IMG/VR virus record: IMGVR_UViG_3300044730_002015
Coordinates: 105,525 to 169,524 of that record
DNA length: 64,000 nt
Strand: one strand, 5' to 3'
Source: a virus
Program-made: the position numbers and the translations under genes
In this document: one piece after another, positions 1 to 64,000 of the stretch
Layout: every line of letters begins with the position of its first letter
Position numbering within the stretch: position 1 is the stretch's first letter
The notes under the pieces: model-generated
What the model was told of the DNA's origin: nothing
What the model saw: the letters and a program-made list of their open reading frames with translations, nothing else
Databases searched by the model: none

Positions 1-1382
1 GACTTGGCCCAGCCCTGGCTTTTGCCAGCAGCTATACTGGCACAATGACTGCCGTGTCCGCCGCTGCCCGATGCCGGATCAGGATTCATGGCATCGCCGA
101 GATATCCCCCAATGCTGACGCTAGTGGGAACACCGGATACGCCCAAGGATGCCCAATCCATGGCCTGTACACGAGTGGCCGCTCCTGTGGCCATATAACT
201 GCCCTGCGCGGCATAAAATGTATTGGCCACGCCGGTATTGGCAGTGGACCAGTTGACAGCGTCTGAACTGACTACCGCTGCGCCATTTTGCCCCAGGGCC
301 AGACATTGACTGCCTACCGTGGTCACACAAAATAGATCAGCCACTGTGGCGCTGGTTCTCACAGTCCAGGTACTGCCATTGTTGGTGCTGGTCAAGATAC
401 AACCACCGCGACCTACTGCTATCAGGGTCGAACCAATGACGGTTATGTCATGCAAGCCACAGGTCACACCAGAAGTTTGTCTGGTCCAGGAAGTACCATC
501 ATTGGTGCTGACTATGATAGTACCATTATCGCCAACAGCAAAAAATCTACTGTTAATATAACGCACACGATTTAGATTATAATTCAAAGGAATATCAAAT
601 GCAGTGGTGATCTGCTGCCAGGTGGAACCATTGAATCTCAGGATCAGTGCTGTGGGCGCAATGATATTATTATAATTAAATCTGCGAAAACTATATCCTG
701 GTGTGCCCACTGCTACCAAAGCGGTGCTGCTGGCCGCTGCACCGCGCAATTGTTTAACAGCATAATTGTTATCTGTACCATAAGGCGTGACATCACTCCA
801 GACCTGGCCAGTGGTGCTGGTTAAAACTTTTACGCCGGGACCGCGGGGCACAGGTGCTTGCGAAGTGTCACTGCTGTAAAATCCACCCACTGCATACAGG
901 CGATTTTGAAACACAGTGACGTCAGACAGCATATAATCTTTGGCATTTTGTATCATGAGATTATTAAATCTTATTTCTCCATGATCACCCACTGTCACTG
1001 TGTTATTATTGTATCTAATGATGCCGCGGAAACTGTTGAGAGTAGACACAGCGGATTCAGCAAAGGCAGCGCCATCGTAAGTGACCAGGCTGCTGTCGCT
1101 GTTTTTTATAAATTCTGGATGATAAGCGTCTACACCAGTGTCGGCGATTAAAAAATCCACGCCTGTGCCATCCAATTGATAGCTGTATTCACCGGGTATG
1201 ACAAATCCCGAGTTGGGCTGTTGTGGCCAAGGCCAGGGATTATCTTTAAGTATGTGGCGAAGCAGTCCCCAATTGATGTCAGTGGCAGTGACATTCTGAT
1301 TTTGCCGATCAAAATTATCAGTTTGTTCAACAGATTGAGGATCAGGACGACTGAATAATCCTGGTTGTGAATTAGTGGTCAT
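1..1382 (-). CDS. subtilisin-like serine protease with a large insert (runs off the window)
   Basis: The frame is open from an ATG at 1382 to the window edge, about 460 codons. The Asp motif of S8 peptidases is seen as 'FLIADTGVDAYHPE' (Asp near residue 81), and the His motif as 'GGHGSHCASIAAG' (His near residue 443). The Ser motif must lie beyond the edge. In ordinary subtilases these two residues are about 30 apart; here about 330 extra residues separate them. The insert holds repeated units such as 'FFAVGDNGTIIVSTNDGTSW' and 'AVGRGGCILTSTNNGSTW', which look like BNR/Ycf48-type beta-propeller blades. The start overlaps the stop of the preceding propeptide-like gene (ATGA). Next to a fibre gene, it is probably a virion-associated protease. 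The family call is firm; virion location is inferred. Confidence 0.85.
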   Translation of the reverse strand, partial: MTTNSQPGLFSRPDPQSVEQTDNFDRQNQNVTATDINWGLLRHILKDNPWPWPQQPNSGFVIPGEYSYQLDGTGVDFLIADTGVDAYHPEFIKNSDSSLVTYDGAAFAESAVSTLNSFRGIIRYNNNTVTVGDHGEIRFNNLMIQNAKDYMLSDVTVFQNRLYAVGGFYSSDTSQAPVPRGPGVKVLTSTTGQVWSDVTPYGTDNNYAVKQLRGAAASSTALVAVGTPGYSFRRFNYNNIIAPTALILRFNGSTWQQITTAFDIPLNYNLNRVRYINSRFFAVGDNGTIIVSTNDGTSWTRQTSGVTCGLHDITVIGSTLIAVGRGGCILTSTNNGSTWTVRTSATVADLFCVTTVGSQCLALGQNGAAVVSSDAVNWSTANTGVANTFYAAQGSYMATGAATRVQAMDWASLGVSGVPTSVSIGGYLGDAMNPDPASGSGGHGSHCASIAAGKSQGWAK

Positions 1383-1597
1383 TGGTGAAAAGGCGGTATT
1401 TCTATAATCAGTCCCGGCCAATCACTGGGGTGTGGCTGTACATCTGCTACTCTGGGATCTTTCAGCAGCTGATCTACATCGGCCGTGGACACCAATATAT
1501 TGGTAAGACTGCCAGGCTCTGTGTCAATGATACTGGGCAGTGTCATTAATAATTCTTGCTTGTCCTCTGGACTGCGGGCCGTGACATAATAACGCAT
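1379..1597 (-). CDS. stand-alone I9-type propeptide/inhibitor of the adjacent subtilase
   Basis: A 72-residue protein that starts 'MRYYVTARSPEDKQ' and has 'LLKDPRVADVQPHPSD' near residue 50. This matches the layout of subtilisin propeptides (I9 fold), which end in a short strand with a 'DPrVa-V-pD' pattern just before the mature enzyme. Here the domain ends at its own TGA, and the protease begins in the overlapping ATG. Its start overlaps the stop of the fibre gene (TAATG). The likely role is a foldase and temporary inhibitor made in trans. The fold assignment is from pattern only. Confidence 0.65.
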   Translation of the reverse strand: MRYYVTARSPEDKQELLMTLPSIIDTEPGSLTNILVSTADVDQLLKDPRVADVQPHPSDWPGLIIEIPPFHQ

Positions 1598-4185
1598 TAT
1601 ACCGCCGTGCCATCAAAATATCTCCAGCTGCTGCCATTGTAATACGCTGGACGATTGGTAGAGCTGATGTAAATTATCGCGCCGGCAGCAGCAGTTGGCA
1701 GTGCGCCAGTGGTATAAGATGCTAATTTTACCGGAGCGTTGGCTGTGATTTGATTTAAAGATCTGAGATTTAAATTGCCTACAGCAGTGATATTTAAATT
1801 GCCGCCGCCGGGTGCCGCACCTGTGCTGATGAAATTGTTGGCGGTAACTGTGCCCGTGAACGATGCTGCCACGCCTGTGATATTGGCATTGGCAGTGATG
1901 GTGCTGGCATACACAGCGCCGTAGTGTGCGCCTACCAAGGTGCCATTGATGCCACCTGACGCTGTGACAGTGGTGGCAGAAATCGTGGGCACAGACAGTG
2001 TGTTGCTGCTGCGATTGTAAGTGAAGTTGTTAGACGAACCCAATATTCCTGAATTGTTGTACTGGATCTGTGTATTGGATCCAGATGCTCCGCTGCCACC
2101 GCCTCCGCTGATGTTGGCCAATATGCTCTGACCATTGGCATATACAAACACGTCAGATACAAATCTGGCTGCTGTGACATTGCCTGTGGCAGTGAGTTGC
2201 CCGCTGGTGTAGGTCAGGCCAGTGGCCGCGGCAAGATTGCTGCCGTCGGTGATCTGCAGTGTGTTGGCTGTGCCCTGCGCGGTACTGTAACGCAGTCCTG
2301 ATCCTGTTCTCACAGCGCCTGTGATGGTGACATTGCCGGCAGTGATGTTGCCTGTGTAGGTGGGCAGATAAGCAGCCACGTTGGCGTTGCTGTAGTTGAT
2401 GTTGGTTAGATTTGAACCATCGCCAATGAAATAAGCAGCCGAAACTGTGCCAGTGACATTGGCCTGTGCAGCGCCCACGTTGCCGGCTGTTCTCAGTCCA
2501 CCAGTGGCCGAAATCAAGTTGCTGGTAGACACAGGTACTACCAAACTGTTTAGTATGGTTGGCACATAGCCCTGTACATCAATATTGCTGTAAGTGGCAT
2601 TGACGGTAACTGTGCCCAGGCCCGTGGGCGGCGATATGGTCACTCCGGTTCCGGCCAAGATCTGATTGACATTGCCACCTTGTATGGTGATGTTGCTGCC
2701 ACCGCCGGTAAAGGGTGTGCCGTTGGCATAGTAATAATTGTCAGTGTGTATGCTGGTGGTGCGCACAGTACCGGTCACAGTCAAAGTGTCAGTGACGTTG
2801 CTGCGATAGCTGAATACTGTGCCGCTGGCGATCACATTGCCAGCAGCGATATTGCCTGTGTAAGTGGGCAAATAAGCAGCCACATTGGCATTGGCATACT
2901 GCGTGGGCAGGCCTGTGAGTTGGCTGCCATTGCCCAGCACATATCCAGCTGACACATTGCCCGACACTGTGACATTGCCGGCTGCAACATTACCGGTGTA
3001 GACCAGCAAATAAGCAGCCACATTGGCATTGCCGTAGTTGTTGTTTAGGCCAGTTAAAAATGCTCCGTTGCCCAGCAAATAACTGCCGGCGATATTGGCC
3101 GTGGTGGTGACATTGCTGGTCAAGCCAGTGAGATAATTGGCTACGTTGGCATTGCTGTAGTTGATGGTCACACCAGTGAGCAATGCTCCGTTGCCCAGGA
3201 AATACAGCGCCTGCACATTGCTGGTATTGTTGGGCAATACCACGCCAAATCTTGCATCTACGTTGGCATCACCGTAGTTGCTGGTCAGCGTGACCATGCC
3301 TTGCCCGGTGCTGGGCGTGACCACGATCTGGCTGTTGCCCGAAGTGATTTGTGTAACACCTATGTTGGCAGTGACATTGCCATTGCCGCCAAAATTGATC
3401 AGATTACCATTTTGATCATAATATGCCGCGGCTCTGATGCCTTGTGTGACGATACTGGTGGCAGTCAATGCTGTGTTGGCCAGGATATAGTTAAATTGCG
3501 CACTGGCTCCTGTTATAAGATTCACGCCTTTGATGGTATTGACTGTGAGATTATTGACGTTTTGTATGCTGGTGGGATTCAATGTGCCAGAATATGTAGG
3601 CAGATAATTGGCCACATTTTGATTATTGTAACTGCTGACAATGCTGGTGCCATTGGGATATAGATAATTGGCAGCGGTAACAGTGGTGGCAGTCACTGCC
3701 GGCACAGTCATAAGACCAGTGCCGGGATTGTAGGTCAGGCTGGCATTGGCTGACAGCGCGGTATTGATATTGTATTGTATCTGATAGTTGCCGCCCGCGG
3801 CCTGCACCGCGGCACTGGCATAGGTCCAGTACAGTTGTCCGTTGCCACGTGTGGCTAAAAACTGGCCATTTAATCCGCCTTGTATGCTCACATAGGCATT
3901 GCTGGGCAATATCACGCGGCCCGTGCCCCTGGGAGCTATCTGTATGTTGCCATTGGTTCTGCTGGTGCTGCTGATAAGACTGGTGTTGTTGCTGGCACTC
4001 CAGGTCATGGCCAGATTTGAATCTGTGTTGGCTGTTCTACTGGTTATGACCAGCGCTGTGCCGTTGATGGGGCCTACATTGGCCAGTTTACGGAAATTGT
4101 CGTTGACTTTTTGCAGTGCGGTGCGTAATGGATCACCGTCGCTGGCATTGGCTCGTGTTCCTACATTGATCAGTTGGAATGGCAT
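1597..4185 (-). CDS. repetitive tail fibre / virion structural protein
   Basis: 862 residues, rich in Asn, Thr, Ala and Gly and poor in Cys, made of repeated beta-type units such as 'YANANVAAYLPTYTGN' and 'AGNVTVSGNV'. The N-terminus 'MPFQLINVGTRANASDGDP' with 'ALQKVNDNFRKL' is the type found at the base of fibre and neck proteins of marine T4-like phages. The C-terminus 'AGAIIYISSTNRPAYYNGSSW' is a common fibre tip module. The ATG at 4185 follows a late-type promoter and lies at the foot of a hairpin. The next gene starts in its stop codon. It probably contacts the host surface; which tail part it belongs to cannot be told. Confidence 0.8.
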   Translation of the reverse strand: MPFQLINVGTRANASDGDPLRTALQKVNDNFRKLANVGPINGTALVITSRTANTDSNLAMTWSASNNTSLISSTSRTNGNIQIAPRGTGRVILPSNAYVSIQGGLNGQFLATRGNGQLYWTYASAAVQAAGGNYQIQYNINTALSANASLTYNPGTGLMTVPAVTATTVTAANYLYPNGTSIVSSYNNQNVANYLPTYSGTLNPTSIQNVNNLTVNTIKGVNLITGASAQFNYILANTALTATSIVTQGIRAAAYYDQNGNLINFGGNGNVTANIGVTQITSGNSQIVVTPSTGQGMVTLTSNYGDANVDARFGVVLPNNTSNVQALYFLGNGALLTGVTINYSNANVANYLTGLTSNVTTTANIAGSYLLGNGAFLTGLNNNYGNANVAAYLLVYTGNVAAGNVTVSGNVSAGYVLGNGSQLTGLPTQYANANVAAYLPTYTGNIAAGNVIASGTVFSYRSNVTDTLTVTGTVRTTSIHTDNYYYANGTPFTGGGSNITIQGGNVNQILAGTGVTISPPTGLGTVTVNATYSNIDVQGYVPTILNSLVVPVSTSNLISATGGLRTAGNVGAAQANVTGTVSAAYFIGDGSNLTNINYSNANVAAYLPTYTGNITAGNVTITGAVRTGSGLRYSTAQGTANTLQITDGSNLAAATGLTYTSGQLTATGNVTAARFVSDVFVYANGQSILANISGGGGSGASGSNTQIQYNNSGILGSSNNFTYNRSSNTLSVPTISATTVTASGGINGTLVGAHYGAVYASTITANANITGVAASFTGTVTANNFISTGAAPGGGNLNITAVGNLNLRSLNQITANAPVKLASYTTGALPTAAAGAIIYISSTNRPAYYNGSSWRYFDGTAV

Positions 4186-4212
4186 ACTCTAAAGAATCCT
4201 TTAGAGTATTTA
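4185..4212 (-). promoter_or_regulatory. late-type promoter box with a hairpin enclosing the fibre gene's ribosome site
   Basis: On the minus strand a TAAATA box (4207-4212) is followed by a perfect 10-bp inverted repeat (4185-4194 with 4199-4208, 4-base loop). The Shine-Dalgarno AAAGGA sits at the stem top and loop, and the far arm ends on the first base of the ATG. The fold could limit ribosome access or protect the 5' end. The structure is seen; the regulatory role is inferred. Confidence 0.55.
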
Positions 4213-4225
4213 GCGGTTTTGGATT

Positions 4226-4537
4226 TTACACGCTAAAGGAACTGCCGCAGCCACAGGTGGTAGTGGCGTTGGGATTGATGATTTTGAATTCTGCACCCAA
4301 CACAGATTCTGCATAGTCAATGGTGGCGCCCTGTAGATATTGCATACTCATTGAGTCTACCAACACACCATCTATGTTGTAGTCGTCCTCGGCTGTGTCT
4401 GCGTCAAAGGTAAATCCATACTGGAAGCCAGAGCAGCCGCCACCTTGCACAAAAGCACGTACCCGCAGTTTGTCATCATTTTCTTCAGCCAGCAATTGTG
4501 TGATTTTGTTTCGGGCAGATTCCGTGATATTAATCAT
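4226..4537 (-). CDS. A-type iron-sulfur carrier (IscA/ErpA/HesB family)
   Basis: About 103 residues from '[12 protein letters not shown]'. The three cysteines of A-type carriers are present: 'GGGCSGFQY' and the C-terminal '[10 protein letters not shown]'. Family members accept Fe-S clusters from a scaffold and pass them to apo-enzymes in the cytoplasm. The ATG at 4537 overlaps the end of the SOD gene; an upstream ATG at 4564 would overlap it by 35 bases and is less likely. Possible clients nearby are the phage's radical-SAM enzymes and BFD-like protein. Family is secure, client choice is inference. Confidence 0.92.
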
Positions 4538-5093
4538 TTTGGTAGGCCTGTCCCCAGCGGGCATTGATCACATTCCAGTCAAATATTTTCCATATATTTG
4601 CGAGATATTGTTTTTTATCGCTTTGATAATCCAAGGCCCAGGCGTGTTCCCACCAGTCCACCAAGATTAAAATATCATCGCGCACCTGGTGATTGGGTAT
4701 GATTTTTATATCCCCAGATCTGGCCAGATAAACCCAGCCCGATCCCTGCACAGTCATGGCCTGTTTTTGGAATTGTTGTTTGAACTCCTCCCAGGATCCA
4801 AATTTAGCGTTGATCATGCTGCCAATGGGACCGTTGGGGCGATTGTTGTTGCGCGATTTTCTAAACTGTGGGAAAAATAAATTGTGTAAAAAAGCACCAG
4901 CGTAGTTGAATTCCCTATCGCCTTCATCTTTATTGAATCGATCAGCATAGCCGTGGGCCAATTTGCCATAGTGATATTCCATGGTCCGGGCACTCATAAC
5001 GGGATTCAAATCCGAATCTGTGTAGGACAGTTCTACAATACCTATGTCCTGTGGTCGGCTTTTTTCTTCTAGTAAGGTGATTATTTCACGCAT
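4530..5093 (-). CDS. Fe/Mn-family superoxide dismutase
   Basis: 187 residues with all four metal ligands of the family: His41 in '[13 protein letters not shown]', His70 in 'GAFLHNLFF', and Asp146 plus His150 in 'VDWWEHAW'. The family core 'GSGWVYLA' is also present. It converts superoxide to oxygen and peroxide in the cytoplasm. No signal peptide is seen. Metal preference cannot be judged by eye. It lies between IF-1 and the Fe-S carrier. The ATG sits exactly 5 bases after a TAAATA box with no clear ribosome site. Confidence 0.93.
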
Positions 5094-5098
5094 GACTC

Positions 5099-5104
5099 TA
5101 TTTA
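5099..5104 (-). promoter_or_regulatory. late-type TAAATA box, 5 nt before the SOD start
   Basis: TAAATA on the minus strand with a 5-base gap to the ATG at 5093. In T4 numbering the last A of the late box is -6, so +1 would be the A of ATG. Confidence 0.5.
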
Positions 5105-5105
5105 T

Positions 5106-5321
5106 TTAAAGTCTGCGTGTGACTCTGCCCTTGGTTAAATCGTAGGGTGAAAATTCCACTTCCACGCGATCGCCTGCCAGCACCTTGATGTTGTACTGGC
5201 GCATTTTTCCTGAAATATGTGCTGTGATTTCCGCGCCCTGGTCCAGGCGCACACGGAACATGGCATTGCGTAATACTTCGGTGACTTGCCCTTCTAGTGT
5301 AAGCGAGTCTTCTTTACTCAT
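5106..5321 (-). CDS. infA: translation initiation factor IF-1
   Basis: 71 residues, the normal IF-1 length, with an S1/OB fold. The signature 'MFRVRLDQG' and '[20 protein letters not shown]' followed by '[17 protein letters not shown]' matches bacterial IF-1 almost end to end. IF-1 binds the A site of the 30S subunit and works with IF-2 and IF-3 in start-codon choice. A phage copy could bias initiation on viral, perhaps leaderless, mRNAs (inference). It is followed at once by SOD and preceded by a 37-residue membrane peptide. Confidence 0.96.
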
Positions 5322-5326
5322 AAAAA

Positions 5327-5440
5327 TTAATGATTTTCATTGGTTTTATCTAAGATCTCCATGATACTTCTCACCACTACGTATATGGCTGGCATTCCCA
5401 CTGCTGTGGCTACTGCTACTAACAAGAACACGTCATTCAT
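5327..5440 (-). CDS. 37-residue single-pass membrane peptide
   Basis: An ATG at 5440 with a strong AGGAGA site reads '[20 protein letters not shown]' and on to 'KTNENH'. One hydrophobic segment spans residues 4-24, followed by a short charged tail. It stops five bases before the IF-1 start, so the two are probably co-transcribed. No function recognised. Confidence 0.6.
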
Positions 5441-5479
5441 GATTGCTCTCCTAGTGTGTGTTACTTATTTACGGTTTTG

Positions 5480-6298
5480 CTAGACTTCAATTAACTTTGG
5501 TTGCCACTGATCAGCACGGGCTTCGTAGCCCACATAGCCACGTGGGTTACACACGATCCTGGTACGCCCAATTTCATAGTCAAAATCCTCGTGGGTGTGC
5601 CCGTGGGTCCACAGGCAGATTTCTGGACGGTCTAAAATGAATCCGTCCAGGTGAGAACTGTAACAGCCGTTCATGAGCACTTCGTTTTGATAACGAGCGT
5701 GTGTGCTTTGTCTGCTGGGCGAGTGGTGCCCTACCACGATCACACGATCTGAATGCTCTCCCCGGGCTCTGCGATCGTCAATGGTTTCTTTAATATATTT
5801 CAACATGGCTTCATGATCAGCCAGTGCATCCTGGGGCAGGAATCTCCAGGAGCCACCTGCTGCTCCATTGGCAGAATGTTTCACACCTTTGAAATCGTGC
5901 ATCATGCTGCCAGCAGCAGTCAAGGTCAAGGGATCGTTGCCGTTGAAATCAGTCCATAAGGTACCACCAATAAACACATAGTCATCGATCTCAACTGACT
6001 GCTTGTCCAACACATGGAAGTTGTCATAGTCTGCCACTGCGGCACGGATGATGTCTGTGCTTTTGCAGAAGTCACCGTGATAGTGTTCGTGATTGCCCAG
6101 GATCATGACCACCTGGGGGAACAGGTTGTGGCACCTGTGCAGGAATGCCTGGCTCAACACACCGCGTGGATTCATGGTTTCTATATCTCTAGCCACCAGG
6201 ATATCGCCCGACAGGATCAGCACATCTACATCGTGACGATTTTCAAGATCCAGATCACCAAATTCTAGATGGAGATCGCTGGTAACATACAATTTCAT
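5480..6298 (-). CDS. calcineurin-like metallophosphatase
   Basis: 272 residues with the metal-binding motifs of the family in order: 'SDLHLEF', 'LSGDI', 'ILGNHEHY', 'VVGHHSPS' and 'THGHTHEDF'. These carry the Asp, His and Asn ligands of a two-metal centre that hydrolyses phosphomono- or diesters. The substrate is unknown. It starts in the stop of the preceding gene. A second family member lies at 39713. Confidence 0.9.
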   Translation of the reverse strand: MKLYVTSDLHLEFGDLDLENRHDVDVLILSGDILVARDIETMNPRGVLSQAFLHRCHNLFPQVVMILGNHEHYHGDFCKSTDIIRAAVADYDNFHVLDKQSVEIDDYVFIGGTLWTDFNGNDPLTLTAAGSMMHDFKGVKHSANGAAGGSWRFLPQDALADHEAMLKYIKETIDDRRARGEHSDRVIVVGHHSPSRQSTHARYQNEVLMNGCYSSHLDGFILDRPEICLWTHGHTHEDFDYEIGRTRIVCNPRGYVGYEARADQWQPKLIEV

Positions 6299-6690
6299 TA
6301 TCGTCTCATGTGTGCTATGTCAATGGCTTCATCGTCGGTGAATATAGGCACAGCATTGGATTTGTGCAAGGTACCAATGCCTTTGATCTTGGTGCCAGTA
6401 TATACCTTGTCAGCAGGCCTAGCGGCCACTCCCACGGTATCGGCCTTGCTGGGTATGGCCTGCGGTTCACGTCCAGGTGGATATTGCGGTGACACTGATC
6501 GGGCGGGGGTTGCCGGTAATTTGCTGGTAGCGAACTGGGGAGCCAGTTTGGCCCACTCGGCGCGGCGCTGTTGCCACTCGGCCTGCAGTTCGCGTTCTTG
6601 CTGTGCGGCCGCCGCCGAGGCATACTTGCGTCGTTTGGTACGCCACTTGCCCGTGGTGGTCAACCAGGGTCCTTCCAAGTGCATGGTCAT
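6298..6690 (-). CDS. hypothetical protein, basic and Ala/Gln-rich
   Basis: 130 residues. The N-terminus 'MTMHLEGPWLTTTGKWRTKR' is followed by a helical charged stretch ('QQERELQAEWQQRRAEW') and a C-terminal part 'TGTKIKGIGTLHKSNAVPIF'. It overlaps both neighbours by stop/start sharing, which supports it as a real gene. Similar short proteins occur in marine myophages; no function is known. Confidence 0.7.
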   Translation of the reverse strand: MTMHLEGPWLTTTGKWRTKRRKYASAAAAQQERELQAEWQQRRAEWAKLAPQFATSKLPATPARSVSPQYPPGREPQAIPSKADTVGVAARPADKVYTGTKIKGIGTLHKSNAVPIFTDDEAIDIAHMRR

Positions 6691-6806
6691 CAGCGGTCTC
6701 CTTTGTGTCGCTTGGTGAAATCACACAGTGGGTGATAGCCCATGTTGTAGCAGGCACAATGCCTGCCTAAAATCCAGCGGGCCAGGGCTAATCTTAATTT
6801 GATCAT
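6690..6806 (-). CDS. small hypothetical protein, Cys/His-containing
   Basis: 38 residues from an ATG at 6806: 'MIKLRLALARWILGRHCACY' then 'NMGYHPLCDFTKRHKG'. Three Cys and three His in the second half could bind a metal. It begins 16 bases after the stop of the gene upstream and its end overlaps the next start. An upstream ATG at 6884 would overlap the previous gene and is not favoured. Confidence 0.5.
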   Translation of the reverse strand: MIKLRLALARWILGRHCACYNMGYHPLCDFTKRHKGDR

Positions 6807-6822
6807 TTTTGAAGTCCAGATG

Positions 6823-7038
6823 TTATTTGGCTTTCCAATTTGATTCGCACACAAATTTAGTGGAAGACTTGTATGGCCAATCACTGCTCAGCATAAACTG
6901 CTGACGGATCTGGGCAGTGTTTTCGCAGTCGGCCTGATGGCGCATCTGGTAAGTTGTACCCGGACCATAGAGCACTTGCCGTTGCGTGGGCGCATCAGGC
7001 GCAGTCCACCAAACCATTACCACTATCCATTCTATCAC
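6823..7038 (-). CDS. small hypothetical protein, possibly exported
   Basis: 71 residues. A short hydrophobic start 'MIEWIVVMVWWTAPDAP' is followed by a polar part with two Cys ('ADCENTAQ', 'FVCESNW'), as in small periplasmic phage proteins. The start may be GTG or ATG near 7038, after an AAAGGAGG site. It is the first gene behind a host-type promoter at 7074-7102. Confidence 0.6.
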   Translation of the reverse strand: MIEWIVVMVWWTAPDAPTQRQVLYGPGTTYQMRHQADCENTAQIRQQFMLSSDWPYKSSTKFVCESNWKAK

Positions 7039-7073
7039 GGCAGTTTCCGCCTCCTTTGATTTGCGATTTTATT

Positions 7074-7102
7074 AGTATAGCACAACGGGATTTTTTGGTC
7101 AA
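7074..7102 (-). promoter_or_regulatory. sigma70-like promoter (TTGACC-17-TATACT)
   Basis: -35 TTGACC at 7097-7102, -10 TATACT at 7074-7079, 17-bp spacer ending in TGC (extended -10). Same design as the promoters at 10489, 11813, 20606 and 28909. Confidence 0.75.
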
Positions 7103-7127
7103 GTCTAAGACCCTGATGGGGGCAGGG

Positions 7128-7568
7128 TTATTTGGGCAGTTCAACGGGGGTATTTTTTAACTTTTCCAGCACGGTTAATTTTTGCTTCACGTGCTCGTAG
7201 TGCTCGCGGGCCTGGCGCAGTTCTTCATACTCACGTTCCAGTTTCACATCGGGTACCAAGATGGCCAATCTATCTGCGATTTCTTTCAGTGTTTGTTTTA
7301 GACTCACATCACCAAGCTTGATGTCCGCGCCATCCTCCAGTTGGATGTCGTGTGTTCTCGAGGTATAGTCATTGGATATGGTCCACTGACCTGGATTATA
7401 GGAATAGCCAGGACCAGTGTAGCCGATACCCGAGTGACTAAATCCGTGTCCCAAGGATATGCTGGGCATTGGCGTAGAGCTTAGCGCACCAATGTCCGAG
7501 ACTGATAAATTGGCAAGATCGTCTATTTCGAATTCAGTGTATCCGTGGTAAGGGTTTTTATCTTCCAC
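7128..7568 (-). CDS. conserved phage hypothetical with C-terminal coiled coil
   Basis: 146 residues if read from a GTG at 7568, just past the stop of the upstream gene. It holds a Gly/Ser/Tyr-rich middle ('GIGYTGPGYSYNPG'), a short beta unit 'DIQLEDGADIKLGDVSL', and a helical tail 'QTLKEIADRLAILVPDVKLE' running into a coiled coil. The tail pattern recurs in uncharacterised T4-like phage proteins. The start is uncertain because no other in-frame start fits the gene spacing. Confidence 0.65.
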   Translation of the reverse strand: MEDKNPYHGYTEFEIDDLANLSVSDIGALSSTPMPSISLGHGFSHSGIGYTGPGYSYNPGQWTISNDYTSRTHDIQLEDGADIKLGDVSLKQTLKEIADRLAILVPDVKLEREYEELRQAREHYEHVKQKLTVLEKLKNTPVELPK

Positions 7569-7570
7569 TG

Positions 7571-7771
7571 TTAGTCCTGGGAGTCGGTGTCGGGCTGATT
7601 GGGGTGTATCACTATGGCGCCATTTTTTTCCACGCGGTGCTGGAACTGGCCTTGCTTCAATTTCATCCAACTCTTTATCTGCTCGGGCATTTCTGCCAGC
7701 AAATTGGCACTGTCCGTGACATCTCTGGCCAGACCAGTGGTGAACTTTCTCCGGGGTTGATCTGTCATTCG
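7571..7771 (-). CDS. small conserved hypothetical protein
   Basis: 66 residues from 'MTDQPRRKFTTGLARDVTDS', ending 'NGAIVIHPNQPDTDSQD'. A central amphipathic helix 'LLAEMPEQIKSWMKLKQGQF' is the main visible element. The ATG lies inside the last codons of the Bax-inhibitor gene, which points to coupled translation. Confidence 0.6.
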   Translation of the reverse strand, partial: RMTDQPRRKFTTGLARDVTDSANLLAEMPEQIKSWMKLKQGQFQHRVEKNGAIVIHPNQPDTDSQD

Positions 7772-8436
7772 CGATTGCCCAACAGTTGTACGAGATTCAC
7801 AAAGATATTGATGTAGTTGATAAACAAGCTCAAGGCTCCGATAACGATGATACGATCTTCTAGGTCGCTGTCGCTGGCCCAAAGTTGATTGCGGATCTGT
7901 TGCATATCGTAGGCAGTCAAGCCCAGGAATATGCCCACTGCCAAAACATTGATAATGGTCTGTAGCAGTGAACTGCCAAACCAAATGTTGAACAGGCCAA
8001 TCAAGATCAAGGCTATCACACCTGCAAACAAGAAGCCACCCATGCTGGTGAGATCACGTCGAGTAAAATATCCCCAACCTGCCAAGGCACCAAAACTCAC
8101 AGTGGTGATCAACAGACTCTGCACGATACTGGCAGCGGTAAACACTGAAAAAATCAAACTCAAACTTATACCAAAACTCACAGCAAACGCCCAGAAACTG
8201 TATTTCAGTTGTGCTGTGGTCAGTTGTTCCATACGGAACATCAAAAACAAACTCAGGATCAAGGGCATGAATATCACGATGTAGCCCAAGATGCCTGTGA
8301 ATATGGCCTGTGCCAATCCTGGCACTGCCGCGATGCCCGCAGCCATGAGCATGGTCACTGCCAGACCTTGTGTGAGTTGTTTCAAGACCTGAAGTAATTT
8401 GGTGTTAAGGGCCTCTGCGGCCATGGCGATTTGCAT
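7765..8436 (-). CDS. Bax inhibitor-1 / YccA family membrane protein
   Basis: 223 residues with about seven hydrophobic segments. Family landmarks are 'SFGALAGWGYFTRRDLTSMG', 'LTAYDMQQIRNQ' and the C-terminal 'GALSLFINYINIFVNL'. Bacterial YccA/YbhL homologues sit in the inner membrane; E. coli YccA is an FtsH substrate that restrains this protease, and BsYetJ is a pH-sensitive calcium leak channel. In a phage it may calm membrane stress or an FtsH-type protease (inference). It is first behind its own promoter and has a GGAGA ribosome site. Confidence 0.9.
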   Translation of the reverse strand: MQIAMAAEALNTKLLQVLKQLTQGLAVTMLMAAGIAAVPGLAQAIFTGILGYIVIFMPLILSLFLMFRMEQLTTAQLKYSFWAFAVSFGISLSLIFSVFTAASIVQSLLITTVSFGALAGWGYFTRRDLTSMGGFLFAGVIALILIGLFNIWFGSSLLQTIINVLAVGIFLGLTAYDMQQIRNQLWASDSDLEDRIIVIGALSLFINYINIFVNLVQLLGNRE

Positions 8437-8464
8437 GGTGTGTTTCTCCGGTTACGATAATAAT

Positions 8465-8493
8465 AATTTATGCGAACTTGCTAGAGATGTCAA
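8465..8493 (-). promoter_or_regulatory. sigma70-like promoter (TTGACA-17-TAAATT)
   Basis: -35 TTGACA at 8488-8493 and -10 TAAATT at 8465-8470 with a 17-bp spacer, just upstream of the Bax-inhibitor gene. Confidence 0.6.
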
Positions 8494-8498
8494 CGTTT

Positions 8499-8720
8499 TT
8501 AGGCGTTATTAATGTGTCTTTTGTTCCAACTGTCCCACACTGTGACAGTTTCCCAACTGTGTGGCCAAGTCATCTGGAACTTGGCAAGACTGTGGTCATC
8601 CAAGAGCCCCAGACGGTTGCCTTGGATGGTGTGTTTGACTCGGTTACTGTTGGCCCAATTTTTGAGTTTTTGGGCGGCATCAGTACCTCGTGCTATCACG
8701 AGATACATGGGTTCTGTCAT
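8499..8720 (-). CDS. small conserved hypothetical protein
   Basis: 73 residues: 'MTEPMYLVIARGTDAAQKLK' then 'NWANSNRVKHTIQG'. It begins directly after the stop of the upstream gene. Its end lies next to the promoter of the Bax-inhibitor gene. Function not recognised. Confidence 0.65.
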   Translation of the reverse strand: MTEPMYLVIARGTDAAQKLKNWANSNRVKHTIQGNRLGLLDDHSLAKFQMTWPHSWETVTVWDSWNKRHINNA

Positions 8721-8942
8721 TTAATGTAGATAAGGTTGTTGTTCTAGTTGATCCAGTGTTTCGGAATCGATGGCCACAGTTTCTTGATCAAACTCTTGTG
8801 CCAGGGATTCTGGCACTCCAATCAATCTCAGTAAACTGCCCATATGTATGGTTTCAACTTCTAGTTCGACCAGGGTACCAAGCACAGCCGCAAATCTTGT
8901 GAGTTGCTCTTCGGTAAGGTCGTAATCCTTGAGATGTGGCAC
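8721..8942 (-). CDS. small acidic hypothetical protein with GTG start
   Basis: 73 residues from a GTG at 8942: 'VPHLKDYDLTEEQLTRFAAV' and onward, acidic and helical. Start choice rests on a TAAATA box exactly 5 bases before the GTG, the spacing repeated at other genes; there is no ribosome site. Longer frames would begin inside the terminator upstream and are unlikely. Confidence 0.6.
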   Translation of the reverse strand: MPHLKDYDLTEEQLTRFAAVLGTLVELEVETIHMGSLLRLIGVPESLAQEFDQETVAIDSETLDQLEQQPYLH

Positions 8943-8947
8943 ACTTT

Positions 8948-8953
8948 TATTTA
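8948..8953 (-). promoter_or_regulatory. late-type TAAATA box, 5 nt before a GTG start
   Basis: CTAAATA on the minus strand directly upstream of the GTG at 8942 and downstream of a terminator hairpin. Confidence 0.5.
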
Positions 8954-8960
8954 GCCAACA

Positions 8961-8986
8961 AAAAAGGATCCTTGCGGATCCTTTTT
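8961..8986 (-). terminator. rho-independent terminator
   Basis: Perfect 11-bp stem (8961-8971 with 8976-8986) around TTGC, with A/T tracts on both sides so it could act in both directions. It follows the gene at 9005-9343. Confidence 0.85.
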
Positions 8987-9004
8987 GCTTCAAGCACCTG
9001 CAGT

Positions 9005-9343
9005 TTAGGCTTCTACTGCTACACCAGACTTGGCAGTGGCCTTGGCTGTGGGACGAGCCGCAGGCTTGGTAGCCTTGACCTTGACTTCGCCCTTTTTAAC
9101 AGAGCGTGTCATTTCTGCCAGCTTGTTGCTGACTGCAAAACCAGCGTCGCCTTCTAACTTACGGCCATCCAGCATCTGCAGGATTTCCAGTTTAGACATT
9201 GGGCGCTCAAGGTCCTCAAACAGAGCGATGCTATGACCCAGGCCAATGTACGACTTTTGGCGCGCCACAGAGTCGGTGGCAAAACGCACTTTGGTGATAC
9301 CATTTTTGGTTGTAATACCAACTGCTGTAAACTTCTTGTCCAT
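9005..9343 (-). CDS. hypothetical protein with Lys/Ala-rich, histone-like tail
   Basis: 112 residues from 'MDKKFTAVGITTKNGITKVR'. The first 75 residues form a compact domain. The tail 'KATKPAARPTAKATAKSG' is a run of Lys/Ala/Pro/Thr like those of bacterial histone H1-type proteins and may touch DNA or RNA. It has its own promoter and terminator, so it is a single-gene unit. The ATG at 9355 upstream is out-competed by 9343 on spacing. Confidence 0.7.
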   Translation of the reverse strand: MDKKFTAVGITTKNGITKVRFATDSVARQKSYIGLGHSIALFEDLERPMSKLEILQMLDGRKLEGDAGFAVSNKLAEMTRSVKKGEVKVKATKPAARPTAKATAKSGVAVEA

Positions 9344-9398
9344 ACTATGCCTCACTTATCAAAGTTGAAAAAATCAGCGACAGTGTCACTGTACCACT

Positions 9399-9427
9399 AC
9401 TATAACAGGAATGGATTTTCCTGTCAA
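9399..9427 (-). promoter_or_regulatory. sigma70-like promoter (TTGACA-17-TATAGT)
   Basis: -35 TTGACA at 9422-9427, -10 TATAGT at 9399-9404, 17-bp spacer, upstream of the gene at 9343. Confidence 0.7.
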
Positions 9428-9475
9428 CATTGGATTTGGCCAAAATCTCAGTTTTGACCAAACCAAATTCCTTTA

Positions 9476-9817
9476 TCATCGGATCAGCACCTTTTCGTCC
9501 CGGGCCACTCGATGACCATAAATCTTATGACCAATTTCACGCACACGGTCGGCCATGGCCTGCGGCGCACGTTCGAAAGCATCCACTATGTCTTGTACCG
9601 AAACATCATCTGTGGTTTCAATCACATAGATCTCATAGTGCCTGTGACTATTGACCTGTGCGCGGAGTTGCCACACGGTGAGATTCAAAGGCAAGGGTAC
9701 TTTGTTGGGATTTTCACCTTTCAATATGGCCAACACACGCTGTTGGTCAAAGTCGTCGATACGAACCGCAGACTCAAGGCCATAACAGTCCCACATCACG
9801 GCTACTTGCTTGCTCAT
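9476..9817 (-). CDS. conserved hypothetical protein
   Basis: 113 residues: 'MSKQVAVMWDCYGLESAVRI' with a central 'LNLTVWQLRAQVNSHRHYEIYV' pattern and a helical C-terminus. Its start overlaps the stop of the gene upstream (ATGA). Similar proteins accompany replication-region genes in T4-like phages, but no role is known. Confidence 0.7.
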   Translation of the reverse strand: MSKQVAVMWDCYGLESAVRIDDFDQQRVLAILKGENPNKVPLPLNLTVWQLRAQVNSHRHYEIYVIETTDDVSVQDIVDAFERAPQAMADRVREIGHKIYGHRVARDEKVLIR

Positions 9818-10458
9818 GACAGGACCTTTACACGGTTCAGTTGAGTCTGATAGTCATCGCGATGTGCTTTCACAGTGCCACGGATGCTATAGCGTCCTGG
9901 CTTGAGTTGTTCTTTGTAGGCAAAAAACGCCACACAACCATCATCGGTCTTGGCCGTGGTAAAGAACACACCATAGTTCACGCTGAAGTTGCTTCGCACC
10001 ACTTCAATGTTGACAGTGACTTTGGCACCCACTGCGCCCAGATACGACTGGGCACGATCAGCGATCTTTTCTTCCTGTTGACGGTGCTGTTCCACACGAG
10101 CCACAGTCTGTGGCACTGACGCCAGCAGAGCCAGGTGATAGCGATCCGCATCTGTGATGGTGTCACGATTGGCCACTTCTAGAATCACGCTGTCATACTG
10201 ATTGATGTCGTTGGCCAATTTTTTCATGATCAGGCCACGGCAGTGAGCCAGCAGTTCTTTACCGCGAGCAAGATCGGCTTCGGTGGCCTTGTCACCGTCA
10301 ATGATATACTGCAACAGCCGGACCTTGTTGCTTATGGTTCCCGGGGTCACATCACCATCTTTGAAGTAACCGCCCAGTTCACGATGCACACGAGCCGACA
10401 GGGCAAAGGCCTGCTCAATGGTGATTTCTACCTTGGGCTGTGCTGTGCGTGGTTTCAT
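9814..10458 (-). CDS. conserved hypothetical protein with OB-like C-terminus
   Basis: 214 residues from 'MKPRTAQPKVEITIEQAFAL', a helical N-terminal two-thirds, then a beta-rich end with 'LKPGRYSIRGTVKAHRDDY' and 'TQLNRVKVLS', which resembles an OB-type barrel. The ATG at 10458 has an AAGGAG site; an upstream start at 10506 would fall inside the promoter. Nucleic-acid binding is possible but not shown. Confidence 0.7.
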   Translation of the reverse strand: MKPRTAQPKVEITIEQAFALSARVHRELGGYFKDGDVTPGTISNKVRLLQYIIDGDKATEADLARGKELLAHCRGLIMKKLANDINQYDSVILEVANRDTITDADRYHLALLASVPQTVARVEQHRQQEEKIADRAQSYLGAVGAKVTVNIEVVRSNFSVNYGVFFTTAKTDDGCVAFFAYKEQLKPGRYSIRGTVKAHRDDYQTQLNRVKVLS

Positions 10459-10488
10459 GGTTGGCTCCTTGTTGTTCACTATACCCAT

Positions 10489-10517
10489 ATTATAGCAGAT
10501 TACCATTTTCTGGTCAA
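10489..10517 (-). promoter_or_regulatory. sigma70-like promoter (TTGACC-17-TATAAT)
   Basis: -35 TTGACC at 10512-10517, consensus -10 TATAAT at 10489-10494, TGC before the -10. Confidence 0.8.
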
Positions 10518-10521
10518 CCGC

Positions 10522-10620
10522 CTAGTACCCCAGGGCTATCAGCCATAAAGCTGCGATAACACCAACGTACCAGTAAGCTGTAAAGCTCAATGCTATGATA
10601 ATCAGCCAACTGTAGATCAT
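10522..10620 (-). CDS. 32-residue membrane peptide
   Basis: ATG at 10620 inside the stop of the upstream gene (ATGA). Almost the whole peptide is hydrophobic: 'MIYSWLIIIALSFTAYWYVG' then 'VIAALWLIALGY', enough for one transmembrane pass. Ends just before the next promoter. Confidence 0.6.
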   Translation of the reverse strand: MIYSWLIIIALSFTAYWYVGVIAALWLIALGY

Positions 10621-10796
10621 TGCAGTGCCTCCGGTGCTGGTTGCACACCATATTTGATCTGCGCCGCCAGTTCCACCACTCGATGAAACTCTGTGAGTTC
10701 ATCTTCGGATGCCAGCACTTCGGGAGCATTTTGCATGACCACACTCCAGATCCGTTGCATATCTTCCAAGGTAAGCCAAGTCTCGATGCCGTCCAT
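10617..10796 (-). CDS. small acidic helical protein
   Basis: 59 residues: 'MDGIETWLTLEDMQRIWSVV' and on to 'QPAPEALQ'. It is joined to both neighbours by TAATG and ATGA overlaps, so it belongs to a three-gene mini-operon. Function unknown. Confidence 0.6.
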   Translation of the reverse strand: MDGIETWLTLEDMQRIWSVVMQNAPEVLASEDELTEFHRVVELAAQIKYGVQPAPEALQ

Positions 10797-10930
10797 TATT
10801 GTTTCACCGAGTCTTTGACCACTGCCTTGGCTGAATCTACACCGCGGTCGGCCAGTGCCGCCATATCTGAAAATGTCACGCCTGCCCCACCAATGATGAT
10901 GCCAGCCACGAATGCGATAAAGACTTTCAT
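10796..10930 (-). CDS. 44-residue protein with N-terminal membrane segment
   Basis: ATG at 10930 with a GGAGG site. 'MKVFIAFVAGIIIGGAGVTF' forms a Gly-rich membrane helix or uncleaved signal; the rest is polar ('ADRGVDSAKAVVKDSVKQ'). First gene of the mini-operon. Confidence 0.6.
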   Translation of the reverse strand: MKVFIAFVAGIIIGGAGVTFSDMAALADRGVDSAKAVVKDSVKQ

Positions 10931-10949
10931 AATGCCTCCAGAGTTAAAG

Positions 10950-11252
10950 TTAAACCTGTAAACCTTGTTTGAGATGCAGTTCTACCGCTGTTTCAGATCC
11001 CCAGCATACACTGGGCAACCTGTTGAAAACGAACTGACAGATGGGCTTGAGTAGAGCCAAGTTGTCATCATCGGCATAGATCACAGCCATCTGCAGATCG
11101 TTGCTGAGTACCGCGGTCAGAAACGAACCCGGACTGCGGCTTTCAAACACATAGCGTTCCAATGCTGTAACAGTCTTGGCAGGAATGTCATAGCCACGAC
11201 TGTCCAGTCTATCGGCAGCCACTTCGGGAAACATCGCCAGCACCTGTCCCAT
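10950..11252 (-). CDS. conserved phage hypothetical protein
   Basis: 100 residues. The block 'FLTAVLSNDLQMAVIYADDD' followed by 'LPSVCWGS' is a pattern found in many unrelated tailed phages, usually among early small genes. Function is unknown. Start overlaps the stop of the KOW-like gene (TAATG). Confidence 0.75.
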   Translation of the reverse strand: MGQVLAMFPEVAADRLDSRGYDIPAKTVTALERYVFESRSPGSFLTAVLSNDLQMAVIYADDDNLALLKPICQFVFNRLPSVCWGSETAVELHLKQGLQV

Positions 11253-11527
11253 TATACCCGCTCCAGGAGATTGGCTGGCACATTGTACATACCACGAGCA
11301 GTGTTGACCAAGATGTTCTTGATCTTGACACGGGTTACCGGACCCTGCAGATCCTGGCCCAGTTTGGGATGATAGAACTTCACAGTATCACCCACGCGGA
11401 TTGACACTTTCAAATCTCGGCCAATCTGGCGCCGGCGAAACTTGATGGCCTGGCCAATGGCATTGAGTTGATCATTGGTAAAGTTACCCTGCATGATCTC
11501 AATATTGATTTCGTTAATGGTAGGCAC
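11252..11527 (-). CDS. conserved phage protein with KOW/SH3-like fold
   Basis: 91 residues: helical start 'MPTINEINIEIMQGNFTNDQ' and then a beta part 'VGDTVKFYHPKLGQDLQGPV' with 'YNVPANLLERV' at the end. The beta part looks like an SH3/KOW barrel of phage small proteins that may bind nucleic acid or a polymerase. It is first behind the promoter at 11558. Confidence 0.7.
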   Translation of the reverse strand: MPTINEINIEIMQGNFTNDQLNAIGQAIKFRRRQIGRDLKVSIRVGDTVKFYHPKLGQDLQGPVTRVKIKNILVNTARGMYNVPANLLERV

Positions 11528-11557
11528 TGCTATCTCCTGATTGGTTACGATATGCTT

Positions 11558-11586
11558 AGTATAGCAAATCGGAAATTTTTGGTCAA
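11558..11586 (-). promoter_or_regulatory. sigma70-like promoter (TTGACC-17-TATACT)
   Basis: -35 TTGACC at 11581-11586 and -10 TATACT at 11558-11563. The -35 box also supplies the TGA stop (11583-11585) of the upstream gene. Confidence 0.75.
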
Positions 11587-11783
11587 CCTGCCAAGACTTT
11601 GAGTATGGTGGCCTGCAGATCGGCTACTTCCTCAGCGGGCACATAAAAGTCTGTCAAGGGATCATAGTACTCACCGGCACGGGCATCATAGTACAGCACA
11701 CGACCGTTGGGATAGTGGAAAGGACCTTCTAGACCCTGACGCGGACCAAACTCTTTGGAGTGCTTGAAAACGGTATATGCCAC
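11583..11783 (-). CDS. small conserved phage protein
   Basis: 66 residues: 'MAYTVFKHSKEFGPRQGLEG' then 'YYDARAGEYYDPLTDFYVPA'. The Tyr/Asp-rich block is a known small phage family without function. It sits alone between two host-type promoters. Confidence 0.7.
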   Translation of the reverse strand: MAYTVFKHSKEFGPRQGLEGPFHYPNGRVLYYDARAGEYYDPLTDFYVPAEEVADLQATILKVLAG

Positions 11784-11812
11784 TGTGGCTCCTGTTTGTT
11801 TACTATACCCAT

Positions 11813-11841
11813 ATTATAGCAAAACGGGAATTTTTGGTCAA
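11813..11841 (-). promoter_or_regulatory. sigma70-like promoter (TTGACC-17-TATAAT)
   Basis: -35 TTGACC at 11836-11841 and -10 TATAAT at 11813-11818 with the conserved spacer end TTTTGC. Confidence 0.8.
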
Positions 11842-11855
11842 CCGCTCTAAAACCG

Positions 11856-11879
11856 CTAGGTTAGTGGGCACTAACCTAG
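11856..11879 (-). repeat. 3'-end inverted repeat, copy 1 (TAGGTTAGT/ACTAACCTA)
   Basis: Perfect 10-bp stem (11856-11865 with 11870-11879). The stop codon TAG of the methyltransferase lies inside one arm. Related copies lie at 21636, 29195 and 49268, each at a gene end and just ahead of the next promoter. Confidence 0.7.
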
Positions 11880-12602
11880 GGTTTGACCAAAATGCTGATA
11901 AGCCCGGGGGTTGAGTTCAAAGCCAATGAATCTGCGATCCATGGCTAGCACAGCGCGGCCTGTGGAGAACGATCCGCCAAAGGGATCCAAAACCAAGTCG
12001 CCGGCATTGGTGCTGTAGTCTATGAATTTTCGGATAAATGATTCGGCCAGTTGATTGTTGTTGCGTATCTCACCGTGCTTGTATTCTCTGGGCAGGCTCT
12101 GAACACTCAGCCGGTCATTGTAGGATTCGGTGGTATCGTCAAATCTGCAGTGGGTGTTGAAGGTTCGTGGTTGTTTTCTAGTTTGGGGTTTGGCCCAGAA
12201 CAGCACATGGTAGTGACTGCTGACCCATTTCCGTTTGGTGTATACACCAAAGGTATACTGGGCAATGATGTGATTGATTTCTTCTAAGTCAGTTTCATGC
12301 AAAGCATTCAAGATATGATGCAGATTTGAGTAGCCACTCACGATGTAGATTGAGCCGCCGGGACGCAACACACGCTCACATTCCCGAATCCAGGTACTGC
12401 ACCAAGTGCCATACTGATCTCTAGGTACGTCTACATAGCCACCAATAACCTTGGATTCATCGCGATTGTAGTGCGTGTCCAATTGATCTCCTGCAATGCC
12501 ATAGGGTGGATCAGTGAAAATCATGTCTACGGAATTGTCCAAGACGTGCTGTTGCATACCCTCCACACAGTCTTGATTGTAGATCTGGTAGGAGTCGGTC
12601 AT
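11871..12602 (-). CDS. DNA methyltransferase (N4/N6 type, DPPY)
   Basis: 243 residues from 'MTDSYQIYNQDCVEG'. Catalytic motif 'FTDPPYGIAGD' near residue 34 and the SAM-binding 'LDPFGGSFSTGRAVLAM' near the C-terminus show a beta-class amino-methyltransferase acting on adenine N6 or cytosine N4. No restriction enzyme partner is present, so it is an orphan, probably protecting phage DNA or altering expression. The ATG is in an ATGA overlap with the gene upstream. A second such enzyme is at 21654. Confidence 0.9.
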   Translation of the reverse strand: MTDSYQIYNQDCVEGMQQHVLDNSVDMIFTDPPYGIAGDQLDTHYNRDESKVIGGYVDVPRDQYGTWCSTWIRECERVLRPGGSIYIVSGYSNLHHILNALHETDLEEINHIIAQYTFGVYTKRKWVSSHYHVLFWAKPQTRKQPRTFNTHCRFDDTTESYNDRLSVQSLPREYKHGEIRNNNQLAESFIRKFIDYSTNAGDLVLDPFGGSFSTGRAVLAMDRRFIGFELNPRAYQHFGQTLG

Positions 12603-12841
12603 CGCCACCTCATGGTAAACATGAAGTAATCTTCCTCGCCATCAAAATAAAAAAGGTATTCACCGGGATCGTGATCGTTAGGCAAGGATATCATTTGCCA
12701 GCGCCAATCTTGTGTGAGGTTTTGTCTGCACCACTGTATCACAGGGTCCAGTTCACCAAAAGGTTTGGAAGTGTGTTGGGCATAGTTAAAACTATCAGCC
12801 GAACGCTCATCAATACGATTGAAGTCTAGTTCAAGTTGCAT
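12599..12841 (-). CDS. small protein of the 'LRW-tail' family
   Basis: 80 residues: 'MQLELDFNRIDERSADSFNY', a middle 'VIQWCRQNLTQDWRWQMISL', and an end 'YFDGEEDYFMFTMRWR'. The ending (Asp near the start, a hydrophobic run, then RW) resembles the tandem small proteins at 45051-45944. Function unknown. Confidence 0.65.
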   Translation of the reverse strand: MQLELDFNRIDERSADSFNYAQHTSKPFGELDPVIQWCRQNLTQDWRWQMISLPNDHDPGEYLFYFDGEEDYFMFTMRWR

Positions 12842-12879
12842 GGGTCAGATACTTAGTATCTGCGGCACTCCGGCCCGTA

Positions 12880-13209
12880 TTATTCTGATGCTGGAGTCAG
12901 CCTAGGAATGATGTCAGCCATTTCCCGATCTATGGCACAAACCTTGCCAGGAAAACGACTTTTGAAATGTGTGCGTATTTCTTCCCAGGTACGTCCTTGT
13001 GCTAGAAACTCTTGGGTTTTTTCGCTGTAGACGAAAAACATATCATCCACTTGCTCTACCTGTGCTATGACCATGATGTCCGCCAACTGTAACAGTGCAA
13101 TCAATTTACGATTGCGCCATACCAAATAGCGTTCCAGTATCAGTAGCAAGATGCGATACGCCACGGCACCAACCACAAAACCCAGAATCAAGTACAAGAT
13201 AGTGTCCAT
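12880..13209 (-). CDS. membrane-anchored hypothetical protein
   Basis: 109 residues. N-terminal membrane helix 'LYLILGFVVGAVAYRILLLI', then a cytoplasmic alpha/beta part with 'TWEEIRTHFKSRFPGKVCAI'. The ATG lies 5 bases after a TAAATA box and lacks a ribosome site. Confidence 0.65.
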   Translation of the reverse strand: MDTILYLILGFVVGAVAYRILLLILERYLVWRNRKLIALLQLADIMVIAQVEQVDDMFFVYSEKTQEFLAQGRTWEEIRTHFKSRFPGKVCAIDREMADIIPRLTPASE

Positions 13210-13214
13210 AGCGA

Positions 13215-13220
13215 TATTTA
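13215..13220 (-). promoter_or_regulatory. late-type TAAATA box, 5 nt before the ATG at 13209
   Basis: GTAAATA on the minus strand, gap of exactly 5 bases to ATG. Confidence 0.5.
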
Positions 13221-13538
13221 CTTTTGTAAGTTTTCCATAAAAATGATCTTGCCGATGGCAGTGCCTAGATCCTGATCATCGTGTACGATGTGCAGTCTGG
13301 GTCTGGATTCTTCATTGGAGGTGCTAAGACCATGTATGGAGTTTGGGTCAACTTGTTTTTTGGTCTCCACGATCCAACCACCATTGGCTCGATAAAGATT
13401 AAAACTCAGTGGCCTAGAATTCAACATTCTATCTTGCACGAAATCCTCGATTCGCAGAGGTTTGAGTTCAAGGGTGCATTGTTTGTGTTGTTCTGTTTGC
13501 AGCCAGTTATACAGCCTGCGTCTTAGATAATTCAACAT
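13218..13538 (-). CDS. conserved hypothetical protein
   Basis: 106 residues from 'MLNYLRRRLYNWLQTEQ'. A beta-rich centre 'NLYRANGGWIVETKKQ' and end 'LHIVHDDQDLGTAIGKIIFM' match an uncharacterised family of T4-like phages. Its start lies within the last 11 codons of the cupin gene. Confidence 0.7.
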   Translation of the reverse strand: MLNYLRRRLYNWLQTEQHKQCTLELKPLRIEDFVQDRMLNSRPLSFNLYRANGGWIVETKKQVDPNSIHGLSTSNEESRPRLHIVHDDQDLGTAIGKIIFMENLQK

Positions 13539-13995
13539 GGTTGACTTTCTGTTTGGGTGCTTGATATTGAAAGTGTGGTACCCATTGGTTTCCATTGCGT
13601 AAGAATCCCCATTCCCGTTGATGTGGTCCGGGTATGAACAAGGTCCAAGGTGTCACGCCAGGTTTCAACTCTATGCGATGATAAGAGCCAGCACCGCAAA
13701 TACGGAAATGACCCGGTCCACGCCATACCGGGTGCTCACAGTAGACATGGCCAAGGGTATCCAGTGTTGGTATCCATTCCCAGTATCCACCTTTAAGGAT
13801 CAAGGTAAAGTAAGGCCAAGGATGATCGTGCGGATCCCAGGGATCACCTTTCAGGAACTTGTGTACAAAGATGTTGAACGGAAATCTGCCACGATCTTTC
13901 AAAAACAGATAGTATCGTTCAAGATACGGCTCTTGATTTTCTCGATCCAGGATAACACGATGGCGTCCAAAATACTGGAAGATTTTTTTAAGCAT
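13507..13995 (-). CDS. cupin-like protein
   Basis: 162 residues with a cupin-type beta-barrel pattern: 'DPWDPHDHPWPYFTLILKGG' carries a His-x-His pair, and 'GAGSYHRIEL' adds a later His. A bound metal and small-molecule role is possible. It often occurs beside the gene family at 13218. Reaction unknown. Confidence 0.65.
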   Translation of the reverse strand: MLKKIFQYFGRHRVILDRENQEPYLERYYLFLKDRGRFPFNIFVHKFLKGDPWDPHDHPWPYFTLILKGGYWEWIPTLDTLGHVYCEHPVWRGPGHFRICGAGSYHRIELKPGVTPWTLFIPGPHQREWGFLRNGNQWVPHFQYQAPKQKVNHVELSKTQAV

Positions 13996-14044
13996 AAAAT
14001 GATTTTAGCACACTACGAAAATAAGATCAAGACCAATTGGTAAA

Positions 14045-16003
14045 TCAGTGTGCGGAATTTACAACTTCAATCTGGGTACCATCTTCTTTGATTGTGTGAC
14101 AAGTCCTGATAAATTTTACATCAACGGTGGTCCAATCAATTGGTTTGGCCAAAGTGTGAAATCTGCGTATTTGAAATTCGGGCAGTACTGAGTGCTGGCG
14201 TGATTCTTCCCAAGCGTCCCAAGCATATTTTACCGAAAACTTTACTGCCTGCGTTTCTCTAAATGTAGACATTTCTAAATAATCAACTAGATCCGCAAAT
14301 GCATCAATGGGCATAAAATCTGCGAACATTTGCCTGATCTTTTGGAAAATTTCAGATCTGTGTCTTGACCAAAGTTTCAACAACACATTGAATATAGGTT
14401 CTTCTACGCCATCCAATTCAACCTTGCGCCAATCTTTGTCTGCATACTGGCCCGAAGCCATAAGATCGAGATATCGATCAAACGGTTGATAGAATCCTGG
14501 CACAGCAACAGCTACTTCATATAATCTCCTGAGAGTTTGCCCAGCAGAGAAGTTTTGGTGCAACCGAAGATATTCAATCATTGGAGTCAATAAATGTTGA
14601 TTACTGATGATCATATCAAAATCGGTCATAAACATCATCTGTTTCCAATCATCGACTGTATAGCTCGAACTGCTGACCGGAATAAAAACCACTTGATCTG
14701 ACACTGTGGTGTTGTCGTAAATCGCGATGTAATCTTGATCCAATAGCTGTACCTGCTCGCCGCCTTCACCTTCCATGCCCAAAGGTACCAATTGCAGTTG
14801 ATGTTGCTTGATATAGTCGGGATTGGCTGCTGGTGTATCTGGCATGACGAAAAACGGTGCGCGAGTCACCCCACTGTATTTGTTAAACACACGATGCACT
14901 ATGTTGCATTCTTCATAAAAGTCGTCCAATGTGCTGCCGGGCAGGCCCAGTATCAATTCTACATTGACTCCAATGTCATAATCATCTATATAGGATCTGG
15001 CCATTGCTATGTTATCTTCCAAACTGATATCAGTGCGATCTATGTTTTTAAGAGCAATTGGGCTGACTGTCTGTATGCTCATTTGATAGTTTCTAACCAG
15101 TCCGGATTCTATCAGCGGTGTTAACACAGCACGTCTTTTGTCAATCTGTACTTTAGCCAGGCCTCCTATGTACACATCATTCAGTTGATCTTTCAAGGCA
15201 GCAAACATTTCAGCGATCTTGGCGTCTCTAGGAAGTATACCAAAATTGGCATCTGTGATGTACACACTTTTGACTCCTATCACAGGAAAGTAACTGAGAT
15301 CGTCAGCAATATTTTCCATGCTGTTTGGTACTACCTTGGTATTGATACCACCGCCCCATTCGCAATAAACACAACCATATGGACATCCTCTGTTGGTTTC
15401 ATACAGCACTGTTACCGGTCTTCCGCTTTGTTGGCTGTATTCAGCGTATTTCATTGATTCATCTAAGTTGGTAGAATACACACCACTGGGGAAAACAAAA
15501 TCTCTTTTGTTGGGTTGTGGACCGCGGCCGCCCGGATGATAACTATTCCGGACATTAGACCAATCAAGATTGTTGTCAATGATAGAATCTAAGGTATCGG
15601 TTAAAAACCATTCCCCGTATTCGGTAGGTGTACAGGTGGCGTCAAACCAAGGATATTTTTTAAACCATAGCAGTGGAGATGTATGCGTGGTATTTTGATG
15701 TGGACCGCCCAAGACCAATAAAGCATTGGGCTGTAGTTTTTTCACTTTCTGAGAGACAATTTTGATTACATTCCAACTCCACATATAGCTGGAAAAGGCA
15801 TAGACATCGGCTTGATGCTGTACTGTGTCCTCTACTATATCCTCTATGCTCCAACCAGTGTAGTCTATCTTTGGAGCAATCCATTGCCATTGGTCAGGGT
15901 GCCGGCCATTGAGTTCATAGTATCTTTTGAAACTAAAATAACTGCCAGGTAAGAAAAGATCGTAGCGAGTGGTGTCAAATTTGAAAAAGTGAATCTTTTT
16001 CAT
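14045..16003 (-). CDS. radical-SAM enzyme with N-terminal cobalamin-binding-like domain, paralogue 1
   Basis: 652 residues. The cluster motif 'CPYGCVYCEWGGG' (Cys207, 211, 214) is the CxxxCxxC of radical-SAM enzymes. Before it lies a Rossmann-like region ('DVYAFSSYMWSW', 'LLVLGGPHQ') as in B12-binding radical-SAM proteins, but the DxHxxG base-off motif is not visible. 'GVNVELILGLPGST' is a further family block. A paralogue with the Cys at identical positions lies at 61557. The start is the ATG at 16003, 5 bases after a TAAGTA box. The substrate is unknown; glycan, lipid or RNA modification are all possible. Confidence 0.88.
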   Translation of the reverse strand: MKKIHFFKFDTTRYDLFLPGSYFSFKRYYELNGRHPDQWQWIAPKIDYTGWSIEDIVEDTVQHQADVYAFSSYMWSWNVIKIVSQKVKKLQPNALLVLGGPHQNTTHTSPLLWFKKYPWFDATCTPTEYGEWFLTDTLDSIIDNNLDWSNVRNSYHPGGRGPQPNKRDFVFPSGVYSTNLDESMKYAEYSQQSGRPVTVLYETNRGCPYGCVYCEWGGGINTKVVPNSMENIADDLSYFPVIGVKSVYITDANFGILPRDAKIAEMFAALKDQLNDVYIGGLAKVQIDKRRAVLTPLIESGLVRNYQMSIQTVSPIALKNIDRTDISLEDNIAMARSYIDDYDIGVNVELILGLPGSTLDDFYEECNIVHRVFNKYSGVTRAPFFVMPDTPAANPDYIKQHQLQLVPLGMEGEGGEQVQLLDQDYIAIYDNTTVSDQVVFIPVSSSSYTVDDWKQMMFMTDFDMIISNQHLLTPMIEYLRLHQNFSAGQTLRRLYEVAVAVPGFYQPFDRYLDLMASGQYADKDWRKVELDGVEEPIFNVLLKLWSRHRSEIFQKIRQMFADFMPIDAFADLVDYLEMSTFRETQAVKFSVKYAWDAWEESRQHSVLPEFQIRRFHTLAKPIDWTTVDVKFIRTCHTIKEDGTQIEVVNSAH

Positions 16004-16008
16004 ATTTG

Positions 16009-16014
16009 TACTTA
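16009..16014 (-). promoter_or_regulatory. late-type TAAGTA box, 5 nt before the radical-SAM start
   Basis: CTAAGTA on the minus strand with a 5-base gap to ATG at 16003. Confidence 0.45.
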
Positions 16015-16041
16015 GCATGGGTCAGCGGGCGGTCAAAAGGA

Positions 16042-16063
16042 AACAGGTGCCGAAGCACCTGTT
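16042..16063 (-). terminator. rho-independent terminator with UUCG loop
   Basis: 9-bp stem (16042-16050 with 16055-16063) around a TTCG tetraloop on the minus strand, followed by TTTCCTTTT. It ends the transcript of the HTH gene. Confidence 0.85.
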
Positions 16064-16092
16064 GTGACTTACCAGTCGACTGGTTCCTGCTA

Positions 16093-16365
16093 TTACAGGG
16101 TCAGGCCCATGGCTTTGGCTTTGTAACCAAGTGCCACGATTTCGCGGCTGGGTTTGCCCATTTCATACTCGGTAACATTTACACCGTTGCCTGCGCGACG
16201 CTGGTTTGCATAGACTGCATAGCCATTGTGGCGGATGCGGCTAACTTCGGCACCAATGTTCTTGATACCAAAACGCTTTTCAGCCTGGCTTGCGGTCACT
16301 TTCTGACCATTGTAAAGAGCGTTGAACAGTTTAAAAGTTTTTGTTTCAGGGTTGAAGTATTTCAT
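16093..16365 (-). CDS. small helix-turn-helix DNA-binding protein
   Basis: 90 residues. 'LYNGQKVTASQAEKRFGIKN' followed by 'GAEVSRIRHNGYAVYANQ' reads as a winged helix-turn-helix: the recognition helix is the segment around 'NIGAEVSRIRH'. Similar proteins are common early genes of marine myophages. Single-gene unit between promoter 16410 and the UUCG terminator, so probably strongly expressed early. Confidence 0.75.
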   Translation of the reverse strand: MKYFNPETKTFKLFNALYNGQKVTASQAEKRFGIKNIGAEVSRIRHNGYAVYANQRRAGNGVNVTEYEMGKPSREIVALGYKAKAMGLTL

Positions 16366-16409
16366 AAAGTCCTCTTAAGTTAGTTCGCTGTTGTTGGCAG
16401 CGTGTAGTT

Positions 16410-16437
16410 AGTATAGCAGTTTTAGAGTTGTATGCAA
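16410..16437 (-). promoter_or_regulatory. sigma70-like promoter (TTGCAT-16-TATACT)
   Basis: -35 TTGCAT at 16432-16437 and -10 TATACT at 16410-16415, with TGC before the -10. Confidence 0.6.
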
Positions 16438-16474
16438 CAGTTTTTGGCAAGATATTTTGGGTGACATTTACCAT

Positions 16475-17350
16475 TTACTGCTTGCTCAGTAATGCGGCAC
16501 CAACGCTGCCTGCACTGTCGCCCAATTCGGCCCGCACGATCACAGTATCAAATGAGTCGGAAAAAAGGTGTTCACGGATCATGGTGTCACCGGTGGTCAT
16601 GATATCAGGCAGGTTGCTGAGTCCTCCGCCCAACACTATACAATCGGGATCCAGAACCTGTATCAAATTGGCCATGGCCAGTCCATAGTCTCGGTACCAT
16701 TGGTACAGTCTCATAGGATTTTGTGCCAGGATCACATCGGCAGGTGGTGCTATCTCGTTGGGTCGAGATAGATATGACTCTTGAATGGCGCCGCCACCTA
16801 GATTGCTTTCCACACAACCTCGGCGACCACAACGGCAGTTGTGCTGGTCATTCAGCGTGGTATGCCCCCACTCGCCCAATATGCCATTGCGGCCACGAGT
16901 GATTCGGCCATATTCCACCAATGCGCCGCCAACTCCAGTGCCCAGTATCACACCAAACACGCGATCGTAGCCACGGCCTGCACCCAGTCTAGCTTCGGCC
17001 AAGGCAAAACACTGAGCATCATTGGCCACTGTGACAGGTTGATGCAACCAACAGGCCAGATCGCGCTCAATGTCATGACCATTCATGTGTTCAATACTGG
17101 AATTCCTCAGCAGGCCTGTTTTGGAGTTTAGGCTGCCAGGAGTGCCGAGGCCCACTGTGTGTTGGCCTATGCCGGTGGTGGTTATGGCTGTAAGATACTG
17201 TTGCCTGATATTGGTGAGAACTTGTTGCCGGCCCAGATTTGCTTGTGTAGGGCCACGCTCCCGGTATAGAATACTATTATTACGATCAATAATCGCGCAC
17301 TCAATTTTGGTACCTCCTAGATCAATACCTACTTTGTATTCTGGTGCCAT
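16475..17350 (-). CDS. ROK-family sugar kinase
   Basis: 291 residues. 'GIDLGGTKIECAI' is the ATP phosphate loop, 'GVILGTGVGGALV' the second nucleotide motif, and 'CRCGRRGCVESNLGGG' the zinc-binding ROK signature. 'GEWGHTTL' holds the conserved His. The family phosphorylates glucose, fructose, N-acetylmannosamine and related sugars; residues for substrate choice cannot be read here. No HTH is attached, so this is an enzyme, not a ROK repressor. It begins in the stop of the 2OG-oxygenase gene. A sugar kinase is unusual in a phage and fits the other glycan genes in the window. Confidence 0.9.
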   Translation of the reverse strand: MAPEYKVGIDLGGTKIECAIIDRNNSILYRERGPTQANLGRQQVLTNIRQQYLTAITTTGIGQHTVGLGTPGSLNSKTGLLRNSSIEHMNGHDIERDLACWLHQPVTVANDAQCFALAEARLGAGRGYDRVFGVILGTGVGGALVEYGRITRGRNGILGEWGHTTLNDQHNCRCGRRGCVESNLGGGAIQESYLSRPNEIAPPADVILAQNPMRLYQWYRDYGLAMANLIQVLDPDCIVLGGGLSNLPDIMTTGDTMIREHLFSDSFDTVIVRAELGDSAGSVGAALLSKQ

Positions 17351-17847
17351 TATGACTCCAGTCCTAAACTATGATAACCACGGAACATGATACTGACACA
17401 AATCCTGCGGTTGATTGCTGCTTTTCTTGGTTCTATGCAGTGTTCATATCTTTCATGATCATGGCGCACCAAAAAGCAATCACCGGTGGATAGATCCATG
17501 AATCTGGTGCTGTCGGGGGTCAACAAATCTCTATAGCCCACCCGCATTCCGGTGGATTCATTGATCTTGGGATCACAGATATAGTACATGATGATGCCAT
17601 CAATGTTTGGGTCTAGATCAGTGTGCCAGTCCATGAATTTGCCAGAAATCTTGTCTCTTTCTATAACTCTTTGATAATCATAAATGGTAAGATTATAAAA
17701 GTCTAGTCCCAGGTTATCTAATAATATTTTGCAGTACGAATTACCTAAATCTTCGGGCACATCTGGTACTGTCGACATGATGTCTTTATGATCAGAATCT
17801 ATGATCAAACGATGCACGCCCGAGGTAACAGGAATTACATCAATCAT
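17350..17847 (-). CDS. 2-oxoglutarate/Fe(II) oxygenase-like protein
   Basis: 165 residues from 'MIDVIPVTSGVHRL'. 'MDWHTDLD' gives the His-x-Asp pair, 'LVRHDHERYEHC' a distal His, and 'RRICVSIMF' the Arg that binds 2-oxoglutarate, in the order expected for a double-stranded beta-helix hydroxylase. Substrate unknown: protein, nucleobase or small molecule. One of three such genes here (52168, 58267). Confidence 0.75.
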   Translation of the reverse strand: MIDVIPVTSGVHRLIIDSDHKDIMSTVPDVPEDLGNSYCKILLDNLGLDFYNLTIYDYQRVIERDKISGKFMDWHTDLDPNIDGIIMYYICDPKINESTGMRVGYRDLLTPDSTRFMDLSTGDCFLVRHDHERYEHCIEPRKAAINRRICVSIMFRGYHSLGLES

Positions 17848-18088
17848 TGAGTCGTTCCTGGAGATCATTGGCAGTAAAATAACCGCAGGGCCAGTCTATG
17901 TTTGTGGATTCCTGATTTAAACTATCTCTGATACGGTTGAAATGTATACTGAACAATTCTTCGTTGATGACATTGTTGGTCATGATCCCGGGAGTTTCCA
18001 ATATGGATCTTATCTGCGGCACAGTCAGTAGGTTGCCCGATATGCATTGAGCTATGTCATCGTCTGACAGATCTTGATAAGTTCTCAT
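17840..18088 (-). CDS. hypothetical protein
   Basis: 82 residues: 'MRTYQDLSDDDIAQCISGNL' and an acidic helical remainder. Overlaps both neighbours by a few bases, which suggests an operon with the oxygenase and ROK kinase. Function unknown. Confidence 0.6.
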   Translation of the reverse strand: MRTYQDLSDDDIAQCISGNLLTVPQIRSILETPGIMTNNVINEELFSIHFNRIRDSLNQESTNIDWPCGYFTANDLQERLND

Positions 18089-18276
18089 CGATCCTCAAAA
18101 AGTTTCCCAAATTTCTGTTGGAATTCATACAGCGTGGTCATGAGCCTGCGGGGAATGTTGCCGCCTTCATTGATCTCAAATATCACCCAAGGGCATTCTT
18201 CTCGTTGTTTGATCTGATGGATCTTGATGCTTTTGCCATCTTCAAAGTCTACTGTTTTGCCTACATATTGATACAA
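18085..18276 (-). CDS. small hypothetical protein (TTG start proposed)
   Basis: About 63 residues if read from a TTG at 18276 that follows GGAGATAACC: 'YQYVGKTVDFEDGKSIKIHQ' and on to 'RLMTTLYEFQQKFGKLFEDR'. Reading further upstream would run into the previous gene. No function recognised. Confidence 0.55.
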   Translation of the reverse strand: MYQYVGKTVDFEDGKSIKIHQIKQREECPWVIFEINEGGNIPRRLMTTLYEFQQKFGKLFEDR

Positions 18277-18278
18277 GG

Positions 18279-18629
18279 TTATCTCCGTGGAACTCCGCCC
18301 GGGGGTTTGGGCAACTGGGGCAAAGATTTCCAATAATCCAGCCACTTCTGCTGTTCTTCTATGTGCCTTTGTTGTGCTTCGTTCATCCTGCGCATTTCGT
18401 TGAGATGTTCTTTTTGTTCGTGCTGTCCCTGTGCTATCTTGTCTATCTTTTGGTCCATGTAATTGAGTCGTTGTTCCTGCAGGCCCAAACGTTCTTTGAA
18501 ATAATCAATGTCATGACCTCTGCTGGCTGCTATGGCATACAGAACCAAAACGGTGACACACAGCACCATGACCAAAGACCACAGCACCTGAGTTTTTTCA
18601 ACCGGAGTTAGATCATTCCAAAGTTGCAT
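18279..18629 (-). CDS. membrane-anchored coiled-coil protein
   Basis: 116 residues. A membrane helix 'VLWSLVMVLCVTVLVLYAIA' near residue 15 is followed by a long coiled coil ('LQEQRLNYMDQKIDKIAQGQ', 'RHIEEQQKWLDYWKS') and a Pro-rich tail. The shape recalls phage spanin-like or inner-membrane scaffolding proteins, but no specific role can be given. Confidence 0.65.
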   Translation of the reverse strand: MQLWNDLTPVEKTQVLWSLVMVLCVTVLVLYAIAASRGHDIDYFKERLGLQEQRLNYMDQKIDKIAQGQHEQKEHLNEMRRMNEAQQRHIEEQQKWLDYWKSLPQLPKPPGGVPRR

Positions 18630-18791
18630 CTACGCACGGGGCCTCGCTTCACACCAGACTAGGTATCGACTGCCCGATTGCCTAGCAGCGGCCGTGTACT
18701 GCCGCACCTTATCTTCACACATAGACCGTGTGGCAAAACTATCCACGTCTATGCTCCAGCCATTCAAAAACATCACAAACACCCAGACCAT
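18630..18791 (-). CDS. small exported or membrane protein
   Basis: 53 residues from an ATG at 18791: 'MVWVFVMFLNGWSIDVDSFA', with two Cys ('SMCEDKVR', 'LVWCEARP') that could form a periplasmic disulfide. Its ATG shares the stop of the upstream gene (TGATG). Confidence 0.55.
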   Translation of the reverse strand: MVWVFVMFLNGWSIDVDSFATRSMCEDKVRQYTAAARQSGSRYLVWCEARPRA

Positions 18792-19012
18792 CAAGCGCCC
18801 ATGTCGCCGTCTCTGCGACTTTCGTCTATCACACGCTGGCTCCACATTTCTTCGTTTTCCAGCACAGGAATATCATAGGATCCCACAGCAGGTAGATCGC
18901 TGTAGTGATCCCACTGTGTGGTATCTTTCCTGCCAAAAATCCTGTCCCAGTTCTGATCAAATGTCATTTGATCCACTGAACTGGGGCGAGGTTTAGAGCC
19001 CTTGCCCGCCAT
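18791..19012 (-). CDS. conserved small phage protein
   Basis: 73 residues: 'MAGKGSKPRPSSVDQMTFDQ' then 'NWDRIFGRKDT'. This N-terminus is widespread in tailed phages of many hosts. Function unknown. A TAAGTA box lies upstream, with a normal leader and AGGAG site. Confidence 0.75.
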   Translation of the reverse strand: MAGKGSKPRPSSVDQMTFDQNWDRIFGRKDTTQWDHYSDLPAVGSYDIPVLENEEMWSQRVIDESRRDGDMGA

Positions 19013-19034
19013 ACCTTATCTCCTGTGTTCGTAC

Positions 19035-19160
19035 TTATCTAAGGGCAGTAACCGTGACTGCCACCAACAAAAACACGATAGCTATAGCCAGTGCAGTCAG
19101 GAGGAAAGTCAGCACGTGGGATATGCCTGTGATTGCCCAATGTATCCAGCGTAGTAACAT
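19035..19160 (-). CDS. 41-residue membrane peptide
   Basis: ATG at 19160 behind GGGAG: 'MLLRWIHWAITGISHVLTFL' then 'LTALAIAIVFLLVAVTVTAL', nearly all hydrophobic. One or two membrane passes. Confidence 0.6.
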   Translation of the reverse strand: MLLRWIHWAITGISHVLTFLLTALAIAIVFLLVAVTVTALR

Positions 19161-19162
19161 GA

Positions 19163-19621
19163 TCAACTCCCTGTGTGCAGTTGTAGGTATCCGGGACGGC
19201 CCTCAATGAGAGAGAACGATTCTATAAAGCAGTGATGACCGTCACCTGACTCACGTATGGCCGCGTCCGAGGCACGATAAAGAGCATTCCAGTCCTTGCC
19301 CTCGATTGGAACCACCACTTCTTTATCTCCCCAATGTTCGTCATAGACCACGTGCGTGGCATCTTTGTAGGGATGGCAGGTGGTCATGTGGTTGACCTGA
19401 TACAGGCTCCAAGTGGAGCGGAGCCCATAGTGTTGTTGCCAATGTTGGTATTCACGATGTTTTCTGTCGAAGTCCGCATTGTCCTGCTCATAGGCCGATT
19501 TCAGTGCCTCGCGGATACGCTCAGCACCTGTCGCACCATCAAGGCCTTGGTACTGCAATTCCCAAAGGGTGTTGTGGATGGCTTTGAATTCGTTTTTGGT
19601 CACTGTAACGTCGCAATACAT
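19163..19621 (-). CDS. conserved hypothetical protein
   Basis: 152 residues: 'MYCDVTVTKNEFKAIHNTLW' plus a helical part 'SAYEQDNADFDRKHREYQHW'. Seems soluble. It begins in the stop of the gene upstream (TAATG). Function unknown. Confidence 0.7.
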   Translation of the reverse strand: MYCDVTVTKNEFKAIHNTLWELQYQGLDGATGAERIREALKSAYEQDNADFDRKHREYQHWQQHYGLRSTWSLYQVNHMTTCHPYKDATHVVYDEHWGDKEVVVPIEGKDWNALYRASDAAIRESGDGHHCFIESFSLIEGRPGYLQLHTGS

Positions 19622-19821
19622 TATGATTCCTCCTTGGAATTTAAACGTAGATATTCTTGATACAATTCAAGACGTTGATAATATTCGTTCATGATATGCT
19701 CCAGGATGCCGGTCTGATCCAAGCGACCACTGCGCTCACGGATAAGTTCCAGGACCTCGCGATCGGCATCAGTGATGGTCACAGTGATCTTGACATCTGG
19801 ATTGGGTCGGAGTTCGCTCAT
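19621..19821 (-). CDS. small helical hypothetical protein
   Basis: 66 residues: 'MSELRPNPDVKITVTITDAD' followed by helices 'EVLELIRERSGRLDQTG' and 'IMNEYYQRLELYQEYLRL'. The beta-helix-helix layout is like short ribbon-helix-helix regulators, but the match is weak. Confidence 0.6.
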   Translation of the reverse strand: MSELRPNPDVKITVTITDADREVLELIRERSGRLDQTGILEHIMNEYYQRLELYQEYLRLNSKEES

Positions 19822-19831
19822 GATAAAAACC

Positions 19832-19900
19832 CTAGAACAAATGGAAACTCATACAGCCCGAAAGCAGGCTCACTGACAAAGTGATCGCTAGAAATTTCAT
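19832..19900 (-). CDS. 22-residue lipopeptide
   Basis: ATG at 19900 inside the stop of the gene upstream (ATGA). The complete product is 'MKFLAITLSVSLLSGCMSFH' plus LF. 'LLSG-C' is a lipobox, so the mature product would be a lipid-anchored peptide of about seven residues. It could be a lysis lipoprotein remnant or an Rz1-like micro-spanin, or chance. Confidence 0.45.
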   Translation of the reverse strand: MKFLAITLSVSLLSGCMSFHLF

Positions 19901-20049
19901 TGCGGTTGCTCCAGGGCCTGCAGTCGCAGATACTCTTGATTGAGTTCAGCGATCCGCCGTTCATTCTTTGCGTTGGCTTCCAGATCCAGTTCGCCGCGCA
20001 CTTCGCAGAGATGGATCAGTTCTTCAATCACATCGTTCATGGTTCTCAT
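19897..20049 (-). CDS. small helical protein
   Basis: 50 residues: 'MRTMNDVIEELIHLCEVRGE' and 'NERRIAELNQEYLRLQALEQ', a predicted coiled coil. Linked by ATGA overlaps to the genes on both sides. Confidence 0.6.
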   Translation of the reverse strand: MRTMNDVIEELIHLCEVRGELDLEANAKNERRIAELNQEYLRLQALEQPQ

Positions 20050-20222
20050 ATGATCTCCTTTGTGCCGTCGATCCGACGGCGTTCCAGTTCCGATTCCAGC
20101 AAGTCTCGCACGATGGTGTCCTTGACCCCCATACTCCGGAGGCCTCGATAAAGACTGTATCGTTGTTGTAAGACTTCGGTGGTGCTCTTCACAATGTCTG
20201 CTTTGAGTTCATCCATGGTCAT
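20046..20222 (-). CDS. small helical protein
   Basis: 58 residues: 'MTMDELKADIVKSTTEVLQQ' and 'GVKDTIVRDLLESELERRRI'. ATG at 20222 after AAGGAGA. First of three ATGA-linked micro-genes. Function unknown. Confidence 0.6.
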   Translation of the reverse strand: MTMDELKADIVKSTTEVLQQRYSLYRGLRSMGVKDTIVRDLLESELERRRIDGTKEII

Positions 20223-20231
20223 CGTGTCTCC

Positions 20232-20576
20232 TTAGTCTAATCTCGATCCAGCATAAGCTTCAATGCCATACCGTTTCAGCACTTCGGCATAGGCTTCAGC
20301 ACCAGCCTCCAGGGTGTCCACATTCTGGCACCCAAACTTTGATGGATTCCAAAGTTGGAGCCCGCCATCGTAGGCCCGGCGGAAGCCCACTTCTTTAAGA
20401 CGTCGGCCCAGTTTGGTTGATGCCTTTTCAAACACCGTGACCCAGGCAAAGCCACAGGCCATTTGATCCTGGCCGCCGAGTTTTTCCTGGAAGAACCGGG
20501 CCGCGGCCTGCTCGGCGGCCCGGGTGGCTTCAAAATGTATTTCTTCTATGGATTCAAGACTAATTGTGGTATTCAT
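20232..20576 (-). CDS. conserved phage hypothetical protein
   Basis: 114 residues. The blocks 'CGFAWVTVFEKASTKLGRRL', 'AYDGGLQLWNPSKFGCQNVD' and the C-terminal 'AGSRLD' are a widespread tailed-phage family of unknown role, usually expressed early. First gene behind the promoter at 20606. Confidence 0.75.
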   Translation of the reverse strand: MNTTISLESIEEIHFEATRAAEQAAARFFQEKLGGQDQMACGFAWVTVFEKASTKLGRRLKEVGFRRAYDGGLQLWNPSKFGCQNVDTLEAGAEAYAEVLKRYGIEAYAGSRLD

Positions 20577-20605
20577 ATCTGCTCCTTTTCATTTACAATA
20601 CACAT

Positions 20606-20634
20606 ATTATAGCAAAAAGGGATTTTTTGGTCAA
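20606..20634 (-). promoter_or_regulatory. sigma70-like promoter (TTGACC-17-TATAAT)
   Basis: -35 TTGACC at 20629-20634 and -10 TATAAT at 20606-20611. The -35 also carries the TGA stop of the upstream 31-residue gene. Confidence 0.8.
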
Positions 20635-20726
20635 CCTTGGGAAAACCTAGTAGCACTGCGCTCGCGCCACCATTTTTTAACACGCCAGACCATATAGTGT
20701 AACCATTCTTTGCGATGAATCATCAT
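20631..20726 (-). CDS. 31-residue basic Trp-rich peptide
   Basis: ATG at 20726 with an AAGGAGG site: 'MMIHRKEWLHYMVWRVKKWW' then 'RERSATRFSQG'. Very basic and rich in Trp, like membrane-active or nucleic-acid-binding peptides. Its TGA stop is part of the next -35 box. Confidence 0.5.
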   Translation of the reverse strand: MMIHRKEWLHYMVWRVKKWWRERSATRFSQG

Positions 20727-20738
20727 TGCCTCCTTGGG

Positions 20739-21113
20739 TTAAGAATTTGTGGTATGCTTACAGGATTTTCTAAACTGGAAACCTGGGCAGGTACAAGACC
20801 AACCACCGGACCAACGGCTCACGGTGTACTCATTGCCTTTGCTACCTGAAACTGTCCAGGTCTTGACATCTGTGTCAATTGTGGTCACTGACCCCGAGAC
20901 GATTTCCAAATCAGTGACAGCCGCGGCATTGATCACTCGTATGGGAAAGTCAGCATCACCGGTAATACAGAATTCTCTGTCGGTCAGCCACTTGTGTGGC
21001 TTGACCACACGGCCTTCGAACACCTGAACACTGGCCCTGGGTGGGATCATGGACGAGGCCATACGGTCGCGTAGCGTCACACGGATAACACTATCAAGGG
21101 CTGGTATTTTCAT
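20739..21113 (-). CDS. SWIM-type zinc-finger protein
   Basis: 124 residues. The end 'GWSCTCPGFQFRKSCKHT' fits the SWIM pattern CxC...CxH, which binds zinc and contacts DNA or protein. The N-terminal 80 residues form a beta-rich domain of unknown type. It follows the cyclotransferase-like gene by an ATGA-like overlap. Confidence 0.75.
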   Translation of the reverse strand: MKIPALDSVIRVTLRDRMASSMIPPRASVQVFEGRVVKPHKWLTDREFCITGDADFPIRVINAAAVTDLEIVSGSVTTIDTDVKTWTVSGSKGNEYTVSRWSGGWSCTCPGFQFRKSCKHTTNS

Positions 21114-21595
21114 AGTGTGTTGAATATACGGGATTCTGAATATTCGGTCAACAGGTATTGATGGCTGTCATTTAGAGCACGATACATCTGTGCCTTGCTT
21201 ACGCCAAAATGATCATAGCCTTCTTCCAGCATAGTCCAGTAGCCTTCGTCGGGCGGAAAATCCAATTGGCCAGGCGTCATATGATACACCACGGCGTGAT
21301 ATGTTTGGCCGTGACACACCACGGGCAGGACCTGTCGGGTGTAGTAGTGTGGATAGCCTTCGCGAACATCCAATCTGGCCAGGTGTTCATCGGTGATCTG
21401 CCACAGCACACCGGCCACCGACTGATTGTGAGTGGGCACAACATCAGCGTGGACAGCAAAACGGAACCGCCATTCCTGCAGATGTGCGGCGCCCAGACTA
21501 CGAGCAACACCGTCGGCGCTGAGCCGTTCGCTCATGGCATCAGGATTGGTGTTCATGCCATAGGCAAAATAGTAGTGTAGATTTTTACTGTCCAT
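21110..21595 (-). CDS. gamma-glutamylcyclotransferase-like (AIG2/GGCT fold) protein
   Basis: 161 residues from 'MDSKNLHYYFAYGMN'. 'YFAYGMNTNP' is the substrate-loop motif and 'LARLDVREGYPHYY' holds the acidic catalytic region of the GGCT fold. Family enzymes release 5-oxoproline from gamma-glutamyl groups. Such proteins are frequent in T4-like phages, where the substrate is unknown. Confidence 0.8.
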   Translation of the reverse strand: MDSKNLHYYFAYGMNTNPDAMSERLSADGVARSLGAAHLQEWRFRFAVHADVVPTHNQSVAGVLWQITDEHLARLDVREGYPHYYTRQVLPVVCHGQTYHAVVYHMTPGQLDFPPDEGYWTMLEEGYDHFGVSKAQMYRALNDSHQYLLTEYSESRIFNTL

Positions 21596-21601
21596 ACACA
21601 T

Positions 21602-21631
21602 ATATTAGCATATCTGGGAATTATAGGTCAA
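21602..21631 (-). promoter_or_regulatory. sigma70-like promoter, weaker -10 (TTGACC-18-TAATAT)
   Basis: -35 TTGACC at 21626-21631; the best -10 is TAATAT at 21602-21607 with 18-bp spacing. Confidence 0.55.
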
Positions 21632-21635
21632 CCGC

Positions 21636-21655
21636 AGATTAGTGCCTACTAACCT
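21636..21655 (-). repeat. 3'-end inverted repeat, copy 2
   Basis: Arms 21636-21643 and 21648-21655 pair with one wobble. The TAG stop of the methyltransferase at 21654 begins the element, as in copy 1. Confidence 0.6.
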
Positions 21656-22565
21656 AGCGTAAACCAGCGATTCTTTGCGCCATTGCGGCGTACATCTTTG
21701 TATCACGCTCGATCAATATAGATCTGCGTCCTTGATTGTGTGCGGCCACACCAGTGGATCCCGATCCAGCAAAGGTATCTAGCACTGTGTCACCGGGGCG
21801 ACTTAGCAAGGCCACAAAGTATTCCAATATTTCTGTGGGCTTTTGTGTAGGATGTATCTTGTCTCGGCCTAGTCCACCACTGTAAGTCAAGGTATTGGGT
21901 ATCACACACTCCACTATGTCATCTTTGCGTTTGCGGCTGTCTAACATGGTCTGTGCCTGCTCTTCGGCCATGGCCATGATCTGGGACAAGGCGTAAGTGG
22001 GATGATCTTTGATCAGTTTGTATACTATGCTAGAAACTTTGTCGGCTCTAGCATAACGCTCAACGATACTGTGTTCTTCGGCATCGGCATTGAAGATTCT
22101 GGTGCCGCCGGGCTTGATACCAAACAGCACATACTCACAGGCACTCACAGGATTCACTCGGCGATTGAAAGGAACTGCAGCGGGCTTTTTCCAAGTCCAT
22201 ACTCGCTTGGGTTCAAATCCCTGTGCTTCCATGATCTTCCAAAGATGTGAAATATACTGATCAGAAATGAACACAGCAAAGGCTCCACCTTTTCGTAGTT
22301 TGCTGTGCCATACACCGGCCCAGGATTCCATTTGCTGTAAGAATTCTTCGTGACTCACGCTGTCCCAATCCTGCTCAAAACTTTCACTGAAACGCTGGCT
22401 GTGTATGGTATTTTTGTTTTGACCAGTTTCAGGATCAATCCACTCAGGTTTGGCGCCACCATCACTGATGTTGTACGGTGGATCAGTCAACAGCAGATCC
22501 ACAGAGCCGGCGGCAATTTGATCATGCACCAATAGGAAATCACCTGTGATTGTTTTTACAGTCAT
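21654..22565 (-). CDS. DNA adenine methyltransferase (DPPY, beta class)
   Basis: 303 residues. 'LLLTDPPYNISDGG' near residue 25 and 'VLDTFAGSGSTGVAAHNQGR' near the C-terminus are the catalytic and SAM motifs, in the order of N6-adenine enzymes like CcrM and YhdJ. 'HPTQKPTEILEYFV' is another family block. No cognate nuclease is nearby. It has its own promoter and ends in a copy of the 3'-end repeat, as does the other methyltransferase. Confidence 0.9.
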   Translation of the reverse strand: MTVKTITGDFLLVHDQIAAGSVDLLLTDPPYNISDGGAKPEWIDPETGQNKNTIHSQRFSESFEQDWDSVSHEEFLQQMESWAGVWHSKLRKGGAFAVFISDQYISHLWKIMEAQGFEPKRVWTWKKPAAVPFNRRVNPVSACEYVLFGIKPGGTRIFNADAEEHSIVERYARADKVSSIVYKLIKDHPTYALSQIMAMAEEQAQTMLDSRKRKDDIVECVIPNTLTYSGGLGRDKIHPTQKPTEILEYFVALLSRPGDTVLDTFAGSGSTGVAAHNQGRRSILIERDTKMYAAMAQRIAGLR

Positions 22566-22571
22566 ACTATT

Positions 22572-22600
22572 ATTTTAGCAGAAACCAGGTATGTGGTCAA
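22572..22600 (-). promoter_or_regulatory. sigma70-like promoter (TTGACC-17-TAAAAT)
   Basis: -35 TTGACC at 22595-22600, which also holds the TGA stop of the upstream gene, and -10 TAAAAT at 22572-22577 preceded by TGC. Confidence 0.65.
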
Positions 22601-24090
22601 GAGAATTGGATGTGGAATCCAGGAGCGTTTTGATCAGGAGTGTCGGTGCCAGCATGATACTGAAAACCAAATTTTAAATCTTTGAAAGGAGTTTCACTGA
22701 CTTGAATAGATCCGTTTTTATTGATAGTAATCCAGGCAGCCTTGGCGTTTTTCTTTGTCATGACATTGGTAATTGTCTGAGCCATGTCCTTGGCATCTTC
22801 GCCTTCTACCACTGCATTACGGAATGCCATGCCCAACATATAAGTCAGCTGTCTGCTGGCTGCTCTTTTAAAATTAGCGTCAAACTTGGCTCGGGATCTT
22901 GGTATACCTACGGGTTTGACATTTTTTCCGCGTGTTCGGCCTGCTGCCAACGCTGCAGGCATGATGGTGTCGATGTAGGCGGTATACAGGTCCTTTTGAC
23001 CTTGGGGAGTCTGCGACAACTTATCAATTAGATTGGACACAGCAGATTCCATTTCTGCATAGTTGGTAGGAGCGGTGCCTAAAATCTGATTCAGTTTTGT
23101 GGCTTCAGGAACTTGGGCTTTTTGGGCTGCTCTTATCAGTTTGTCGTTGGTCTTGCCTTCTTTGCTGATAAAATCTTTTAGAATAGCAAAATACTTGTCA
23201 GCATTCCAAGCCGAATCGCTGGCGAGCATGCTTTGCTCATAATCATCGATCAGATCGCGTATGGCGGCAAAACTATTACCGCTGCCGCCAAGACTTTTTA
23301 CAGCCACTGGGGTGCCTTTGACTGTGACATCGATCAAGGGAGTGTTAGATACCGCCGAAAAGGAAATTACATCATTGGCATTTTGAGCCAGCACTATGGG
23401 AGTCAATATTTCACCAAAATCCTGACTTATAAGATTCAAACAGGGTGTAATATGATCCATGAGTTCAGGATCAATAGATTGTCTTTGACCTGCTGCCACA
23501 TCTATCAACTGTGACAATGCCTGCTGTAGTTTTATGTCAGACGGGATAACAGCAGGAAGATTCTTTTTGACCAAGGCTATCATCTGTTGCTTGGTGAGAT
23601 CGATACCTTTGAGCCCAAATTTTTCTGGGCGCAACATTTGTATGCCAACTTGGCATTTACCCTCGGCGCCTACAGGTCCACCCTTGCCAGCAATGACCAC
23701 TGTAAAAACTGTGCCATCTCTGCCGGTGGCGGTGTAGATACTGTCTTTGTAAGTGCCCGACACCATTTGCGTGGGATTGGTGGTTTTTGTCAAAGGCAAA
23801 CCATTTTTTGCCAGCAATTCTACCACTCTATCTTTGGGCAAGGCATTGAGTATTCTAATACTAGGAATCAACTTATTGGCGTTGGGATCTTCCACATCGT
23901 TGCGTACATTTACCGATGGAAACTCCTTGGCTAGAATGCTTTTGATTGATTCTATAGGCTGCTGTTGCTCTAATTTGTTGGCATATTTGACACCATTGAT
24001 TTCAAAAGGTCCCATGCCCTTGGCTCTGGAACGCTTATTGACGTCAGCAGTTGGGGTATCTTGCTCTCTCAGCATTTCTATAAATCGCAT
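22597..24090 (-). CDS. large hypothetical protein, possibly virion-associated
   Basis: 497 residues: 'MRFIEMLREQDTPTADVNKR' start, soluble, mixed alpha/beta. 'PVAVKSLGGSGNSFAAIRDL' is the most distinctive block; the end 'LKFGFQYHAGTDT' is beta-rich. No family is recognised with confidence. The ATG lies 5 bases after TAAATA, so late expression is likely; large late soluble proteins are often virion internal proteins. Confidence 0.65.
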   Translation of the reverse strand: MRFIEMLREQDTPTADVNKRSRAKGMGPFEINGVKYANKLEQQQPIESIKSILAKEFPSVNVRNDVEDPNANKLIPSIRILNALPKDRVVELLAKNGLPLTKTTNPTQMVSGTYKDSIYTATGRDGTVFTVVIAGKGGPVGAEGKCQVGIQMLRPEKFGLKGIDLTKQQMIALVKKNLPAVIPSDIKLQQALSQLIDVAAGQRQSIDPELMDHITPCLNLISQDFGEILTPIVLAQNANDVISFSAVSNTPLIDVTVKGTPVAVKSLGGSGNSFAAIRDLIDDYEQSMLASDSAWNADKYFAILKDFISKEGKTNDKLIRAAQKAQVPEATKLNQILGTAPTNYAEMESAVSNLIDKLSQTPQGQKDLYTAYIDTIMPAALAAGRTRGKNVKPVGIPRSRAKFDANFKRAASRQLTYMLGMAFRNAVVEGEDAKDMAQTITNVMTKKNAKAAWITINKNGSIQVSETPFKDLKFGFQYHAGTDTPDQNAPGFHIQFS

Positions 24091-24094
24091 CTAA

Positions 24095-24403
24095 CTATTT
24101 ATTGGTGTCGGCATTGTCCTCGATTTGTACCATAATCATGCGATAAGCGTCATGATTCCTGCTGGAACCATCGGCATTTTCCCAAGAGTCGGTCCATTGT
24201 TGTATGCGAGGATCTACTGCAGAAGAGAATTTAACACTGTACAATTGCCCGTGTGGCCACTCTATGGATTCAAGGGCAACATCCTGCTGTGCAAACCATC
24301 GTAAGATATCCCTGTGCAGGCCTGATTCTAAGTCCAACAATTGAAGCAGATAAATCGAGTTACCTTCGCCGGCATCTGCTATGGTATCATGCAGACTGTT
24401 CAT
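24095..24403 (-). CDS. hypothetical acidic protein
   Basis: 102 residues: '[20 protein letters not shown]' with '[20 protein letters not shown]' in the middle. The middle faintly resembles the small LRW-tail proteins. Its ATG overlaps the stop of clpP (ATGA). Confidence 0.6.
24096..24101 (-). promoter_or_regulatory. late-type TAAATA box, 5 nt before the ATG at 24090
   Basis: ATAAATA on the minus strand with exactly 5 bases to ATG; overlaps the stop region of the upstream gene. Confidence 0.5.
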
Positions 24404-24990
24404 AGATCGCGCTGTGTGACTATCTTGTCCACCAAACCATATTGCAGAGCCTGATCTGCAGTCATGAAGTTGTCTCTTTCCATGTCGTGGCGCAAGGCTT
24501 CATAATCACGGCCGGTGTGCCGAACATAGATGTTGATCAGGACTTCTTTCCAGCGCAAGAGTTCTCGTGCCTGGATCTCAACGTCGGTGGCCTGCCCCGA
24601 GGCACCGCCCAGAGGTTGGTGTATCATGTGTCTGGCATTGGGTAGGATATAGCGTTTTCCGGCACTTCCGGCCGCAGCCAACAACGATCCCATTGACGCG
24701 GCCTGTCCCAATACGATGGTGCTGACATCACACTTGATGAACTGCATGGTATCATATATGCTCATGCCCGCAGTGACTGAACCACCCGGTGAGTTGATAT
24801 AGAATTGTATGTCTTTGTCGGGATCTTCGGATTCCAAAAACAACAGTTGTGCCACTATCAAACTGGCCGAGTGTTGACTGACTTCGGTGTCCAGCATGAT
24901 GATACGATCTTTGAGCAAGCGACTGTAGATGTCATAACTGCGTTCACCTTTGGAAGTTTGTTCCAAGACGATGGGTACTAGATTAGGCAT
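24400..24990 (-). CDS. clpP: ClpP protease subunit
   Basis: 196 residues, normal ClpP length. The catalytic triad is intact: Ser99 in '[11 protein letters not shown]', His124 in '[11 protein letters not shown]', Asp173 in '[11 protein letters not shown]'. 'YINSPGGSV' forms the oxyanion strand. ClpP assembles into 14-mers that degrade proteins unfolded by ClpX or ClpA. The partner ATPase is encoded at 41649 and a second ClpP-like protein directly upstream. Phage use may be capsid maturation or removal of host proteins. Confidence 0.95.
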
Positions 24991-24998
24991 GATTTCCT

Positions 24999-25655
24999 TT
25001 ATCGGTCTGAATTAATGGGAGTATCTTTAACTATTTTGGGGATCTTGGGCAGTTTGCCGGATTTGCTTTTTTCAGAAAATTCTTGATAGTTGCCGCCAAT
25101 GTGATCGCAGATGTTTAATTTCATGGCCTCGTCGGCAGACAACCAAACATCCTGGCTGGGCAACAGGTACTTGCGTATGCTGGCATCTGACGCACCTGTA
25201 CAACGACGATAGTGCTCAATCATACGCTGCTCAGTGAGTTTGAATTCCTTGACCGTGGCAAACAGTTCATGAGCCTTGCCTTCAGTTTGCCAAGAGAACT
25301 GATGGCTTAGGATAGAAGTATTGGGAGTGAGTATTCTGCGCCCTTTGGTGCCCGCCATGAATATCAATAGGCCACAGCTGGCTATGCAACCCAAGCCCAC
25401 AGTTTTGATAGGCACTGTGGAAGAATTCATTACATCGATCAAGGCAAATGCTTCGGAAATGTCCCCACCGCCACTGCAGATCATGAGCAACAGTTCCTTT
25501 TTCTTGACCTTGGCCAGGTGGTTTTCAAATAGTATCCATTCGATAATGGGTTTCATAGATTCAGCAGAAACTGCATCCATGAACACATACATTCCTGCGT
25601 CCATCAACGATTGACTATGGCTTTTGTCCAAATCTTCAGTATCTTGTGTGCTCAT
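24999..25655 (-). CDS. second, divergent ClpP-like protease
   Basis: 218 residues from '[16 protein letters not shown]'. Triad residues align: Ser93 in '[11 protein letters not shown]', His118 in 'SILSHQFSW', Asp169 in '[12 protein letters not shown]'. 'MICSGGGDI' replaces the usual NSPGG, and a basic C-terminal tail of about 35 residues is added. It may form mixed rings with the neighbouring ClpP, as ClpP1/P2 or ClpP/R do, or act alone. A TAAGTA box lies 23 bases before the ATG. Confidence 0.85.
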
Positions 25656-25705
25656 GATATTATTGTACGGGAGTTTATTACTTAATGCAATACGCACTGG
25701 CAAAT

Positions 25706-25737
25706 AAAAAAGGCCCCGATAAACCAATACCGGGGCC
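25706..25737 (-). terminator. rho-independent terminator
   Basis: 7-bp GC-rich stem (25712-25718 with 25731-25737) followed by six T on the minus strand. Ends the transcript of the gene at 25759-25929 and separates it from the Clp operon. Confidence 0.85.
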
Positions 25738-25758
25738 AAGCACTGCTAGGAGGTAAAC

Positions 25759-25929
25759 TTACTGGAAATTTCTGATGGCAATTTCTTGCTTGATACGCAG
25801 ATCTATCATACGATCAATGGTGCTTTTATTGTCAATGGCTTCATACATAGTTTCCAAATCTAAGAGTTCTGAAAAACTGCTGTTCTGTATCATGTGTTCT
25901 TCCATTGATATGGGATTTATCACAGTCAT
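25759..25929 (-). CDS. 56-residue helical protein
   Basis: ATG at 25929 after AAGGATC: 'MTVINPISMEEHMIQNSSFS' then 'ELLDLETMYEAIDNKSTIDR', acidic and helical. Just upstream of a terminator. Function unknown. Confidence 0.55.
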   Translation of the reverse strand: MTVINPISMEEHMIQNSSFSELLDLETMYEAIDNKSTIDRMIDLRIKQEIAIRNFQ

Positions 25930-25953
25930 TTTATTGATCCTTGTGTTATCAGA

Positions 25954-27027
25954 TTAACAGCCGGTACGTCCGGTGCCCCACTTGATTTCTGCCGAAACTG
26001 TATTCAAACTACGGATGTAATCAGAACTGAGTCCGGGCATTGAGAATTCAAATGAAATCGTACGACTGGAATCAAGGTAAATCTGTTTTTGATTATAGTC
26101 AATGATGCCACCCAGATGCAGTTGGCGGCACATACTGCTTTGCTCGCCAGTGACTGTTTCTAACTTGTAGTGTATGGTCAATATCTTGTAAACCGGATAT
26201 CTCTGTTCTAAGCCTGTACGCACAGCATTTAGGATACTGGGATTATTGAATCCAAACTCGCTCATATTGGTGCCAAACCATTGCCCAGGATAGCGCATAC
26301 GGATTTTTTCTCGCTCAGGACAACCGTCATAATTGGTGGCACCATTGTTGCAAGGAACCAAAGGTCCGGCATTTTTCAATGCCTCCCAGAGAGCAAACAC
26401 ATAGTCATTGTTCCACTTGACCGTGGTAGGCAACACCAGAGTACCATCGCGACCCATTTTAGCATTGACTTTCACATCATAGGCGCGATGTGGATAATCT
26501 ACCAACACACTTTCAACAGCACGAGTAGTGGTCGAAACGCTGTTATTATAACTGTCCAGTGTGTCGGCAAAACGATTGCCGTCGATACGTCCTGATCCGC
26601 GGCTTTCGGCCAAGAATCTGTCTGCTATGCGGCTTTCGGTGACCCAAACGTCCAGTATCACTTCAACCGCATTACCCAACTGACGTTCGCTGACTACTCG
26701 GCTGTCCTCAACATAGCCGGCACTGGCCACTATGATCTCGTTACGCACCACAGCCTGATTCCTAATTTCAACTGTGCTGAGAGATAGCGCACCCAGAGCC
26801 TGTTCTACAGCCAACTTATAACCTGCTTGTATGGCCTGGTGGCGATCTTGCGCCGAACTGCGGACCTGAATGTAGTAGACTTTTTTACGGTCTTTGATGA
26901 TCCATTGGCCCACTGTGATAGCCACCGAAATTGGACTGGGCAACAGCATTTGGCCCAAGGGAGCGGCCGCGGCCGATAGTGTGGTAGTTATCAAGGCCGC
27001 GGCTATGGCTGTTTTAAGAGTTCGCAT
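25954..27027 (-). CDS. secreted LPP20/FlgT-like protein
   Basis: 357 residues with a cleavable signal ('MRTLKTAIAAALITTTLSAAAA'-type start). The first domain 'QAGYKLAVEQALGALSLS' plus 'VVRNEIIVASAGYVEDSRVV' has the pattern of LPP20/FlgT N-terminal domains, alpha/beta units found in periplasmic and surface assemblies. The C-terminal 170 residues have four Cys and are unassigned. It follows a lipoprotein gene by 23 bases. Such a pair may coat the phage-altered envelope; role inferred only. Confidence 0.7.
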   Translation of the reverse strand: MRTLKTAIAAALITTTLSAAAAPLGQMLLPSPISVAITVGQWIIKDRKKVYYIQVRSSAQDRHQAIQAGYKLAVEQALGALSLSTVEIRNQAVVRNEIIVASAGYVEDSRVVSERQLGNAVEVILDVWVTESRIADRFLAESRGSGRIDGNRFADTLDSYNNSVSTTTRAVESVLVDYPHRAYDVKVNAKMGRDGTLVLPTTVKWNNDYVFALWEALKNAGPLVPCNNGATNYDGCPEREKIRMRYPGQWFGTNMSEFGFNNPSILNAVRTGLEQRYPVYKILTIHYKLETVTGEQSSMCRQLHLGGIIDYNQKQIYLDSSRTISFEFSMPGLSSDYIRSLNTVSAEIKWGTGRTGC

Positions 27028-27050
27028 TTTAGTCTCCAGATAATCTAAGA

Positions 27051-27668
27051 TTATCGGCTGCGAAGCATCAGGCCACGAATCTGGTCTGCGGCGCCTTGTT
27101 GCTTTTCACTCCACTCGTACACAGCAACATAAGTCCGGCCACCGTCCACAGTGTAATCACGGGCCTTACGCATACCTCGCAATTTTCCAGCACTGGTAAT
27201 AGTGGTCAAGGCCGTCACTAGAGTTTCGTCCACGCGGCTGGCCTGGCGCTGTGCGGTATGATTGGCCTTGCCCTCGCTGGCTTCTAATTCACGGCTAGTA
27301 GATTCGGTGATGCCACGATCCTGCGCCCGTTCAATGGCACGACCAATGACTTTGATACGTCGATCACTGCTGACATTTTCGCCGTGTAAGAATTTGGTAA
27401 GTTTTACCTTGGCATCAGCTTCGGCCAGTAAATCGTGATTACCTTTCCACACTGGCGCCGAACCTAGAACTTCAATTCTGTCAACATTACCAAACATGGT
27501 ATAATAGATCTTGATACCTTCGTCCACGAACTCAGTAGACAGACGTTGATCCTTGACAGCCACACGATCTTCGCTGGCGCCAAAACCTGCGCCAACTTTT
27601 GCTGTAGACGAGCAACCAGTGATGCCTACAACAGCCAACAACGATAATGCGATTACAGTCTTTTTCAT
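27051..27668 (-). CDS. LPP20-like lipoprotein
   Basis: 205 residues. 'MKKTVIALSLLAVVGITGCS' is a lipoprotein signal with lipobox ITGC. The mature part 'ADAKVKLTKFLHGENVSSDR' and 'GRAIERAQDRG' is the alpha/beta unit of LPP20-type proteins; the end is 'TYVAVYEWSEKQQGAADQIR'. Expected in the outer or inner membrane leaflet, facing the periplasm. Forms a unit with the secreted protein downstream, both behind the promoter at 27700. Confidence 0.8.
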   Translation of the reverse strand: MKKTVIALSLLAVVGITGCSSTAKVGAGFGASEDRVAVKDQRLSTEFVDEGIKIYYTMFGNVDRIEVLGSAPVWKGNHDLLAEADAKVKLTKFLHGENVSSDRRIKVIGRAIERAQDRGITESTSRELEASEGKANHTAQRQASRVDETLVTALTTITSAGKLRGMRKARDYTVDGGRTYVAVYEWSEKQQGAADQIRGLMLRSR

Positions 27669-27699
27669 ACTTGCCTCCTATGGCAGTTATTGTCTAATA

Positions 27700-27728
27700 A
27701 TAATACAGCAAACATCTTTTTTGGTCAA
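27700..27728 (-). promoter_or_regulatory. sigma70-like promoter (TTGACC-17-TATTAT)
   Basis: -35 TTGACC at 27723-27728 (also the TGA stop of the upstream gene) and -10 TATTAT at 27700-27705. Confidence 0.65.
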
Positions 27729-27835
27729 GTTTGAGTGATCCAAAAAACGGCGCCTATCACGGCACCTAGGCCAGCAGACCCCAAACATATGCCCATGGTT
27801 TCCGCTAGATTCCAAAATTCAGTTGTTACCTTCAT
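27725..27835 (-). CDS. 36-residue membrane peptide
   Basis: ATG at 27835 after GGAGG, overlapping the end of the gene upstream. 'MKVTTEFWNLAETMGICLGS' then 'AGLGAVIGAVFWITQT': a Gly/Ala-rich membrane helix. Its TGA stop is part of a -35 box. Confidence 0.55.
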   Translation of the reverse strand: MKVTTEFWNLAETMGICLGSAGLGAVIGAVFWITQT

Positions 27836-28376
27836 CGGCCCATTCCTCCATTGATTCACTGATGCCAAAATAGTCATCAAGATATTCTGGTATGCTTTCA
27901 CGTACCCCATCAGCATCGCCGGGAATTTCATAGCAGTCGTCTGCGCCGTTGTCCCAGTGGCCAACAAATGAACAGCCGGGCTCATAATAGTATGCGGAAA
28001 CTTCAAACCCTTGCTCCACCATACGGTCGTAGAATGCCAAGGGCGGCGACCAAGCGGTGTCAAATATCAATTCCATCGACTGATCCGAATCGCTGTTGAT
28101 GGTGATGTTGTTGGCGTCCCACTTGGTGCCCCATTCACTGACGCAAAAGTCATACCAATCCTTGTAGCCGTGTGAGTCACGATTGGCATCCTGTAGCATT
28201 TCCAATTTTTCCTGCTCTACCACATCGCCCAGTTGCCCTGCGGTGATGTTCAAGGATGCTGGCATTGGCACAAAAGTCTGGAACAATTCATTGCGGTCAA
28301 CTGCTTGTTGTACCAGGCTCATCATGGCCGGATCCTCGTGTCTGAGTCGCAGAGTATTGGCGCACCAGTTGGGCAT
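27819..28376 (-). CDS. DUF1281-like (api92 family) protein
   Basis: 185 residues. 'MPNWCANTLRLRHEDP' at the N-terminus and 'ELIFDTAWSPPLAFYDRMVE' in the second half are hallmarks of the ferredoxin-like api92/DUF1281 family, known from plasmids and phages, function unknown. Acidic C-terminus. Confidence 0.8.
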   Translation of the reverse strand: MPNWCANTLRLRHEDPAMMSLVQQAVDRNELFQTFVPMPASLNITAGQLGDVVEQEKLEMLQDANRDSHGYKDWYDFCVSEWGTKWDANNITINSDSDQSMELIFDTAWSPPLAFYDRMVEQGFEVSAYYYEPGCSFVGHWDNGADDCYEIPGDADGVRESIPEYLDDYFGISESMEEWADEGNN

Positions 28377-28378
28377 GA

Positions 28379-28558
28379 TTATGCTCCTGAGGGTGCCGGC
28401 GCACCAATACCACAGGCGGCAAAGAACCGTTGCTCATCAAATCTAGCATTGGCCAATTTACAGGCCGAGGCCACTGCCACAGCGGCTTGCAGGCGAGCGT
28501 GTGGATCCAGGATCATTTGAATATAGTCTGCCAAAAGTTTGAAATGTTTCTTGCTCAT
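28379..28558 (-). CDS. small conserved phage protein
   Basis: 59 residues with an AGGAGA site: 'MSKKHFKLLADYIQMILDPH' and 'KLANARFDEQRFFAAC'. The 'NARFD--RF--AC' pattern recurs in many phages and mobile elements. Function unknown. Confidence 0.7.
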   Translation of the reverse strand: MSKKHFKLLADYIQMILDPHARLQAAVAVASACKLANARFDEQRFFAACGIGAPAPSGA

Positions 28559-28574
28559 TGCAGTATCTCCTGGA

Positions 28575-28877
28575 TTACATTGACCAATAGGTTTCGCTGG
28601 AAGGCGAGCAGAAGTAAGGAGTGTCTACATCTTCCATGAACTTCTGGCCCGTCATGATATTGGTGCGCTCTACCTTGGTTGGTAGGTTGTGAGCGTGGCG
28701 GAACTTCTGGAGATTGTCCTGGCTCACGATCACCAGTTCTGCTTCACGGAAGCCCTGCTTGGTCACCACTCTGGTGCGACAGGCCTTGGCCGCGGCCTGT
28801 GTCTTGTAGGCCTGCCAGCGACCACCACGATCAGTGATGATATTGCCGGTGTTTTGATGAACTAGGTAGTATGCCAT
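28575..28877 (-). CDS. conserved phage hypothetical protein
   Basis: 100 residues: 'MAYYLVHQNTGNIITDRGGR' followed by 'QAAAKACRTRVVTKQG' and 'FRHAHNLPTKVERTNIMTG'. A phage early-gene family of unknown role, first behind the promoter at 28909. Confidence 0.7.
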   Translation of the reverse strand: MAYYLVHQNTGNIITDRGGRWQAYKTQAAAKACRTRVVTKQGFREAELVIVSQDNLQKFRHAHNLPTKVERTNIMTGQKFMEDVDTPYFCSPSSETYWSM

Positions 28878-28908
28878 TTTGTTGCTCCTTTTTTTACTGT
28901 ATGTCTAT

Positions 28909-28937
28909 ATTATAGCAAAATGGGAATTTCTGGTCAA
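28909..28937 (-). promoter_or_regulatory. sigma70-like promoter (TTGACC-17-TATAAT)
   Basis: -35 TTGACC at 28932-28937, -10 TATAAT at 28909-28914, TGC before the -10. The -35 carries the TGA stop of the gene at 28934-29089. Confidence 0.85.
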
Positions 28938-29089
28938 CCGCGGCGTTTTTGGATTTCACGCAGGGTTTCAATGTGGCGCTCGTTTTCCAAGCGGGTTTCA
29001 CGGATCAAAGCATAGGCCTGTCCTAGATTGAAAATAGCAAAGCCACCGCAGGCCATGACAAATATGGTTACAATAGTATCTACTGTCAT
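28934..29089 (-). CDS. 51-residue membrane protein with basic tail
   Basis: ATG at 29089: 'MTVDTIVTIFVMACGGFAIF' membrane helix, then a charged helix 'IRETRLENERHIETLREIQK'. Sits alone between promoters 29120 and 28909. Confidence 0.6.
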   Translation of the reverse strand: MTVDTIVTIFVMACGGFAIFNLGQAYALIRETRLENERHIETLREIQKRRG

Positions 29090-29119
29090 CTACATCTCCT
29101 TGTGATTTACTATACCCAT

Positions 29120-29148
29120 ATTTTAGCACGGGCTGAATTTCTGGTCAA
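29120..29148 (-). promoter_or_regulatory. sigma70-like promoter (TTGACC-17-TAAAAT)
   Basis: -35 TTGACC at 29143-29148 and -10 TAAAAT at 29120-29125, downstream of a terminator. Confidence 0.7.
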
Positions 29149-29168
29149 CCGTGGAAAAACAGCCAAAA

Positions 29169-29195
29169 AATAACCCTGCGCAGGGCAGGGTTATT
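29169..29195 (-). terminator. rho-independent terminator
   Basis: 10-bp stem (29169-29178 with 29186-29195) followed by six T on the minus strand, after the gene at 29214. Confidence 0.85.
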
Positions 29196-29217
29196 AGGTA
29201 AGTGACTGCTAACTTAG
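29195..29217 (-). repeat. 3'-end inverted repeat, copy 3 (degenerate)
   Basis: On the minus strand it starts at the stop codon of the 29214 gene (TAAGTTAGCAGTCACTTACC). Pairing is imperfect, but sequence and position match copies 1, 2 and 4. Confidence 0.45.
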
Positions 29218-29357
29218 CAACGGCAATCCAAGGACATTATTTTCCTGGCCAAGGCATAGTTGCCATTACGACTGTGATAAGCAGCCGCGCGAGACCGTCC
29301 CCAAGAACAGGCCACAGCATATAAAAATTTGCCAATGTTTGATAAGATCTTTTTCAT
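29214..29357 (-). CDS. small basic protein
   Basis: 47 residues from an ATG at 29357: 'MKKILSNIGKFLYAVACSWG' then 'RSRAAAYHSRNGNYALARKI'. Basic, with the 'RAAA-L--G----A' pattern of small phage helical proteins. ATG overlaps the upstream stop (ATGA). Confidence 0.6.
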   Translation of the reverse strand: MKKILSNIGKFLYAVACSWGRSRAAAYHSRNGNYALARKIMSLDCRC

Positions 29358-29524
29358 AATAACAATTCCTTTTGCGTGCTCCACTGCTGCCAATACCATT
29401 GATATCCTGACCCATATCTCAGTTTCAGGTACCACATTATCAATGGATCGTACAGTGTACCAATGATTTCTGCCTGCTGATCCGTCAACCGAATCTTGCT
29501 AGGCAGAAATCCAAACCAAAACAT
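29354..29524 (-). CDS. small aromatic-rich protein
   Basis: 56 residues: 'MFWFGFLPSKIRLTDQQAEI' then 'YDPLIMWYLKLRYGSG' and 'YQWYWQQWS'. Very rich in Trp and Tyr. It starts shortly after the phasin-like gene. Function unknown. Confidence 0.6.
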   Translation of the reverse strand: MFWFGFLPSKIRLTDQQAEIIGTLYDPLIMWYLKLRYGSGYQWYWQQWSTQKELLL

Positions 29525-29527
29525 CAA

Positions 29528-29749
29528 TTACTTGACAGCAACAGCAGACTCTAAGGCCTTGCGTGTTTCAGCAGCCACAACCAAGGTTGCGTCAACTGTG
29601 GCTTTGGCCAAGCCAAACTGTGCGTCCAGCAATTTCTGAACTGAAGTTTTTACAGCGCCCGAAGGTACAGCAGCCAAAAACACTTCTGCGTTTTTCTCTG
29701 CGGACTTGAGGATTTCGTTGATATCAAACATTTTGGTAAATTGTTCCAT
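29528..29749 (-). CDS. phasin-like protein
   Basis: 73 residues: 'MEQFTKMFDINEILKSAEKN' followed by an Ala/Val-rich amphipathic helix 'FGLAKATVDATLVVAAETRK'. Length and helix pattern fit the phasin family, which coats polyhydroxyalkanoate granules or acts as a chaperone. Ribosome site AAAGGAA. The match is by composition and could be a generic amphipathic helix protein. Confidence 0.5.
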   Translation of the reverse strand: MEQFTKMFDINEILKSAEKNAEVFLAAVPSGAVKTSVQKLLDAQFGLAKATVDATLVVAAETRKALESAVAVK

Positions 29750-29924
29750 TTTAATTTCCTTTCATAAGCGATTATGGAATGTGAACCCGGACCATCCGGC
29801 ACTCACTACAACATCTATTGTATATGAATTTATGTTGCGTTGCAATATGTTATCTCGCCAGATAATGAAGTTTTGGCAAAATTGCGTTAGACATTAAATA
29901 ACTGCATCTAAGGAGATGGGCAAC

Positions 29925-30164
29925 ATGGAATCAATCGTAATCATTGTAGCAGTGGTAGTCATCGCGGGCATTATCTATTACAATCGTGCCAATAAAAGTC
30001 TTGATGTAAATCAAGATGGCAAAGTCAATGCCAAAGATGTCAAGATTGCTGTGAAAACAGCCGCAGTTGGTGTCAAGGCAGATGTAGGCAGTGCCAGGGT
30101 CGCAGTAAAGAAAGCCGCGGTAAAAGCAAAATCTGCTAGAAGTCGCAAGGCTCCCAAGGCCTAA
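29925..30164 (+). CDS. membrane protein with EF-hand-like loop and Lys/Ala-rich tail
   Basis: 79 residues from the ATG at 29925, 9 bases after AAGGAG (an ATG at 29916 touches the ribosome site). 'SIVIIVAVVVIAGIIYY' is a membrane helix. 'SLDVNQDGKVNAKDVKIAVK' has the D-x-N-x-D-G-x-V pattern of an EF-hand or dockerin calcium loop. The rest, 'KKAAVKAKSARSRKAPKA', is histone-H1-like. A TAAATA box lies about 25 bases upstream. It may tie DNA or a calcium signal to the membrane; no homologue is recognised. Confidence 0.7.
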   Translation: MESIVIIVAVVVIAGIIYYNRANKSLDVNQDGKVNAKDVKIAVKTAAVGVKADVGSARVAVKKAAVKAKSARSRKAPKA

Positions 30165-30177
30165 CAGCCAAAAAATA

Positions 30178-31197
30178 TTATGCTAGTGCTTGTTGGGCAA
30201 AGCCATCTCTAGCGAGATTCTTTCCCTTGGCCTCACATTGAATATCAAAATCCGCAATGAAGCCAGCGGCCCAGTCATTCACAGCTGAATTCCAATAAAA
30301 GTCCGAGTGTGCCCGAAGTTTCTGTTTCTTGTAGCCCTTGGCCAGTAGATCTGCAAGATCAGGCCTGGTTCGGGCATCGTGGTCCACAAGAATATCTTCC
30401 CGGCTCACTGAGTAATGGCAAGCAGGCCTAACACCACGCCAAGACTCAATCACCCGCTGCACACGAGAATCTACAGGATCAATGTATTCGCCGCTGTTGA
30501 TCCAATGATGATGTATGTCCAACACAAGAGCCACACGATCTGCCACAGCCAAAGTCACGTCCAACCCATTTGACATCTCGTCATTTTCTATGGAAATTAG
30601 ATTCCTGGCTTCGGGACTGAGTTTGTCCAGGGTACTAAGGAATTTCACAGGTCCACCCTTGCCCGACAAGTGTACGTTGATTTTGAACCCATGATCGTGC
30701 CAACTAGAGCCATAGCCCATCCAGCGTGCCATGTCTGCGTGGTATTCAAACTCCAAGATACTGCGTTCCACGATACCGTCATTTTCGCTGGCCAGCACAC
30801 AAAACTGCCCGGGGTGGAAACTCAGCCGCACACCCAGGCGTCTGGCTGCTTCACCAACAGGAGCAAAAATACGCTCACAGTGATCCTGTATTTCTCGTCG
30901 TTGCCACCAGTCGATCCAGGAGGGTTCGGTGTAGCCCTGCAACATCTCTGATCCCAGCCGCACCATGCGCAAGTGCTCGGGCATGGATCCCACACGCTCT
31001 ACCATTTTTAGAGCAGCCGCGGCATTGTGGTTCATGATGTCCCATTGGCGTTGATCGGCTTCGTTGGCGTGCTCGCGCAACCAACGCATTGTGGTTGAGC
31101 GACCATTGATGTCGCGATCTTTGGCATTTACTTTCATGCCGCCACACTCTGTGGGATCATTCAACCATTTGCAACAAAAGCCAATGCGACCTGTCAT
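30178..31197 (-). CDS. uvsE: UV damage endonuclease (UvsE/UvdE family)
   Basis: 339 residues, full family length. TIM-barrel metal sites are seen in 'RLSFHPGQFCVLASEND', 'FEYHADMARWMGY', 'LISIENDEMSNG' and 'LVLDIHHHWINSG'. The enzyme nicks DNA 5' to pyrimidine dimers and starts excision repair, an alternative to the T4 DenV route. Useful for phages in sunlit water. A broken copy of its central part lies directly upstream. Confidence 0.93.
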   Translation of the reverse strand: MTGRIGFCCKWLNDPTECGGMKVNAKDRDINGRSTTMRWLREHANEADQRQWDIMNHNAAAALKMVERVGSMPEHLRMVRLGSEMLQGYTEPSWIDWWQRREIQDHCERIFAPVGEAARRLGVRLSFHPGQFCVLASENDGIVERSILEFEYHADMARWMGYGSSWHDHGFKINVHLSGKGGPVKFLSTLDKLSPEARNLISIENDEMSNGLDVTLAVADRVALVLDIHHHWINSGEYIDPVDSRVQRVIESWRGVRPACHYSVSREDILVDHDARTRPDLADLLAKGYKKQKLRAHSDFYWNSAVNDWAAGFIADFDIQCEAKGKNLARDGFAQQALA

Positions 31198-31213
31198 GGG
31201 GAGCCTTGTAGTA

Positions 31214-31618
31214 TCAATAAGGGTTATTGTAACACACTAACTGTTTTGTTGCAAGTGCGATGTGTGAGTGGATTTTAGGGTCTTGGAACTGTCTTCCATA
31301 TCCATCCCATCGGGCCAGGTTGGCATGATATTTAGATTGGATGTCCCTGCGCTGAACAAGATCATCATTGTCACCAACCAACTTGCAAAACTGACCAGAA
31401 TGAAAACACAGGCACACATCAAGATCCCTAGCCATTTCATTGACAGTTCTGAAAGCATTTTGACACCGCTGTTGAATATCAGCCTGCTGCCAAAAACCAA
31501 TCCTGTCAGGCTCAGAATAGACAGGAAGTATATGGCCAGAAAGTCGTACCATTCAAAGATGTGCATCAAATGTGTGAACTTTCTCTACCAAAGTGAATGC
31601 TGCCTGTACAAGTATCAT
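31214..31618 (-). pseudogene. decayed partial copy of the UV endonuclease
   Basis: Reading from an ATG at 31618 gives 21 residues ('VQAAFTLVEKVHTFDAHL'), a TGA at 31553-31555, and then in the same frame 112 more residues to 31214. These align with about residues 58-172 of the intact UvsE: 'MVRLSGHILPVYSEP' against 'MVRLGSEMLQGYTEP', and 'LCFHSGQFCKLVGDNDDLVQ' against the 'FHPGQFCVLASENDGIVE' region. N- and C-terminal parts are missing. The metal-site His and Glu/Asp are partly changed. The TGA is a true stop, since TGA ends many genes here. Confidence 0.85.
31226..31254 (-). promoter_or_regulatory. sigma70-like promoter (TTGCAA-17-TACAAT)
   Basis: -35 TTGCAA at 31249-31254 and -10 TACAAT at 31226-31231. 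A very similar promoter lies at 31626, in front of the decayed copy. Confidence 0.55.
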
Positions 31619-32133
31619 GACAATAATTGTAGCACGTTTTCATATGTGTCGCAAGTGAAATTGGTCAATATTTGGTAACGTTCGGGTGCTGTTTTTACTG
31701 CATCAATCTGCACGAATTGGCAGTTGGTATTGCCAGAAATTATGGTATAAATTTGGTCACTGTATGAAGCAGGTTGTTCCAGATCAAATCCCAACAGCAA
31801 TATCAAATCGTACTGCTGGCTGGCGATGCTGACAGCAATGACATCATCTTGATATTCAACATCTGTTCGAGGAAGACCTTCAAACCATTTAACGCCCAGC
31901 GGTTCGCCTAACTCCTTGCAATAGATTTTGGGAAGATAAAAATTGGCAGCACCTTGAAATGCTCTAGACAGTAGTTCTCTAGATTTACGTATTTCGCTGC
32001 AGGTGCAATTGTCTGTTTTGAATTCGCGCCAGGTGCTCCAGGAGCCCCAGGTGGGAGCTATGTCTTGTAGCCTACCATATACCTTGGTGGGTAATAGTTG
32101 TAAAGATTCGCTAATGATCCAGGCTACACGCAT
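31615..32133 (-). CDS. conserved hypothetical protein
   Basis: 172 residues: 'MRVAWIISESLQLLPTKVYG' with 'YDLILLLGFDLEQPASYSDQ' later, a Rossmann-like alternation. Similar genes of marine myophages are thought to deal with sugars, but nothing catalytic is recognised. The ATG follows a TAAATA box by 6 bases. Confidence 0.65.
   Translation of the reverse strand: MRVAWIISESLQLLPTKVYGRLQDIAPTWGSWSTWREFKTDNCTCSEIRKSRELLSRAFQGAANFYLPKIYCKELGEPLGVKWFEGLPRTDVEYQDDVIAVSIASQQYDLILLLGFDLEQPASYSDQIYTIISGNTNCQFVQIDAVKTAPERYQILTNFTCDTYENVLQLLS
31626..31654 (-). promoter_or_regulatory. sigma70-like promoter (TTGCGA-17-TACAAT)
   Basis: -35 TTGCGA at 31649-31654 and -10 TACAAT at 31626-31631, preceded by TGC. 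It lies inside the last codons of the upstream gene and resembles the intact uvsE promoter, so gene and promoter were probably duplicated together. Confidence 0.5.
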
Positions 32134-32139
32134 TTTAGA

Positions 32140-32145
32140 TATTTA
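32140..32145 (-). promoter_or_regulatory. late-type TAAATA box, 6 nt before the ATG at 32133
   Basis: CTAAATA on the minus strand, right after the terminator of the dehydrogenase gene. Confidence 0.45.
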
Positions 32146-32154
32146 GTTACACAA

Positions 32155-32173
32155 AAAGGGCCCAGGGCCCTTT
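32155..32173 (-). terminator. rho-independent terminator
   Basis: 8-bp stem (32155-32162 with 32166-32173), and a T run follows on the minus strand. Ends the dehydrogenase transcript. Confidence 0.75.
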
Positions 32174-32192
32174 ATTGTGTGGTTCCTAACTT

Positions 32193-33593
32193 TTACAATC
32201 CAAACTTCTTAACAAACTTTGATTTTTTAACAGAAACTTCAAGATCTGGTTTTTTAATTTCAATAGTATCTACGGTAGCCACCGGCTTGGGTGGTTTGAT
32301 GGATTCCACGGGTTTCTCAATAGGTGCTTCATCAAGGCCATGAGTTTCCTTCAATCCTAATCTAGTGTTTCCGTAATGAATTACTCTAACGTCTTTAGTG
32401 CTTTGTAATTTACGCCAGGGATCAACGATTACACTACCCGGCCGTATTTCACAGTAGGGCTGTGTGTCTTGTTGTTCACCGGTATATTCGTAAGTGATTT
32501 TTCTATTGTGTGCCCAAAGGAAAATAGCATTACTGTCAATGCTGTCGATACATTCGTTTCGATCATCGGCCAATGGATCAACATAACGAACTCGTTGGCC
32601 AGCTTCTTTGACATAATGTCCAATCAGTGTTGAATAAGATCCAATGCAGTATTCAACATCGGGTTTGTAAGCCTTTCCATGGATCACTATAGGAAGTTTA
32701 GTTTCCTCTCTTAATTTCACCAGGAACAAGGCCATGTTTTTTGCTTGTATTTCTCTAGCGTGCATAATGGTATCAAACAAGTCGTAGCCAACACCATACT
32801 CCTGAGCCAACCAACGCAAGGCAATGTTATCCCTGGGATGGCAAGCGCCGGCGTCGCCCATGCCTGCGGTCATATACTTGGGACCTTGCAGTCTCATAGT
32901 TGACTTGGCCAAGGCATTGGTAACCACATCAACATCGATGTTGCCGATCTTGATGGCAAAGTCTTGTATCATGTTTACGATGCCAACTTTGGCTGAAATA
33001 TATGTGTTGTAAAAAATCTTGATGGCCTCGCACTCATCCCAAGTCCCGATTTCATAACGTGGATTGTTCTGCATGATTGTATCATAGATCTCAATCAGTT
33101 CGCTGGCGATACCAGTTTTTTCTCCTGATGCTGTGCCCACGATAACCATTTCAGGATTGGCCATATCCCACTTGACTGATCCCATGGCAATGAGATATGG
33201 ATTGTAAACAAACTGATGCATTTTATCCAGTCTTGTGATAAAATGTTTTCTAGTGGTTCCAGGTAGTACCGTGCTTACTAACACAATTTTTTTAGGAGTT
33301 TTGGCATAACGATTGATATTATCAATGGCATCAAAAACTGCCAGATGTCCAAAATCCCTGGGTTCTTTATGGCTGCTAGGCACCGAACCGTCGTATCCTT
33401 CGGCGTGTGGCGTTGGCACAGCAATAAAAATCCAATCCGAGTTGTTGATCAACTCAATGACATTGACTACTTTTACTGTTTTGCTGGTGCGGGGAACTAC
33501 GTCATATCCCCATACATCGTGTTTTTCAGCCATGACTTCGGCACAGTCCATGCCTAACTTACCTACACCAATCCAACCTATTTTTTTACGCAT
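32193..33593 (-). CDS. UDP-glucose/GDP-mannose dehydrogenase family protein
   Basis: 466 residues from the ATG at 33593 (GAGGG site). N-terminal NAD fold 'IGWIGVGKLGMDCAEVMAEK', then 'FIAVPTPHAEG', 'STVLPGTTRK', the catalytic Cys in 'DAGACHPRDNIALRWLA', and the C-terminal 'GKAYKPDVEYCIGS'. The family oxidises a nucleotide sugar twice to the uronic acid. A Pro/Lys-rich tail of about 70 residues is added. It probably feeds a phage-directed glycan pathway; UDP-glucose is the likely but unproved substrate. Confidence 0.85.
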   Translation of the reverse strand: MRKKIGWIGVGKLGMDCAEVMAEKHDVWGYDVVPRTSKTVKVVNVIELINNSDWIFIAVPTPHAEGYDGSVPSSHKEPRDFGHLAVFDAIDNINRYAKTPKKIVLVSTVLPGTTRKHFITRLDKMHQFVYNPYLIAMGSVKWDMANPEMVIVGTASGEKTGIASELIEIYDTIMQNNPRYEIGTWDECEAIKIFYNTYISAKVGIVNMIQDFAIKIGNIDVDVVTNALAKSTMRLQGPKYMTAGMGDAGACHPRDNIALRWLAQEYGVGYDLFDTIMHAREIQAKNMALFLVKLREETKLPIVIHGKAYKPDVEYCIGSYSTLIGHYVKEAGQRVRYVDPLADDRNECIDSIDSNAIFLWAHNRKITYEYTGEQQDTQPYCEIRPGSVIVDPWRKLQSTKDVRVIHYGNTRLGLKETHGLDEAPIEKPVESIKPPKPVATVDTIEIKKPDLEVSVKKSKFVKKFGL

Positions 33594-33766
33594 ACGAGCC
33601 CTCTTTTTGTATTGATATAGATATTTACAAGGCCATAAGCCCACCTAAAAATTTATTGACGCTAAATAATATTGCAACACAGTAGGAGGCGAAATACAAC
33701 AAAATCCACGGATCTCTGGTTAATATCTGAGATCTACCTCTTATGTTAGTGCCTAAGGAAAAACAG

Positions 33767-34336
33767 ATGTTTTCGAAAAACAAATTCTGGGCCGGCATAT
33801 TCTTATCTGCTGTCACGACCATTGTGGCAGCTCAGACCGATCCAATCATAACACAAAGCACCAGCACATCCACTAGCACCACAAATGCCAACAGCGAGAC
33901 CACAGTGAAATCGCCGCCGCCCACGGCCGTGGCACCTTCCATTAGTTCAATGAACTCGGACCTGTGTGCAGTGGGTGTATCAGGAGCGGCACAGACCCAG
34001 ATCCTGGGCATAGCCATTGGTACAACCTTTGTAGACAAAAACTGCGAGCGATTAAAACTCAGCAAAAGCCTCTACGACATGGGCATGAAGGTAGCAGCCG
34101 TGGCCACCTTGTGTGGCGACGAGCGTGTGTTTGAAGCCATGATGAACGCAGGCACACCCTGTCCTGTAGAAGGCAAAATCGGAGCCGAAGCTAAATCTAT
34201 CTGGGAAGAGCGTCGCAATCCCCGAAAGGCCGAAGCACTGCCTGTGGCATCTGCAGATACCAAGAAAGACAAATGGACCTGTGAATCCTATGCCGGTGAT
34301 GATCCTTTAGTGCGACAGAGACTTGGATGCCGGTAG
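33767..34336 (+). CDS. secreted conserved phage protein
   Basis: 189 residues. Signal peptide 'KFWAGIFLSAVTTIVAAQ', a Ser/Thr-rich linker ('QSTSTSTSTTNANSET'), then a four-Cys domain with 'AQTQILGIAIGTTFVDKNCE' and 'MNAGTPCPVEGKIG'. Start at 33767 rather than 33743 because of an AAGGA site 8 bases before. First gene of the plus-strand block; a TAAATA box lies about 100 bases upstream. The Cys domain is shared with other large marine phages, function unknown. Confidence 0.75.
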   Translation: MFSKNKFWAGIFLSAVTTIVAAQTDPIITQSTSTSTSTTNANSETTVKSPPPTAVAPSISSMNSDLCAVGVSGAAQTQILGIAIGTTFVDKNCERLKLSKSLYDMGMKVAAVATLCGDERVFEAMMNAGTPCPVEGKIGAEAKSIWEERRNPRKAEALPVASADTKKDKWTCESYAGDDPLVRQRLGCR

Positions 34337-35818
34337 ATGAATATGTGGCTTCGTTTCTGGATCTACTGGGCCTTGTTGACCTTTGGATTCTGGCTATATT
34401 ATCCTGCCTACGGTCAAACAGTCACCGGTAATCTTGTTAACCCTGCTGGAACGGCCTGGGGCATACCCAGTGCTCAAGTATTGAACTCGGCGGGCATTCT
34501 CGCTGTAGAAGGTGGCGGTGCATTTGTACCTGGTAGTCCTTACTACAACTCCGATTTCAACACCATCAGATTTAGTTACGCTCTAGGCACAGTGGCACAG
34601 AGCATAGCCATCAACTCGGCCTTGGCCGGAACTGGCATCAAGTGGTTGGGCTATGACTATTCTTGGCAGATACAGAATTCTTCGGGGCAGTCGGGGGGTA
34701 CTCTGTACGGCACTGTGTCGCTAAATGGCAACAATGGTAAGGCCTTGGAATCCTATGTCTACAACTATCCGCAAGGTATCACTCCAGCATCAACATTCTT
34801 GGCCGACTCGGGACGCCAATTGTTTTCGCAGAGCGGTGGCTACACCACGGGACAGGTCAGCAGTCTTGACATCACCTGGACCGGTCAGGATAGTCTTTTC
34901 TGGATGGGACTATATGGACCGCGTGTACGTAACACCGATGTGAGACTGTTGTATGGAGCAGATCTGTGTGCTGTCAACCCCTTGAGTGATCCCACTTGTC
35001 CTGGCTATCAGACAGCCATGTGTACTTCTAATCCTCTCAGCAGTGCTCTATGTCCAGGCTACGCCGCAGCCTATCTACAACAACAATGCACCATCTCGGC
35101 CTTGAGTGATCCTTCTTGCCCGGGATACACCACGGCCTATGTAACACAGCAAATGACCCAGACCTCCTCTGCCACTGCTTCTACCTCTGCCACCAGCACC
35201 ACTACAGTGAGTGTGACTGGAACTGTATCAACCACAGAACCCACCATAACCATCGCCACCGATGGCACTGTGACAACCACGGTGGCCACTGTGCCCGAGG
35301 CCGAAGTCAATGCCGTGGTCACACGCCAGATACCCAGCACAGCCAGTCCCACTGGCACTGTGACACTGCAGGTACAGACCAAGCCACAGGAAGAAAGCGA
35401 AGAAGAACGACGCCGCAGGCTGCGAGCAGCCACTGATGCCGAGCGTGAGATAGCACTCAAAGAAGAAAAGAAACGCGAAGAAGAAGCCAGCGAGCGTAGG
35501 CGAGAACTTGCGGCCAAAATGCGGGCCGCAGCACAAGAGTCTGCCATTGGTCGGGGTCGCGAAGCCATACGTGATGCCAGTCGTGCCGAGAACATGGAAC
35601 AACAAGTGGCCAACCAGGCCTTGATCGTGGCCACCATGAACTTTGTTCCGGGATTTGAAAGTTATGGTGTGGCTAGATTGCCCGACGCCCCGGGCTATCG
35701 TCCCTATGAAATATATCGCGGCCAACAGCCGGTAGACAACCGTAGACTATTACGCGGGCTCACTGGTGCTTCGGACCAAAGGCACGCTGACATGGTCAAT
35801 AGCCAGTATGGGAGATAG
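34337..35818 (+). CDS. large secreted protein with CPGY repeats and coiled coil
   Basis: 493 residues beginning directly after the previous stop. Signal peptide 'FWIYWALLTFGFWLYYPAYG'. A beta-rich domain of about 190 residues follows, then three repeats of the type 'NPLSDPTCPGYQTA', 'NPLSSALCPGYAAA' and 'SALSDPSCPGYTTA'. Next come a Thr/Ser-rich stretch, a charged coiled coil ('EEERRRRLRAATDAEREIAL'), and a C-terminal tail. CPGY repeats occur in proteins of cyanophages and relatives. It may be an envelope or virion adhesin; role unknown. Confidence 0.75.
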   Translation: MNMWLRFWIYWALLTFGFWLYYPAYGQTVTGNLVNPAGTAWGIPSAQVLNSAGILAVEGGGAFVPGSPYYNSDFNTIRFSYALGTVAQSIAINSALAGTGIKWLGYDYSWQIQNSSGQSGGTLYGTVSLNGNNGKALESYVYNYPQGITPASTFLADSGRQLFSQSGGYTTGQVSSLDITWTGQDSLFWMGLYGPRVRNTDVRLLYGADLCAVNPLSDPTCPGYQTAMCTSNPLSSALCPGYAAAYLQQQCTISALSDPSCPGYTTAYVTQQMTQTSSATASTSATSTTTVSVTGTVSTTEPTITIATDGTVTTTVATVPEAEVNAVVTRQIPSTASPTGTVTLQVQTKPQEESEEERRRRLRAATDAEREIALKEEKKREEEASERRRELAAKMRAAAQESAIGRGREAIRDASRAENMEQQVANQALIVATMNFVPGFESYGVARLPDAPGYRPYEIYRGQQPVDNRRLLRGLTGASDQRHADMVNSQYGR

Positions 35819-35820
35819 GC

Positions 35821-36027
35821 GTGGAATATAACCTACTGTTCCAGGCGTTCATGGTTTTCTATCTGCTAGAGATCGCATTTGTAGCGGTGTTTGTGTACAT
35901 GATGTCTCGAGAATATCATATAGAAGAACAGCAGCAGGCCATAGAACTGGCCAGAAACACAGGACCGTCTGCCAGTGATCTTATAAAAATGCGAGCCCTT
36001 GCTCGCGAACTAGAAAGACAAGGGTGA
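35821..36027 (+). CDS. 68-residue membrane protein (GTG start)
   Basis: GTG at 35821 after GGGAG. A membrane helix 'QAFMVFYLLEIAFVAVFVYM' is followed by a charged helix. Fits between its neighbours without gaps. Function unknown. Confidence 0.65.
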   Translation: MEYNLLFQAFMVFYLLEIAFVAVFVYMMSREYHIEEQQQAIELARNTGPSASDLIKMRALARELERQG

Positions 36028-36028
36028 T

Positions 36029-36268
36029 ATGCACATCAAAGAAGCAGTACAGATACTAACAGAAGGCAATCACAGATTGGCCTGGCGTACTGATCGTGCC
36101 TTGGATCTCTTGAATCAGTGGCGCAGTGCTGCTATTGATGATAAAACTTTCCAGAATGGTATATCTTCGCTGTGTGAACTGGATCCGCAAGATCTAGCAT
36201 CAGATGAAGAAGTGCATCTTGATTTGTTTAACAAAACGATGTACGCCATAGCCAATCAAGACAAATAA
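36029..36268 (+). CDS. small hypothetical protein
   Basis: 79 residues: 'MHIKEAVQILTEGNHRLAWR' and 'FQNGISSLCELDPQDLASDE'. Soluble, helical. In the plus-strand operon; function unknown. Confidence 0.65.
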   Translation: MHIKEAVQILTEGNHRLAWRTDRALDLLNQWRSAAIDDKTFQNGISSLCELDPQDLASDEEVHLDLFNKTMYAIANQDK

Positions 36269-36283
36269 CAAAGGAGCTGTAAA

Positions 36284-36763
36284 ATGACGCAAGAAATCAA
36301 AGATGTAAACAAAAAGATAGACGCTGCAGAAGCAGCAGTCAAAAAGTATGCCAGCAAAGACACAGTGATCAGCATAGGTGGATACGAGTTCACGCCAGCA
36401 AAACTCATGGTAGCAGCCACAATAGTTTCGTCTGTTTTGGGCGCACTTTACGGTACTTTTGAAGTGTACAAAAGTTACCAGGACATGAAGACCAAGATTG
36501 AAAAGTATGTGACTCCGGACCTGACAGAAATTGAAAAGAAACTGGCCATCGTGGAAGAGAACAGCCAGAAGTCATCGGACTACACACGCGATATCAAGAA
36601 CGATCTAAGAGCAGATATCCGCAAACTGGAAAAGATAGTGGAAGATGTAGAACGCAGTTCAAAGCAGAGCCAGCGTGAGCAAGATCGTGATCTGCGTGAA
36701 ATCCGCCGAGAGATTGACAACAAGATCCAAAAGGCTCTAGACAATCCCCTGGCAGGAAAATAA
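36284..36763 (+). CDS. membrane-anchored coiled-coil protein
   Basis: 159 residues with an AAGGAG site. 'LMVAATIVSSVLGALYGTFE' is a membrane helix near residue 45, and 'EEKLEK'-type heptads fill the last 80 residues ('DIRKLEKIVEDVERSSKQSQ'). Probably an inner-membrane or virion internal protein; unassigned. Confidence 0.65.
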   Translation: MTQEIKDVNKKIDAAEAAVKKYASKDTVISIGGYEFTPAKLMVAATIVSSVLGALYGTFEVYKSYQDMKTKIEKYVTPDLTEIEKKLAIVEENSQKSSDYTRDIKNDLRADIRKLEKIVEDVERSSKQSQREQDRDLREIRREIDNKIQKALDNPLAGK

Positions 36764-36775
36764 AGGTGAAGTTAG

Positions 36776-37219
36776 ATGTCAGATATAAAGAAGCCTTCGA
36801 TGGCACGCATAGCCGTGGATACCATCAAGGAGGCCAAAGAAGCCGGCGAAGAGATCGGCAGGATGGTAGCAGAAATACAGGCCGACAACGAGCGTTCGGT
36901 CAGGCAGTATCAAGCCCAGGTCATGTCAAAGCGCCGAGAAGAACGCATCCACGAACACGAACTGGATCAGATCGCCATGGATCAGTGGATTGCGGAAGAG
37001 CAACGCAAAAAACATCAAGAAAAGGTGCGGCAAGATGTAGAACGAACCTACGGTCGGGGCAGTTGGGATAAGATACAGGCCACCAAGGCTAGAATAAAAC
37101 AGATCGAAGCCGAAGATCTTCGGGCAGCCAATGAATTACGCAATCGCATGAATGATTTGCTGTGGTGGTGCCTGGGCATATCTGCCATACTGGCCTATGC
37201 ATTCAAACTATACAAATGA
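36776..37219 (+). CDS. coiled-coil protein with C-terminal membrane anchor
   Basis: 147 residues: 'MSDIKKPSMARIAVDTIKEA', a long charged helix ('RREERIHEHELDQIAMDQWI'), and a C-terminal membrane helix 'WWCLGISAILAYAFKLYK'. Topology is the reverse of its neighbour at 36284. A frame one base off also stays open but lacks protein-like composition. Confidence 0.65.
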   Translation: MSDIKKPSMARIAVDTIKEAKEAGEEIGRMVAEIQADNERSVRQYQAQVMSKRREERIHEHELDQIAMDQWIAEEQRKKHQEKVRQDVERTYGRGSWDKIQATKARIKQIEAEDLRAANELRNRMNDLLWWCLGISAILAYAFKLYK

Positions 37220-37241
37220 GACCCGCACACATATTCGCCTT

Positions 37242-37268
37242 CACAAGTCTTTTGTGTACATTTTTTTT
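37242..37268 (+). terminator. probable rho-independent terminator
   Basis: Short stem CACAA/TTGTG (37242-37246 with 37252-37256) and then eight T after TACA. The stem is weak, but the T run and place between genes fit. Confidence 0.5.
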
Positions 37269-37329
37269 GCTGTGGCTAGAACATCAAAAATTCTAGCATT
37301 GGTAAATATTCCTGTTAGGAGCAACTGCG

Positions 37330-37602
37330 GTGAACGATAAAAAATTATTCAAGTGGGCGGCCTTGCTGATAGTTTTACCCATAGGGTTAGCCATATTCGG
37401 CGGTGATAAATTTCGTTATCCCTGTCAAGATCCTGCCAACTGGGATACGCCACAATGTCAAAAACCCTTGTGTGACGTCACTCGCACCTGCCCCGAGCAC
37501 ATATTCAAAGGTCAGCGTGATCCTAGACTGGGTCCACCCACAGAAACTGCCCAGGCCCCTGCGCCTGCCGCCAAACCACAACAAGGAGCCGAGTGCAAAT
37601 GA
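37330..37602 (+). CDS. small membrane or exported protein with four Cys (GTG start)
   Basis: 90 residues, GTG at 37330 after AGGAG. 'LFKWAALLIVLPIGLAIFGG' is a signal or anchor; 'YPCQDPANWDTPQCQKPLCD' plus 'RTCPEH' gives a Cys-rich periplasmic part, then a Pro/Ala tail. TAAATA lies about 25 bases upstream. Seen in other marine T4-like phages beside the gene at 37599. Confidence 0.75.
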   Translation: MNDKKLFKWAALLIVLPIGLAIFGGDKFRYPCQDPANWDTPQCQKPLCDVTRTCPEHIFKGQRDPRLGPPTETAQAPAPAAKPQQGAECK

Positions 37603-37916
37603 AACTGTTAGATAAAATCATAGATCGTAGTCCAGAAGAAAAACAAACCTTTATCTATACCGATGAACAGCTCATGGCCAGACTGCGTTTCTTTATAGGC
37701 ATCTGTCTAGCATTGACCTTGACTGGTATCGTGTTTGTGGTACTGTACTCGATTATATTTGTCACTCAACCGCTGAATGCTATCAGCCCTATAGATCAAA
37801 AGTTCTTTGAACTTATCATACCAATCGCAACTTTCTTGACTGGTACATTGTCAGGCATCATGTTGGCCGGCAATGACAAAAAGCCCAAGCCCGAAGAATC
37901 CAAATCCCAAGATTAA
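37599..37916 (+). CDS. two-helix membrane protein
   Basis: 105 residues from the ATG at 37599 (AAGGAG 11 bases before). Two membrane helices, 'FFIGICLALTLTGIVFVVLY' and 'FELIIPIATFLTGTLSGIML', and a Lys-rich tail. Its layout is like small holin-like proteins, yet no lysis link is shown. It ends convergently with the gene at 37913. Confidence 0.65.
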   Translation: MKLLDKIIDRSPEEKQTFIYTDEQLMARLRFFIGICLALTLTGIVFVVLYSIIFVTQPLNAISPIDQKFFELIIPIATFLTGTLSGIMLAGNDKKPKPEESKSQD

Positions 37917-38197
37917 TATTTTTTGCCGTGGCTACGGAAAATAAGATGATTGCCTGCGCCTAGCACACAGGCTCGATCAGTGTAGACCACTACCACCGTA
38001 AATGATTCGTTGGTTGGATTACTGTAAATGGCCAAGGTGGCTTTGTCTTGTACACTACGGCCCAGCACCACTGGTTCTTCCTCGTACTCTTTCCTTAGAG
38101 TGCGATCCAATGTTTCAAATGTACTGCAATAGAATTCGGCTTTCAAGGGTTTAATTTCTGCCTGGGCCATGAGCGTGACAAATAGTAAATCAATCAT
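37913..38197 (-). CDS. small exported hypothetical protein
   Basis: 94 residues. 'MIDLLFVTLMAQAEIKP' looks like a short signal peptide; the mature part is beta-rich with two Cys ('EFYCSTFET', 'DRACVLGAGNH'), likely a disulfide. ATGA overlap with the CHASE2 gene suggests a functional pair. Confidence 0.65.
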   Translation of the reverse strand: MIDLLFVTLMAQAEIKPLKAEFYCSTFETLDRTLRKEYEEEPVVLGRSVQDKATLAIYSNPTNESFTVVVVYTDRACVLGAGNHLIFRSHGKKY

Positions 38198-39423
38198 GTT
38201 TTGTCCTTAGAATTTTGTCCACCGCATATCCACACACAAAGATAGCATCTTAGATGATGGCGATATCGCTGATATAAAATGAATAGCACAGGCGTGAGAG
38301 ATATCACTGTGGGCCATACAGGATCAAACAGCACATTGATGTTGGACAAGGCCACAAAAGGCACGCCAGCAGTGATGCATAAAATCAGCACAAGTTTCAC
38401 TACATTTATTACATCTTGCGATCTTTGCCAGAAATACCATAGGGCCAAAAACGCACATATAGATATGATGGTTTCTAACATGACCACAAATGCAGAACGC
38501 AAGGGTGGCGGACCGTCCAGGATGGTCTGTAGAGCGTGTGCCTGTATCACGTGGGAGTACATCAGTCCATTGGGAGTTGACAGTTGACTATTAACTCCTG
38601 ATAGACTGGTACCCACTATCACTATTTTGTTTTTTACAGCTTTGAATCGATCCTGCCCTAGTTTAAGAGTTTTGAACTCGTGATCGTAGTTGATGTAAAA
38701 TTTGCCTGAACTGTCAGTGGCGATATTAAGAAACTGTCCTATACCAATACGCACACCTTTTCCGGTGTGTTTGAAATCATAATTGGACTCGTGTACTGTG
38801 TATCTCAGCGCTTCTATGATGGGACTGGCGTGTAGCACACCGTTGACTGGCACCACTAATGGATATTTGTTGTACAAATCAGATGCTGTGGAAAAGTCTG
38901 TGGTACCCACACCCGATGCAGATTGTATCAACTTTGGCAGCGGAGATACTGTGCCACTGTATTGATGCATTTGATCTAGATTTTTTTGATCCAACCCTTG
39001 GAATTTTTTCGGAGTATATGAACTACCCGTTGAGTCCATGGTGGCCTGCTGTACCAGGATCACGCCTTTGGAGGCCAGTGCTTTGGCCAACTCCTCATCG
39101 CCACGAGCACGATCTGGATCTTCTAGGGGTATGTCCAAGATAATGGCACCGGCGCCTTCGGTTCTCAATCGATTGACAACGGCAGCAACATCACGGCGAT
39201 CAAATGGCCAGCGACCGTATTTGGCTTGGCTGGATTGATCTATGTCTACTATCACAATATCATCGCTGATTCTAGAATGGCTGCTGCTGGTAACCCAGGC
39301 CAGGCCTTGTTTTCCTATGCCAAATAAATCCATGGCCTGTAGTATCACCAAAACGGTCAACACCAGGCCTGGCACCAAGATGCTGCGGAAAGATTGCATA
39401 TGAGATTTGATTTTTTCTATCAC
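38194..39423 (-). CDS. CHASE2-domain membrane protein without output domain
   Basis: 409 residues. After an N-terminal membrane helix comes the extracytoplasmic CHASE2 sensor: 'VIVDIDQSSQAKYGRWPFDR', 'GAIILDIPLED', 'KIVIVGTSLSGVNSQLSTPN' and 'HVIQAHALQTIL'. Three C-terminal membrane helices follow. In bacteria CHASE2 sits in front of kinase or cyclase domains; here the protein ends about 25 residues after the last helix. It may be a stand-alone sensor or envelope protein working with the small exported protein at 37913. The start is a GTG. Confidence 0.85.
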   Translation of the reverse strand: MIEKIKSHMQSFRSILVPGLVLTVLVILQAMDLFGIGKQGLAWVTSSSHSRISDDIVIVDIDQSSQAKYGRWPFDRRDVAAVVNRLRTEGAGAIILDIPLEDPDRARGDEELAKALASKGVILVQQATMDSTGSSYTPKKFQGLDQKNLDQMHQYSGTVSPLPKLIQSASGVGTTDFSTASDLYNKYPLVVPVNGVLHASPIIEALRYTVHESNYDFKHTGKGVRIGIGQFLNIATDSSGKFYINYDHEFKTLKLGQDRFKAVKNKIVIVGTSLSGVNSQLSTPNGLMYSHVIQAHALQTILDGPPPLRSAFVVMLETIISICAFLALWYFWQRSQDVINVVKLVLILCITAGVPFVALSNINVLFDPVWPTVISLTPVLFILYQRYRHHLRCYLCVWICGGQNSKDKT

Positions 39424-39444
39424 GGTAGATATTGATTTTATACT

Positions 39445-39627
39445 CTACTGCGAATTACTGCTAGTAGTTAGGTTAAGTTGACAGGGATTTTGAACATTGG
39501 CATTGCTGCCTTGATTGATCTGTAGTCTATCAAGTTCTGCAATCACACCTACATATAACAACAGATCTTTATTCATGATATCACATAGAAAAATGTCGTT
39601 GATTTGCATCAACGACATAGTTTCCAC
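39445..39627 (-). CDS. small hypothetical protein (GTG start)
   Basis: 60 residues from a GTG at 39627 with a GGAGG site: 'ETMSLMQINDIFLCDIMNKD' and 'LQINQGSNANVQNPCQLNLT'. Two Cys. TAAATA lies about 33 bases upstream. Confidence 0.55.
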   Translation of the reverse strand: METMSLMQINDIFLCDIMNKDLLLYVGVIAELDRLQINQGSNANVQNPCQLNLTTSSNSQ

Positions 39628-39701
39628 GGCTTGCCTCCGCTGGGGTCTACAAATATTTACGGCGCAATCATACAAAATAAACTGAGCATACAAAGAAAAC
39701 A

Positions 39702-39707
39702 TAAATT
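39702..39707 (+). promoter_or_regulatory. variant late-type box TAAATT, 5 nt before ATG 39713
   Basis: Plus-strand TAAATT with a 5-base gap to the metallophosphatase ATG; same spacing as the minus-strand TAAATA set, weaker sequence. Confidence 0.3.
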
Positions 39708-39712
39708 ATTGC

Positions 39713-40498
39713 ATGGCCTTTGCATTTGATCTTATTTCGGATCTGCACGTTCTTCCAGAAGATGACTTCTCCTGGGAAGGTCAAGCCACCAGCCTGATTG
39801 CCATAGTGGCCGGAGATGTCAGCAAAGATCGGGCCACTACTGTTGCTGTGCTTAAAGAAATAGCATCCAAGTACCGACAAGTTTTTTATCTGGATGGCAA
39901 CACCGAACACAGGTACTTCTTAGATGATATCCCGGCCAGCATAGAAGATCTTGAAAACGAACTCAATGTCATTGAAAATTTGGTTTATCTAAACAACAAG
40001 GTAGTGATCAGCAATGGCATCGCTATACTTGGTACCAATGGTTGGTGGGATTACGAATTTGACCAGACCGACGACATTGAGCAAAGTTTCAATTTCGTCA
40101 CAGACACTTACAAGATCACCAGAGATGCGGCCTATAAACTCTTGAGCCTGGCATATCAAGATGCTGCTTATCTCACACGCAGTATTGAAAAACTACAAAG
40201 GCACAGAGATGTCAGTCGTATCATTGTAGTAACGCACACCTTGCCTCGAGCCAGTTTGGTTCAACACGACCCAACCCTGCAAGGAACTTACAAAATGGGC
40301 CTAATGGGCAATGCTGGTATGCAGGCTGTGCTGGATGCAGATACCGAAAAGAAAATCACACATTGGTTATTTGGACACTACCACGGACGTGTGGATCAGG
40401 CCATTGACGGTGTAAGATATATCAACAATCCGCGTGGTAGGGTTTCAGATGTACTGCATGATCCTTATCATCCACTAAGGATCAGTATACAGATTTAA
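39713..40498 (+). CDS. calcineurin-like metallophosphatase, second copy
   Basis: 261 residues with 'LISDLHVLPEDD', 'VAGDVSKD', 'LDGNTEHRY', 'VVTHTLPRAS' and 'WLFGHYHGRVD', the full set of two-metal phosphatase motifs. 'RYINNPRGR' near the end is shared with the family member at 5480 ('RIVCNPRGY'), yet overall they are distant. Substrate unknown. Divergent from the 39627 gene and convergent with clpS. Confidence 0.9.
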   Translation: MAFAFDLISDLHVLPEDDFSWEGQATSLIAIVAGDVSKDRATTVAVLKEIASKYRQVFYLDGNTEHRYFLDDIPASIEDLENELNVIENLVYLNNKVVISNGIAILGTNGWWDYEFDQTDDIEQSFNFVTDTYKITRDAAYKLLSLAYQDAAYLTRSIEKLQRHRDVSRIIVVTHTLPRASLVQHDPTLQGTYKMGLMGNAGMQAVLDADTEKKITHWLFGHYHGRVDQAIDGVRYINNPRGRVSDVLHDPYHPLRISIQI

Positions 40499-40803
40499 CT
40501 TTCGTCGGGCTCTAGCCGTACCTGCAAGGGATAACCATTGGTACGAGCATTGAGCGTGACTTCTATGCCTTTTTGTTCTGCGATTTCATAGGGCAGCACC
40601 GCAACAGTGGCCGCGCCCTGCGTATGGATATCCACTGTGATCTTTTCGGCTGTTTCGTAACTGTAACGGAAATGCTCTATCAGGCTTTGGATCACAAATT
40701 CCAGCGTGGTTTGATTGTCGTTGATGTATATGACCTTGAACATAGGTGGTTCTTTAAGGTCTAGATTCTTTTTGATTTCTGTTTTAACGTCAGCCAATCC
40801 CAT
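40495..40803 (-). CDS. clpS: ClpS-like N-degron adaptor
   Basis: 102 residues. 'MFKVIYINDNQTTLEFVIQS' and 'ATVAVLPYEIAEQKGIEVT' follow the ClpS fold closely, including the Asn-Asp of the N-degron pocket and the 'YEIAE' helix. ClpS brings proteins with destabilising N-termini to ClpA (ClpC in others). No ClpA is seen here, so it may act with host ClpA or block it. It lies two genes from clpX. Ribosome site AAAGGA. Confidence 0.88.
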   Translation of the reverse strand: MGLADVKTEIKKNLDLKEPPMFKVIYINDNQTTLEFVIQSLIEHFRYSYETAEKITVDIHTQGAATVAVLPYEIAEQKGIEVTLNARTNGYPLQVRLEPDES

Positions 40804-40820
40804 GATGATCCTTTAAGTTA

Positions 40821-40848
40821 AAGTAAGCAGAGTTGCCTCTGCTTACTT
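40821..40848 (-). promoter_or_regulatory. 12-bp hairpin between hsp20 and clpS
   Basis: Perfect stem 40821-40832 with 40837-40848 and TTGC loop. On the minus strand it follows a TAAATA box by two bases and precedes the clpS ribosome site. It may end the hsp20 transcript or form a 5' hairpin on a clpS transcript. Confidence 0.6.
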
Positions 40849-40872
40849 GTATTTACACCAAAGTTTATTATA

Positions 40873-41316
40873 TTAGCCTTTGTAGGTAATCGCAATAGCC
40901 TTTGGCTTTTTCTCTTCGGGAACACGGCGTTTGAGTTCAATGCTGAGTATTCCATTCTCCTGTTCGGCATTGACCACTTCCACGTGTTCGGCCAAGGTCC
41001 ACTGGCGTACAAAACTACGGGCACTGATGCCTCTATGCATGAATTCTACCTGTGCATCGTCTTTGGTTTGATCACCGTGTACTTTGAGCTGATTACCTTC
41101 AACCTCCACATTGATTTCGCCGGGTTTGAAACCTGCCACAGCGATTTCAATCACGAACTCGTCATCTGTGCGACGGATCATGTTGTAGGGAGGATAATTC
41201 TGCTGCACCTGATTGGCAGTAAGATTGATAAAGTTGTCAAACATGTCATCAAATCCCACACCAAAGCGGCGTATAAGAGGTAAATCGATGGTTCGTAAAG
41301 ATAGTTGATTTGTCAT
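40873..41316 (-). CDS. small heat-shock protein (Hsp20/IbpA family)
   Basis: 147 residues. Alpha-crystallin domain 'YNMIRRTDDEFVIEIAVAGF' through 'GILSIELKRRVPEEKKPKAI', with 'MHRGISARSFVRQWTLAEHV' typical of IbpA. It holds unfolding proteins for later refolding. T4-like cyanophages often have one. Strong AAAGGAGA site behind a promoter with a 5' hairpin. Confidence 0.93.
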   Translation of the reverse strand: MTNQLSLRTIDLPLIRRFGVGFDDMFDNFINLTANQVQQNYPPYNMIRRTDDEFVIEIAVAGFKPGEINVEVEGNQLKVHGDQTKDDAQVEFMHRGISARSFVRQWTLAEHVEVVNAEQENGILSIELKRRVPEEKKPKAIAITYKG

Positions 41317-41357
41317 AGCATTCTCCTTTCATTAAGCAAGATATGACTTTTGAAACC

Positions 41358-41391
41358 GTAGACCCCATTTGGGCATCTACACTATTATTTA
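41358..41391 (-). promoter_or_regulatory. promoter region and 5' hairpin of hsp20
   Basis: On the minus strand TATAATAAATA (box TAAATA at 41386-41391) is followed by a near-perfect inverted repeat at 41358-41380, then about 40 bases to the ATG. The hairpin at the 5' end recalls RNA stabilisers or thermosensors; temperature control is only a guess. Confidence 0.5.
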
Positions 41392-41431
41392 TTATACGGA
41401 TTTTGAATTATCTGTAAAGATTATTTGGCAA

Positions 41432-41659
41432 TCAATACAGTTGTTTGGGAAGTTGTTGACTGGACAGTTGTTTTTTCCAACGACGCACGGCCTGTTTTTT
41501 CTTTTGTTTGCGTATGACATTGGGTTTGGTATATTCCGCGCGGTCGCGAAGTTCCAGCAGTAGTCCGGATTCTTGGATTTTCTTTTTAAATTTACGCAGG
41601 GCCTTTTCCACATTGCCGTCGGGCACTATCACACTGCGTCCATACAATTTAGCACTCAA
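41432..41659 (-). CDS. rpsU: ribosomal protein bS21
   Basis: 75 residues: 'VPDGNVEKALRKFKKKIQES' and 'RAEYTKPNVIRKQKKKQAVR' fit bS21 well, with a basic C-terminus. bS21 helps the 30S subunit choose start sites. Phage copies are known in large aquatic phages and may replace the host protein. The start is TTG at 41659 inside the end of clpX, with GGGAG before it. Confidence 0.93.
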   Translation of the reverse strand: MSAKLYGRSVIVPDGNVEKALRKFKKKIQESGLLLELRDRAEYTKPNVIRKQKKKQAVRRWKKQLSSQQLPKQLY

Positions 41660-42860
41660 GTTTAAATTCTCCCAGGGGTTTGGGATCCACCACTAGATCC
41701 CGTGTGATATTTAGTGATTTAATGTTCTGTTTATGATATTGTCTAGCATAAAACATATGAGGTTGTAGGATACGCTCCATTTCAGCGTGCAGGCCCCTGG
41801 CTCCCGTTTTGAGTTTCAATGTGCGTTCGGCTATTTCATCAAGTGCTGTATCTTCAAAATTCAATTCAATTTTGTCAAGATCAAAAAGAAACTTGTACTG
41901 ACCTGTGTAACTATTTTTAATTTCGGTCAGGACATAAATCAACTGCTGTTTGCTTAATTCTTGGGTAGCACAGTAACTGACAAAACGTCCAATAAATTCT
42001 GGGATCAGTCCAAATTTAATTAGATCATCGGGAATACATTGGTTCAGCAAATCCGCATTGGCCTGTGTGCGAACTCGTCCCTGGAATCCAATGGTGCTTT
42101 CACTCACACGGCTTTGGATGATCTTGTCCAAGCCTACAAAAGCACCGCCTGCTATGAACAGGATGTTGCTGGTATCTACTTCAATCATTTCGGCTTGTGG
42201 ATGTTTACGATTTCCTTGCCCGGGCACACGACATTTGGTACCTTCTACCAACTTCAGCAAGGCCTGCTGTACACCTTCGCCCGAAACATCTCGACTGATA
42301 CTGGCGCTTTCGCTTTTTCTAGAAATCTTATCAATTTCATCGATAAACACTATACCGCGCTCGGCACGAGCCACATCTCCCTTGGATTGCTGTAGTAATC
42401 TACTAATCATGGTTTCCACATCATCGCCTACATAGCCTGCTTCGGTGAGACTGGTGGCATCAGCGATGACAAAAGGTACATCTAGGTATTTGGCGATAGT
42501 TTTAGCCAATAGTGTTTTACCAGATCCTGTGGGACCAAGGACCAGCACATTAGACTTTTCAACTTCGATGCTTTTGACATGATTGTCGATTCGTTTGTAA
42601 TGATTGGTCACTGCTACACTGATAGAGATTTTGGCCTGCTCTTGTCCAATTACATATTGATCAAGATACTGTTTGATAGCAGTGGGGTCTAGTTCTATAG
42701 ATTTTACTTCTTTATCTTCAAGTTTTTCTTCTTTGAGAAGATCATCACAAAAAGACACACACTCGTTACATATACCAACATCTGTACCGACTATGAGTTT
42801 TTTTACTTGATCTTTGTGCTTGCCACAGAAACTACAGTTATCGAAGGTTTTATTGGTCAT
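41649..42860 (-). CDS. clpX: ClpX, ATPase of the ClpXP protease
   Basis: 403 residues, complete. Zinc-binding domain with Cys9, 12, 31, 34; Walker A 'GPTGSGKT' at 109-116; pore loop 'AGYVGDD' at 141-147; Walker B 'IVFIDEIDK'; RKH loop 'GQGNRKHPQ'; 'STIGFQG' near 257 is the IGF loop that docks on ClpP; sensor-2 'TGARGLHAE'. So it should bind a ClpP, either the phage ones at 24400 and 24999 or the host's. With ClpS it makes a nearly full proteolysis set. Begins directly after the stop of the 42861 gene. Confidence 0.97.
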   Translation of the reverse strand: MTNKTFDNCSFCGKHKDQVKKLIVGTDVGICNECVSFCDDLLKEEKLEDKEVKSIELDPTAIKQYLDQYVIGQEQAKISISVAVTNHYKRIDNHVKSIEVEKSNVLVLGPTGSGKTLLAKTIAKYLDVPFVIADATSLTEAGYVGDDVETMISRLLQQSKGDVARAERGIVFIDEIDKISRKSESASISRDVSGEGVQQALLKLVEGTKCRVPGQGNRKHPQAEMIEVDTSNILFIAGGAFVGLDKIIQSRVSESTIGFQGRVRTQANADLLNQCIPDDLIKFGLIPEFIGRFVSYCATQELSKQQLIYVLTEIKNSYTGQYKFLFDLDKIELNFEDTALDEIAERTLKLKTGARGLHAEMERILQPHMFYARQYHKQNIKSLNITRDLVVDPKPLGEFKLEC

Positions 42861-44453
42861 TTATTTTTTCAAGGTTATATCACGGGCCAAGATATTTTGC
42901 AATTGAGCACGCTCGCTGTCGCTTAGTAGTTCAGGATCATATTCACCGCTGGCAATTTTCTCGATTAGGTATTCTATGTAATTCTTATCGTAACTATATG
43001 TATCTGTGGTATTTTTGTCAATCTCTATCCATTGGTTACCATTGTATTTGAACAATTTAGTAGGCAAATAATCTACACGTAAAAACTGATCACCTTTTTC
43101 TGCAAACTTTGGCCACTCGACCCCAAATCTCACATTGGCCGGATCATCATTGGTATCTTCTTTAATTTTGATCTTTGAATTCCACAATTCTGGATGCATA
43201 GACATCAATGCTTCACGACGCCAAAGTTTGCCTTGATAATCTATGTACTCGGCATCTAAATCAATGTCGTTATTTCTGCTAGATTGAGACTGCATAAATT
43301 TCTGGATCACAGTAGGAACAGATTCTTGAGTGTCCTCATCTTGGGTTATATCGTCAATGACTGGCGATTCATCAACTTTGGTTGGATCTAGGACTTGGGC
43401 GGGCAGAGGTTGGGGTATTGAAGAGTCCGGAACCATTGGCTGATCATTTGGTTGTACAGGTTCAATGGGTCCAAGGGCAGCAGGTTCTGCGGTGGCAGGC
43501 TCTGCAGTCTGCGGTACTGATTGAGGTACAGGTTCTTTGCGTTTGAAACGGGATTGAACACGCTGAACCAATCCTCTACCACTCTGGGCCATACCATCAA
43601 TAAAATCAATAAGTTTGCGTTCATATCCTTGTTCCTTGTGGTTGTTTTCTGGATCAGGCTGAGGTATAGGTTCATTTCGTAAACGTGCAACCAGGCCCGA
43701 GCGATGCCACTGCATTGATTCTGTGGCAGCCAACACCATCATGATGGCCAAGGGATCAAACACAGCCACTATGATGATAATGACCCAACGCACGGCCTTT
43801 TCCAAAAGATTGGCATCGGGGTTGTCGCCGTAGATCAGTGCGGCAATATACTTGATTGGACCAACTTCGGCTTCAACTTTGCGCACTTCTGATGCTATGG
43901 GTGCGCGGACTTCATTTAGTTTGGCGATCTCAGCCTGTGCCCTGCCGATGTCTGCTTGCAGTGTGCCACGCTCTCTGGCTTGATTGCGTCTCAAGGCCGC
44001 AGCCTTGTCTGCGCCTTTTTCGTCCGATGAACGAGCCATGGTCTGATCCACGGCTTCGTCCATTTGCTGCAGGGCCTTGCGAGCGGCTGCAATATTGTCA
44101 CGCTGTGTTTTGATCTTTTCATCTACCAGACTGAGTTTGGCCTGCACATCTCCCGAGGGTATGGCCTGATCAAGGTGTGCTTTGCTGAGAAAGCCAAAGA
44201 TACCCATGCTGGTCAACAGCATGAGGAAGAACACAGCAGGCACCAAGTAGGCCTTCATTATGGGGCGGCACAGGCGCCAGTATTGGTGCAACCATACAGT
44301 GATGGCTACTTTGGCTACCTCCAGCGCTCCACCCATGATAATGATTGGAATCACAGCTGCGGCAAAGATAGCAGTGAGACCTATGATGCTGTACCAGGCT
44401 GCTATAACACTGAGACTGAGTGCTATGAATAATATTAGATAACTTAAGAACAT
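42861..44453 (-). CDS. large membrane/coiled-coil protein
   Basis: 530 residues. Two or three N-terminal membrane helices ('AIFAAAVIPIIIMGGALEVA', 'VFFLMLLTSMGIFGFL'), a coiled coil of about 110 residues, another membrane helix 'VRWVIIIIVAVFDPLAIMMV', then a Pro/Glu-rich cytoplasmic tail with 'DYQGKLWRREALMSMHPELW'. Found as a conserved unknown in marine myophages. ATG 5 bases after TAAATA. Confidence 0.75.
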   Translation of the reverse strand: MFLSYLILFIALSLSVIAAWYSIIGLTAIFAAAVIPIIIMGGALEVAKVAITVWLHQYWRLCRPIMKAYLVPAVFFLMLLTSMGIFGFLSKAHLDQAIPSGDVQAKLSLVDEKIKTQRDNIAAARKALQQMDEAVDQTMARSSDEKGADKAAALRRNQARERGTLQADIGRAQAEIAKLNEVRAPIASEVRKVEAEVGPIKYIAALIYGDNPDANLLEKAVRWVIIIIVAVFDPLAIMMVLAATESMQWHRSGLVARLRNEPIPQPDPENNHKEQGYERKLIDFIDGMAQSGRGLVQRVQSRFKRKEPVPQSVPQTAEPATAEPAALGPIEPVQPNDQPMVPDSSIPQPLPAQVLDPTKVDESPVIDDITQDEDTQESVPTVIQKFMQSQSSRNNDIDLDAEYIDYQGKLWRREALMSMHPELWNSKIKIKEDTNDDPANVRFGVEWPKFAEKGDQFLRVDYLPTKLFKYNGNQWIEIDKNTTDTYSYDKNYIEYLIEKIASGEYDPELLSDSERAQLQNILARDITLKK

Positions 44454-44458
44454 AAGAA

Positions 44459-44464
44459 TATTTA
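44459..44464 (-). promoter_or_regulatory. late-type TAAATA box, 5 nt before the ATG at 44453
   Basis: CTAAATA on the minus strand, 5 bases to ATG, overlapping the stop of the gene upstream. Confidence 0.5.
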
Positions 44465-44842
44465 GCGGTTCACAAACTTGTGATTCAAACCATGTTTCAG
44501 CACGATTTTGAACACCCAGGGCAAACTGGGCACATCAAACCACACAGGCACAGCATCCAAACGATGGAATATCTTGTGGTTATTGTGCCGGAAAACAGTG
44601 TTGATATGGTGTGTCATGCGTTTCATACGGCTGAGTTTTAATTTCCTTAACACACGCTTTTGACTGCCAAATCCCTGCCTACCAAATTCTCTGGCGGCAT
44701 CGTGCAAGATATCATACCATTGTGCTGTGCTGGTGATTTCAAAAACAACACGGTGCATAACTCCGAGACCCGTTGATTCTAAGGAGGACAATTCTTCATT
44801 ACATAATGATTTAGCATTAGCGGTAAGATGACTGTCAGACAT
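44462..44842 (-). CDS. hypothetical basic protein
   Basis: 126 residues from 'MSDSHLTANAKSLCNEE' with an AAAGGA site. The C-terminal half is basic and His-rich ('KLSRMKRMTHHINTVFRHNN'). Function unknown; could bind nucleic acid. Confidence 0.6.
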   Translation of the reverse strand: MSDSHLTANAKSLCNEELSSLESTGLGVMHRVVFEITSTAQWYDILHDAAREFGRQGFGSQKRVLRKLKLSRMKRMTHHINTVFRHNNHKIFHRLDAVPVWFDVPSLPWVFKIVLKHGLNHKFVNR

Positions 44843-45050
44843 AGATCCTTTCACTGATCCTCTTTTTAGGGCGTAACTTTGCTTCACAGGGAAACAATTT
44901 CGACATCTGCTGGCGGGAAATCGCAGATACCAAAGCAGTGCTCCAACCTCGTGGACTTACAGATCTTCGCCGCGGAACTCAAACGATACGGGTGTTATAC
45001 CGCATCTCGCTCCATAATCCAGCCACTGATCCCGGGTATGCTTGATAATA
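44843..45050 (+). other. 208-base stretch without a clear gene
   Basis: No minus-strand frame fits. A plus-strand frame stays open from a TTG at 44879 to 45094 ('LVDLQIFAAELKRYGCYTAS' in the middle), protein-like in composition, but it has no ribosome site and runs into the opposite gene. Left unassigned. Confidence 0.3.
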
Positions 45051-45326
45051 CTAACTGTTTTTCCACTCGCTGTCAATGTCTTCTGGTGGAATGATCTCAC
45101 CGCCAAATCTCAATCTAAACAACATGGCCTGTGAAGGATCATCGATGTGTAGTATCAAACAGTTCATCAACATCGAAGTTGTTTCTATGGTCCACCCGCG
45201 GCCAGTGACCTGTGCAGATCGCCAGGCCAATCTTGGTCCTAGATTTTCTTGCAGCCATTGATAGACCTGTAGAAAACTGACCTTATCCTCGGCGTTCTGA
45301 TCAGTCAACTTGATGGTGGTGTGCAT
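45051..45326 (-). CDS. small LRW-tail family protein, tandem copy 1
   Basis: 91 residues: 'MHTTIKLTDQNAEDKVSFLQ', a helix 'VYQWLQENLGPRLAWRSAQV', a strand 'GRGWTIETT', and the tail 'HIDDPSQAMLFRLRFGGEII'. The tail 'D----A-LF-LR(W/F)' is shared by the next genes. Function unknown. Confidence 0.7.
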   Translation of the reverse strand: MHTTIKLTDQNAEDKVSFLQVYQWLQENLGPRLAWRSAQVTGRGWTIETTSMLMNCLILHIDDPSQAMLFRLRFGGEIIPPEDIDSEWKNS

Positions 45327-45580
45327 TCGGGGAATCTCATGATCAGCACAGTGACAAACTTATCCAATTCTTTCCTGCTGTGAAAATACCACTGGTCAAA
45401 GGCCATGCGGCGTATTTCGGGTTGATTCTCTGTATTGGCCACCGCCCACTCAATCACTTCCATCCAATCGTAGCCGCGCTCTTCCCTGCCGTAGTCGCGA
45501 TCAACATAGGCCAGTTCGTCCACGATCTGCAGACAATGCCAGCGGCCTTGGCGACTGTAACAGCACACAATGTCGCTCAC
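45305..45580 (-). CDS. small LRW-tail family protein, tandem copy 2 (diverged)
   Basis: 91 residues from a GTG at 45580 that overlaps the previous stop. 'DWMEVIEWAVANTENQPEIR' and 'WYFHSRKELDKFVTVLIMRF' keep the helix and tail layout but RF replaces RW. Confidence 0.6.
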   Translation of the reverse strand: MSDIVCCYSRQGRWHCLQIVDELAYVDRDYGREERGYDWMEVIEWAVANTENQPEIRRMAFDQWYFHSRKELDKFVTVLIMRFPECTPPSS

Positions 45581-45774
45581 TGTTGTATCCGCCCGCCCCA
45601 GCGCAGGATATAGAGCATGGCGTCAAATTCATCGACGAAATAAATGGTCATGACATCAGCATCTGCATAGTAGTTCCATCTGCGACTGGGTCGGCCATAA
45701 GTTTCAAGCAGCCAACTGGACATTTTGTCCCAGTCACGGCTGGTTTCAAAATCAGGAGATATTACTGTGACCAT
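45577..45774 (-). CDS. small LRW-tail family protein, tandem copy 3
   Basis: 65 residues: 'WDKMSSWLLETYGRPSRRWN' then 'YFVDEFDAMLYILRWGGRIQ'. Starts within the last codons of copy 4. Confidence 0.7.
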   Translation of the reverse strand: MVTVISPDFETSRDWDKMSSWLLETYGRPSRRWNYYADADVMTIYFVDEFDAMLYILRWGGRIQQ

Positions 45775-45944
45775 CTCAACTTGAACAGCGTGGCCTGTAT
45801 GGGATCTCGGAATTTGAAATACAGTCGGTCCGCGGGCCAGGCTGATTCTATTTCATAGTTTTCCACGCCCACATTGTCCTGGCACCATTCTACTGCCTCG
45901 ATCAAACGATCGTATCCTTGCAATTCTAGATTAACGGAAATCAT
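45762..45944 (-). CDS. small LRW-tail family protein, tandem copy 4
   Basis: 60 residues from 'MISVNLELQGYDRLIEAVEW' with 'SAWPADRLYFKFRDPIQATL' and the end 'FKLRWSQ'. It begins two bases after the DNA-ligase stop, so the array lies downstream of ligase. Confidence 0.7.
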   Translation of the reverse strand: MISVNLELQGYDRLIEAVEWCQDNVGVENYEIESAWPADRLYFKFRDPIQATLFKLRWSQ

Positions 45945-45945
45945 A

Positions 45946-47253
45946 CTAAATTTTCTCCCCGGGTTCAAAGCCACGGAATCGCAGGAATCTTGGAAAACGT
46001 AGACTGTATGTGCCATCTTGATTCTGTGTCACAGCGTCGGCGCGGATCTCTACCATGTTACCAATGACAGCAGTCCTATGATTCCATATGCTGTCGCGAA
46101 GGCTATCAGTAAAACCACTGCCAACATTAACACAAATTTCACGAGTATCGTCAGTGCCCTTACAGACCAAGGCACCAAGCCTGCCCTGATTTTTGCCTGT
46201 GCCAACTTCAACATCTTGAACCTCCAGGGTAACTTCAATAAAAGGCTTAGACTTCAGCCAAGCAGTGCTACGTTTACATTCATACACAGCATCGGGATCC
46301 TTGATCATGATGCCTTCGTAGCCGCCGGCTATGGCCTGCTGATTTATTTCACGGAAACGCCGTTGTCCCGCCGCACTGTCTAAATCCACTAACTCATGGC
46401 TCAAGACCTGAACATTGGGCAAGCGATCACGCACTGAGTGATGCCATCCTACCAAGGCTTGTGTGCGACTTTGTTGTGGGTCTTCTGACACACCTTTTTG
46501 GAACTCTTCCAGTGTTAGTCTATCAAACAAGTGCAACACTGAATCATCGGCCTGCACATCGCTTTTACGATGCACCTGCCGCATGAGATCCTGGAATGAA
46601 CTAGACATAACTTCACCGTCGTAGACCCAGGGTTCTGTGAGTGTGCCAGCGATGGATTCAAACTGCTGTCGTATGCGCTCGAAGTTGACGAACTCTTTGC
46701 CGTTGCGGCTGTATTGGTTAACACGGCCATCGGGGTGTACGATAGTGACCACACGCACTCCGTCTAGTTTGACCTCCACCATCTTTTCACCTGCGATCTT
46801 GCTTTCGTGGTTGGCACCATCGTGCGCCAACTGCACAGCAAACACAGGCACGATCTCTTGCTTGAACAATTGCTGTGCCACATCATTGATGGTCTTTTCT
46901 GACACACCACAGCGCAGATCCTTGATCAAGATACGTCTGTACCAACCATTCCACTGGGCCTCAGTGGCCTGGCGCATGGCATCAGCAATGGCATCACGGG
47001 CCGCATCACCAGTGAGTTCACGGGTGGCCAGTTTTCGAGCAAGTTCACAGAACTCTGCCCAACCCAGTCCCGATCCTGACTGTTTAGATTCTGCTACTTT
47101 TTTCACACCAAAGGTTATCATGGCATCGTAGGCCATACGTGCGCCTTGTGCAAACTCGCCATCCACACCTTGCTGGGTCAACACCTGCTCAACTATGGCC
47201 TGTTTGGCCAACCTACTGGCGTCTGATTCCAACTGCTCAATGATCGTGTTCAT
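45946..47253 (-). CDS. ATP-dependent DNA ligase (T4 gp30-like)
   Basis: 435 residues from 'MNTIIEQLESDASRL'. The AMP-accepting Lys is in 'VEVKLDGVRVV', followed by 'EPWVYDGEVM', 'GGYEGIMIKDPDA' and 'AWLKSKPFIE', the ordered nucleotidyltransferase motifs, and then an OB domain. An N-terminal helical domain gives the T4 type. It seals nicks in replication and repair. An ATG 90 bases upstream is not favoured because it overlaps the neighbouring gene's end. Confidence 0.95.
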   Translation of the reverse strand: MNTIIEQLESDASRLAKQAIVEQVLTQQGVDGEFAQGARMAYDAMITFGVKKVAESKQSGSGLGWAEFCELARKLATRELTGDAARDAIADAMRQATEAQWNGWYRRILIKDLRCGVSEKTINDVAQQLFKQEIVPVFAVQLAHDGANHESKIAGEKMVEVKLDGVRVVTIVHPDGRVNQYSRNGKEFVNFERIRQQFESIAGTLTEPWVYDGEVMSSSFQDLMRQVHRKSDVQADDSVLHLFDRLTLEEFQKGVSEDPQQSRTQALVGWHHSVRDRLPNVQVLSHELVDLDSAAGQRRFREINQQAIAGGYEGIMIKDPDAVYECKRSTAWLKSKPFIEVTLEVQDVEVGTGKNQGRLGALVCKGTDDTREICVNVGSGFTDSLRDSIWNHRTAVIGNMVEIRADAVTQNQDGTYSLRFPRFLRFRGFEPGEKI

Positions 47254-47290
47254 AGTGTATAGTGTATTGTCAAGAGTAATTATTGGGCAA

Positions 47291-47599
47291 CTACCTAATC
47301 CTATCGAGCGGTAAATGACGCTCTTGTATAATCTGTTGTACAAATTCTAACAATTCATCCGCAGTCCAACCATTATCTAACCACTCGGTTTCCCATTCAT
47401 CCACCATCCATAACATCTCGCGATTCTGCGTCTTAATGATATTTTCAAGACGTTTGATATGCGGTGTTGGGCCTTCAAATAGGTAACAAAACCGCGCTTC
47501 ACCACCCCAGGAGCCAGTGTAATCTTTTTCCCGGCGATCGTAATCATTGGTTATACCAAAACCCAATCGGAAAGGTCCAGGCAGGATATAGAAATACAT
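47291..47599 (-). CDS. GIY-YIG/T5orf172-like protein
   Basis: 102 residues: 'MYFYILPGPFRLGFGITNDY' then 'DRREKDYTGSWGGEARFCYL' and 'HIKRLENIIKTQ' follow the GIY-YIG core pattern (Tyr, Gly, Arg, Glu). Such small proteins may be nucleases or only DNA binders. The ATG is in a TGATG overlap with the ParB-like gene. Confidence 0.65.
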   Translation of the reverse strand: MYFYILPGPFRLGFGITNDYDRREKDYTGSWGGEARFCYLFEGPTPHIKRLENIIKTQNREMLWMVDEWETEWLDNGWTADELLEFVQQIIQERHLPLDRIR

Positions 47600-48732
47600 C
47601 ACGCGGCCTTTTTCTGTTTCCACATTGATTTGATATCATCATCAATAAAATCCAGAATTTTTCCAAATCGGTCTAACATAGGTTTTGGGATAGACTGCTT
47701 GCCTCCTAGTTTTTGATACAGCATAACCAAAAGAGGAGCGATGCAATCGTCTTGCCAGTCTACTTCGTACCCATAAGTGTGTTTACCCCACCGACGATGA
47801 GCACCATGACACGCCTCATGGAATTGTGCGATTCCTGCAAAATAATGCTGTAGAATACCTGCAAGTTCACCTAGGAATTTGTCAGTCAACGGTATTTTAG
47901 CCGAACGGAAACTTTTTACAATGTCTGTGATCATAAACCACAATGCACCATTTATCTCGTCATAATGGAAATAGTCATTGTGGAATTTGCAACATATCTC
48001 AAGAGTTTCCTCGTCTAAGTTTAATGCTTGCATATGAGTAAACGTACCCGGCTTGCCCACAAACTGACTTTCTTTGTCCACAGGATAGCAATGGTGTTTT
48101 TCGCATATCAATTGTTTGCGCCAGGCCTCGAGATCTTCGGGATCGGTGCTGTTATCTATTCTCTTGCTCAAAACTTTGGTGCGATGCTCATACCAAGGAG
48201 AAATCTTTTTCTTGCCTTTACCATTGATCAGTGCAAAGGCTTTGCGAGCAAAAGCCTTGCTGGTAGTTTCTATATACAGCACTGGAACTTCTACTTGGCG
48301 CCAATCTTTTTCGCCATCAAATATACCGGCATCAATTAAAGCCGCAGTCAGTGTACCAGAATGCTGGCCATCTACAGCGTGATATTCTTCGGCTCCTGGA
48401 ATTTTGACACAATAGATTACCTGTAGTAGGCTCGGATTGAATGTACCCACTGCGGCAATCTTGGTGCAATGGCCGCAATCCAATTCACGTTGGATGTCTT
48501 CATCAATTTCAATGCATCCAAGTTTAACCATCTTGACCAATGGTCGCAATTTGGGATCAATCTTGATCCCTTGTTGCTGATATTCCTGTACAAGTTTCTG
48601 CCATTTTTTGGCGCTTTGGAGTTCTAACATTCTGTCGGCCAGAGTGACTGTCTTGCTCACTGTCTGAGCCAAAGGATTGCGGTGCTTCATGATATTAGGA
48701 ATGCGAACTACTTGTTCATATATTGGTAACAT
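47599..48732 (-). CDS. ParB/Srx-fold protein
   Basis: 377 residues from 'MLPIYEQVVRIPNI' with AGGAGA before it. 'AEEYHAVDGQHSGTLTAALI' is the 'vDGqHR--A' core of the ParB/sulfiredoxin fold (here HSG in place of HR). 'AFALINGKGKKKISPWYEHR' is another part seen in DGQHR-type proteins. Helical C-terminus. Possible roles are DNA binding or NTP-dependent switch; uncertain. Confidence 0.75.
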   Translation of the reverse strand: MLPIYEQVVRIPNIMKHRNPLAQTVSKTVTLADRMLELQSAKKWQKLVQEYQQQGIKIDPKLRPLVKMVKLGCIEIDEDIQRELDCGHCTKIAAVGTFNPSLLQVIYCVKIPGAEEYHAVDGQHSGTLTAALIDAGIFDGEKDWRQVEVPVLYIETTSKAFARKAFALINGKGKKKISPWYEHRTKVLSKRIDNSTDPEDLEAWRKQLICEKHHCYPVDKESQFVGKPGTFTHMQALNLDEETLEICCKFHNDYFHYDEINGALWFMITDIVKSFRSAKIPLTDKFLGELAGILQHYFAGIAQFHEACHGAHRRWGKHTYGYEVDWQDDCIAPLLVMLYQKLGGKQSIPKPMLDRFGKILDFIDDDIKSMWKQKKAA

Positions 48733-48746
48733 TTCTTTTCTCCTGG

Positions 48747-48986
48747 TCAAAACCTAAGTATAGTACCTATTGAATAAATGGTCAACAACCCAACATTCAC
48801 TGTTATCATTGCACCGTCACGGATCCTGCAGGCCCACCAAACAAAAACTGCTGACCCCAGATTTAACAACCAAACATTCCAGGGCTGGATATCCACACTG
48901 GTCAACACCGCACCGGCCAGGGTCAAAACAGTGCCAATCCATTTCAACTGCCAAGTAAAATTCCTGTAATCAGGTTTAGTAAACAT
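48747..48986 (-). CDS. three-helix membrane protein
   Basis: 79 residues from 'MFTKPDYRNFTWQLKW': helices 'WIGTVLTLAGAVLTSVDI', 'WLLNLGSAVFVWWACRI' and 'MITVNVGLLTIYSIGTIL'. A small unknown family in marine myophages. Overlaps the gene upstream by 11 bases. Confidence 0.7.
   Translation of the reverse strand: MFTKPDYRNFTWQLKWIGTVLTLAGAVLTSVDIQPWNVWLLNLGSAVFVWWACRIRDGAMITVNVGLLTIYSIGTILRF
48757..48785 (-). promoter_or_regulatory. sigma70-like promoter (TTGACC-17-TATACT)
   Basis: -35 TTGACC at 48780-48785 and -10 TATACT at 48757-48762, inside the 3' end of the membrane-protein gene. Drives the ParB-like gene. Confidence 0.7.
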
Positions 48987-49230
48987 AGATAGCTGCCGAA
49001 CGGGCATCACGTTTGAGGCAGGTGCTTCGCTGCCAGTCGTGCCTGGGTCCGCGGTATTTCACGCTGATGATTCGGCCTGGACTGCAGAGTCGGATCAGGC
49101 GTTTGATTTGGGCCAACTGATCTAAGGGCACGCCCTTGACTGTGCTGGATTCTGTGGCTGGACTTAGGTAAGTGTTGACTAACTTACGCTGATCTTGGCT
49201 GAGAGCAAATGTATATAAAAATTTATCCAT
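48976..49230 (-). CDS. small conserved hypothetical protein
   Basis: 84 residues from 'MDKFLYTFALSQDQRKLVNT': helical first half, then 'IKRLIRLCSPGRIISVKYRG' and a basic end. First behind the promoter at 49237, with an AT-rich leader too short for a good ribosome site. Confidence 0.65.
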   Translation of the reverse strand: MDKFLYTFALSQDQRKLVNTYLSPATESSTVKGVPLDQLAQIKRLIRLCSPGRIISVKYRGPRHDWQRSTCLKRDARSAAIYVY

Positions 49231-49236
49231 ACACCA

Positions 49237-49265
49237 AGTATAACACAAGGTGATTTATTGGTCTA
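49237..49265 (-). promoter_or_regulatory. sigma70-like promoter (TAGACC-17-TATACT)
   Basis: -35 TAGACC at 49260-49265 and -10 TATACT at 49237-49242. Confidence 0.6.
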
Positions 49266-49267
49266 CC

Positions 49268-49290
49268 AGAAGTAAGTGCGCACTAACCTA
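49268..49290 (-). repeat. 3'-end inverted repeat, copy 4
   Basis: The TAG stop of the S11 peptidase gene begins the element (TAGGTTAGTGCGCACTTACT on the minus strand). The central GTGCGCAC part pairs perfectly, the outer part loosely. Confidence 0.5.
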
Positions 49291-50115
49291 GAATAAACCA
49301 TTATGCTCATCGTCTCTAAACTGGCTTTCTAGTTGCCCCAGCGATAAACGGCTCAATGCACGATCCAGGCTATCTTTCCTGGCCGCCCGAGATGTATTAC
49401 CTGCACTGATCAGTGCATAACGATGATTATCAAGTTCTATTATCATGGCCAGACAAAATCCTGCCGCACGAGTATATCCGGTCTTGGCCACCACTGTGGT
49501 AAACGACTGCGGATCTCTAGCATAGGGATTGGTGGCGCGACCTATAATCTTTTCGATCCAGGTGCGTTTCTTGGCAGTTTTGACTATGGCGATTTCAAGA
49601 CCGTCTTGGTTTGAAAATTGTTTTATTATATCAAATCGACTGGATCTGTCCAAGATCTTGATCAAATCATCTGCGGTAGATTTGTTTGCACTGCCGATAC
49701 CCGATGCATCTACGAACACAGTGTTCTTGGCACCGATATTGTCAGCCAAGGTATTCATGGCTGCCAAACCCAATTTATTGCCGCCAGGGTAATGATGTAA
49801 CAATGTTTCTGCTGCGAGATTGTCTGATGTGACCAACAACAACTGCATCAACTCTCGCCGAGTCAGTGTCATACCCGGATGTATGCGATTGCTGGATTCG
49901 CTGCCGCGCACTCGGAGTTTTTGATCCAGGTCCTGGCCCGCATCAATCACCACCATGGCCGTGGCCAGTTTGGTGATGCTGGCTATTGAAATCACCTGAT
50001 TGGCCTGCTGGCCTTCTACATAGGTTTTACGATCAAGATCATAGATTACCAGTATCTGGCTGTGTGCCGACACTGATACCAGGCACAGCAGTATAGCTGC
50101 CGAAAATTTCCACAT
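49288..50115 (-). CDS. S11 peptidase, D-Ala-D-Ala carboxy/endopeptidase (PBP7-like)
   Basis: 275 residues. Signal peptide 'KFSAAILLCLVSVSAHSQ'. Penicillin-binding motifs: 'SIASITKLATA' (SxxK), 'LLVTSDNLAAE' (SxN) and 'VVAKTGYTRAAG' (KTG). The enzyme trims or opens peptide cross-links of the cell wall from the periplasm. In a phage it may help lysis, release or wall remodelling. The ATG lies 4 bases after TAAATA. Confidence 0.9.
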   Translation of the reverse strand: MWKFSAAILLCLVSVSAHSQILVIYDLDRKTYVEGQQANQVISIASITKLATAMVVIDAGQDLDQKLRVRGSESSNRIHPGMTLTRRELMQLLLVTSDNLAAETLLHHYPGGNKLGLAAMNTLADNIGAKNTVFVDASGIGSANKSTADDLIKILDRSSRFDIIKQFSNQDGLEIAIVKTAKKRTWIEKIIGRATNPYARDPQSFTTVVAKTGYTRAAGFCLAMIIELDNHRYALISAGNTSRAARKDSLDRALSRLSLGQLESQFRDDEHNGLF

Positions 50116-50119
50116 CTAT

Positions 50120-50125
50120 TATTTA
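50120..50125 (-). promoter_or_regulatory. late-type TAAATA box, 4 nt before the ATG at 50115
   Basis: TTAAATA on the minus strand; spacing one base shorter than in most of the set. Confidence 0.4.
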
Positions 50126-50130
50126 AGAGT

Positions 50131-50943
50131 TTAGACTCTGGCAGTGATCAGCAGATGCCAGCCAAAGTTGCGTTTTAAACAATCAAAGATTTCAGGTGGC
50201 ATGGAGTCAAACCAGGGCTCTCGAACATATTGATAATTTTTGTATTCGGGTATGCTGTAAGGGAAGATATGATCTTGCCTGATCTGTACCGACTGGAACC
50301 GGTTGAATGCTTCGTATACTTCTTCGTGAGTATAAGTTTTGGCCTGAGGACAGCCTGGTTGTGCTTCTGGCTGTTCAAGACCATCACGTATCAATGCTGC
50401 CTTATAGGAGTTTTCGGCGTAGAGCATGATGCGGGCCTCGCCCCCGGCATTGAGTAATAGATGCAGTTGATCGATAATCAGTTGTGGCGTTTCTGAATGA
50501 TGTATCACTCCAAAACTATAGATCAAGTCAAACTTTTGACCTTGGAATATCTGGCCAATCTCTTCAGCATTGCCTATCAAGAATCGGCCTGCTAATCCTT
50601 CCACTTGAAATCTCTGCTGGGCCAACTTCACTGATTCGTCAGATAAATCAAAACCGGTATAGTCAGCACCTGCACGGGCAAACTCAGCAGCATCGGTGCC
50701 TATGCCTACACCAATTTCAAGCACACTTTTGCCTGAACAATTGTCAAATCCAGCAAATTGTGGAATATGCGGTTCTACAAAATATCTACGTTGAGTGACT
50801 TCCTGGTAGTACTCTAGTGTGCCCACGGGCTGCGTGCTGTGCCTGATGTTGCAGGGTCGGCGATTCCAGTATTCGCGGATGTTGGACAGTGTGGCTTCTG
50901 CGGCGGGAGTACTTAACTCCTGTTTGATTTCTTCTGTGATCAT
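50131..50943 (-). CDS. class I SAM-dependent methyltransferase
   Basis: 270 residues. '[20 protein letters not shown]' is motif I, '[18 protein letters not shown]' motif post-I, and '[16 protein letters not shown]' motif IV. The type is UbiE-like, acting on small molecules or glycans rather than DNA. It shares stop/start bases with the glycosyltransferase gene upstream, suggesting that it methylates the sugar chain. Confidence 0.85.
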
Positions 50944-51659
50944 CGGATTTGTCCTGTGTGTCTTGCCAGTCGCTCGCGCCAGGTCATTAGATCGCGCTGG
51001 CGATCCGGATGTGCATAATCCACAGGATTGGTAGGATCTTTGCCATCTGCAGAGTAACTGGTTTCTCGGTAGGTTTCGTCGTTGTTGCCGCCAGTGATGT
51101 CAGCACGATTATGATATACATCCACGCGGATGTTGAGCATACGAGTCAGTGGTGCGGTTACATTGTATATCCACCAATCCGAATGGACCACCGGAGAAAT
51201 CTCTTTAAATAGTTTAACCCAGCCCTGTGGTATGATAGGAAACAATGCAAATGGATGCTGGTGATTGATGCACTGCATACGCAGGCATCCAAAATAATCA
51301 GGATACTTCAGTACCTCTCGATCCCAGGCATTGGTCAGCATGACCGCATCGTCGTTCCAGAACATGATCCAATCGCCAGTGGCGTGGCTACCTAAGAGGT
51401 TTACATAGCGATGCAGTTGGGTATAACCATAACGCTCGCTTTCAAATATTTGCAATGTCACGCAGGGCCAATATCTGTTTAGATCGGGCCAGACCGTGGC
51501 AAAGAAATTTCTACTTTCGTCGTCGTCGCGGTCATATGCTATGAGTATTTCAAGTTCGCCGTCACCGGAAAAGTTATTACAGATGCTGGTAAGACTGGTT
51601 ACCAAGGCACGGGCTCGCTTGCGCGTGGGCAATAGCACTGATATTTTTTGTGTTTTCAT
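50940..51659 (-). CDS. GT2-like (GT-A fold) glycosyltransferase
   Basis: 239 residues: '[20 protein letters not shown]' N-terminus, '[18 protein letters not shown]', and '[14 protein letters not shown]' with the metal-binding acidic pair. It transfers a sugar from a nucleotide donor; the acceptor is unknown. Coupled to the methyltransferase gene. Confidence 0.8.
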
Positions 51660-51695
51660 AATACTATGTAGCGGGCTTGGTCATCGAGAAATAAT

Positions 51696-52139
51696 TTATG
51701 CCAAGGGTAGGCCCTGATCATCCACTTCTATCCAACTGTAGTCGCCTAGCCATTTGACTCTGGCTAGATATTGATAATGGTCTGGTGCGCTGGCGTGCCA
51801 GTCGTTGGGACCCAGCATACTCAATCTGAGGGTATTCTGGATAGAGTCCTGCAGTAACCAATAGCATTGATTGTGATAAATCTGGAAATCGTAGCGGGCC
51901 GAATGAACCCAGTCAGTGACATCTAATCTGCGTTTTATTCCAGCAGCCTGTTGTTGTAGCACCGACACCAACTGCATAATACGATCATACTCTTGTTGAG
52001 CGTGTAGCCTAGCAACATTCAGCATGATATCTTTCTGCTGAGTCACTGGCACAAGATCAAATGCAGGTGCTCCGACTTCTGTTGGATAAGGTGTTACGTT
52101 ACGATTGATGAATGACACCAGGCTGTTGCCAGCCTTCAT
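51696..52139 (-). CDS. DUF2452 family protein
   Basis: 147 residues from 'MKAGNSLVSFINRNVTPYPT'. 'APAFDLVPVTQQKDIMLNVA', a coiled helix 'VLQQQAAGIKRRLDVTDWVH', 'YHNQCYWLLQD' and 'LSMLGPNDW' follow the DUF2452 pattern from start to end. Function unknown. Confidence 0.8.
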   Translation of the reverse strand: MKAGNSLVSFINRNVTPYPTEVGAPAFDLVPVTQQKDIMLNVARLHAQQEYDRIMQLVSVLQQQAAGIKRRLDVTDWVHSARYDFQIYHNQCYWLLQDSIQNTLRLSMLGPNDWHASAPDHYQYLARVKWLGDYSWIEVDDQGLPLA

Positions 52140-52167
52140 ATCAAAACTGTCCCGCCCCTTGGCGGAG

Positions 52168-52881
52168 TTAGTCTTGTCCACTCTTGGTATCTGCTGACAG
52201 ACCCAGCATGGGACGGTGATCAAATTTGTAGTCTTTGTATTTGCCGCGAGCATCCACATAGTGCAAGAAAGCCTGGATATGTTCACGCCCGGTATATTCT
52301 TCTCTCCAATGTTCTAAATCAGTGCCGTGATAGACCAACATATCACCCGGCGCCAGGGTCACAGCCGACGTTTTGCCAGCATAGTTTTTGATATAGATAG
52401 GATAAGGGTCTTTCACGTCGTAGTCAATACAGGCTGTGGTGCTGAATTGGCAGCTGGGGCGATCCTTGTGTACTTTCATATCTGCTCCTGCATACATGAT
52501 TCTAGCATAGGTATAGCAAGGATGCAGTTTCTTGCCAATCACTATTTCCATGGCAGGTTGCATTTCAACCATGAGTGCTTCAAAAGCGTAAAAACCATAG
52601 TGGGGAAAACTATAAGGTACCTGACCATCCTCAAATGCTCTGACGTGTTCCAAGGGTGCGTTGCGATAAAAGTATGAACACCTGCGATGCATCCTAAATT
52701 GTTCTGCCAGCACCCTACAGGTCTGAGGCTCAATTATGCCACGTGCCACCGCATATCCATTGGTGACAAAATCCTTGTGTAGTTTATCGAATTTTTGATC
52801 CCGTGCTGGTGCTATTTTGGTCGCAGTGGTTTTCGTAGATTTAACCTTTTTTGCTGGAGATTTGACTGCTGTTTCTTTCAT
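52168..52881 (-). CDS. 2-oxoglutarate/Fe(II) oxygenase-like protein
   Basis: 237 residues from 'MKETAVKSPAKKVKSTK'. A basic Lys-rich N-terminus is followed by a beta-helix domain with 'DMKVHKDRPSCQFSTT' (His-x-Asp), 'GDMLVYHGTDLEHWREEY' (distal His) and 'HIQAFLHYVD'. Likely a hydroxylase of unknown substrate. Starts 18 bases after tRNA-Ser. Confidence 0.75.
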   Translation of the reverse strand: MKETAVKSPAKKVKSTKTTATKIAPARDQKFDKLHKDFVTNGYAVARGIIEPQTCRVLAEQFRMHRRCSYFYRNAPLEHVRAFEDGQVPYSFPHYGFYAFEALMVEMQPAMEIVIGKKLHPCYTYARIMYAGADMKVHKDRPSCQFSTTACIDYDVKDPYPIYIKNYAGKTSAVTLAPGDMLVYHGTDLEHWREEYTGREHIQAFLHYVDARGKYKDYKFDHRPMLGLSADTKSGQD

Positions 52882-52898
52882 GTTTATCTTTCTAATAT

Positions 52899-52989
<91 letters not shown>

Positions 52990-53002
52990 TGTGTATTAGT
53001 TA

Positions 53003-53848
53003 TTAAGTCCAAAGATACTGACGTAATTTAATGAGACGTATCATCATATCCTCATCTTCTTGCTCATATCTCTGTTCTAGTTCCTGCACTTGATCGATCA
53101 TGTCTGTGCGACGGCGCCGATCCTGGAGATCGTTGCTTTCCCATATTCCAAACACCGAATCGTCATTCTTGTTGTCATTCAGGCGGCTGTTGACGTAATC
53201 ACTCCAACCTGACACATCATGTGGGTCCAGCCGGTTAGGGCGCATTTGGGTCCACCAAAGATACAGATTGATACACTCCACAGCATTCTTGGCCTGTGCA
53301 GTAGGCTGACCATAGTCAGGGTGGCTGGGATTCACACCCGAGTCTTCATCATAGACCAAACCTGCGGCCCAGCGTAAAGCATCCAATCCGGCTTCGCGTG
53401 ATCTCCAGGTACGCCAACGCAACCACCCACGGGCATAAAAAGGTGCGTGATATTTTTCTCTTGCTTCCGGGTCCCAGGCAATGTTCCACCAAGCCTGCTC
53501 AACTTCCACAAAGTCAACCAGTTCGTTAAACAAGCAGGGAAGAAATCGATTGCCCACATCGCACCACGTACCCGGCCGGATGTCCTTTGGGTGTGCTGTG
53601 AGTTTATGTGTGCCCGTGACCCAGCGATTGTTCACATAATACTTGACAGCGTAAATCTTATCAGGCACAAACATCACAATATTTTGCAAGTGATCAAGGC
53701 CCTCTTCGGCCAGCCAATATCTAAATGAATGAGTTGTTTTGGCAGTGCGACGCCAATCGCGCCATTGCTCACTGGTGCCAGCCGACAACTTTGGTGTGCC
53801 GCGCAACCAATCAGCAAAACGTGAGCAACTCCAATAATTCGATCTCAT
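53003..53848 (-). CDS. conserved T4-like phage protein of unknown function
   Basis: 281 residues from 'MRSNYWSCSRFADWLRGTPK'. 'HSFRYWLAEEGLDHLQNIVM', 'CDVGNRFLPCLFNELVDFVE' and 'WRTWRSREAGLDALRWA' are nearly invariant in cyanophages and pelagiphages. Trp-rich and soluble. Own promoter at 53855; tRNA-Ser follows 14 bases after its stop and is probably co-transcribed. Confidence 0.85.
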   Translation of the reverse strand: MRSNYWSCSRFADWLRGTPKLSAGTSEQWRDWRRTAKTTHSFRYWLAEEGLDHLQNIVMFVPDKIYAVKYYVNNRWVTGTHKLTAHPKDIRPGTWCDVGNRFLPCLFNELVDFVEVEQAWWNIAWDPEAREKYHAPFYARGWLRWRTWRSREAGLDALRWAAGLVYDEDSGVNPSHPDYGQPTAQAKNAVECINLYLWWTQMRPNRLDPHDVSGWSDYVNSRLNDNKNDDSVFGIWESNDLQDRRRRTDMIDQVQELEQRYEQEDEDMMIRLIKLRQYLWT

Positions 53849-53854
53849 TTGACT

Positions 53855-53883
53855 ATTATGTATTACACGACTCAAGAAGTCAA
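53855..53883 (-). promoter_or_regulatory. sigma70-like promoter (TTGACT-17-CATAAT)
   Basis: -35 TTGACT at 53878-53883 and -10 CATAAT at 53855-53860, directly after the ahpD terminator. Confidence 0.55.
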
Positions 53884-53886
53884 GAA

Positions 53887-53914
53887 AAAAGGTGACGTTT
53901 TGGCATCACCTTTT
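53887..53914 (-). terminator. rho-independent terminator of ahpCD
   Basis: 9-bp stem (53887-53895 with 53906-53914), T run following on the minus strand. Confidence 0.85.
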
Positions 53915-53935
53915 GACCGCCTCTGCCCGACCAAA

Positions 53936-54451
53936 CTATTGTGCCAGCACTCGGCTCACTGCTGTGATCACGGCAGCTATGCGACCAATGTCACGCAATT
54001 GCTCCACCGTGTAGCCCGCTGACTTCAGTGTTTCATAATGTGCTTTGACACAGAAGTGACACTTGCCAACAATGCTGGCAGACAGTGCATATGCTTCAAA
54101 CCGCTCACGTGTGGTACCACCGTGCGTGGCTATGGCATTCATGCGCAACTGCGGTGGCAATCCCGACAGGTTGGCATCTTCTGCCATTTCTACGTAAGGA
54201 TACCATACATTGTTCATGGCCATGAGGCTTGCGGCTGTGACAGCGGCTTCTGCTTCTTTCTGATCAGCAATCTGGCTCTGCATCCAGGTCCATAACTTGG
54301 TATTACCTGAAGCAAAGGCTGCTGCCAGGGCCACTGCTTCGGCTTCCTCCTGCGGCAGCGTTGAACGCTTGACCACCGCGTCTATGTTGAGACGTGTGTC
54401 TTTGGCATAGTCAGGAATGGTTTCTTTCAGTTTATCAACCCAGGCAGTCAT
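53936..54451 (-). CDS. ahpD: AhpD-like alkylhydroperoxidase
   Basis: 171 residues from 'MTAWVDKLKETIPDYAKD'. 'IVGKCHFCVKAHYETL' holds the redox CxxC (Cys131, Cys134) and His138 of the AhpD active site; 'EEAEAVALAAAFASGN' is another family block. AhpD reduces peroxiredoxin AhpC, with reducing power from a lipoamide-type donor in known cases, or acts as a weak peroxidase. It overlaps ahpC by a base, so the two are coupled, and both end at the terminator at 53887. Confidence 0.92.
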   Translation of the reverse strand: MTAWVDKLKETIPDYAKDTRLNIDAVVKRSTLPQEEAEAVALAAAFASGNTKLWTWMQSQIADQKEAEAAVTAASLMAMNNVWYPYVEMAEDANLSGLPPQLRMNAIATHGGTTRERFEAYALSASIVGKCHFCVKAHYETLKSAGYTVEQLRDIGRIAAVITAVSRVLAQ

Positions 54452-54984
54452 TACAGTGTTTCTCCACCTACTGCACGATTGCAAGCACACTTTTCACCGG
54501 TCTGCAGTGCATCAAGTATGCGCAGGGTTTCTTCGCTGGAGCGACCAACGTTGAGATTGTTCACTGTGACATGCTGGATCACATTGTCTGGATCAATGAT
54601 GAATGTTGCGCGAAGTGCAGCGCCTGCAGGTGCGTAGAACACGCCCAGTTGATCAATCAAGCTCAGTTCGCCGCGCTGTGTGTCAGCAAACTGGATATGT
54701 CGGATTTTCTTAAGATCTTCGTGTGCTGCCTGCCAAGCCAGTTTGCAAAACTCATTGTCTGTTGAGCCTGTGAGCAGGACTGCGTCACGGTCAGCAAAAT
54801 CTGAGAACAACCGGTCGTAAGCCACGATCTCTGTGGGGCAGACAAATGTAAAGTCTTTGGGGTAGTAAACAACGACTTTCCATTTGCCAGCAAATGATTC
54901 TTCTGTAATGGTAAAGAAATCGTCTTTACCGGGATTGACACCTGTTACTGCAAATTTGGTTACTTGATCTCCTACTGTTTTCAT
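54451..54984 (-). CDS. ahpC: AhpC-like 2-Cys peroxiredoxin
   Basis: 177 residues. Peroxidatic Cys49 in 'YPKDFTFVCPTEI'; resolving Cys166 or Cys168 in 'TGEKCACNRAVG'. 'GSTDNEFCKLAW' adds a further Cys. It reduces hydrogen and alkyl peroxides. The C-terminal CxC end is like actinobacterial and AhpD-linked types rather than E. coli AhpC/AhpF. First gene behind the promoter at 55037 with an AAAGGA site. Confidence 0.94.
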   Translation of the reverse strand: MKTVGDQVTKFAVTGVNPGKDDFFTITEESFAGKWKVVVYYPKDFTFVCPTEIVAYDRLFSDFADRDAVLLTGSTDNEFCKLAWQAAHEDLKKIRHIQFADTQRGELSLIDQLGVFYAPAGAALRATFIIDPDNVIQHVTVNNLNVGRSSEETLRILDALQTGEKCACNRAVGGETL

Positions 54985-55036
54985 CTTGGTTTCCTTTTCT
55001 ATTCAAGTGGATGGCAGCCCTATGCTGCATTACAAC

Positions 55037-55065
55037 ATTGTAATAGTAATTATCTAGGAAATCAA
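55037..55065 (-). promoter_or_regulatory. sigma70-like promoter of ahpCD (TTGATT-17-TACAAT)
   Basis: -35 TTGATT at 55060-55065 and -10 TACAAT at 55037-55042. No OxyR or similar site was recognised. A 10-bp AT-rich inverted repeat at about 55074-55120 lies just upstream, after the radical-SAM gene. Confidence 0.6.
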
Positions 55066-55118
55066 GTGAAATTATAGATTTTTCCAATAATTATTTTAAT
55101 GATGATTATAAGAAAAAT

Positions 55119-56126
55119 CTATTGGACTTCTGGGGTATTTTGATGCTGCCAGGCCTGTATCGGCATGATGCAGTGTGTGGTTCTACAGTAATCCATGATG
55201 TGTGGCACACAAAACAAACTACAACGATCACGATACTGACAAGATCGGCATTCGGGTAACTGCTCTATCCTTGTCAAACTGTGTTGCATGATATCCACCA
55301 CTTCTTGATACAAATTATCCTGAGTCCATGCATTATTTTTAAACAGTTTTAAACTGTCGTGTATCACAGGTATGCGCTCGTGATAAAACGGCAAGAAATA
55401 CAATCCACCGTTTCTATACAACAGATCTACACCGCGACCTTCATGATCTAGGGCGTTGGGCAAATTGATAGGCAAGTGGCTGCGCTCATTGAAAAACTTT
55501 TGTGTGGTGCGTATGGTTCTCAGCAGAGTCAACGGATCATCCCTGCCGGCATTGAGTGCCAAGTCCATGCCAGGCAGCCAATCATAAACCTCACGCACAC
55601 GTTCAAAGATATCAGAATCAAATTCTTTTGGTTCCGCCGGCATATTGCCTAGGAGATAAACCCTGCTGAGATCTAGCCCACGCTGTTGTAACAAGGTCTT
55701 GAATGTGTCAATATTACGTTTGAGTTTGGCGCTGTAGGCTTGGTGATCATAACTGCCTAACTCCAGGGGCACAGCAATCTTGATCCTAGGATGTGGATAG
55801 TGTTCTGCTATTTCATCTGCTATATCTATCATCTGTTGCTGATTGTATCGCAAAGTAGTGCTGAATGTTATGCCAGCAAAACGTGTGGCCATGCGTTTGA
55901 GAGCAGGATCCAAACGCAGTTCTCGCTGGCTGCTGTGCCAGATATCTGTAGGGCCTAACCAAAAATTGCCTAACCAGAAATCTCGGGTATCCTCAATGAG
56001 ATTTTCTAATTGTTCAATGCCTTGCCCGTGTAGTTGATCTTGTCTGGGTATGACACAATCATTGCAGTTTAGTGCGCAACCAGCGGCAACGTCTACCAAG
56101 AGATCTATTTCGAATCGATTGAACAT
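55119..56126 (-). CDS. radical-SAM protein with SPASM-like C-terminus
   Basis: 335 residues. 'CALNCNDC' near residue 17 is CxxxCxxC for the SAM cluster. 'LPECRSCQYRDRCSLFCVPH' and 'CRTTHC' at the end give six or seven Cys for an auxiliary cluster. Such twitch/SPASM enzymes modify peptides or carbohydrates. Not similar to the two large radical-SAM paralogues. ATG 5 bases after TAAATA. Confidence 0.85.
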   Translation of the reverse strand: MFNRFEIDLLVDVAAGCALNCNDCVIPRQDQLHGQGIEQLENLIEDTRDFWLGNFWLGPTDIWHSSQRELRLDPALKRMATRFAGITFSTTLRYNQQQMIDIADEIAEHYPHPRIKIAVPLELGSYDHQAYSAKLKRNIDTFKTLLQQRGLDLSRVYLLGNMPAEPKEFDSDIFERVREVYDWLPGMDLALNAGRDDPLTLLRTIRTTQKFFNERSHLPINLPNALDHEGRGVDLLYRNGGLYFLPFYHERIPVIHDSLKLFKNNAWTQDNLYQEVVDIMQHSLTRIEQLPECRSCQYRDRCSLFCVPHIMDYCRTTHCIMPIQAWQHQNTPEVQ

Positions 56127-56131
56127 GGTAA

Positions 56132-56137
56132 TATTTA
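56132..56137 (-). promoter_or_regulatory. late-type TAAATA box, 5 nt before the ATG at 56126
   Basis: GTAAATA on the minus strand, just after tRNA-Thr. Confidence 0.5.
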
Positions 56138-56151
56138 CCCTAGAAGGTGTT

Positions 56152-56227
56152 TGGTGCCGGTTGTCGGATTCGAACTGACGACCTACTGATTACAAATCAG
56201 TTGCTCTACCAACTGAGCTAAACCGGC
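56152..56227 (-). tRNA. trnT: tRNA-Thr (TGT)
   Basis: 76 bases with CCA encoded. Acceptor GCCGGTT/AACCGGC, anticodon stem CTGAT/ATCAG with loop TTGTAAT (anticodon TGT). Its first ten bases overlap the 3' end of the carbamoyltransferase-like gene. Confidence 0.95.
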
Positions 56228-57123
56228 TTGAAACTGTCAATGTCTGGCAAAGGTATTCTCGTGTGGGTTTTGGCCAGAATTGCTCCAATGCTGCTGCCCG
56301 AGTCTCCTGCACAATACATAGTGTATGTATTTTTATAGTGTGTCTTGAATAATTTTCTAGCAGGCGTATTATAGGCACATCCGCCCATGAACACACAACA
56401 ATCGGTTTGGACCGAGTGTTTTGCCCAGGTGATACAATTTTGCAATTCTTCCAAAAACACAGATTGCACACCGGCTGCTATATCCTGTTTGGGCAGTGTG
56501 TATGGCCAATACCTGATACCTCGATGTAAATTGTATTTTAAATAGGGTTTCACAAGATCGTGAGTATGATAAGCACTGCCCAATTGGGCCAATGCAGTGA
56601 TCTGAGATTCGTCTTTGGTTGGCCTATAACCCAGTAGTTTTGTGAATGCTGAATAAAACAGTCCCAGGCTATAGGGATATCGTCGGCTGTATAATTTTTT
56701 AAGATCATTGCCTTTGGCGTGCCAAATACTCACAGTATCTAGTTCGCCAATGGCATCTGCTACAAATATCACAGCCTGATCAAACTCACTGGCATAGTAG
56801 CCAGCAGCCGCGTGGCTGCCATGATGGTCGCCGTACACTATGTCAACATCTGTGATGCCAAATTGTGCAAGATAAATTTTGGGCAGTTCGGCCAGATCTA
56901 AAGCATCGGCAAATTGTCCTGCACGTAATTGACGGTATTTTTTACGCCAGGGATTTTCATACCAAAAGATTTTATCGGGCCGGCCCAGTTCCAAAGCCCA
57001 GTCTATCATATCCTGGGTTAACTCTGTATCAATTGGAGACAGTAGATGTTTTACTAGAACATTATTTTGGAACACGGCAACACTGCTGTCGTGACTCAGC
57101 GCATTGATGCCCCAAAGTATCAT
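56218..57123 (-). CDS. carbamoyltransferase N-terminal (Kae1-like) domain only
   Basis: 301 residues. 'GINALSHDSSVAVFQNN' start, 'YGDHHGSHAAAGYYASEF' with metal-binding His, 'VADAIGELDTVSIW', 'KDESQITALAQLGS' and 'CVFMGGCAYNTPARKLF' are the NodU/CmcH first domain, which makes carbamoyl-AMP. The second domain that hands carbamoyl to a sugar (in family members of about 550-600 residues) is missing. Its stop lies in tRNA-Thr. It may have another partner or be a shortened active form, as seen in some marine phages. Confidence 0.82.
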   Translation of the reverse strand: MILWGINALSHDSSVAVFQNNVLVKHLLSPIDTELTQDMIDWALELGRPDKIFWYENPWRKKYRQLRAGQFADALDLAELPKIYLAQFGITDVDIVYGDHHGSHAAAGYYASEFDQAVIFVADAIGELDTVSIWHAKGNDLKKLYSRRYPYSLGLFYSAFTKLLGYRPTKDESQITALAQLGSAYHTHDLVKPYLKYNLHRGIRYWPYTLPKQDIAAGVQSVFLEELQNCITWAKHSVQTDCCVFMGGCAYNTPARKLFKTHYKNTYTMYCAGDSGSSIGAILAKTHTRIPLPDIDSFKPV

Positions 57124-57221
57124 CTGTAGATGTAAGGATCTTGTTTTTGGCTGCGCTTTTGTTTGCGTCGATATCTCAATTCATTGAGCCATAGAACTAT
57201 AAATTCACGCAATTTTTTCAT
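57120..57221 (-). CDS. 33-residue basic peptide
   Basis: 'MKKLREFIVLWLNELRYRRK' then 'QKRSQKQDPYIYR'. Both ends overlap neighbouring genes (17 bases with the SGNH gene, ATGA with the carbamoyltransferase gene), which supports translation. Function unknown. Confidence 0.5.
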   Translation of the reverse strand: MKKLREFIVLWLNELRYRRKQKRSQKQDPYIYR

Positions 57222-57945
57222 CAAAGAACTCCTTGACTAATACCAATGCATCTTGATGTGCTAGATCGGATGGATGCTCTTCTACATGAGGATAACCCTT
57301 GGCCCACTCTACAAAACCATGAAGAGGTGGAAAAAAGAACCAAGGATCCATGTCTATCTGAGATAGTAGGCATTGTATGTTTTCATCCGGTAAAGATTTA
57401 CGGAAAAAGTTGTGTGCCACACTAAAGATATAGGGAATATCATTTGCTTTTAGAAAGTTTTGTAGTAAAACAATTTCCCTGAGCGTGACGTAGTATTCAT
57501 AGATGTCGTCATGGCCCACGTGCCTATAAAAGTCATCAATAAATTTTAAAACTGATTGCTTGGATTTTTGTAGGTGTGACCCGGGACGAGTGTAATCTAA
57601 TTTATTGAAATTATGCCACTGTGAATACAATGCTGCGCCGTCGGCAGATACCGGAGTAGACCATGGATTATATGCAAAACGAAACTCAAAGCGATTGAGA
57701 AAAGTCCAATTTACCACTACTAAAATGTCTTGTGTGAGGGCCTGCTGACAACTCAACATAACTGTTCTAGCAATGGCACTGTTGCTGTAGCCTGGCACGG
57801 CCCGACACACATAGTCCCTAGACAGTTGACCGGCCAACAGTGCAGGCCAAGTCTTTAGACTGTGTTGCCATCGAGCCTGGTCATGATCTGACAATCCCGA
57901 ACCATAAACAAAGCTATCGCCCCCGGCAATGAGCAATTTGGACAA
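57205..57945 (-). CDS. SGNH/GDSL-type hydrolase-like protein
   Basis: 246 residues. 'LLIAGGDSFVYGSGLSDH' is block I with the nucleophile Ser; 'AVPGYSNSAIARTVML' gives the Gly and Asn blocks; 'EEHPSDLAHQDALVLV' holds the C-terminal Asp-x-x-His. Family members deacylate lipids, sugars or peptides. In this cluster a glycan O-deacetylase or O-acyl role is plausible. Confidence 0.75.
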   Translation of the reverse strand: MSKLLIAGGDSFVYGSGLSDHDQARWQHSLKTWPALLAGQLSRDYVCRAVPGYSNSAIARTVMLSCQQALTQDILVVVNWTFLNRFEFRFAYNPWSTPVSADGAALYSQWHNFNKLDYTRPGSHLQKSKQSVLKFIDDFYRHVGHDDIYEYYVTLREIVLLQNFLKANDIPYIFSVAHNFFRKSLPDENIQCLLSQIDMDPWFFFPPLHGFVEWAKGYPHVEEHPSDLAHQDALVLVKEFFDEKIA

Positions 57946-57957
57946 AGGTATGTTCCC

Positions 57958-58140
57958 TTATTCAGTAGCAGTCTGGCCAGGTGCATCCTTGCGTGTTTTG
58001 CTTTTGAAAACTTCTGCACCATACAACTCACCTTCAATCACGGTGAGTTTGCGAGCACGTTTGTGTGGACGATTCCAGTTGAATGCTAGATAGGTTTTGG
58101 CTGCTCGGGTCATGCGATAGTTTGATGTGGGTTTTTTCAT
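57958..58140 (-). CDS. small basic protein
   Basis: 60 residues with an AGAGGAAAC site: 'MKKPTSNYRMTRAAKTYLAF' then 'NWNRPHKRARKLTVIEGELY'. Basic throughout; could bind RNA or DNA. It follows tRNA-Asn. Confidence 0.65.
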   Translation of the reverse strand: MKKPTSNYRMTRAAKTYLAFNWNRPHKRARKLTVIEGELYGAEVFKSKTRKDAPGQTATE

Positions 58141-58157
58141 TGTTTCCTCTTGGTGTT

Positions 58158-58233
58158 TGGCTGGCTTACGTGGGCTCGAACCACGGACCTAGTGATTAAC
58201 AGTCACTTGCTCTACCTACTGAGCTATAAGCCA
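58158..58233 (-). tRNA. trnN: tRNA-Asn (GTT)
   Basis: 76 bases with CCA encoded. Acceptor TGGCTTA/TAAGCCA, anticodon stem AGTGA/TCACT with loop CTGTTAA (anticodon GTT). Has its own promoter ten bases upstream. Confidence 0.95.
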
Positions 58234-58242
58234 ATGTTGTTT

Positions 58243-58270
58243 ATTATACTATAACTTATCTTGTTGTCAA
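58243..58270 (-). promoter_or_regulatory. sigma70-like promoter of tRNA-Asn (TTGACA-16-TATAAT)
   Basis: -35 TTGACA at 58265-58270, -10 TATAAT at 58243-58248. The -35 includes the TGA stop of the gene at 58267-58731. Confidence 0.7.
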
Positions 58271-58731
58271 GCCTTGCTGTAATTAAAACACAGGGTAAAA
58301 CTGATGCGAGGTTCTGTGCCCAGGTATTCTGTGACTCTATGTATGGTTTTGGTATCGCTGATAAAAAGAGTGTTAGGCTCAAAGGGCATTTCATACAGCA
58401 TACCTTGTTCGTCTAGCCATTGATAGATGCCGCCGCAGCCCGTGCTGCCACTGATCCAGACAGTGGCCACGTGTGTGCCCGGTACTGCGTCTTGATCATA
58501 GCCACTTTCGTTGTGCCATCTATAGTATGTACACTCCCCGGGATCATTGGGCACAACGTAATTGAACCAATTTTCTGTGCTGACTATGGTCGACTCCAGA
58601 ATAGAACTTATCCAAAGGTCTAGATCATTTTTTTTGGTATCAAACATATTTTTTACACTGCTTGAATTACCTTGGTTTGATATCAGATCTTTCAACCAGA
58701 GAGGTATGTCAATGTTTTTGTAAACTTCCAT
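58267..58731 (-). CDS. 2OG/Fe(II) oxygenase-like protein
   Basis: 154 residues. 'YYRWHNESGYDQDA' (His first), 'HVATVWISGSTGCGGIYQWL', 'LFISDTKTIHRVTEYLG' (second His) and 'RISFTLCFNYS' (Arg) give the order of a double-stranded beta-helix. The acidic ligand would be Glu or Asp just after the first His. Substrate unknown. Confidence 0.65.
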   Translation of the reverse strand: MEVYKNIDIPLWLKDLISNQGNSSSVKNMFDTKKNDLDLWISSILESTIVSTENWFNYVVPNDPGECTYYRWHNESGYDQDAVPGTHVATVWISGSTGCGGIYQWLDEQGMLYEMPFEPNTLFISDTKTIHRVTEYLGTEPRISFTLCFNYSKA

Positions 58732-58737
58732 GGGATT

Positions 58738-59544
58738 CTATTTGCAATTGGTACCACTTACCATTGTGAACTCCGCTATGGCCGCAGGCAATGCCTGATC
58801 AATGTGCGGTATAGGGAAAATTTTACAGAGTTTATCAGTGTTGAGTGTACAATTTGATCTCGGCGCTTTAACTGCTGTGACGAATTCGCCAGGTTCAAAC
58901 CATTGCTTGTTCAGTCCCAACATATCAGCGATTTCTCTGGTGGTTTTTGATCCAGGATTGGTCACGTTGTATATGCCAGGCTTGGGCAAGTGTTGAGCAA
59001 AATGCACAGCCACTCGGGCCACATCTGTGACATTGCTCAAGGAGTTTTTTACATCAAGCAACTTGGGATATTGGCTGAGTTTGGTCAAGAGATTTTTAGC
59101 ATTGGGTTCACCGGCAAAGGGCAAGCGAATCCTCAGCAGATAAGATTTTGTCAGATATGGAGCCAGGAAGTATTGAGCCAGTGCCTTGGTACCACTGTAA
59201 AAAGATCCATTGTCAAAATTGAAATTGGGTGTGTCTTGCTCGGTCCAGCCCCTTGGGGGATAGCCATCATATACACAACCACTGGTCACGTGTACCACAG
59301 GCACAGAGCCAGCACGTTGTTCCAATTCCAGTGGAAAAATTACATTGCCTTGGATAGTGTGTTGTTTGAGTGTTTCACACACATCCACATTGGGCCGTCC
59401 TGTAAATCCTGCGGCGTTGATTATGGTGGTGGTAACGTCCGGCAGTCTATCTGTGTGCGTGATCCAAAGATATTTTAGATTTTGATTTTCTAACTCTCTC
59501 TGGATGTATCCGCCCAAATAACCGTGTCCTATCAAGGTAATCAT
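58738..59544 (-). CDS. RmlD-like sugar nucleotide reductase (extended SDR)
   Basis: 268 residues. 'ITLIGHGYLGGYIQRELE' is the NAD(P) loop, 'HVTSGCVYDGYPPRGWTEQD' the Ser/Thr region, 'FYSGTKALAQYF' the YxxxK catalytic pair, and 'VTDVARVAVHFAQ' another family block. Closest in layout to dTDP-4-dehydrorhamnose reductase. Own promoter at 59567. Confidence 0.85.
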   Translation of the reverse strand: MITLIGHGYLGGYIQRELENQNLKYLWITHTDRLPDVTTTIINAAGFTGRPNVDVCETLKQHTIQGNVIFPLELEQRAGSVPVVHVTSGCVYDGYPPRGWTEQDTPNFNFDNGSFYSGTKALAQYFLAPYLTKSYLLRIRLPFAGEPNAKNLLTKLSQYPKLLDVKNSLSNVTDVARVAVHFAQHLPKPGIYNVTNPGSKTTREIADMLGLNKQWFEPGEFVTAVKAPRSNCTLNTDKLCKIFPIPHIDQALPAAIAEFTMVSGTNCK

Positions 59545-59566
59545 TGTGACTCCAAATTTGTACAGT

Positions 59567-59595
59567 ATTTTACTATTTTACTGAGTTGTTGTCAA
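59567..59595 (-). promoter_or_regulatory. sigma70-like promoter (TTGACA-17-TAAAAT)
   Basis: -35 TTGACA at 59590-59595 and -10 TAAAAT at 59567-59572, within the end of the upstream gene. Confidence 0.6.
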
Positions 59596-59833
59596 GCCCA
59601 GTCCAGGCCAAAACGAAAATCATGCGATCTTGATCATATTTAAAAGCCACCCCAACCTTGTCTGGATCTAGGCTATCGGTCCAGGCCCAGGTCTGCAGCC
59701 AAGGACCCACGTACATTCTGAGCCAATCATTGTACTGATCAACGGCCTGTTGCCATTGATCGGGTCGGGCATAACTGGGCCAAGGTATGGCCGTTTTATA
59801 CACAAAAGGATGCAGATCAATCAACATCTTCAT
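59573..59833 (-). CDS. small hypothetical protein, LRW-tail-like
   Basis: 86 residues from 'MKMLIDLHPFVYKTAIPWPS'; Trp-rich middle 'MYVGPWLQTWAWTDSL' and end 'KYDQDRMIFVLAWTGLDNN', a distant form of the LRW tail. ATG 5 bases after TAAATA. Confidence 0.65.
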   Translation of the reverse strand: MKMLIDLHPFVYKTAIPWPSYARPDQWQQAVDQYNDWLRMYVGPWLQTWAWTDSLDPDKVGVAFKYDQDRMIFVLAWTGLDNNSVK

Positions 59834-59838
59834 GTGAG

Positions 59839-59844
59839 TATTTA
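59839..59844 (-). promoter_or_regulatory. late-type TAAATA box, 5 nt before the ATG at 59833
   Basis: GTAAATA on the minus strand, eight bases downstream of tRNA-Gly. Confidence 0.5.
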
Positions 59845-59851
59845 CTAAAGT

Positions 59852-59927
59852 TGGAGCGGGAGACGAGGCTCGAACTCGCGACCTCAACCTTGGCAAGGTT
59901 GCGCTCTACCAACTGAGCTACTCCCGC
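59852..59927 (-). tRNA. trnG: tRNA-Gly (GCC)
   Basis: 76 bases with CCA encoded. Acceptor GCGGGAG/CTCCCGC, anticodon stem CAACC/GGTTG with loop TTGCCAA (anticodon GCC). Confidence 0.95.
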
Positions 59928-59932
59928 AAATA

Positions 59933-60406
59933 CTAAGCTGCCAGGCTCAATCCACGCAATCTATCTGCAGCATAACTGGCTGCAAACGCCTGTGGTTTGA
60001 CCATGGGTATTACATTACAGGTACCACGGATGTATCCAATGGCCTGCTGAACAACACAACTGCTGGCGTGCATCTCATTGGGATTGATATCCAGATGCAC
60101 TTCCACTGGACGATCTGCCAGCACAGGCGCCAGTCTTTGAAACAGTTCCGACACCCTATAAACTTCATTCATAAGACGCATACTTGGTTTATCCCCGCGT
60201 GGATCATAATCTCGCTCGCGATCCACTTCACCAAAAATCTTGCATCCGTGTTTGCCGTTGATATGAACCACTACCACAGTGGTATATTCAGCCCACCATA
60301 CCTGGCTTTCACGGAATCTTTCGGAATCTGCGCCTAGATAGATTTTTGTTCCCGGACCCTGAGCAGCAATAAACTTTTCCACTTGATCAACGTCTATCTT
60401 GGGCAC
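59933..60406 (-). CDS. RNase H-like YkuK/DUF458 family protein
   Basis: 157 residues from a GTG at 60406 with AAAGGAGG. 'KIYLGADSERFRESQVWWAE' and 'YTTVVVVHINGKHGCKIFGE', then 'VEVHLDINPNEMHASSCVVQ' match the YkuK family, thought to have an RNase H-type fold with acidic active-site residues. A role in RNA processing near tRNAs is possible. TAAATA lies about 15 bases upstream. Confidence 0.75.
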   Translation of the reverse strand: MPKIDVDQVEKFIAAQGPGTKIYLGADSERFRESQVWWAEYTTVVVVHINGKHGCKIFGEVDRERDYDPRGDKPSMRLMNEVYRVSELFQRLAPVLADRPVEVHLDINPNEMHASSCVVQQAIGYIRGTCNVIPMVKPQAFAASYAADRLRGLSLAA

Positions 60407-60508
60407 AAAGCCTCCTTTGAGTTATTTAACTAGCGCACATACCAGGGCTAGGTATTCTGATCAGCGCAAAAATGCAATAAGTAATGGTATGACATTGGCT
60501 GCCGACAA

Positions 60509-61078
60509 GTGGATCTTTATCAAGAATTAGAACTCAATCGGGATTGTACTGCCGAGCAGATTAAAAATCAATACAGAATCTTAGCTCAGCGACATCATCC
60601 CGACAAGGGCGGAGATGCCGATCGATTTCAGCGCATCAAGCAGGCCTACGAAGTTTTGATAGATGCTGCCCGCAGAGAAGAATACGACAGAACTGGCTCT
60701 GTACAAGAACCCAAAGAGATACACGCCGAAGCAGTAGAACACCTGTCTAGGGTGTTCCATGGAGTGATGAATAATTTTGACCCCGAATCGGGAAATCTGG
60801 TAGAGCTCATGCGCAACGAAATACTGGCGTTGAGAAAACTAATAGAACAAGATCAGAATACCTGTAAAAAACACATAGAAATACTAGAGATGATGAAAGA
60901 CAAAATAAAAATCATCGACGAAACAAAAGAAAATCTGTTACTATCTTTTGCTACCAATCAATTAGAATTACGATACAATGAATTAAAAGTGTTTGATCAC
61001 AGATGCAACTTAGTTGAAGTCATGTTGAAATTGTTGGAAAACTATCACTACGGTTTCTTTGAGTTACCCCAGACTTAA
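60509..61078 (+). CDS. J-domain protein (DnaJ-like co-chaperone)
   Basis: 189 residues from a GTG at 60509. 'DLYQELELNRDCTAEQIKNQ' and 'HHPDKGGDADRFQRIKQAYE' form the J domain with intact HPD, which triggers ATP hydrolysis by DnaK. The C-terminal 120 residues are coiled coil ('NEILALRKLIEQDQNTCKKH'), not the DnaJ zinc or substrate domains. It may recruit host DnaK to a phage assembly. The only plus-strand gene in the last 23 kb. Confidence 0.9.
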   Translation: MDLYQELELNRDCTAEQIKNQYRILAQRHHPDKGGDADRFQRIKQAYEVLIDAARREEYDRTGSVQEPKEIHAEAVEHLSRVFHGVMNNFDPESGNLVELMRNEILALRKLIEQDQNTCKKHIEILEMMKDKIKIIDETKENLLLSFATNQLELRYNELKVFDHRCNLVEVMLKLLENYHYGFFELPQT

Positions 61079-61081
61079 ATT

Positions 61082-61159
61082 TGGAGCACCGGGTAGGATT
61101 CGAACCTACGAATCGAAGGTTTTGCAGACCCCGCCATTGGACCTCTCTGGTACCGATGC
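61082..61159 (-). tRNA. trnC: tRNA-Cys (GCA)
   Basis: 78 bases with CCA encoded. Acceptor GCATCGG/CCGGTGC with one wobble, discriminator T, anticodon loop CTGCAAA (anticodon GCA), T-arm GTAGG/CCTAC. The D stem is short and the variable loop six bases. Overlapped by the BFD-like reading frame. Confidence 0.9.
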
Positions 61160-61285
61160 AGATTCTAATTCATAACGCAGTTGACAAAGTCCACAGCACC
61201 AATCATCCTGCATGAGTCTCTCACGCAACTGCTCATCAGTGGCATAGTCTTCTTCGTCGATGTTTCTACATACACAGGCTATCAT
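61106..61285 (-). CDS. BFD-like [2Fe-2S] protein
   Basis: 59 residues from 'MIACVCRNIDEEDYATDEQL'. 'ACVC' and 'DWCCGLCQLRYELE' place four Cys as in bacterioferritin-associated ferredoxin (CxC then CxxC about 31 residues later). BFD draws iron out of bacterioferritin. The last 18 codons run through tRNA-Cys and stop in its T-arm, so the C-terminus is encoded by tRNA sequence. ATG 5 bases after TAAGTA. Confidence 0.8.
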   Translation of the reverse strand: MIACVCRNIDEEDYATDEQLRERLMQDDWCCGLCQLRYELESASVPERSNGGVCKTFDS

Positions 61286-61290
61286 ACTGG

Positions 61291-61296
61291 TACTTA
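61291..61296 (-). promoter_or_regulatory. late-type TAAGTA box, 5 nt before the BFD-like start
   Basis: ATAAGTA on the minus strand, 5 bases to the ATG at 61285. Confidence 0.45.
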
Positions 61297-61312
61297 TCGT
61301 GGTACATCTTAA

Positions 61313-61386
61313 TGGCTCCGGTGGAGAGAATCGAACTCCCATCATGGGTTTTGGAGACCCCTATACTGCCATTGTACTACACCGGA
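61313..61386 (-). tRNA. trnW: tRNA-Trp (CCA)
   Basis: 74 bases with CCA encoded. Acceptor TCCGGTG/CACCGGA, discriminator G as in tRNA-Trp, anticodon loop CTCCAAA (anticodon CCA). One mismatch at the base of the anticodon stem. Confidence 0.88.
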
Positions 61387-61389
61387 ATG

Positions 61390-61548
61390 TTACTGCGGCA
61401 CCTGACGTGGCAAGTAAGGTACCGATCGAGGCCCGTACAATTGTTGTAATAATTTACGAGCTTGCTCGGCAGTTTCTGCTCCAATTCTAACACAGCGTTC
61501 TTGTGTGCCAGGTCCGGGATCACGTATGGTTGCTTCCCAAAGTTTCAT
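61390..61548 (-). CDS. 52-residue conserved-looking protein
   Basis: 'MKLWEATIRDPGPGTQERCV' then 'RIGAETAEQARKLLQQLYGP' and a Pro-rich end. The beta-helix layout 'RIGAETAEQARKLL' resembles small domains that bind other proteins. ATG 5 bases after TAAGTA; the stop is four bases from tRNA-Trp. Confidence 0.6.
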   Translation of the reverse strand: MKLWEATIRDPGPGTQERCVRIGAETAEQARKLLQQLYGPRSVPYLPRQVPQ

Positions 61549-61553
61549 ATCAA

Positions 61554-61559
61554 TACTTA
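61554..61559 (-). promoter_or_regulatory. late-type TAAGTA box, 5 nt before the ATG at 61548
   Basis: CTAAGTA on the minus strand, overlapping the stop of the radical-SAM gene upstream. Confidence 0.45.
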
Positions 61560-63275
61560 GTTCGCCAATTGAATGCTTGATGTTGATTTGTTATTTACAA
61601 AATGCCTAGTCCATAATACTTGGTATGCGTCTGTCAAAGGTATAACCTTTCCGTCTAGACAAAATCTGCGCCAGTCTCTATGCATGAATTCTCCGCGGGC
61701 AACACCTATAAAATGATCCATAAGTGGTTGGAAAAAATCTGTTTCTGTTTTCAACTTGGCATACAGATCGCGGAAAAATTCGCTGTACTTTATACCCTGC
61801 GACCGGGCCTGTTTAATCTCAGATAACATTATGCCCTTGGTTCTAAACATGGTATCTAAATCTGCTAAAAACATCATTTCCAGCCATTGATCCCTATCAA
61901 AGCTATTGCAACTGACAATAAAATATGCCGCAGCAACAGACACCAGTTTAGGATCGTAGTTGATATAGTAGTCGCGATCGTAGTCGGCCATGTCCATTTT
62001 TTCTTCGCTTTGTATGCCCACCGCAACCAATTCTATTCCGTGCTGTTGGATATATGCAGGATCGCTGGCAGGACTGTCGGGCAGGCACATCATGGGACTG
62101 CGATCTACGCCTATAGCGTCAGCAAGATCTGTAAATGGTCTATAGAAAAACATTTCATAGATTATATCAAATTCTTGATAAAAGTCTTCAAGTGTGCTGT
62201 CGGGCAGGCCTAGTATGAACCCAAGATTGATGCCTGCGTGGTAGTCCCTGATCAACTGTTGTGCTAACTCCATATGATCCTTGGCCGATACATCCGTGCG
62301 TTTTATGGCCCGTAGACTTTCTGGACTTATGGTCTGCAGACTCATGTCATAACCATCAATGACACCAGCGTCAAACAACGGAGCAAGAACCTGTAACTTT
62401 TTTGCATTTGTAGTCTTGGCCAAACCGCTCATGAGCAACGAAAATTTATGTGTACAATTTTTATAGATGTCAGCCACGATATTGGCTTTGACTATATCTT
62501 CTTTTAACAGTCCAAAATTTGCATCTGCTAGATAAAGGTAGTCGGGCTCAATCACAGGAATATAACCCAATTCCTCCATGACTAGATCTAAAGGCTTGGT
62601 GACAACTTTGGAATTGATTCCTCCGCTCCACTCACAGAAAGTACAACTGTAAGGACAGCCACGAGTGGTTTCGTATATCCATTGGAAGCCCAGATTGTTA
62701 TCTTTGGCAAATTGCCTATAGGTCAGTATTTCAGCTAGGTTATCAATCACTGTGTTTTTAGGCCAAGAAAAATCTCTTTTGTTCTGCGTGGGCCCTAGTC
62801 CTTTTCTTGAATAACTGTTTCTAACTTTTGACCAATCTAAACTATCCTGTGATATAGATTCCAATGCATCTTTCAAAAACCATTCGCCATATTCATTGGG
62901 CAAACAAGTGGCATCAAACCAAGGAAACTTTCGAAACCAAAGCAGTGGCGAAGTATAACTTACTCCTTGGTTAGGACCGCCCAAGACTATTATCGAGTCG
63001 GGTCGTCTTTGTTTGATTGCCTTGGCCACAGCATTCACTGCAGACCAGTTCCATATATAAGCACTGAATGCATAGACATCCGCATCATTATCTATGGCCT
63101 GGTCAACGATGCTGTCTAATGTCAGCCCCACATAACTGGGTCTAGGCAAAAGCCAATGCCATTGCGATGCGTATTCACTGTTCTCTACAAAGTATTGTTT
63201 GAAATTTAAAACCGCAGTGGGAAATTGTATGAGATAAGGATAGCAACCAAAATCAAAAAATTGTATTTTTTTCAT
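61557..63275 (-). CDS. radical-SAM enzyme with cobalamin-binding-like domain, paralogue 2
   Basis: 572 residues. 'CPYSCTFCEWSGG' carries Cys207, 211 and 214, the same numbers as in the 14045 gene. Other shared blocks: 'TSPLLWFRKFPWFDATCLPN', 'DVYAFSAYIWNW' and 'GFILGLPDSTLEDFYQEF'. It is about 80 residues shorter at the C-terminus than paralogue 1. As there, no DxHxxG is visible. Product and substrate unknown. Confidence 0.87.
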   Translation of the reverse strand: MKKIQFFDFGCYPYLIQFPTAVLNFKQYFVENSEYASQWHWLLPRPSYVGLTLDSIVDQAIDNDADVYAFSAYIWNWSAVNAVAKAIKQRRPDSIIVLGGPNQGVSYTSPLLWFRKFPWFDATCLPNEYGEWFLKDALESISQDSLDWSKVRNSYSRKGLGPTQNKRDFSWPKNTVIDNLAEILTYRQFAKDNNLGFQWIYETTRGCPYSCTFCEWSGGINSKVVTKPLDLVMEELGYIPVIEPDYLYLADANFGLLKEDIVKANIVADIYKNCTHKFSLLMSGLAKTTNAKKLQVLAPLFDAGVIDGYDMSLQTISPESLRAIKRTDVSAKDHMELAQQLIRDYHAGINLGFILGLPDSTLEDFYQEFDIIYEMFFYRPFTDLADAIGVDRSPMMCLPDSPASDPAYIQQHGIELVAVGIQSEEKMDMADYDRDYYINYDPKLVSVAAAYFIVSCNSFDRDQWLEMMFLADLDTMFRTKGIMLSEIKQARSQGIKYSEFFRDLYAKLKTETDFFQPLMDHFIGVARGEFMHRDWRRFCLDGKVIPLTDAYQVLWTRHFVNNKSTSSIQLAN

Positions 63276-63525
63276 AAAAAAAATGCTCTGACAGTGCCCG
63301 GCGGTCTTTTACTACTCACACAAGAGTTCTGGTTACCCACATCTCCAAAGATAGCCATCGCCCTTTGGTGGTTCAGCAGAACAAGATTCTTGCAGAGCAC
63401 CCGCTCCGCGACAGCACTCGGTATCGCCTTGCCAGCGCCAGTTGGGTTAGACTGGGACCACCCGCGGTTGCTACACCGCTTCATTCGTCCGGGTCGGACT
63501 AGCCGTTGCTACGCGGCACGATAGA
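63276..63525 (-). other. 250-base GC-rich stretch without a convincing gene
   Basis: Lies between the DUF551-like gene and the radical-SAM gene. A 70-codon minus frame from 63484 ('MKRCSNRGWSQSNPTGAGKA') exists but has odd composition and no ribosome site. Visible structure: TGCTCTG near the middle can pair with CAGAGCA at the 3' end, which is followed by eight T. A small structured RNA ending at a terminator is possible. Confidence 0.35.
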
Positions 63526-64000
63526 TTAATCAGCGGAGCGAGTTAGGCCACGCCAATGTGTTAATGCTTTGGTGTCAGTGGTACTCACCGACTTCCACTT
63601 CTTTCCAGTCCACTCAGCACGACCAGGAAAAGGCCAAGTACCGGTCAACACCTGATATTCACCTCGATGCTCAGGTTTGATGTCCATTGAGTGCCAAGGC
63701 GTTGTTTCAATGCCTTCCCAGAATTCTGGTTCACCGTCATTCACATCAGGCGCGGAGATTTTGTCAAGTTCAGTGGCAGGATCCCAATCATCCGCTTCCT
63801 CATCGCGTTCCACACGGAACACATTGTAATTGGATCCTTTGCCGTTGGTGCTGTAGGCACCGGATCCATCCAGGTCCTCACCTGCATACTCCACGCTGGA
63901 TATCAATCTCCAGCCGTCGCAGTCAGTGTAACCAATGCTGAGTCGGCTGACATCAAAAGGTTCCGTGATCCTGACTGTGGCACTGAAGAATAATCCCTTT
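63526..64000 (-). CDS. protein with DUF551-like C-terminus (5' end outside the window)
   Basis: The frame is open to the window edge, at least 157 codons. The part 'PFDVSRLSIGYTDCDGWRLI' and 'YSTNGKGSNYNVFRVERDEE' is unassigned; the end 'WHSMDIKPEHRGEYQVLTGT', 'AEWTGKKWKSV' and 'LTHWRGL' is the pattern of DUF551, a short phage and prophage domain of unknown role. Confidence 0.7.
   Translation of the reverse strand, partial: KGLFFSATVRITEPFDVSRLSIGYTDCDGWRLISSVEYAGEDLDGSGAYSTNGKGSNYNVFRVERDEEADDWDPATELDKISAPDVNDGEPEFWEGIETTPWHSMDIKPEHRGEYQVLTGTWPFPGRAEWTGKKWKSVSTTDTKALTHWRGLTRSAD

Follow-up and report, generated by a model that had tools for sequence, protein, structure and literature searches.

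A large freshwater phage encodes a subtilase of a known phage protease kind, PHROG 9158, that has two derived features, namely a propeptide split off as a gene of its own and a predicted β-propeller inserted between the catalytic Asp and His. On balance, we lean toward the reading that this protease of a baseplate/tail-fiber gene cluster had its I9 domain split off into a coupled gene acting in trans, received the propeller as an insertion, and is located on the tail. The separation of propeptide and protease is itself quite probably real in the phage.

Organization of the locus

The analyzed window is the whole stretch of 64,000 nucleotides forming the final 64 kb of a 169,524-bp IMG/VR virus record (G000), and its base 1 falls within the protease gene. 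The genes concerned lie on the minus strand. A fiber/baseplate-type protein of 862 aa (1597–4185) is encoded directly upstream of a stand-alone ORF for a small I9-like subtilase propeptide of 72 aa (1379–1597), the start of which overlaps the stop of the 862-aa gene as TAATG. The S8 subtilase gene follows from the ATG at 1382, with the N-terminal 460 of its 797 residues in the window (1–1382) and the remainder outside it at G000:C1:104513-105524, the protein ending at G000:C1:104513. As the preliminary description of this DNA had stated, the 72-codon gene meets the protease gene in the sequence ATGA (1379–1382), where the propeptide stop and the protease start overlap.

The protease and its family

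The 797-aa protein is a putative enzyme of the peptidase S8 subtilase type and is complete, with Asp81, His443, Asn583, and Ser702 in the motifs IADTG, GHGSHCA, SSAGN, and SGTSMASP. The Asp81 codon (1140–1142, minus strand; motif IADTGVDAYHPEF) and the His443 motif (39–59, minus strand) lie within the window, while the Ser motif, NKLSGTSMASPQ, was found on the same record past the window edge, where the preliminary description had proposed to look for it. The HMM search for PF00082 that it had also proposed returned the protease with E = 1.7e-23 and 83.8 bits against a cut-off of 21.8, and the PHROG 9158 profile matched residues 434–759 (E = 2.4e-44). In the alignment with relatives, the triad D81/H443/S702 and the oxyanion residue N583 are conserved.

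Cyanophage members of PHROG 9158 carry the annotation “peptidase” or “subtilisin-like serine protease,” and three scans of IMG/VR yielded about 240 loci of the family. In 229 ORFs, I9 domain and Ser motif share one frame, without a split linker in any; nineteen further I9-bearing ORFs stop before Ser, most of which are contig-end cuts as judged by position. The Asp, His, and Ser residues are kept in 229 of the 231 ORFs in which all three positions could be aligned, and the Asp position, taken as invariant in the family alignment, is D in 229 of these 231. Apart from the cases with insertions, the Asp-His spacing of the relatives is 38–83 residues (median 47). The window protease departs from the fused N-terminal I9 of the family, since its I9 domain occupies a separate ORF. 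The earlier view that a separate propeptide is unusual was thus borne out, with none of about 230 relatives split, and the combination of a split propeptide with a propeller was likewise absent from the approximately 230 related phage genes checked. A FastTree tree placed the window protease well within the family, at the end of a long branch (tip length 1.20 vs. a median of 0.32) and far from the other members bearing inserts. One of the nineteen ORFs that stop before Ser (L346:3498-5010) has lost its His motif through a deletion/frameshift, either by decay of the gene or by faulty assembly.

The 72-aa protein

The 72-aa protein is predicted to have the I9 subtilase-propeptide fold. Its model (pLDDT 84.2) shows the order E-H-E-E-H-E, and a Foldseek search against the PDB returned mostly subtilase propeptides (top probability 0.98, E 0.06), including those of Tk-subtilisin, furin with the PC1 prodomain, BPN′, subtilisin E, and CspA/CspC, the E-values lying near 0.1 because the I9 fold is so small. 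A profile derived from 68 N-terminal domains of the family was run against the 72-aa ORF, 500 shuffles of it, and the other ORFs of the window. The 72-aa ORF was the top match at 15.5 bits, the stop-to-stop reading of this ORF came second at 15.3 bits, and a shuffle followed at 6.8 bits. A chance origin of the ORF was ruled out by this test. With tblastn against 50,697 phage records, the sole match was a weak one (E = 0.3) to the N-terminus of the subtilisin-like protease of the cyanophage Sf-FR1, covering residues 17–72. The I9-like nature claimed for this protein in the preliminary description therefore stands on the profile match and the predicted fold, whereas the HMM search for PF05922 proposed there was negative, as was the rest of Pfam; even the fused relatives match PF05922 in only 2 of 24 cases (best E 0.056).

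The insert between Asp and His

The spacing from Asp81 to His443 is 362 residues compared with the family median of 47, corresponding to about 315 extra residues. The position between Asp and His given in the preliminary description was correct, but its estimate of about 330 extra residues was slightly above this value. Alignment to relatives without the insert places it after HPEF and before RVQAMDW, at about residues 97–400 (183–1094, minus strand). Matches to the Pfam BNR/YCF48 models stayed below threshold, with PSII_BNR (PF14870) reaching 20.9 bits against a gathering score of 27. An AlphaFold2 model of residues 90–405 (mean pLDDT 72.6) consists of repeated blades forming a propeller of about 6–7 blades, three of which are predicted with high confidence (pLDDT 88 or more in the blades at model residues 181–300), and its N-terminal edge has low confidence. 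Many YCF48 chains were among the best solved matches of this model in Foldseek (E near 1e-8, TM up to about 0.6), and its viral matches included the baseplate wedge initiator of S-SSM7 and BNR proteins. The insert sequence also matches cyanophage baseplate wedge initiators, with 38.8% over about 130 residues in S-CAM9. Aligned with its relatives, the propeller proved too diverse for the alignment to guide a scan of the collection. The insert is accordingly predicted to be a YCF48/BNR-like β-propeller, in agreement with the earlier assignment.

By analogy to subtilisin, the insertion point just after HPEF is presumably at the protein surface and remote from the cleft. Given this presumed position, and since the relatives of the module are baseplate and tail proteins, anchoring or adhesion appears a likelier role for the propeller than the gating of substrate that had been suggested before.

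None of the 229 relatives with a fused I9 domain carries a propeller in this loop. A different domain of about 310 aa, apparently helical by eye, occupies the same Asp-His loop in two other lineages (L273:3492-5996 with L274, and L283:3495-6359 with L280). This domain gave no convincing match in Pfam or the PDB, but it is also present in a protein of the cyanophage S-RIM2 (about 1713 aa), the gene for which lies between baseplate genes. Because the loop holds a propeller here and a different domain in two further lineages, it reads as an insertion hotspot for tail-type modules in the PHROG 9158 family.

Gene context and virion location

The protease gene has a baseplate/tail-fiber location, lying within a long run of giant fiber-like genes. 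The N-terminus of the 862-aa upstream protein resembles the protein encoded upstream of the S-CREM1 protease (BLASTP, 47% over 49 aa, E = 2e-5), and a baseplate/fiber or tail gene context is also found in S-CREM1, S-H38, P-SSM2, and Sf-FR1. The depositors annotated the homologue in S-SCSM1 as “virion protein,” and the S-SCSM1 group reported 45 virion proteins by mass spectrometry (PMC9602691). In view of this gene context and of the S-SCSM1 annotation, a virion location of the protease is likely in the window's phage, by analogy.

Several giant tail genes stand in a row in the record, among them a fiber-like ORF of 3863 aa with repeated GN-rich units (G000:C1:57001-75524; L096:5284-16875). Beside the protease, the region 4226–5321 (minus strand) encodes an A-type Fe-S assembly protein, an Fe/Mn superoxide dismutase, and a 71-aa protein of PHROG 30201 that is IF-1-like by eye. 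Farther along the window are a ClpX-like protein (41649–42860, minus strand; PHROG 4339, 2.6e-96), the N-terminal region of which putatively resembles a zinc finger, and near its gene a small protein that is ClpS-like by eye (40495–40803).

Also encoded by the record are a DNA polymerase of the T4 type and a 497-aa protein, conserved with PA5oct-like jumbo phages (L093:1402-2895 and 3809-6487), which suggests that the record is a fragment of a larger phage. The DNA polymerase has many relatives at about 70% identity. No match to the protease was obtained in 24 records sharing the polymerase, a search without a positive control among fragments that may lack the region. A 320-kb relative identified by its DNA polymerase also had no match to the window protease, and the protease gene is therefore probably accessory. 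A Pfam search for the gp23 capsid protein gave no match, but the control was equally silent.

Origin of the split

The ancestral gene was almost certainly fused, as judged from the sequence, because one additional base in a T4 run of the linker (1388–1391, minus strand; AAAA on the plus strand) would join the two frames and both sides of the break resemble the unbroken linker of the relative L068 (APFSSQTGLF). Since all other family members are fused, the split is most simply a derived state. A one-base indel, real or artefactual, in the linker of a gene that was fused in the ancestor accounts for it, an explanation that the preliminary description had not considered. The T4 run is the candidate site of either an ancestral frameshift or a sequence error. 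The effect of every one-base indel in the linkers of the fused relatives was simulated, a test chosen after the case had been seen. A stop adjoining or overlapping a protease-frame ATG arose in 0.5% of the simulated indels, and 13% gave any usable ATG in the protease frame ahead of the catalytic domain. The ATGA coupling would hence be unexpected from random error. Moreover, frequent indel errors in the record are unlikely because its giant ORFs of 3863, 1754, 1730, and 1457 aa are unbroken. The rarity of stop/start overlaps among random linker indels and these intact ORFs together favor a real split.

An assembly error that broke an ordinary fused pro-subtilase gene at the T4 run would account for the fused state of all relatives and for the continuous frame, with an L068-like linker, that an extra base in TTTT restores (PPFSPMTTNSQPGLF). 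The one-base frame break comes from a single assembly, and no second copy of the locus was found in IMG/VR by exact-peptide scans with both proteins and a homopolymer-tolerant junction pattern, while the protease query returned only propeller look-alikes from GTDB genomes. Against these points stand the simulated frequencies and the intact giant ORFs, and we consider such an artefact unlikely, though the likeliest of the alternatives. The missing ribosome-binding site before the protease was dropped as a sign of error, as most genes of this phage have no obvious one. A real frame break could also yield both fused and split products through −1 frameshifting or leaky reinitiation, so that the propeptide would act both covalently and in trans. 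Relative to the propeptide, the protease is indeed read in the −1 frame, and two codons ahead of the stop there is a TTT codon that follows a T, but the junction (CCG CCT TTT CAC) contains no canonical X XXY YYZ slippery heptamer and the adjacent ATGA start is sufficient, making a dual product improbable.

It is more improbable still that a recent frameshift left a decaying pseudogene whose propeptide and protease no longer work as a pair. The broken relative L346 and the long branch of the window protease would fit such decay; however, the 797-aa ORF is open and retains the catalytic residues and the family-invariant positions, and the I9 ORF is intact with its conserved core. Subtilase prodomains both fold and inhibit their enzymes, and the targets of stand-alone propeptide-like inhibitors keep propeptides of their own. 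The 72-aa protein might act chiefly in regulation, as an inhibitor of the SUB1-ProM or POIA1 type, and not as a folding chaperone, with the protease folding alone. Such stand-alone inhibitors are known (PMC6993865), but the window protease has no propeptide of its own and the domain is covalent in all relatives, so that we give this role a small chance. The favored reading, a real split with action in trans, has its own difficulties: although intact, the protease half could lack activity or rely on infrequent frameshifting, and the family does include broken copies such as L346.

Proposed mechanism

In the favored reading, an ancestor with an N-terminal I9 propeptide fused to its catalytic domain would have received a YCF48-like β-propeller within the surface loop between Asp and His. 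A break of the reading frame in the linker would have left the propeptide with a gene of its own, coupled in translation to the protease gene. Propeptide and protease would be produced together at about 1:1, with the propeptide serving in trans as a folding chaperone and transient inhibitor. The protease would thus be born already “pre-cleaved” and become active upon loss or degradation of the propeptide. With the enzyme located on the virion tail, the propeller may anchor it to tail structures or bind the host surface, and the enzyme may cut surface proteins or process tail proteins. We infer in this scheme the split in the living phage, the action in trans, the virion location, the role of the propeller, and the substrate. 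The earlier proposal that supply in trans allows the timing of activation is plausible by analogy. A more specific version, in which a naturally split pro-subtilase is activated by release of its noncovalent propeptide on the assembled tail and the Asp-His loop is a general docking site for tail-type modules, is tentative, and we would not yet bet on it.

If the split is real, this subtilase is a natural example of an enzyme that obtains its only propeptide from a different gene, and a ready two-component system for studying folding in trans and activation. The family itself is a large, little-studied group of tail-cluster proteases with over 200 loci, the loop of which takes whole adhesion-type domains. 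Because it accepts such domains, the targets cut by tail proteases become directly testable.

Comparison with known systems

The closest relatives are the PHROG 9158 proteins of Kyanoviridae, such as those of S-CREM1 (UYA57622.1), S-H38 (QPB07966.1), P-SSM2 (PSSM2_297), and S-SCSM1 (SSCSM1_228). The window protease shares with them a catalytic domain about 30–40% identical, the triad, the motifs NWGL, RGxxP, and GTSMASPQ, and a gene position among baseplate/fiber genes, but in the relatives the I9 domain is fused and Asp and His are mostly 38–83 residues apart. The propeller resembles those of baseplate wedge initiators, in sequence for S-CAM9 and in predicted fold for S-SSM7; YCF48/BNR propellers of phage baseplates and tails are elsewhere part of structural proteins, whereas here the propeller is nested inside a protease.

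Clostridium CspB is likewise a subtilase with an inserted β-domain, and its prodomain stays bound and, when supplied in trans experimentally, folds its enzyme specifically (PMC3567191); in contrast, CspB has a jellyroll of about 130 aa as its insert and a naturally fused prodomain. Small I9-fold proteins encoded apart from a catalytic domain are known as Plasmodium SUB1-ProM, which adjoins subtilase genes, Toxoplasma MIC5, POIA1, the yeast peptidase B inhibitor, and Arabidopsis subtilisin propeptide-like inhibitor 1 (PMC6993865). Unlike these, the separate protein described here is apparently the sole propeptide, split from its own protease. The lipase-specific foldase Lif is also a separately supplied steric chaperone, which its authors group with the subtilisin propeptide (PMC3352829), but it is periplasmic and unrelated in fold and enzyme.
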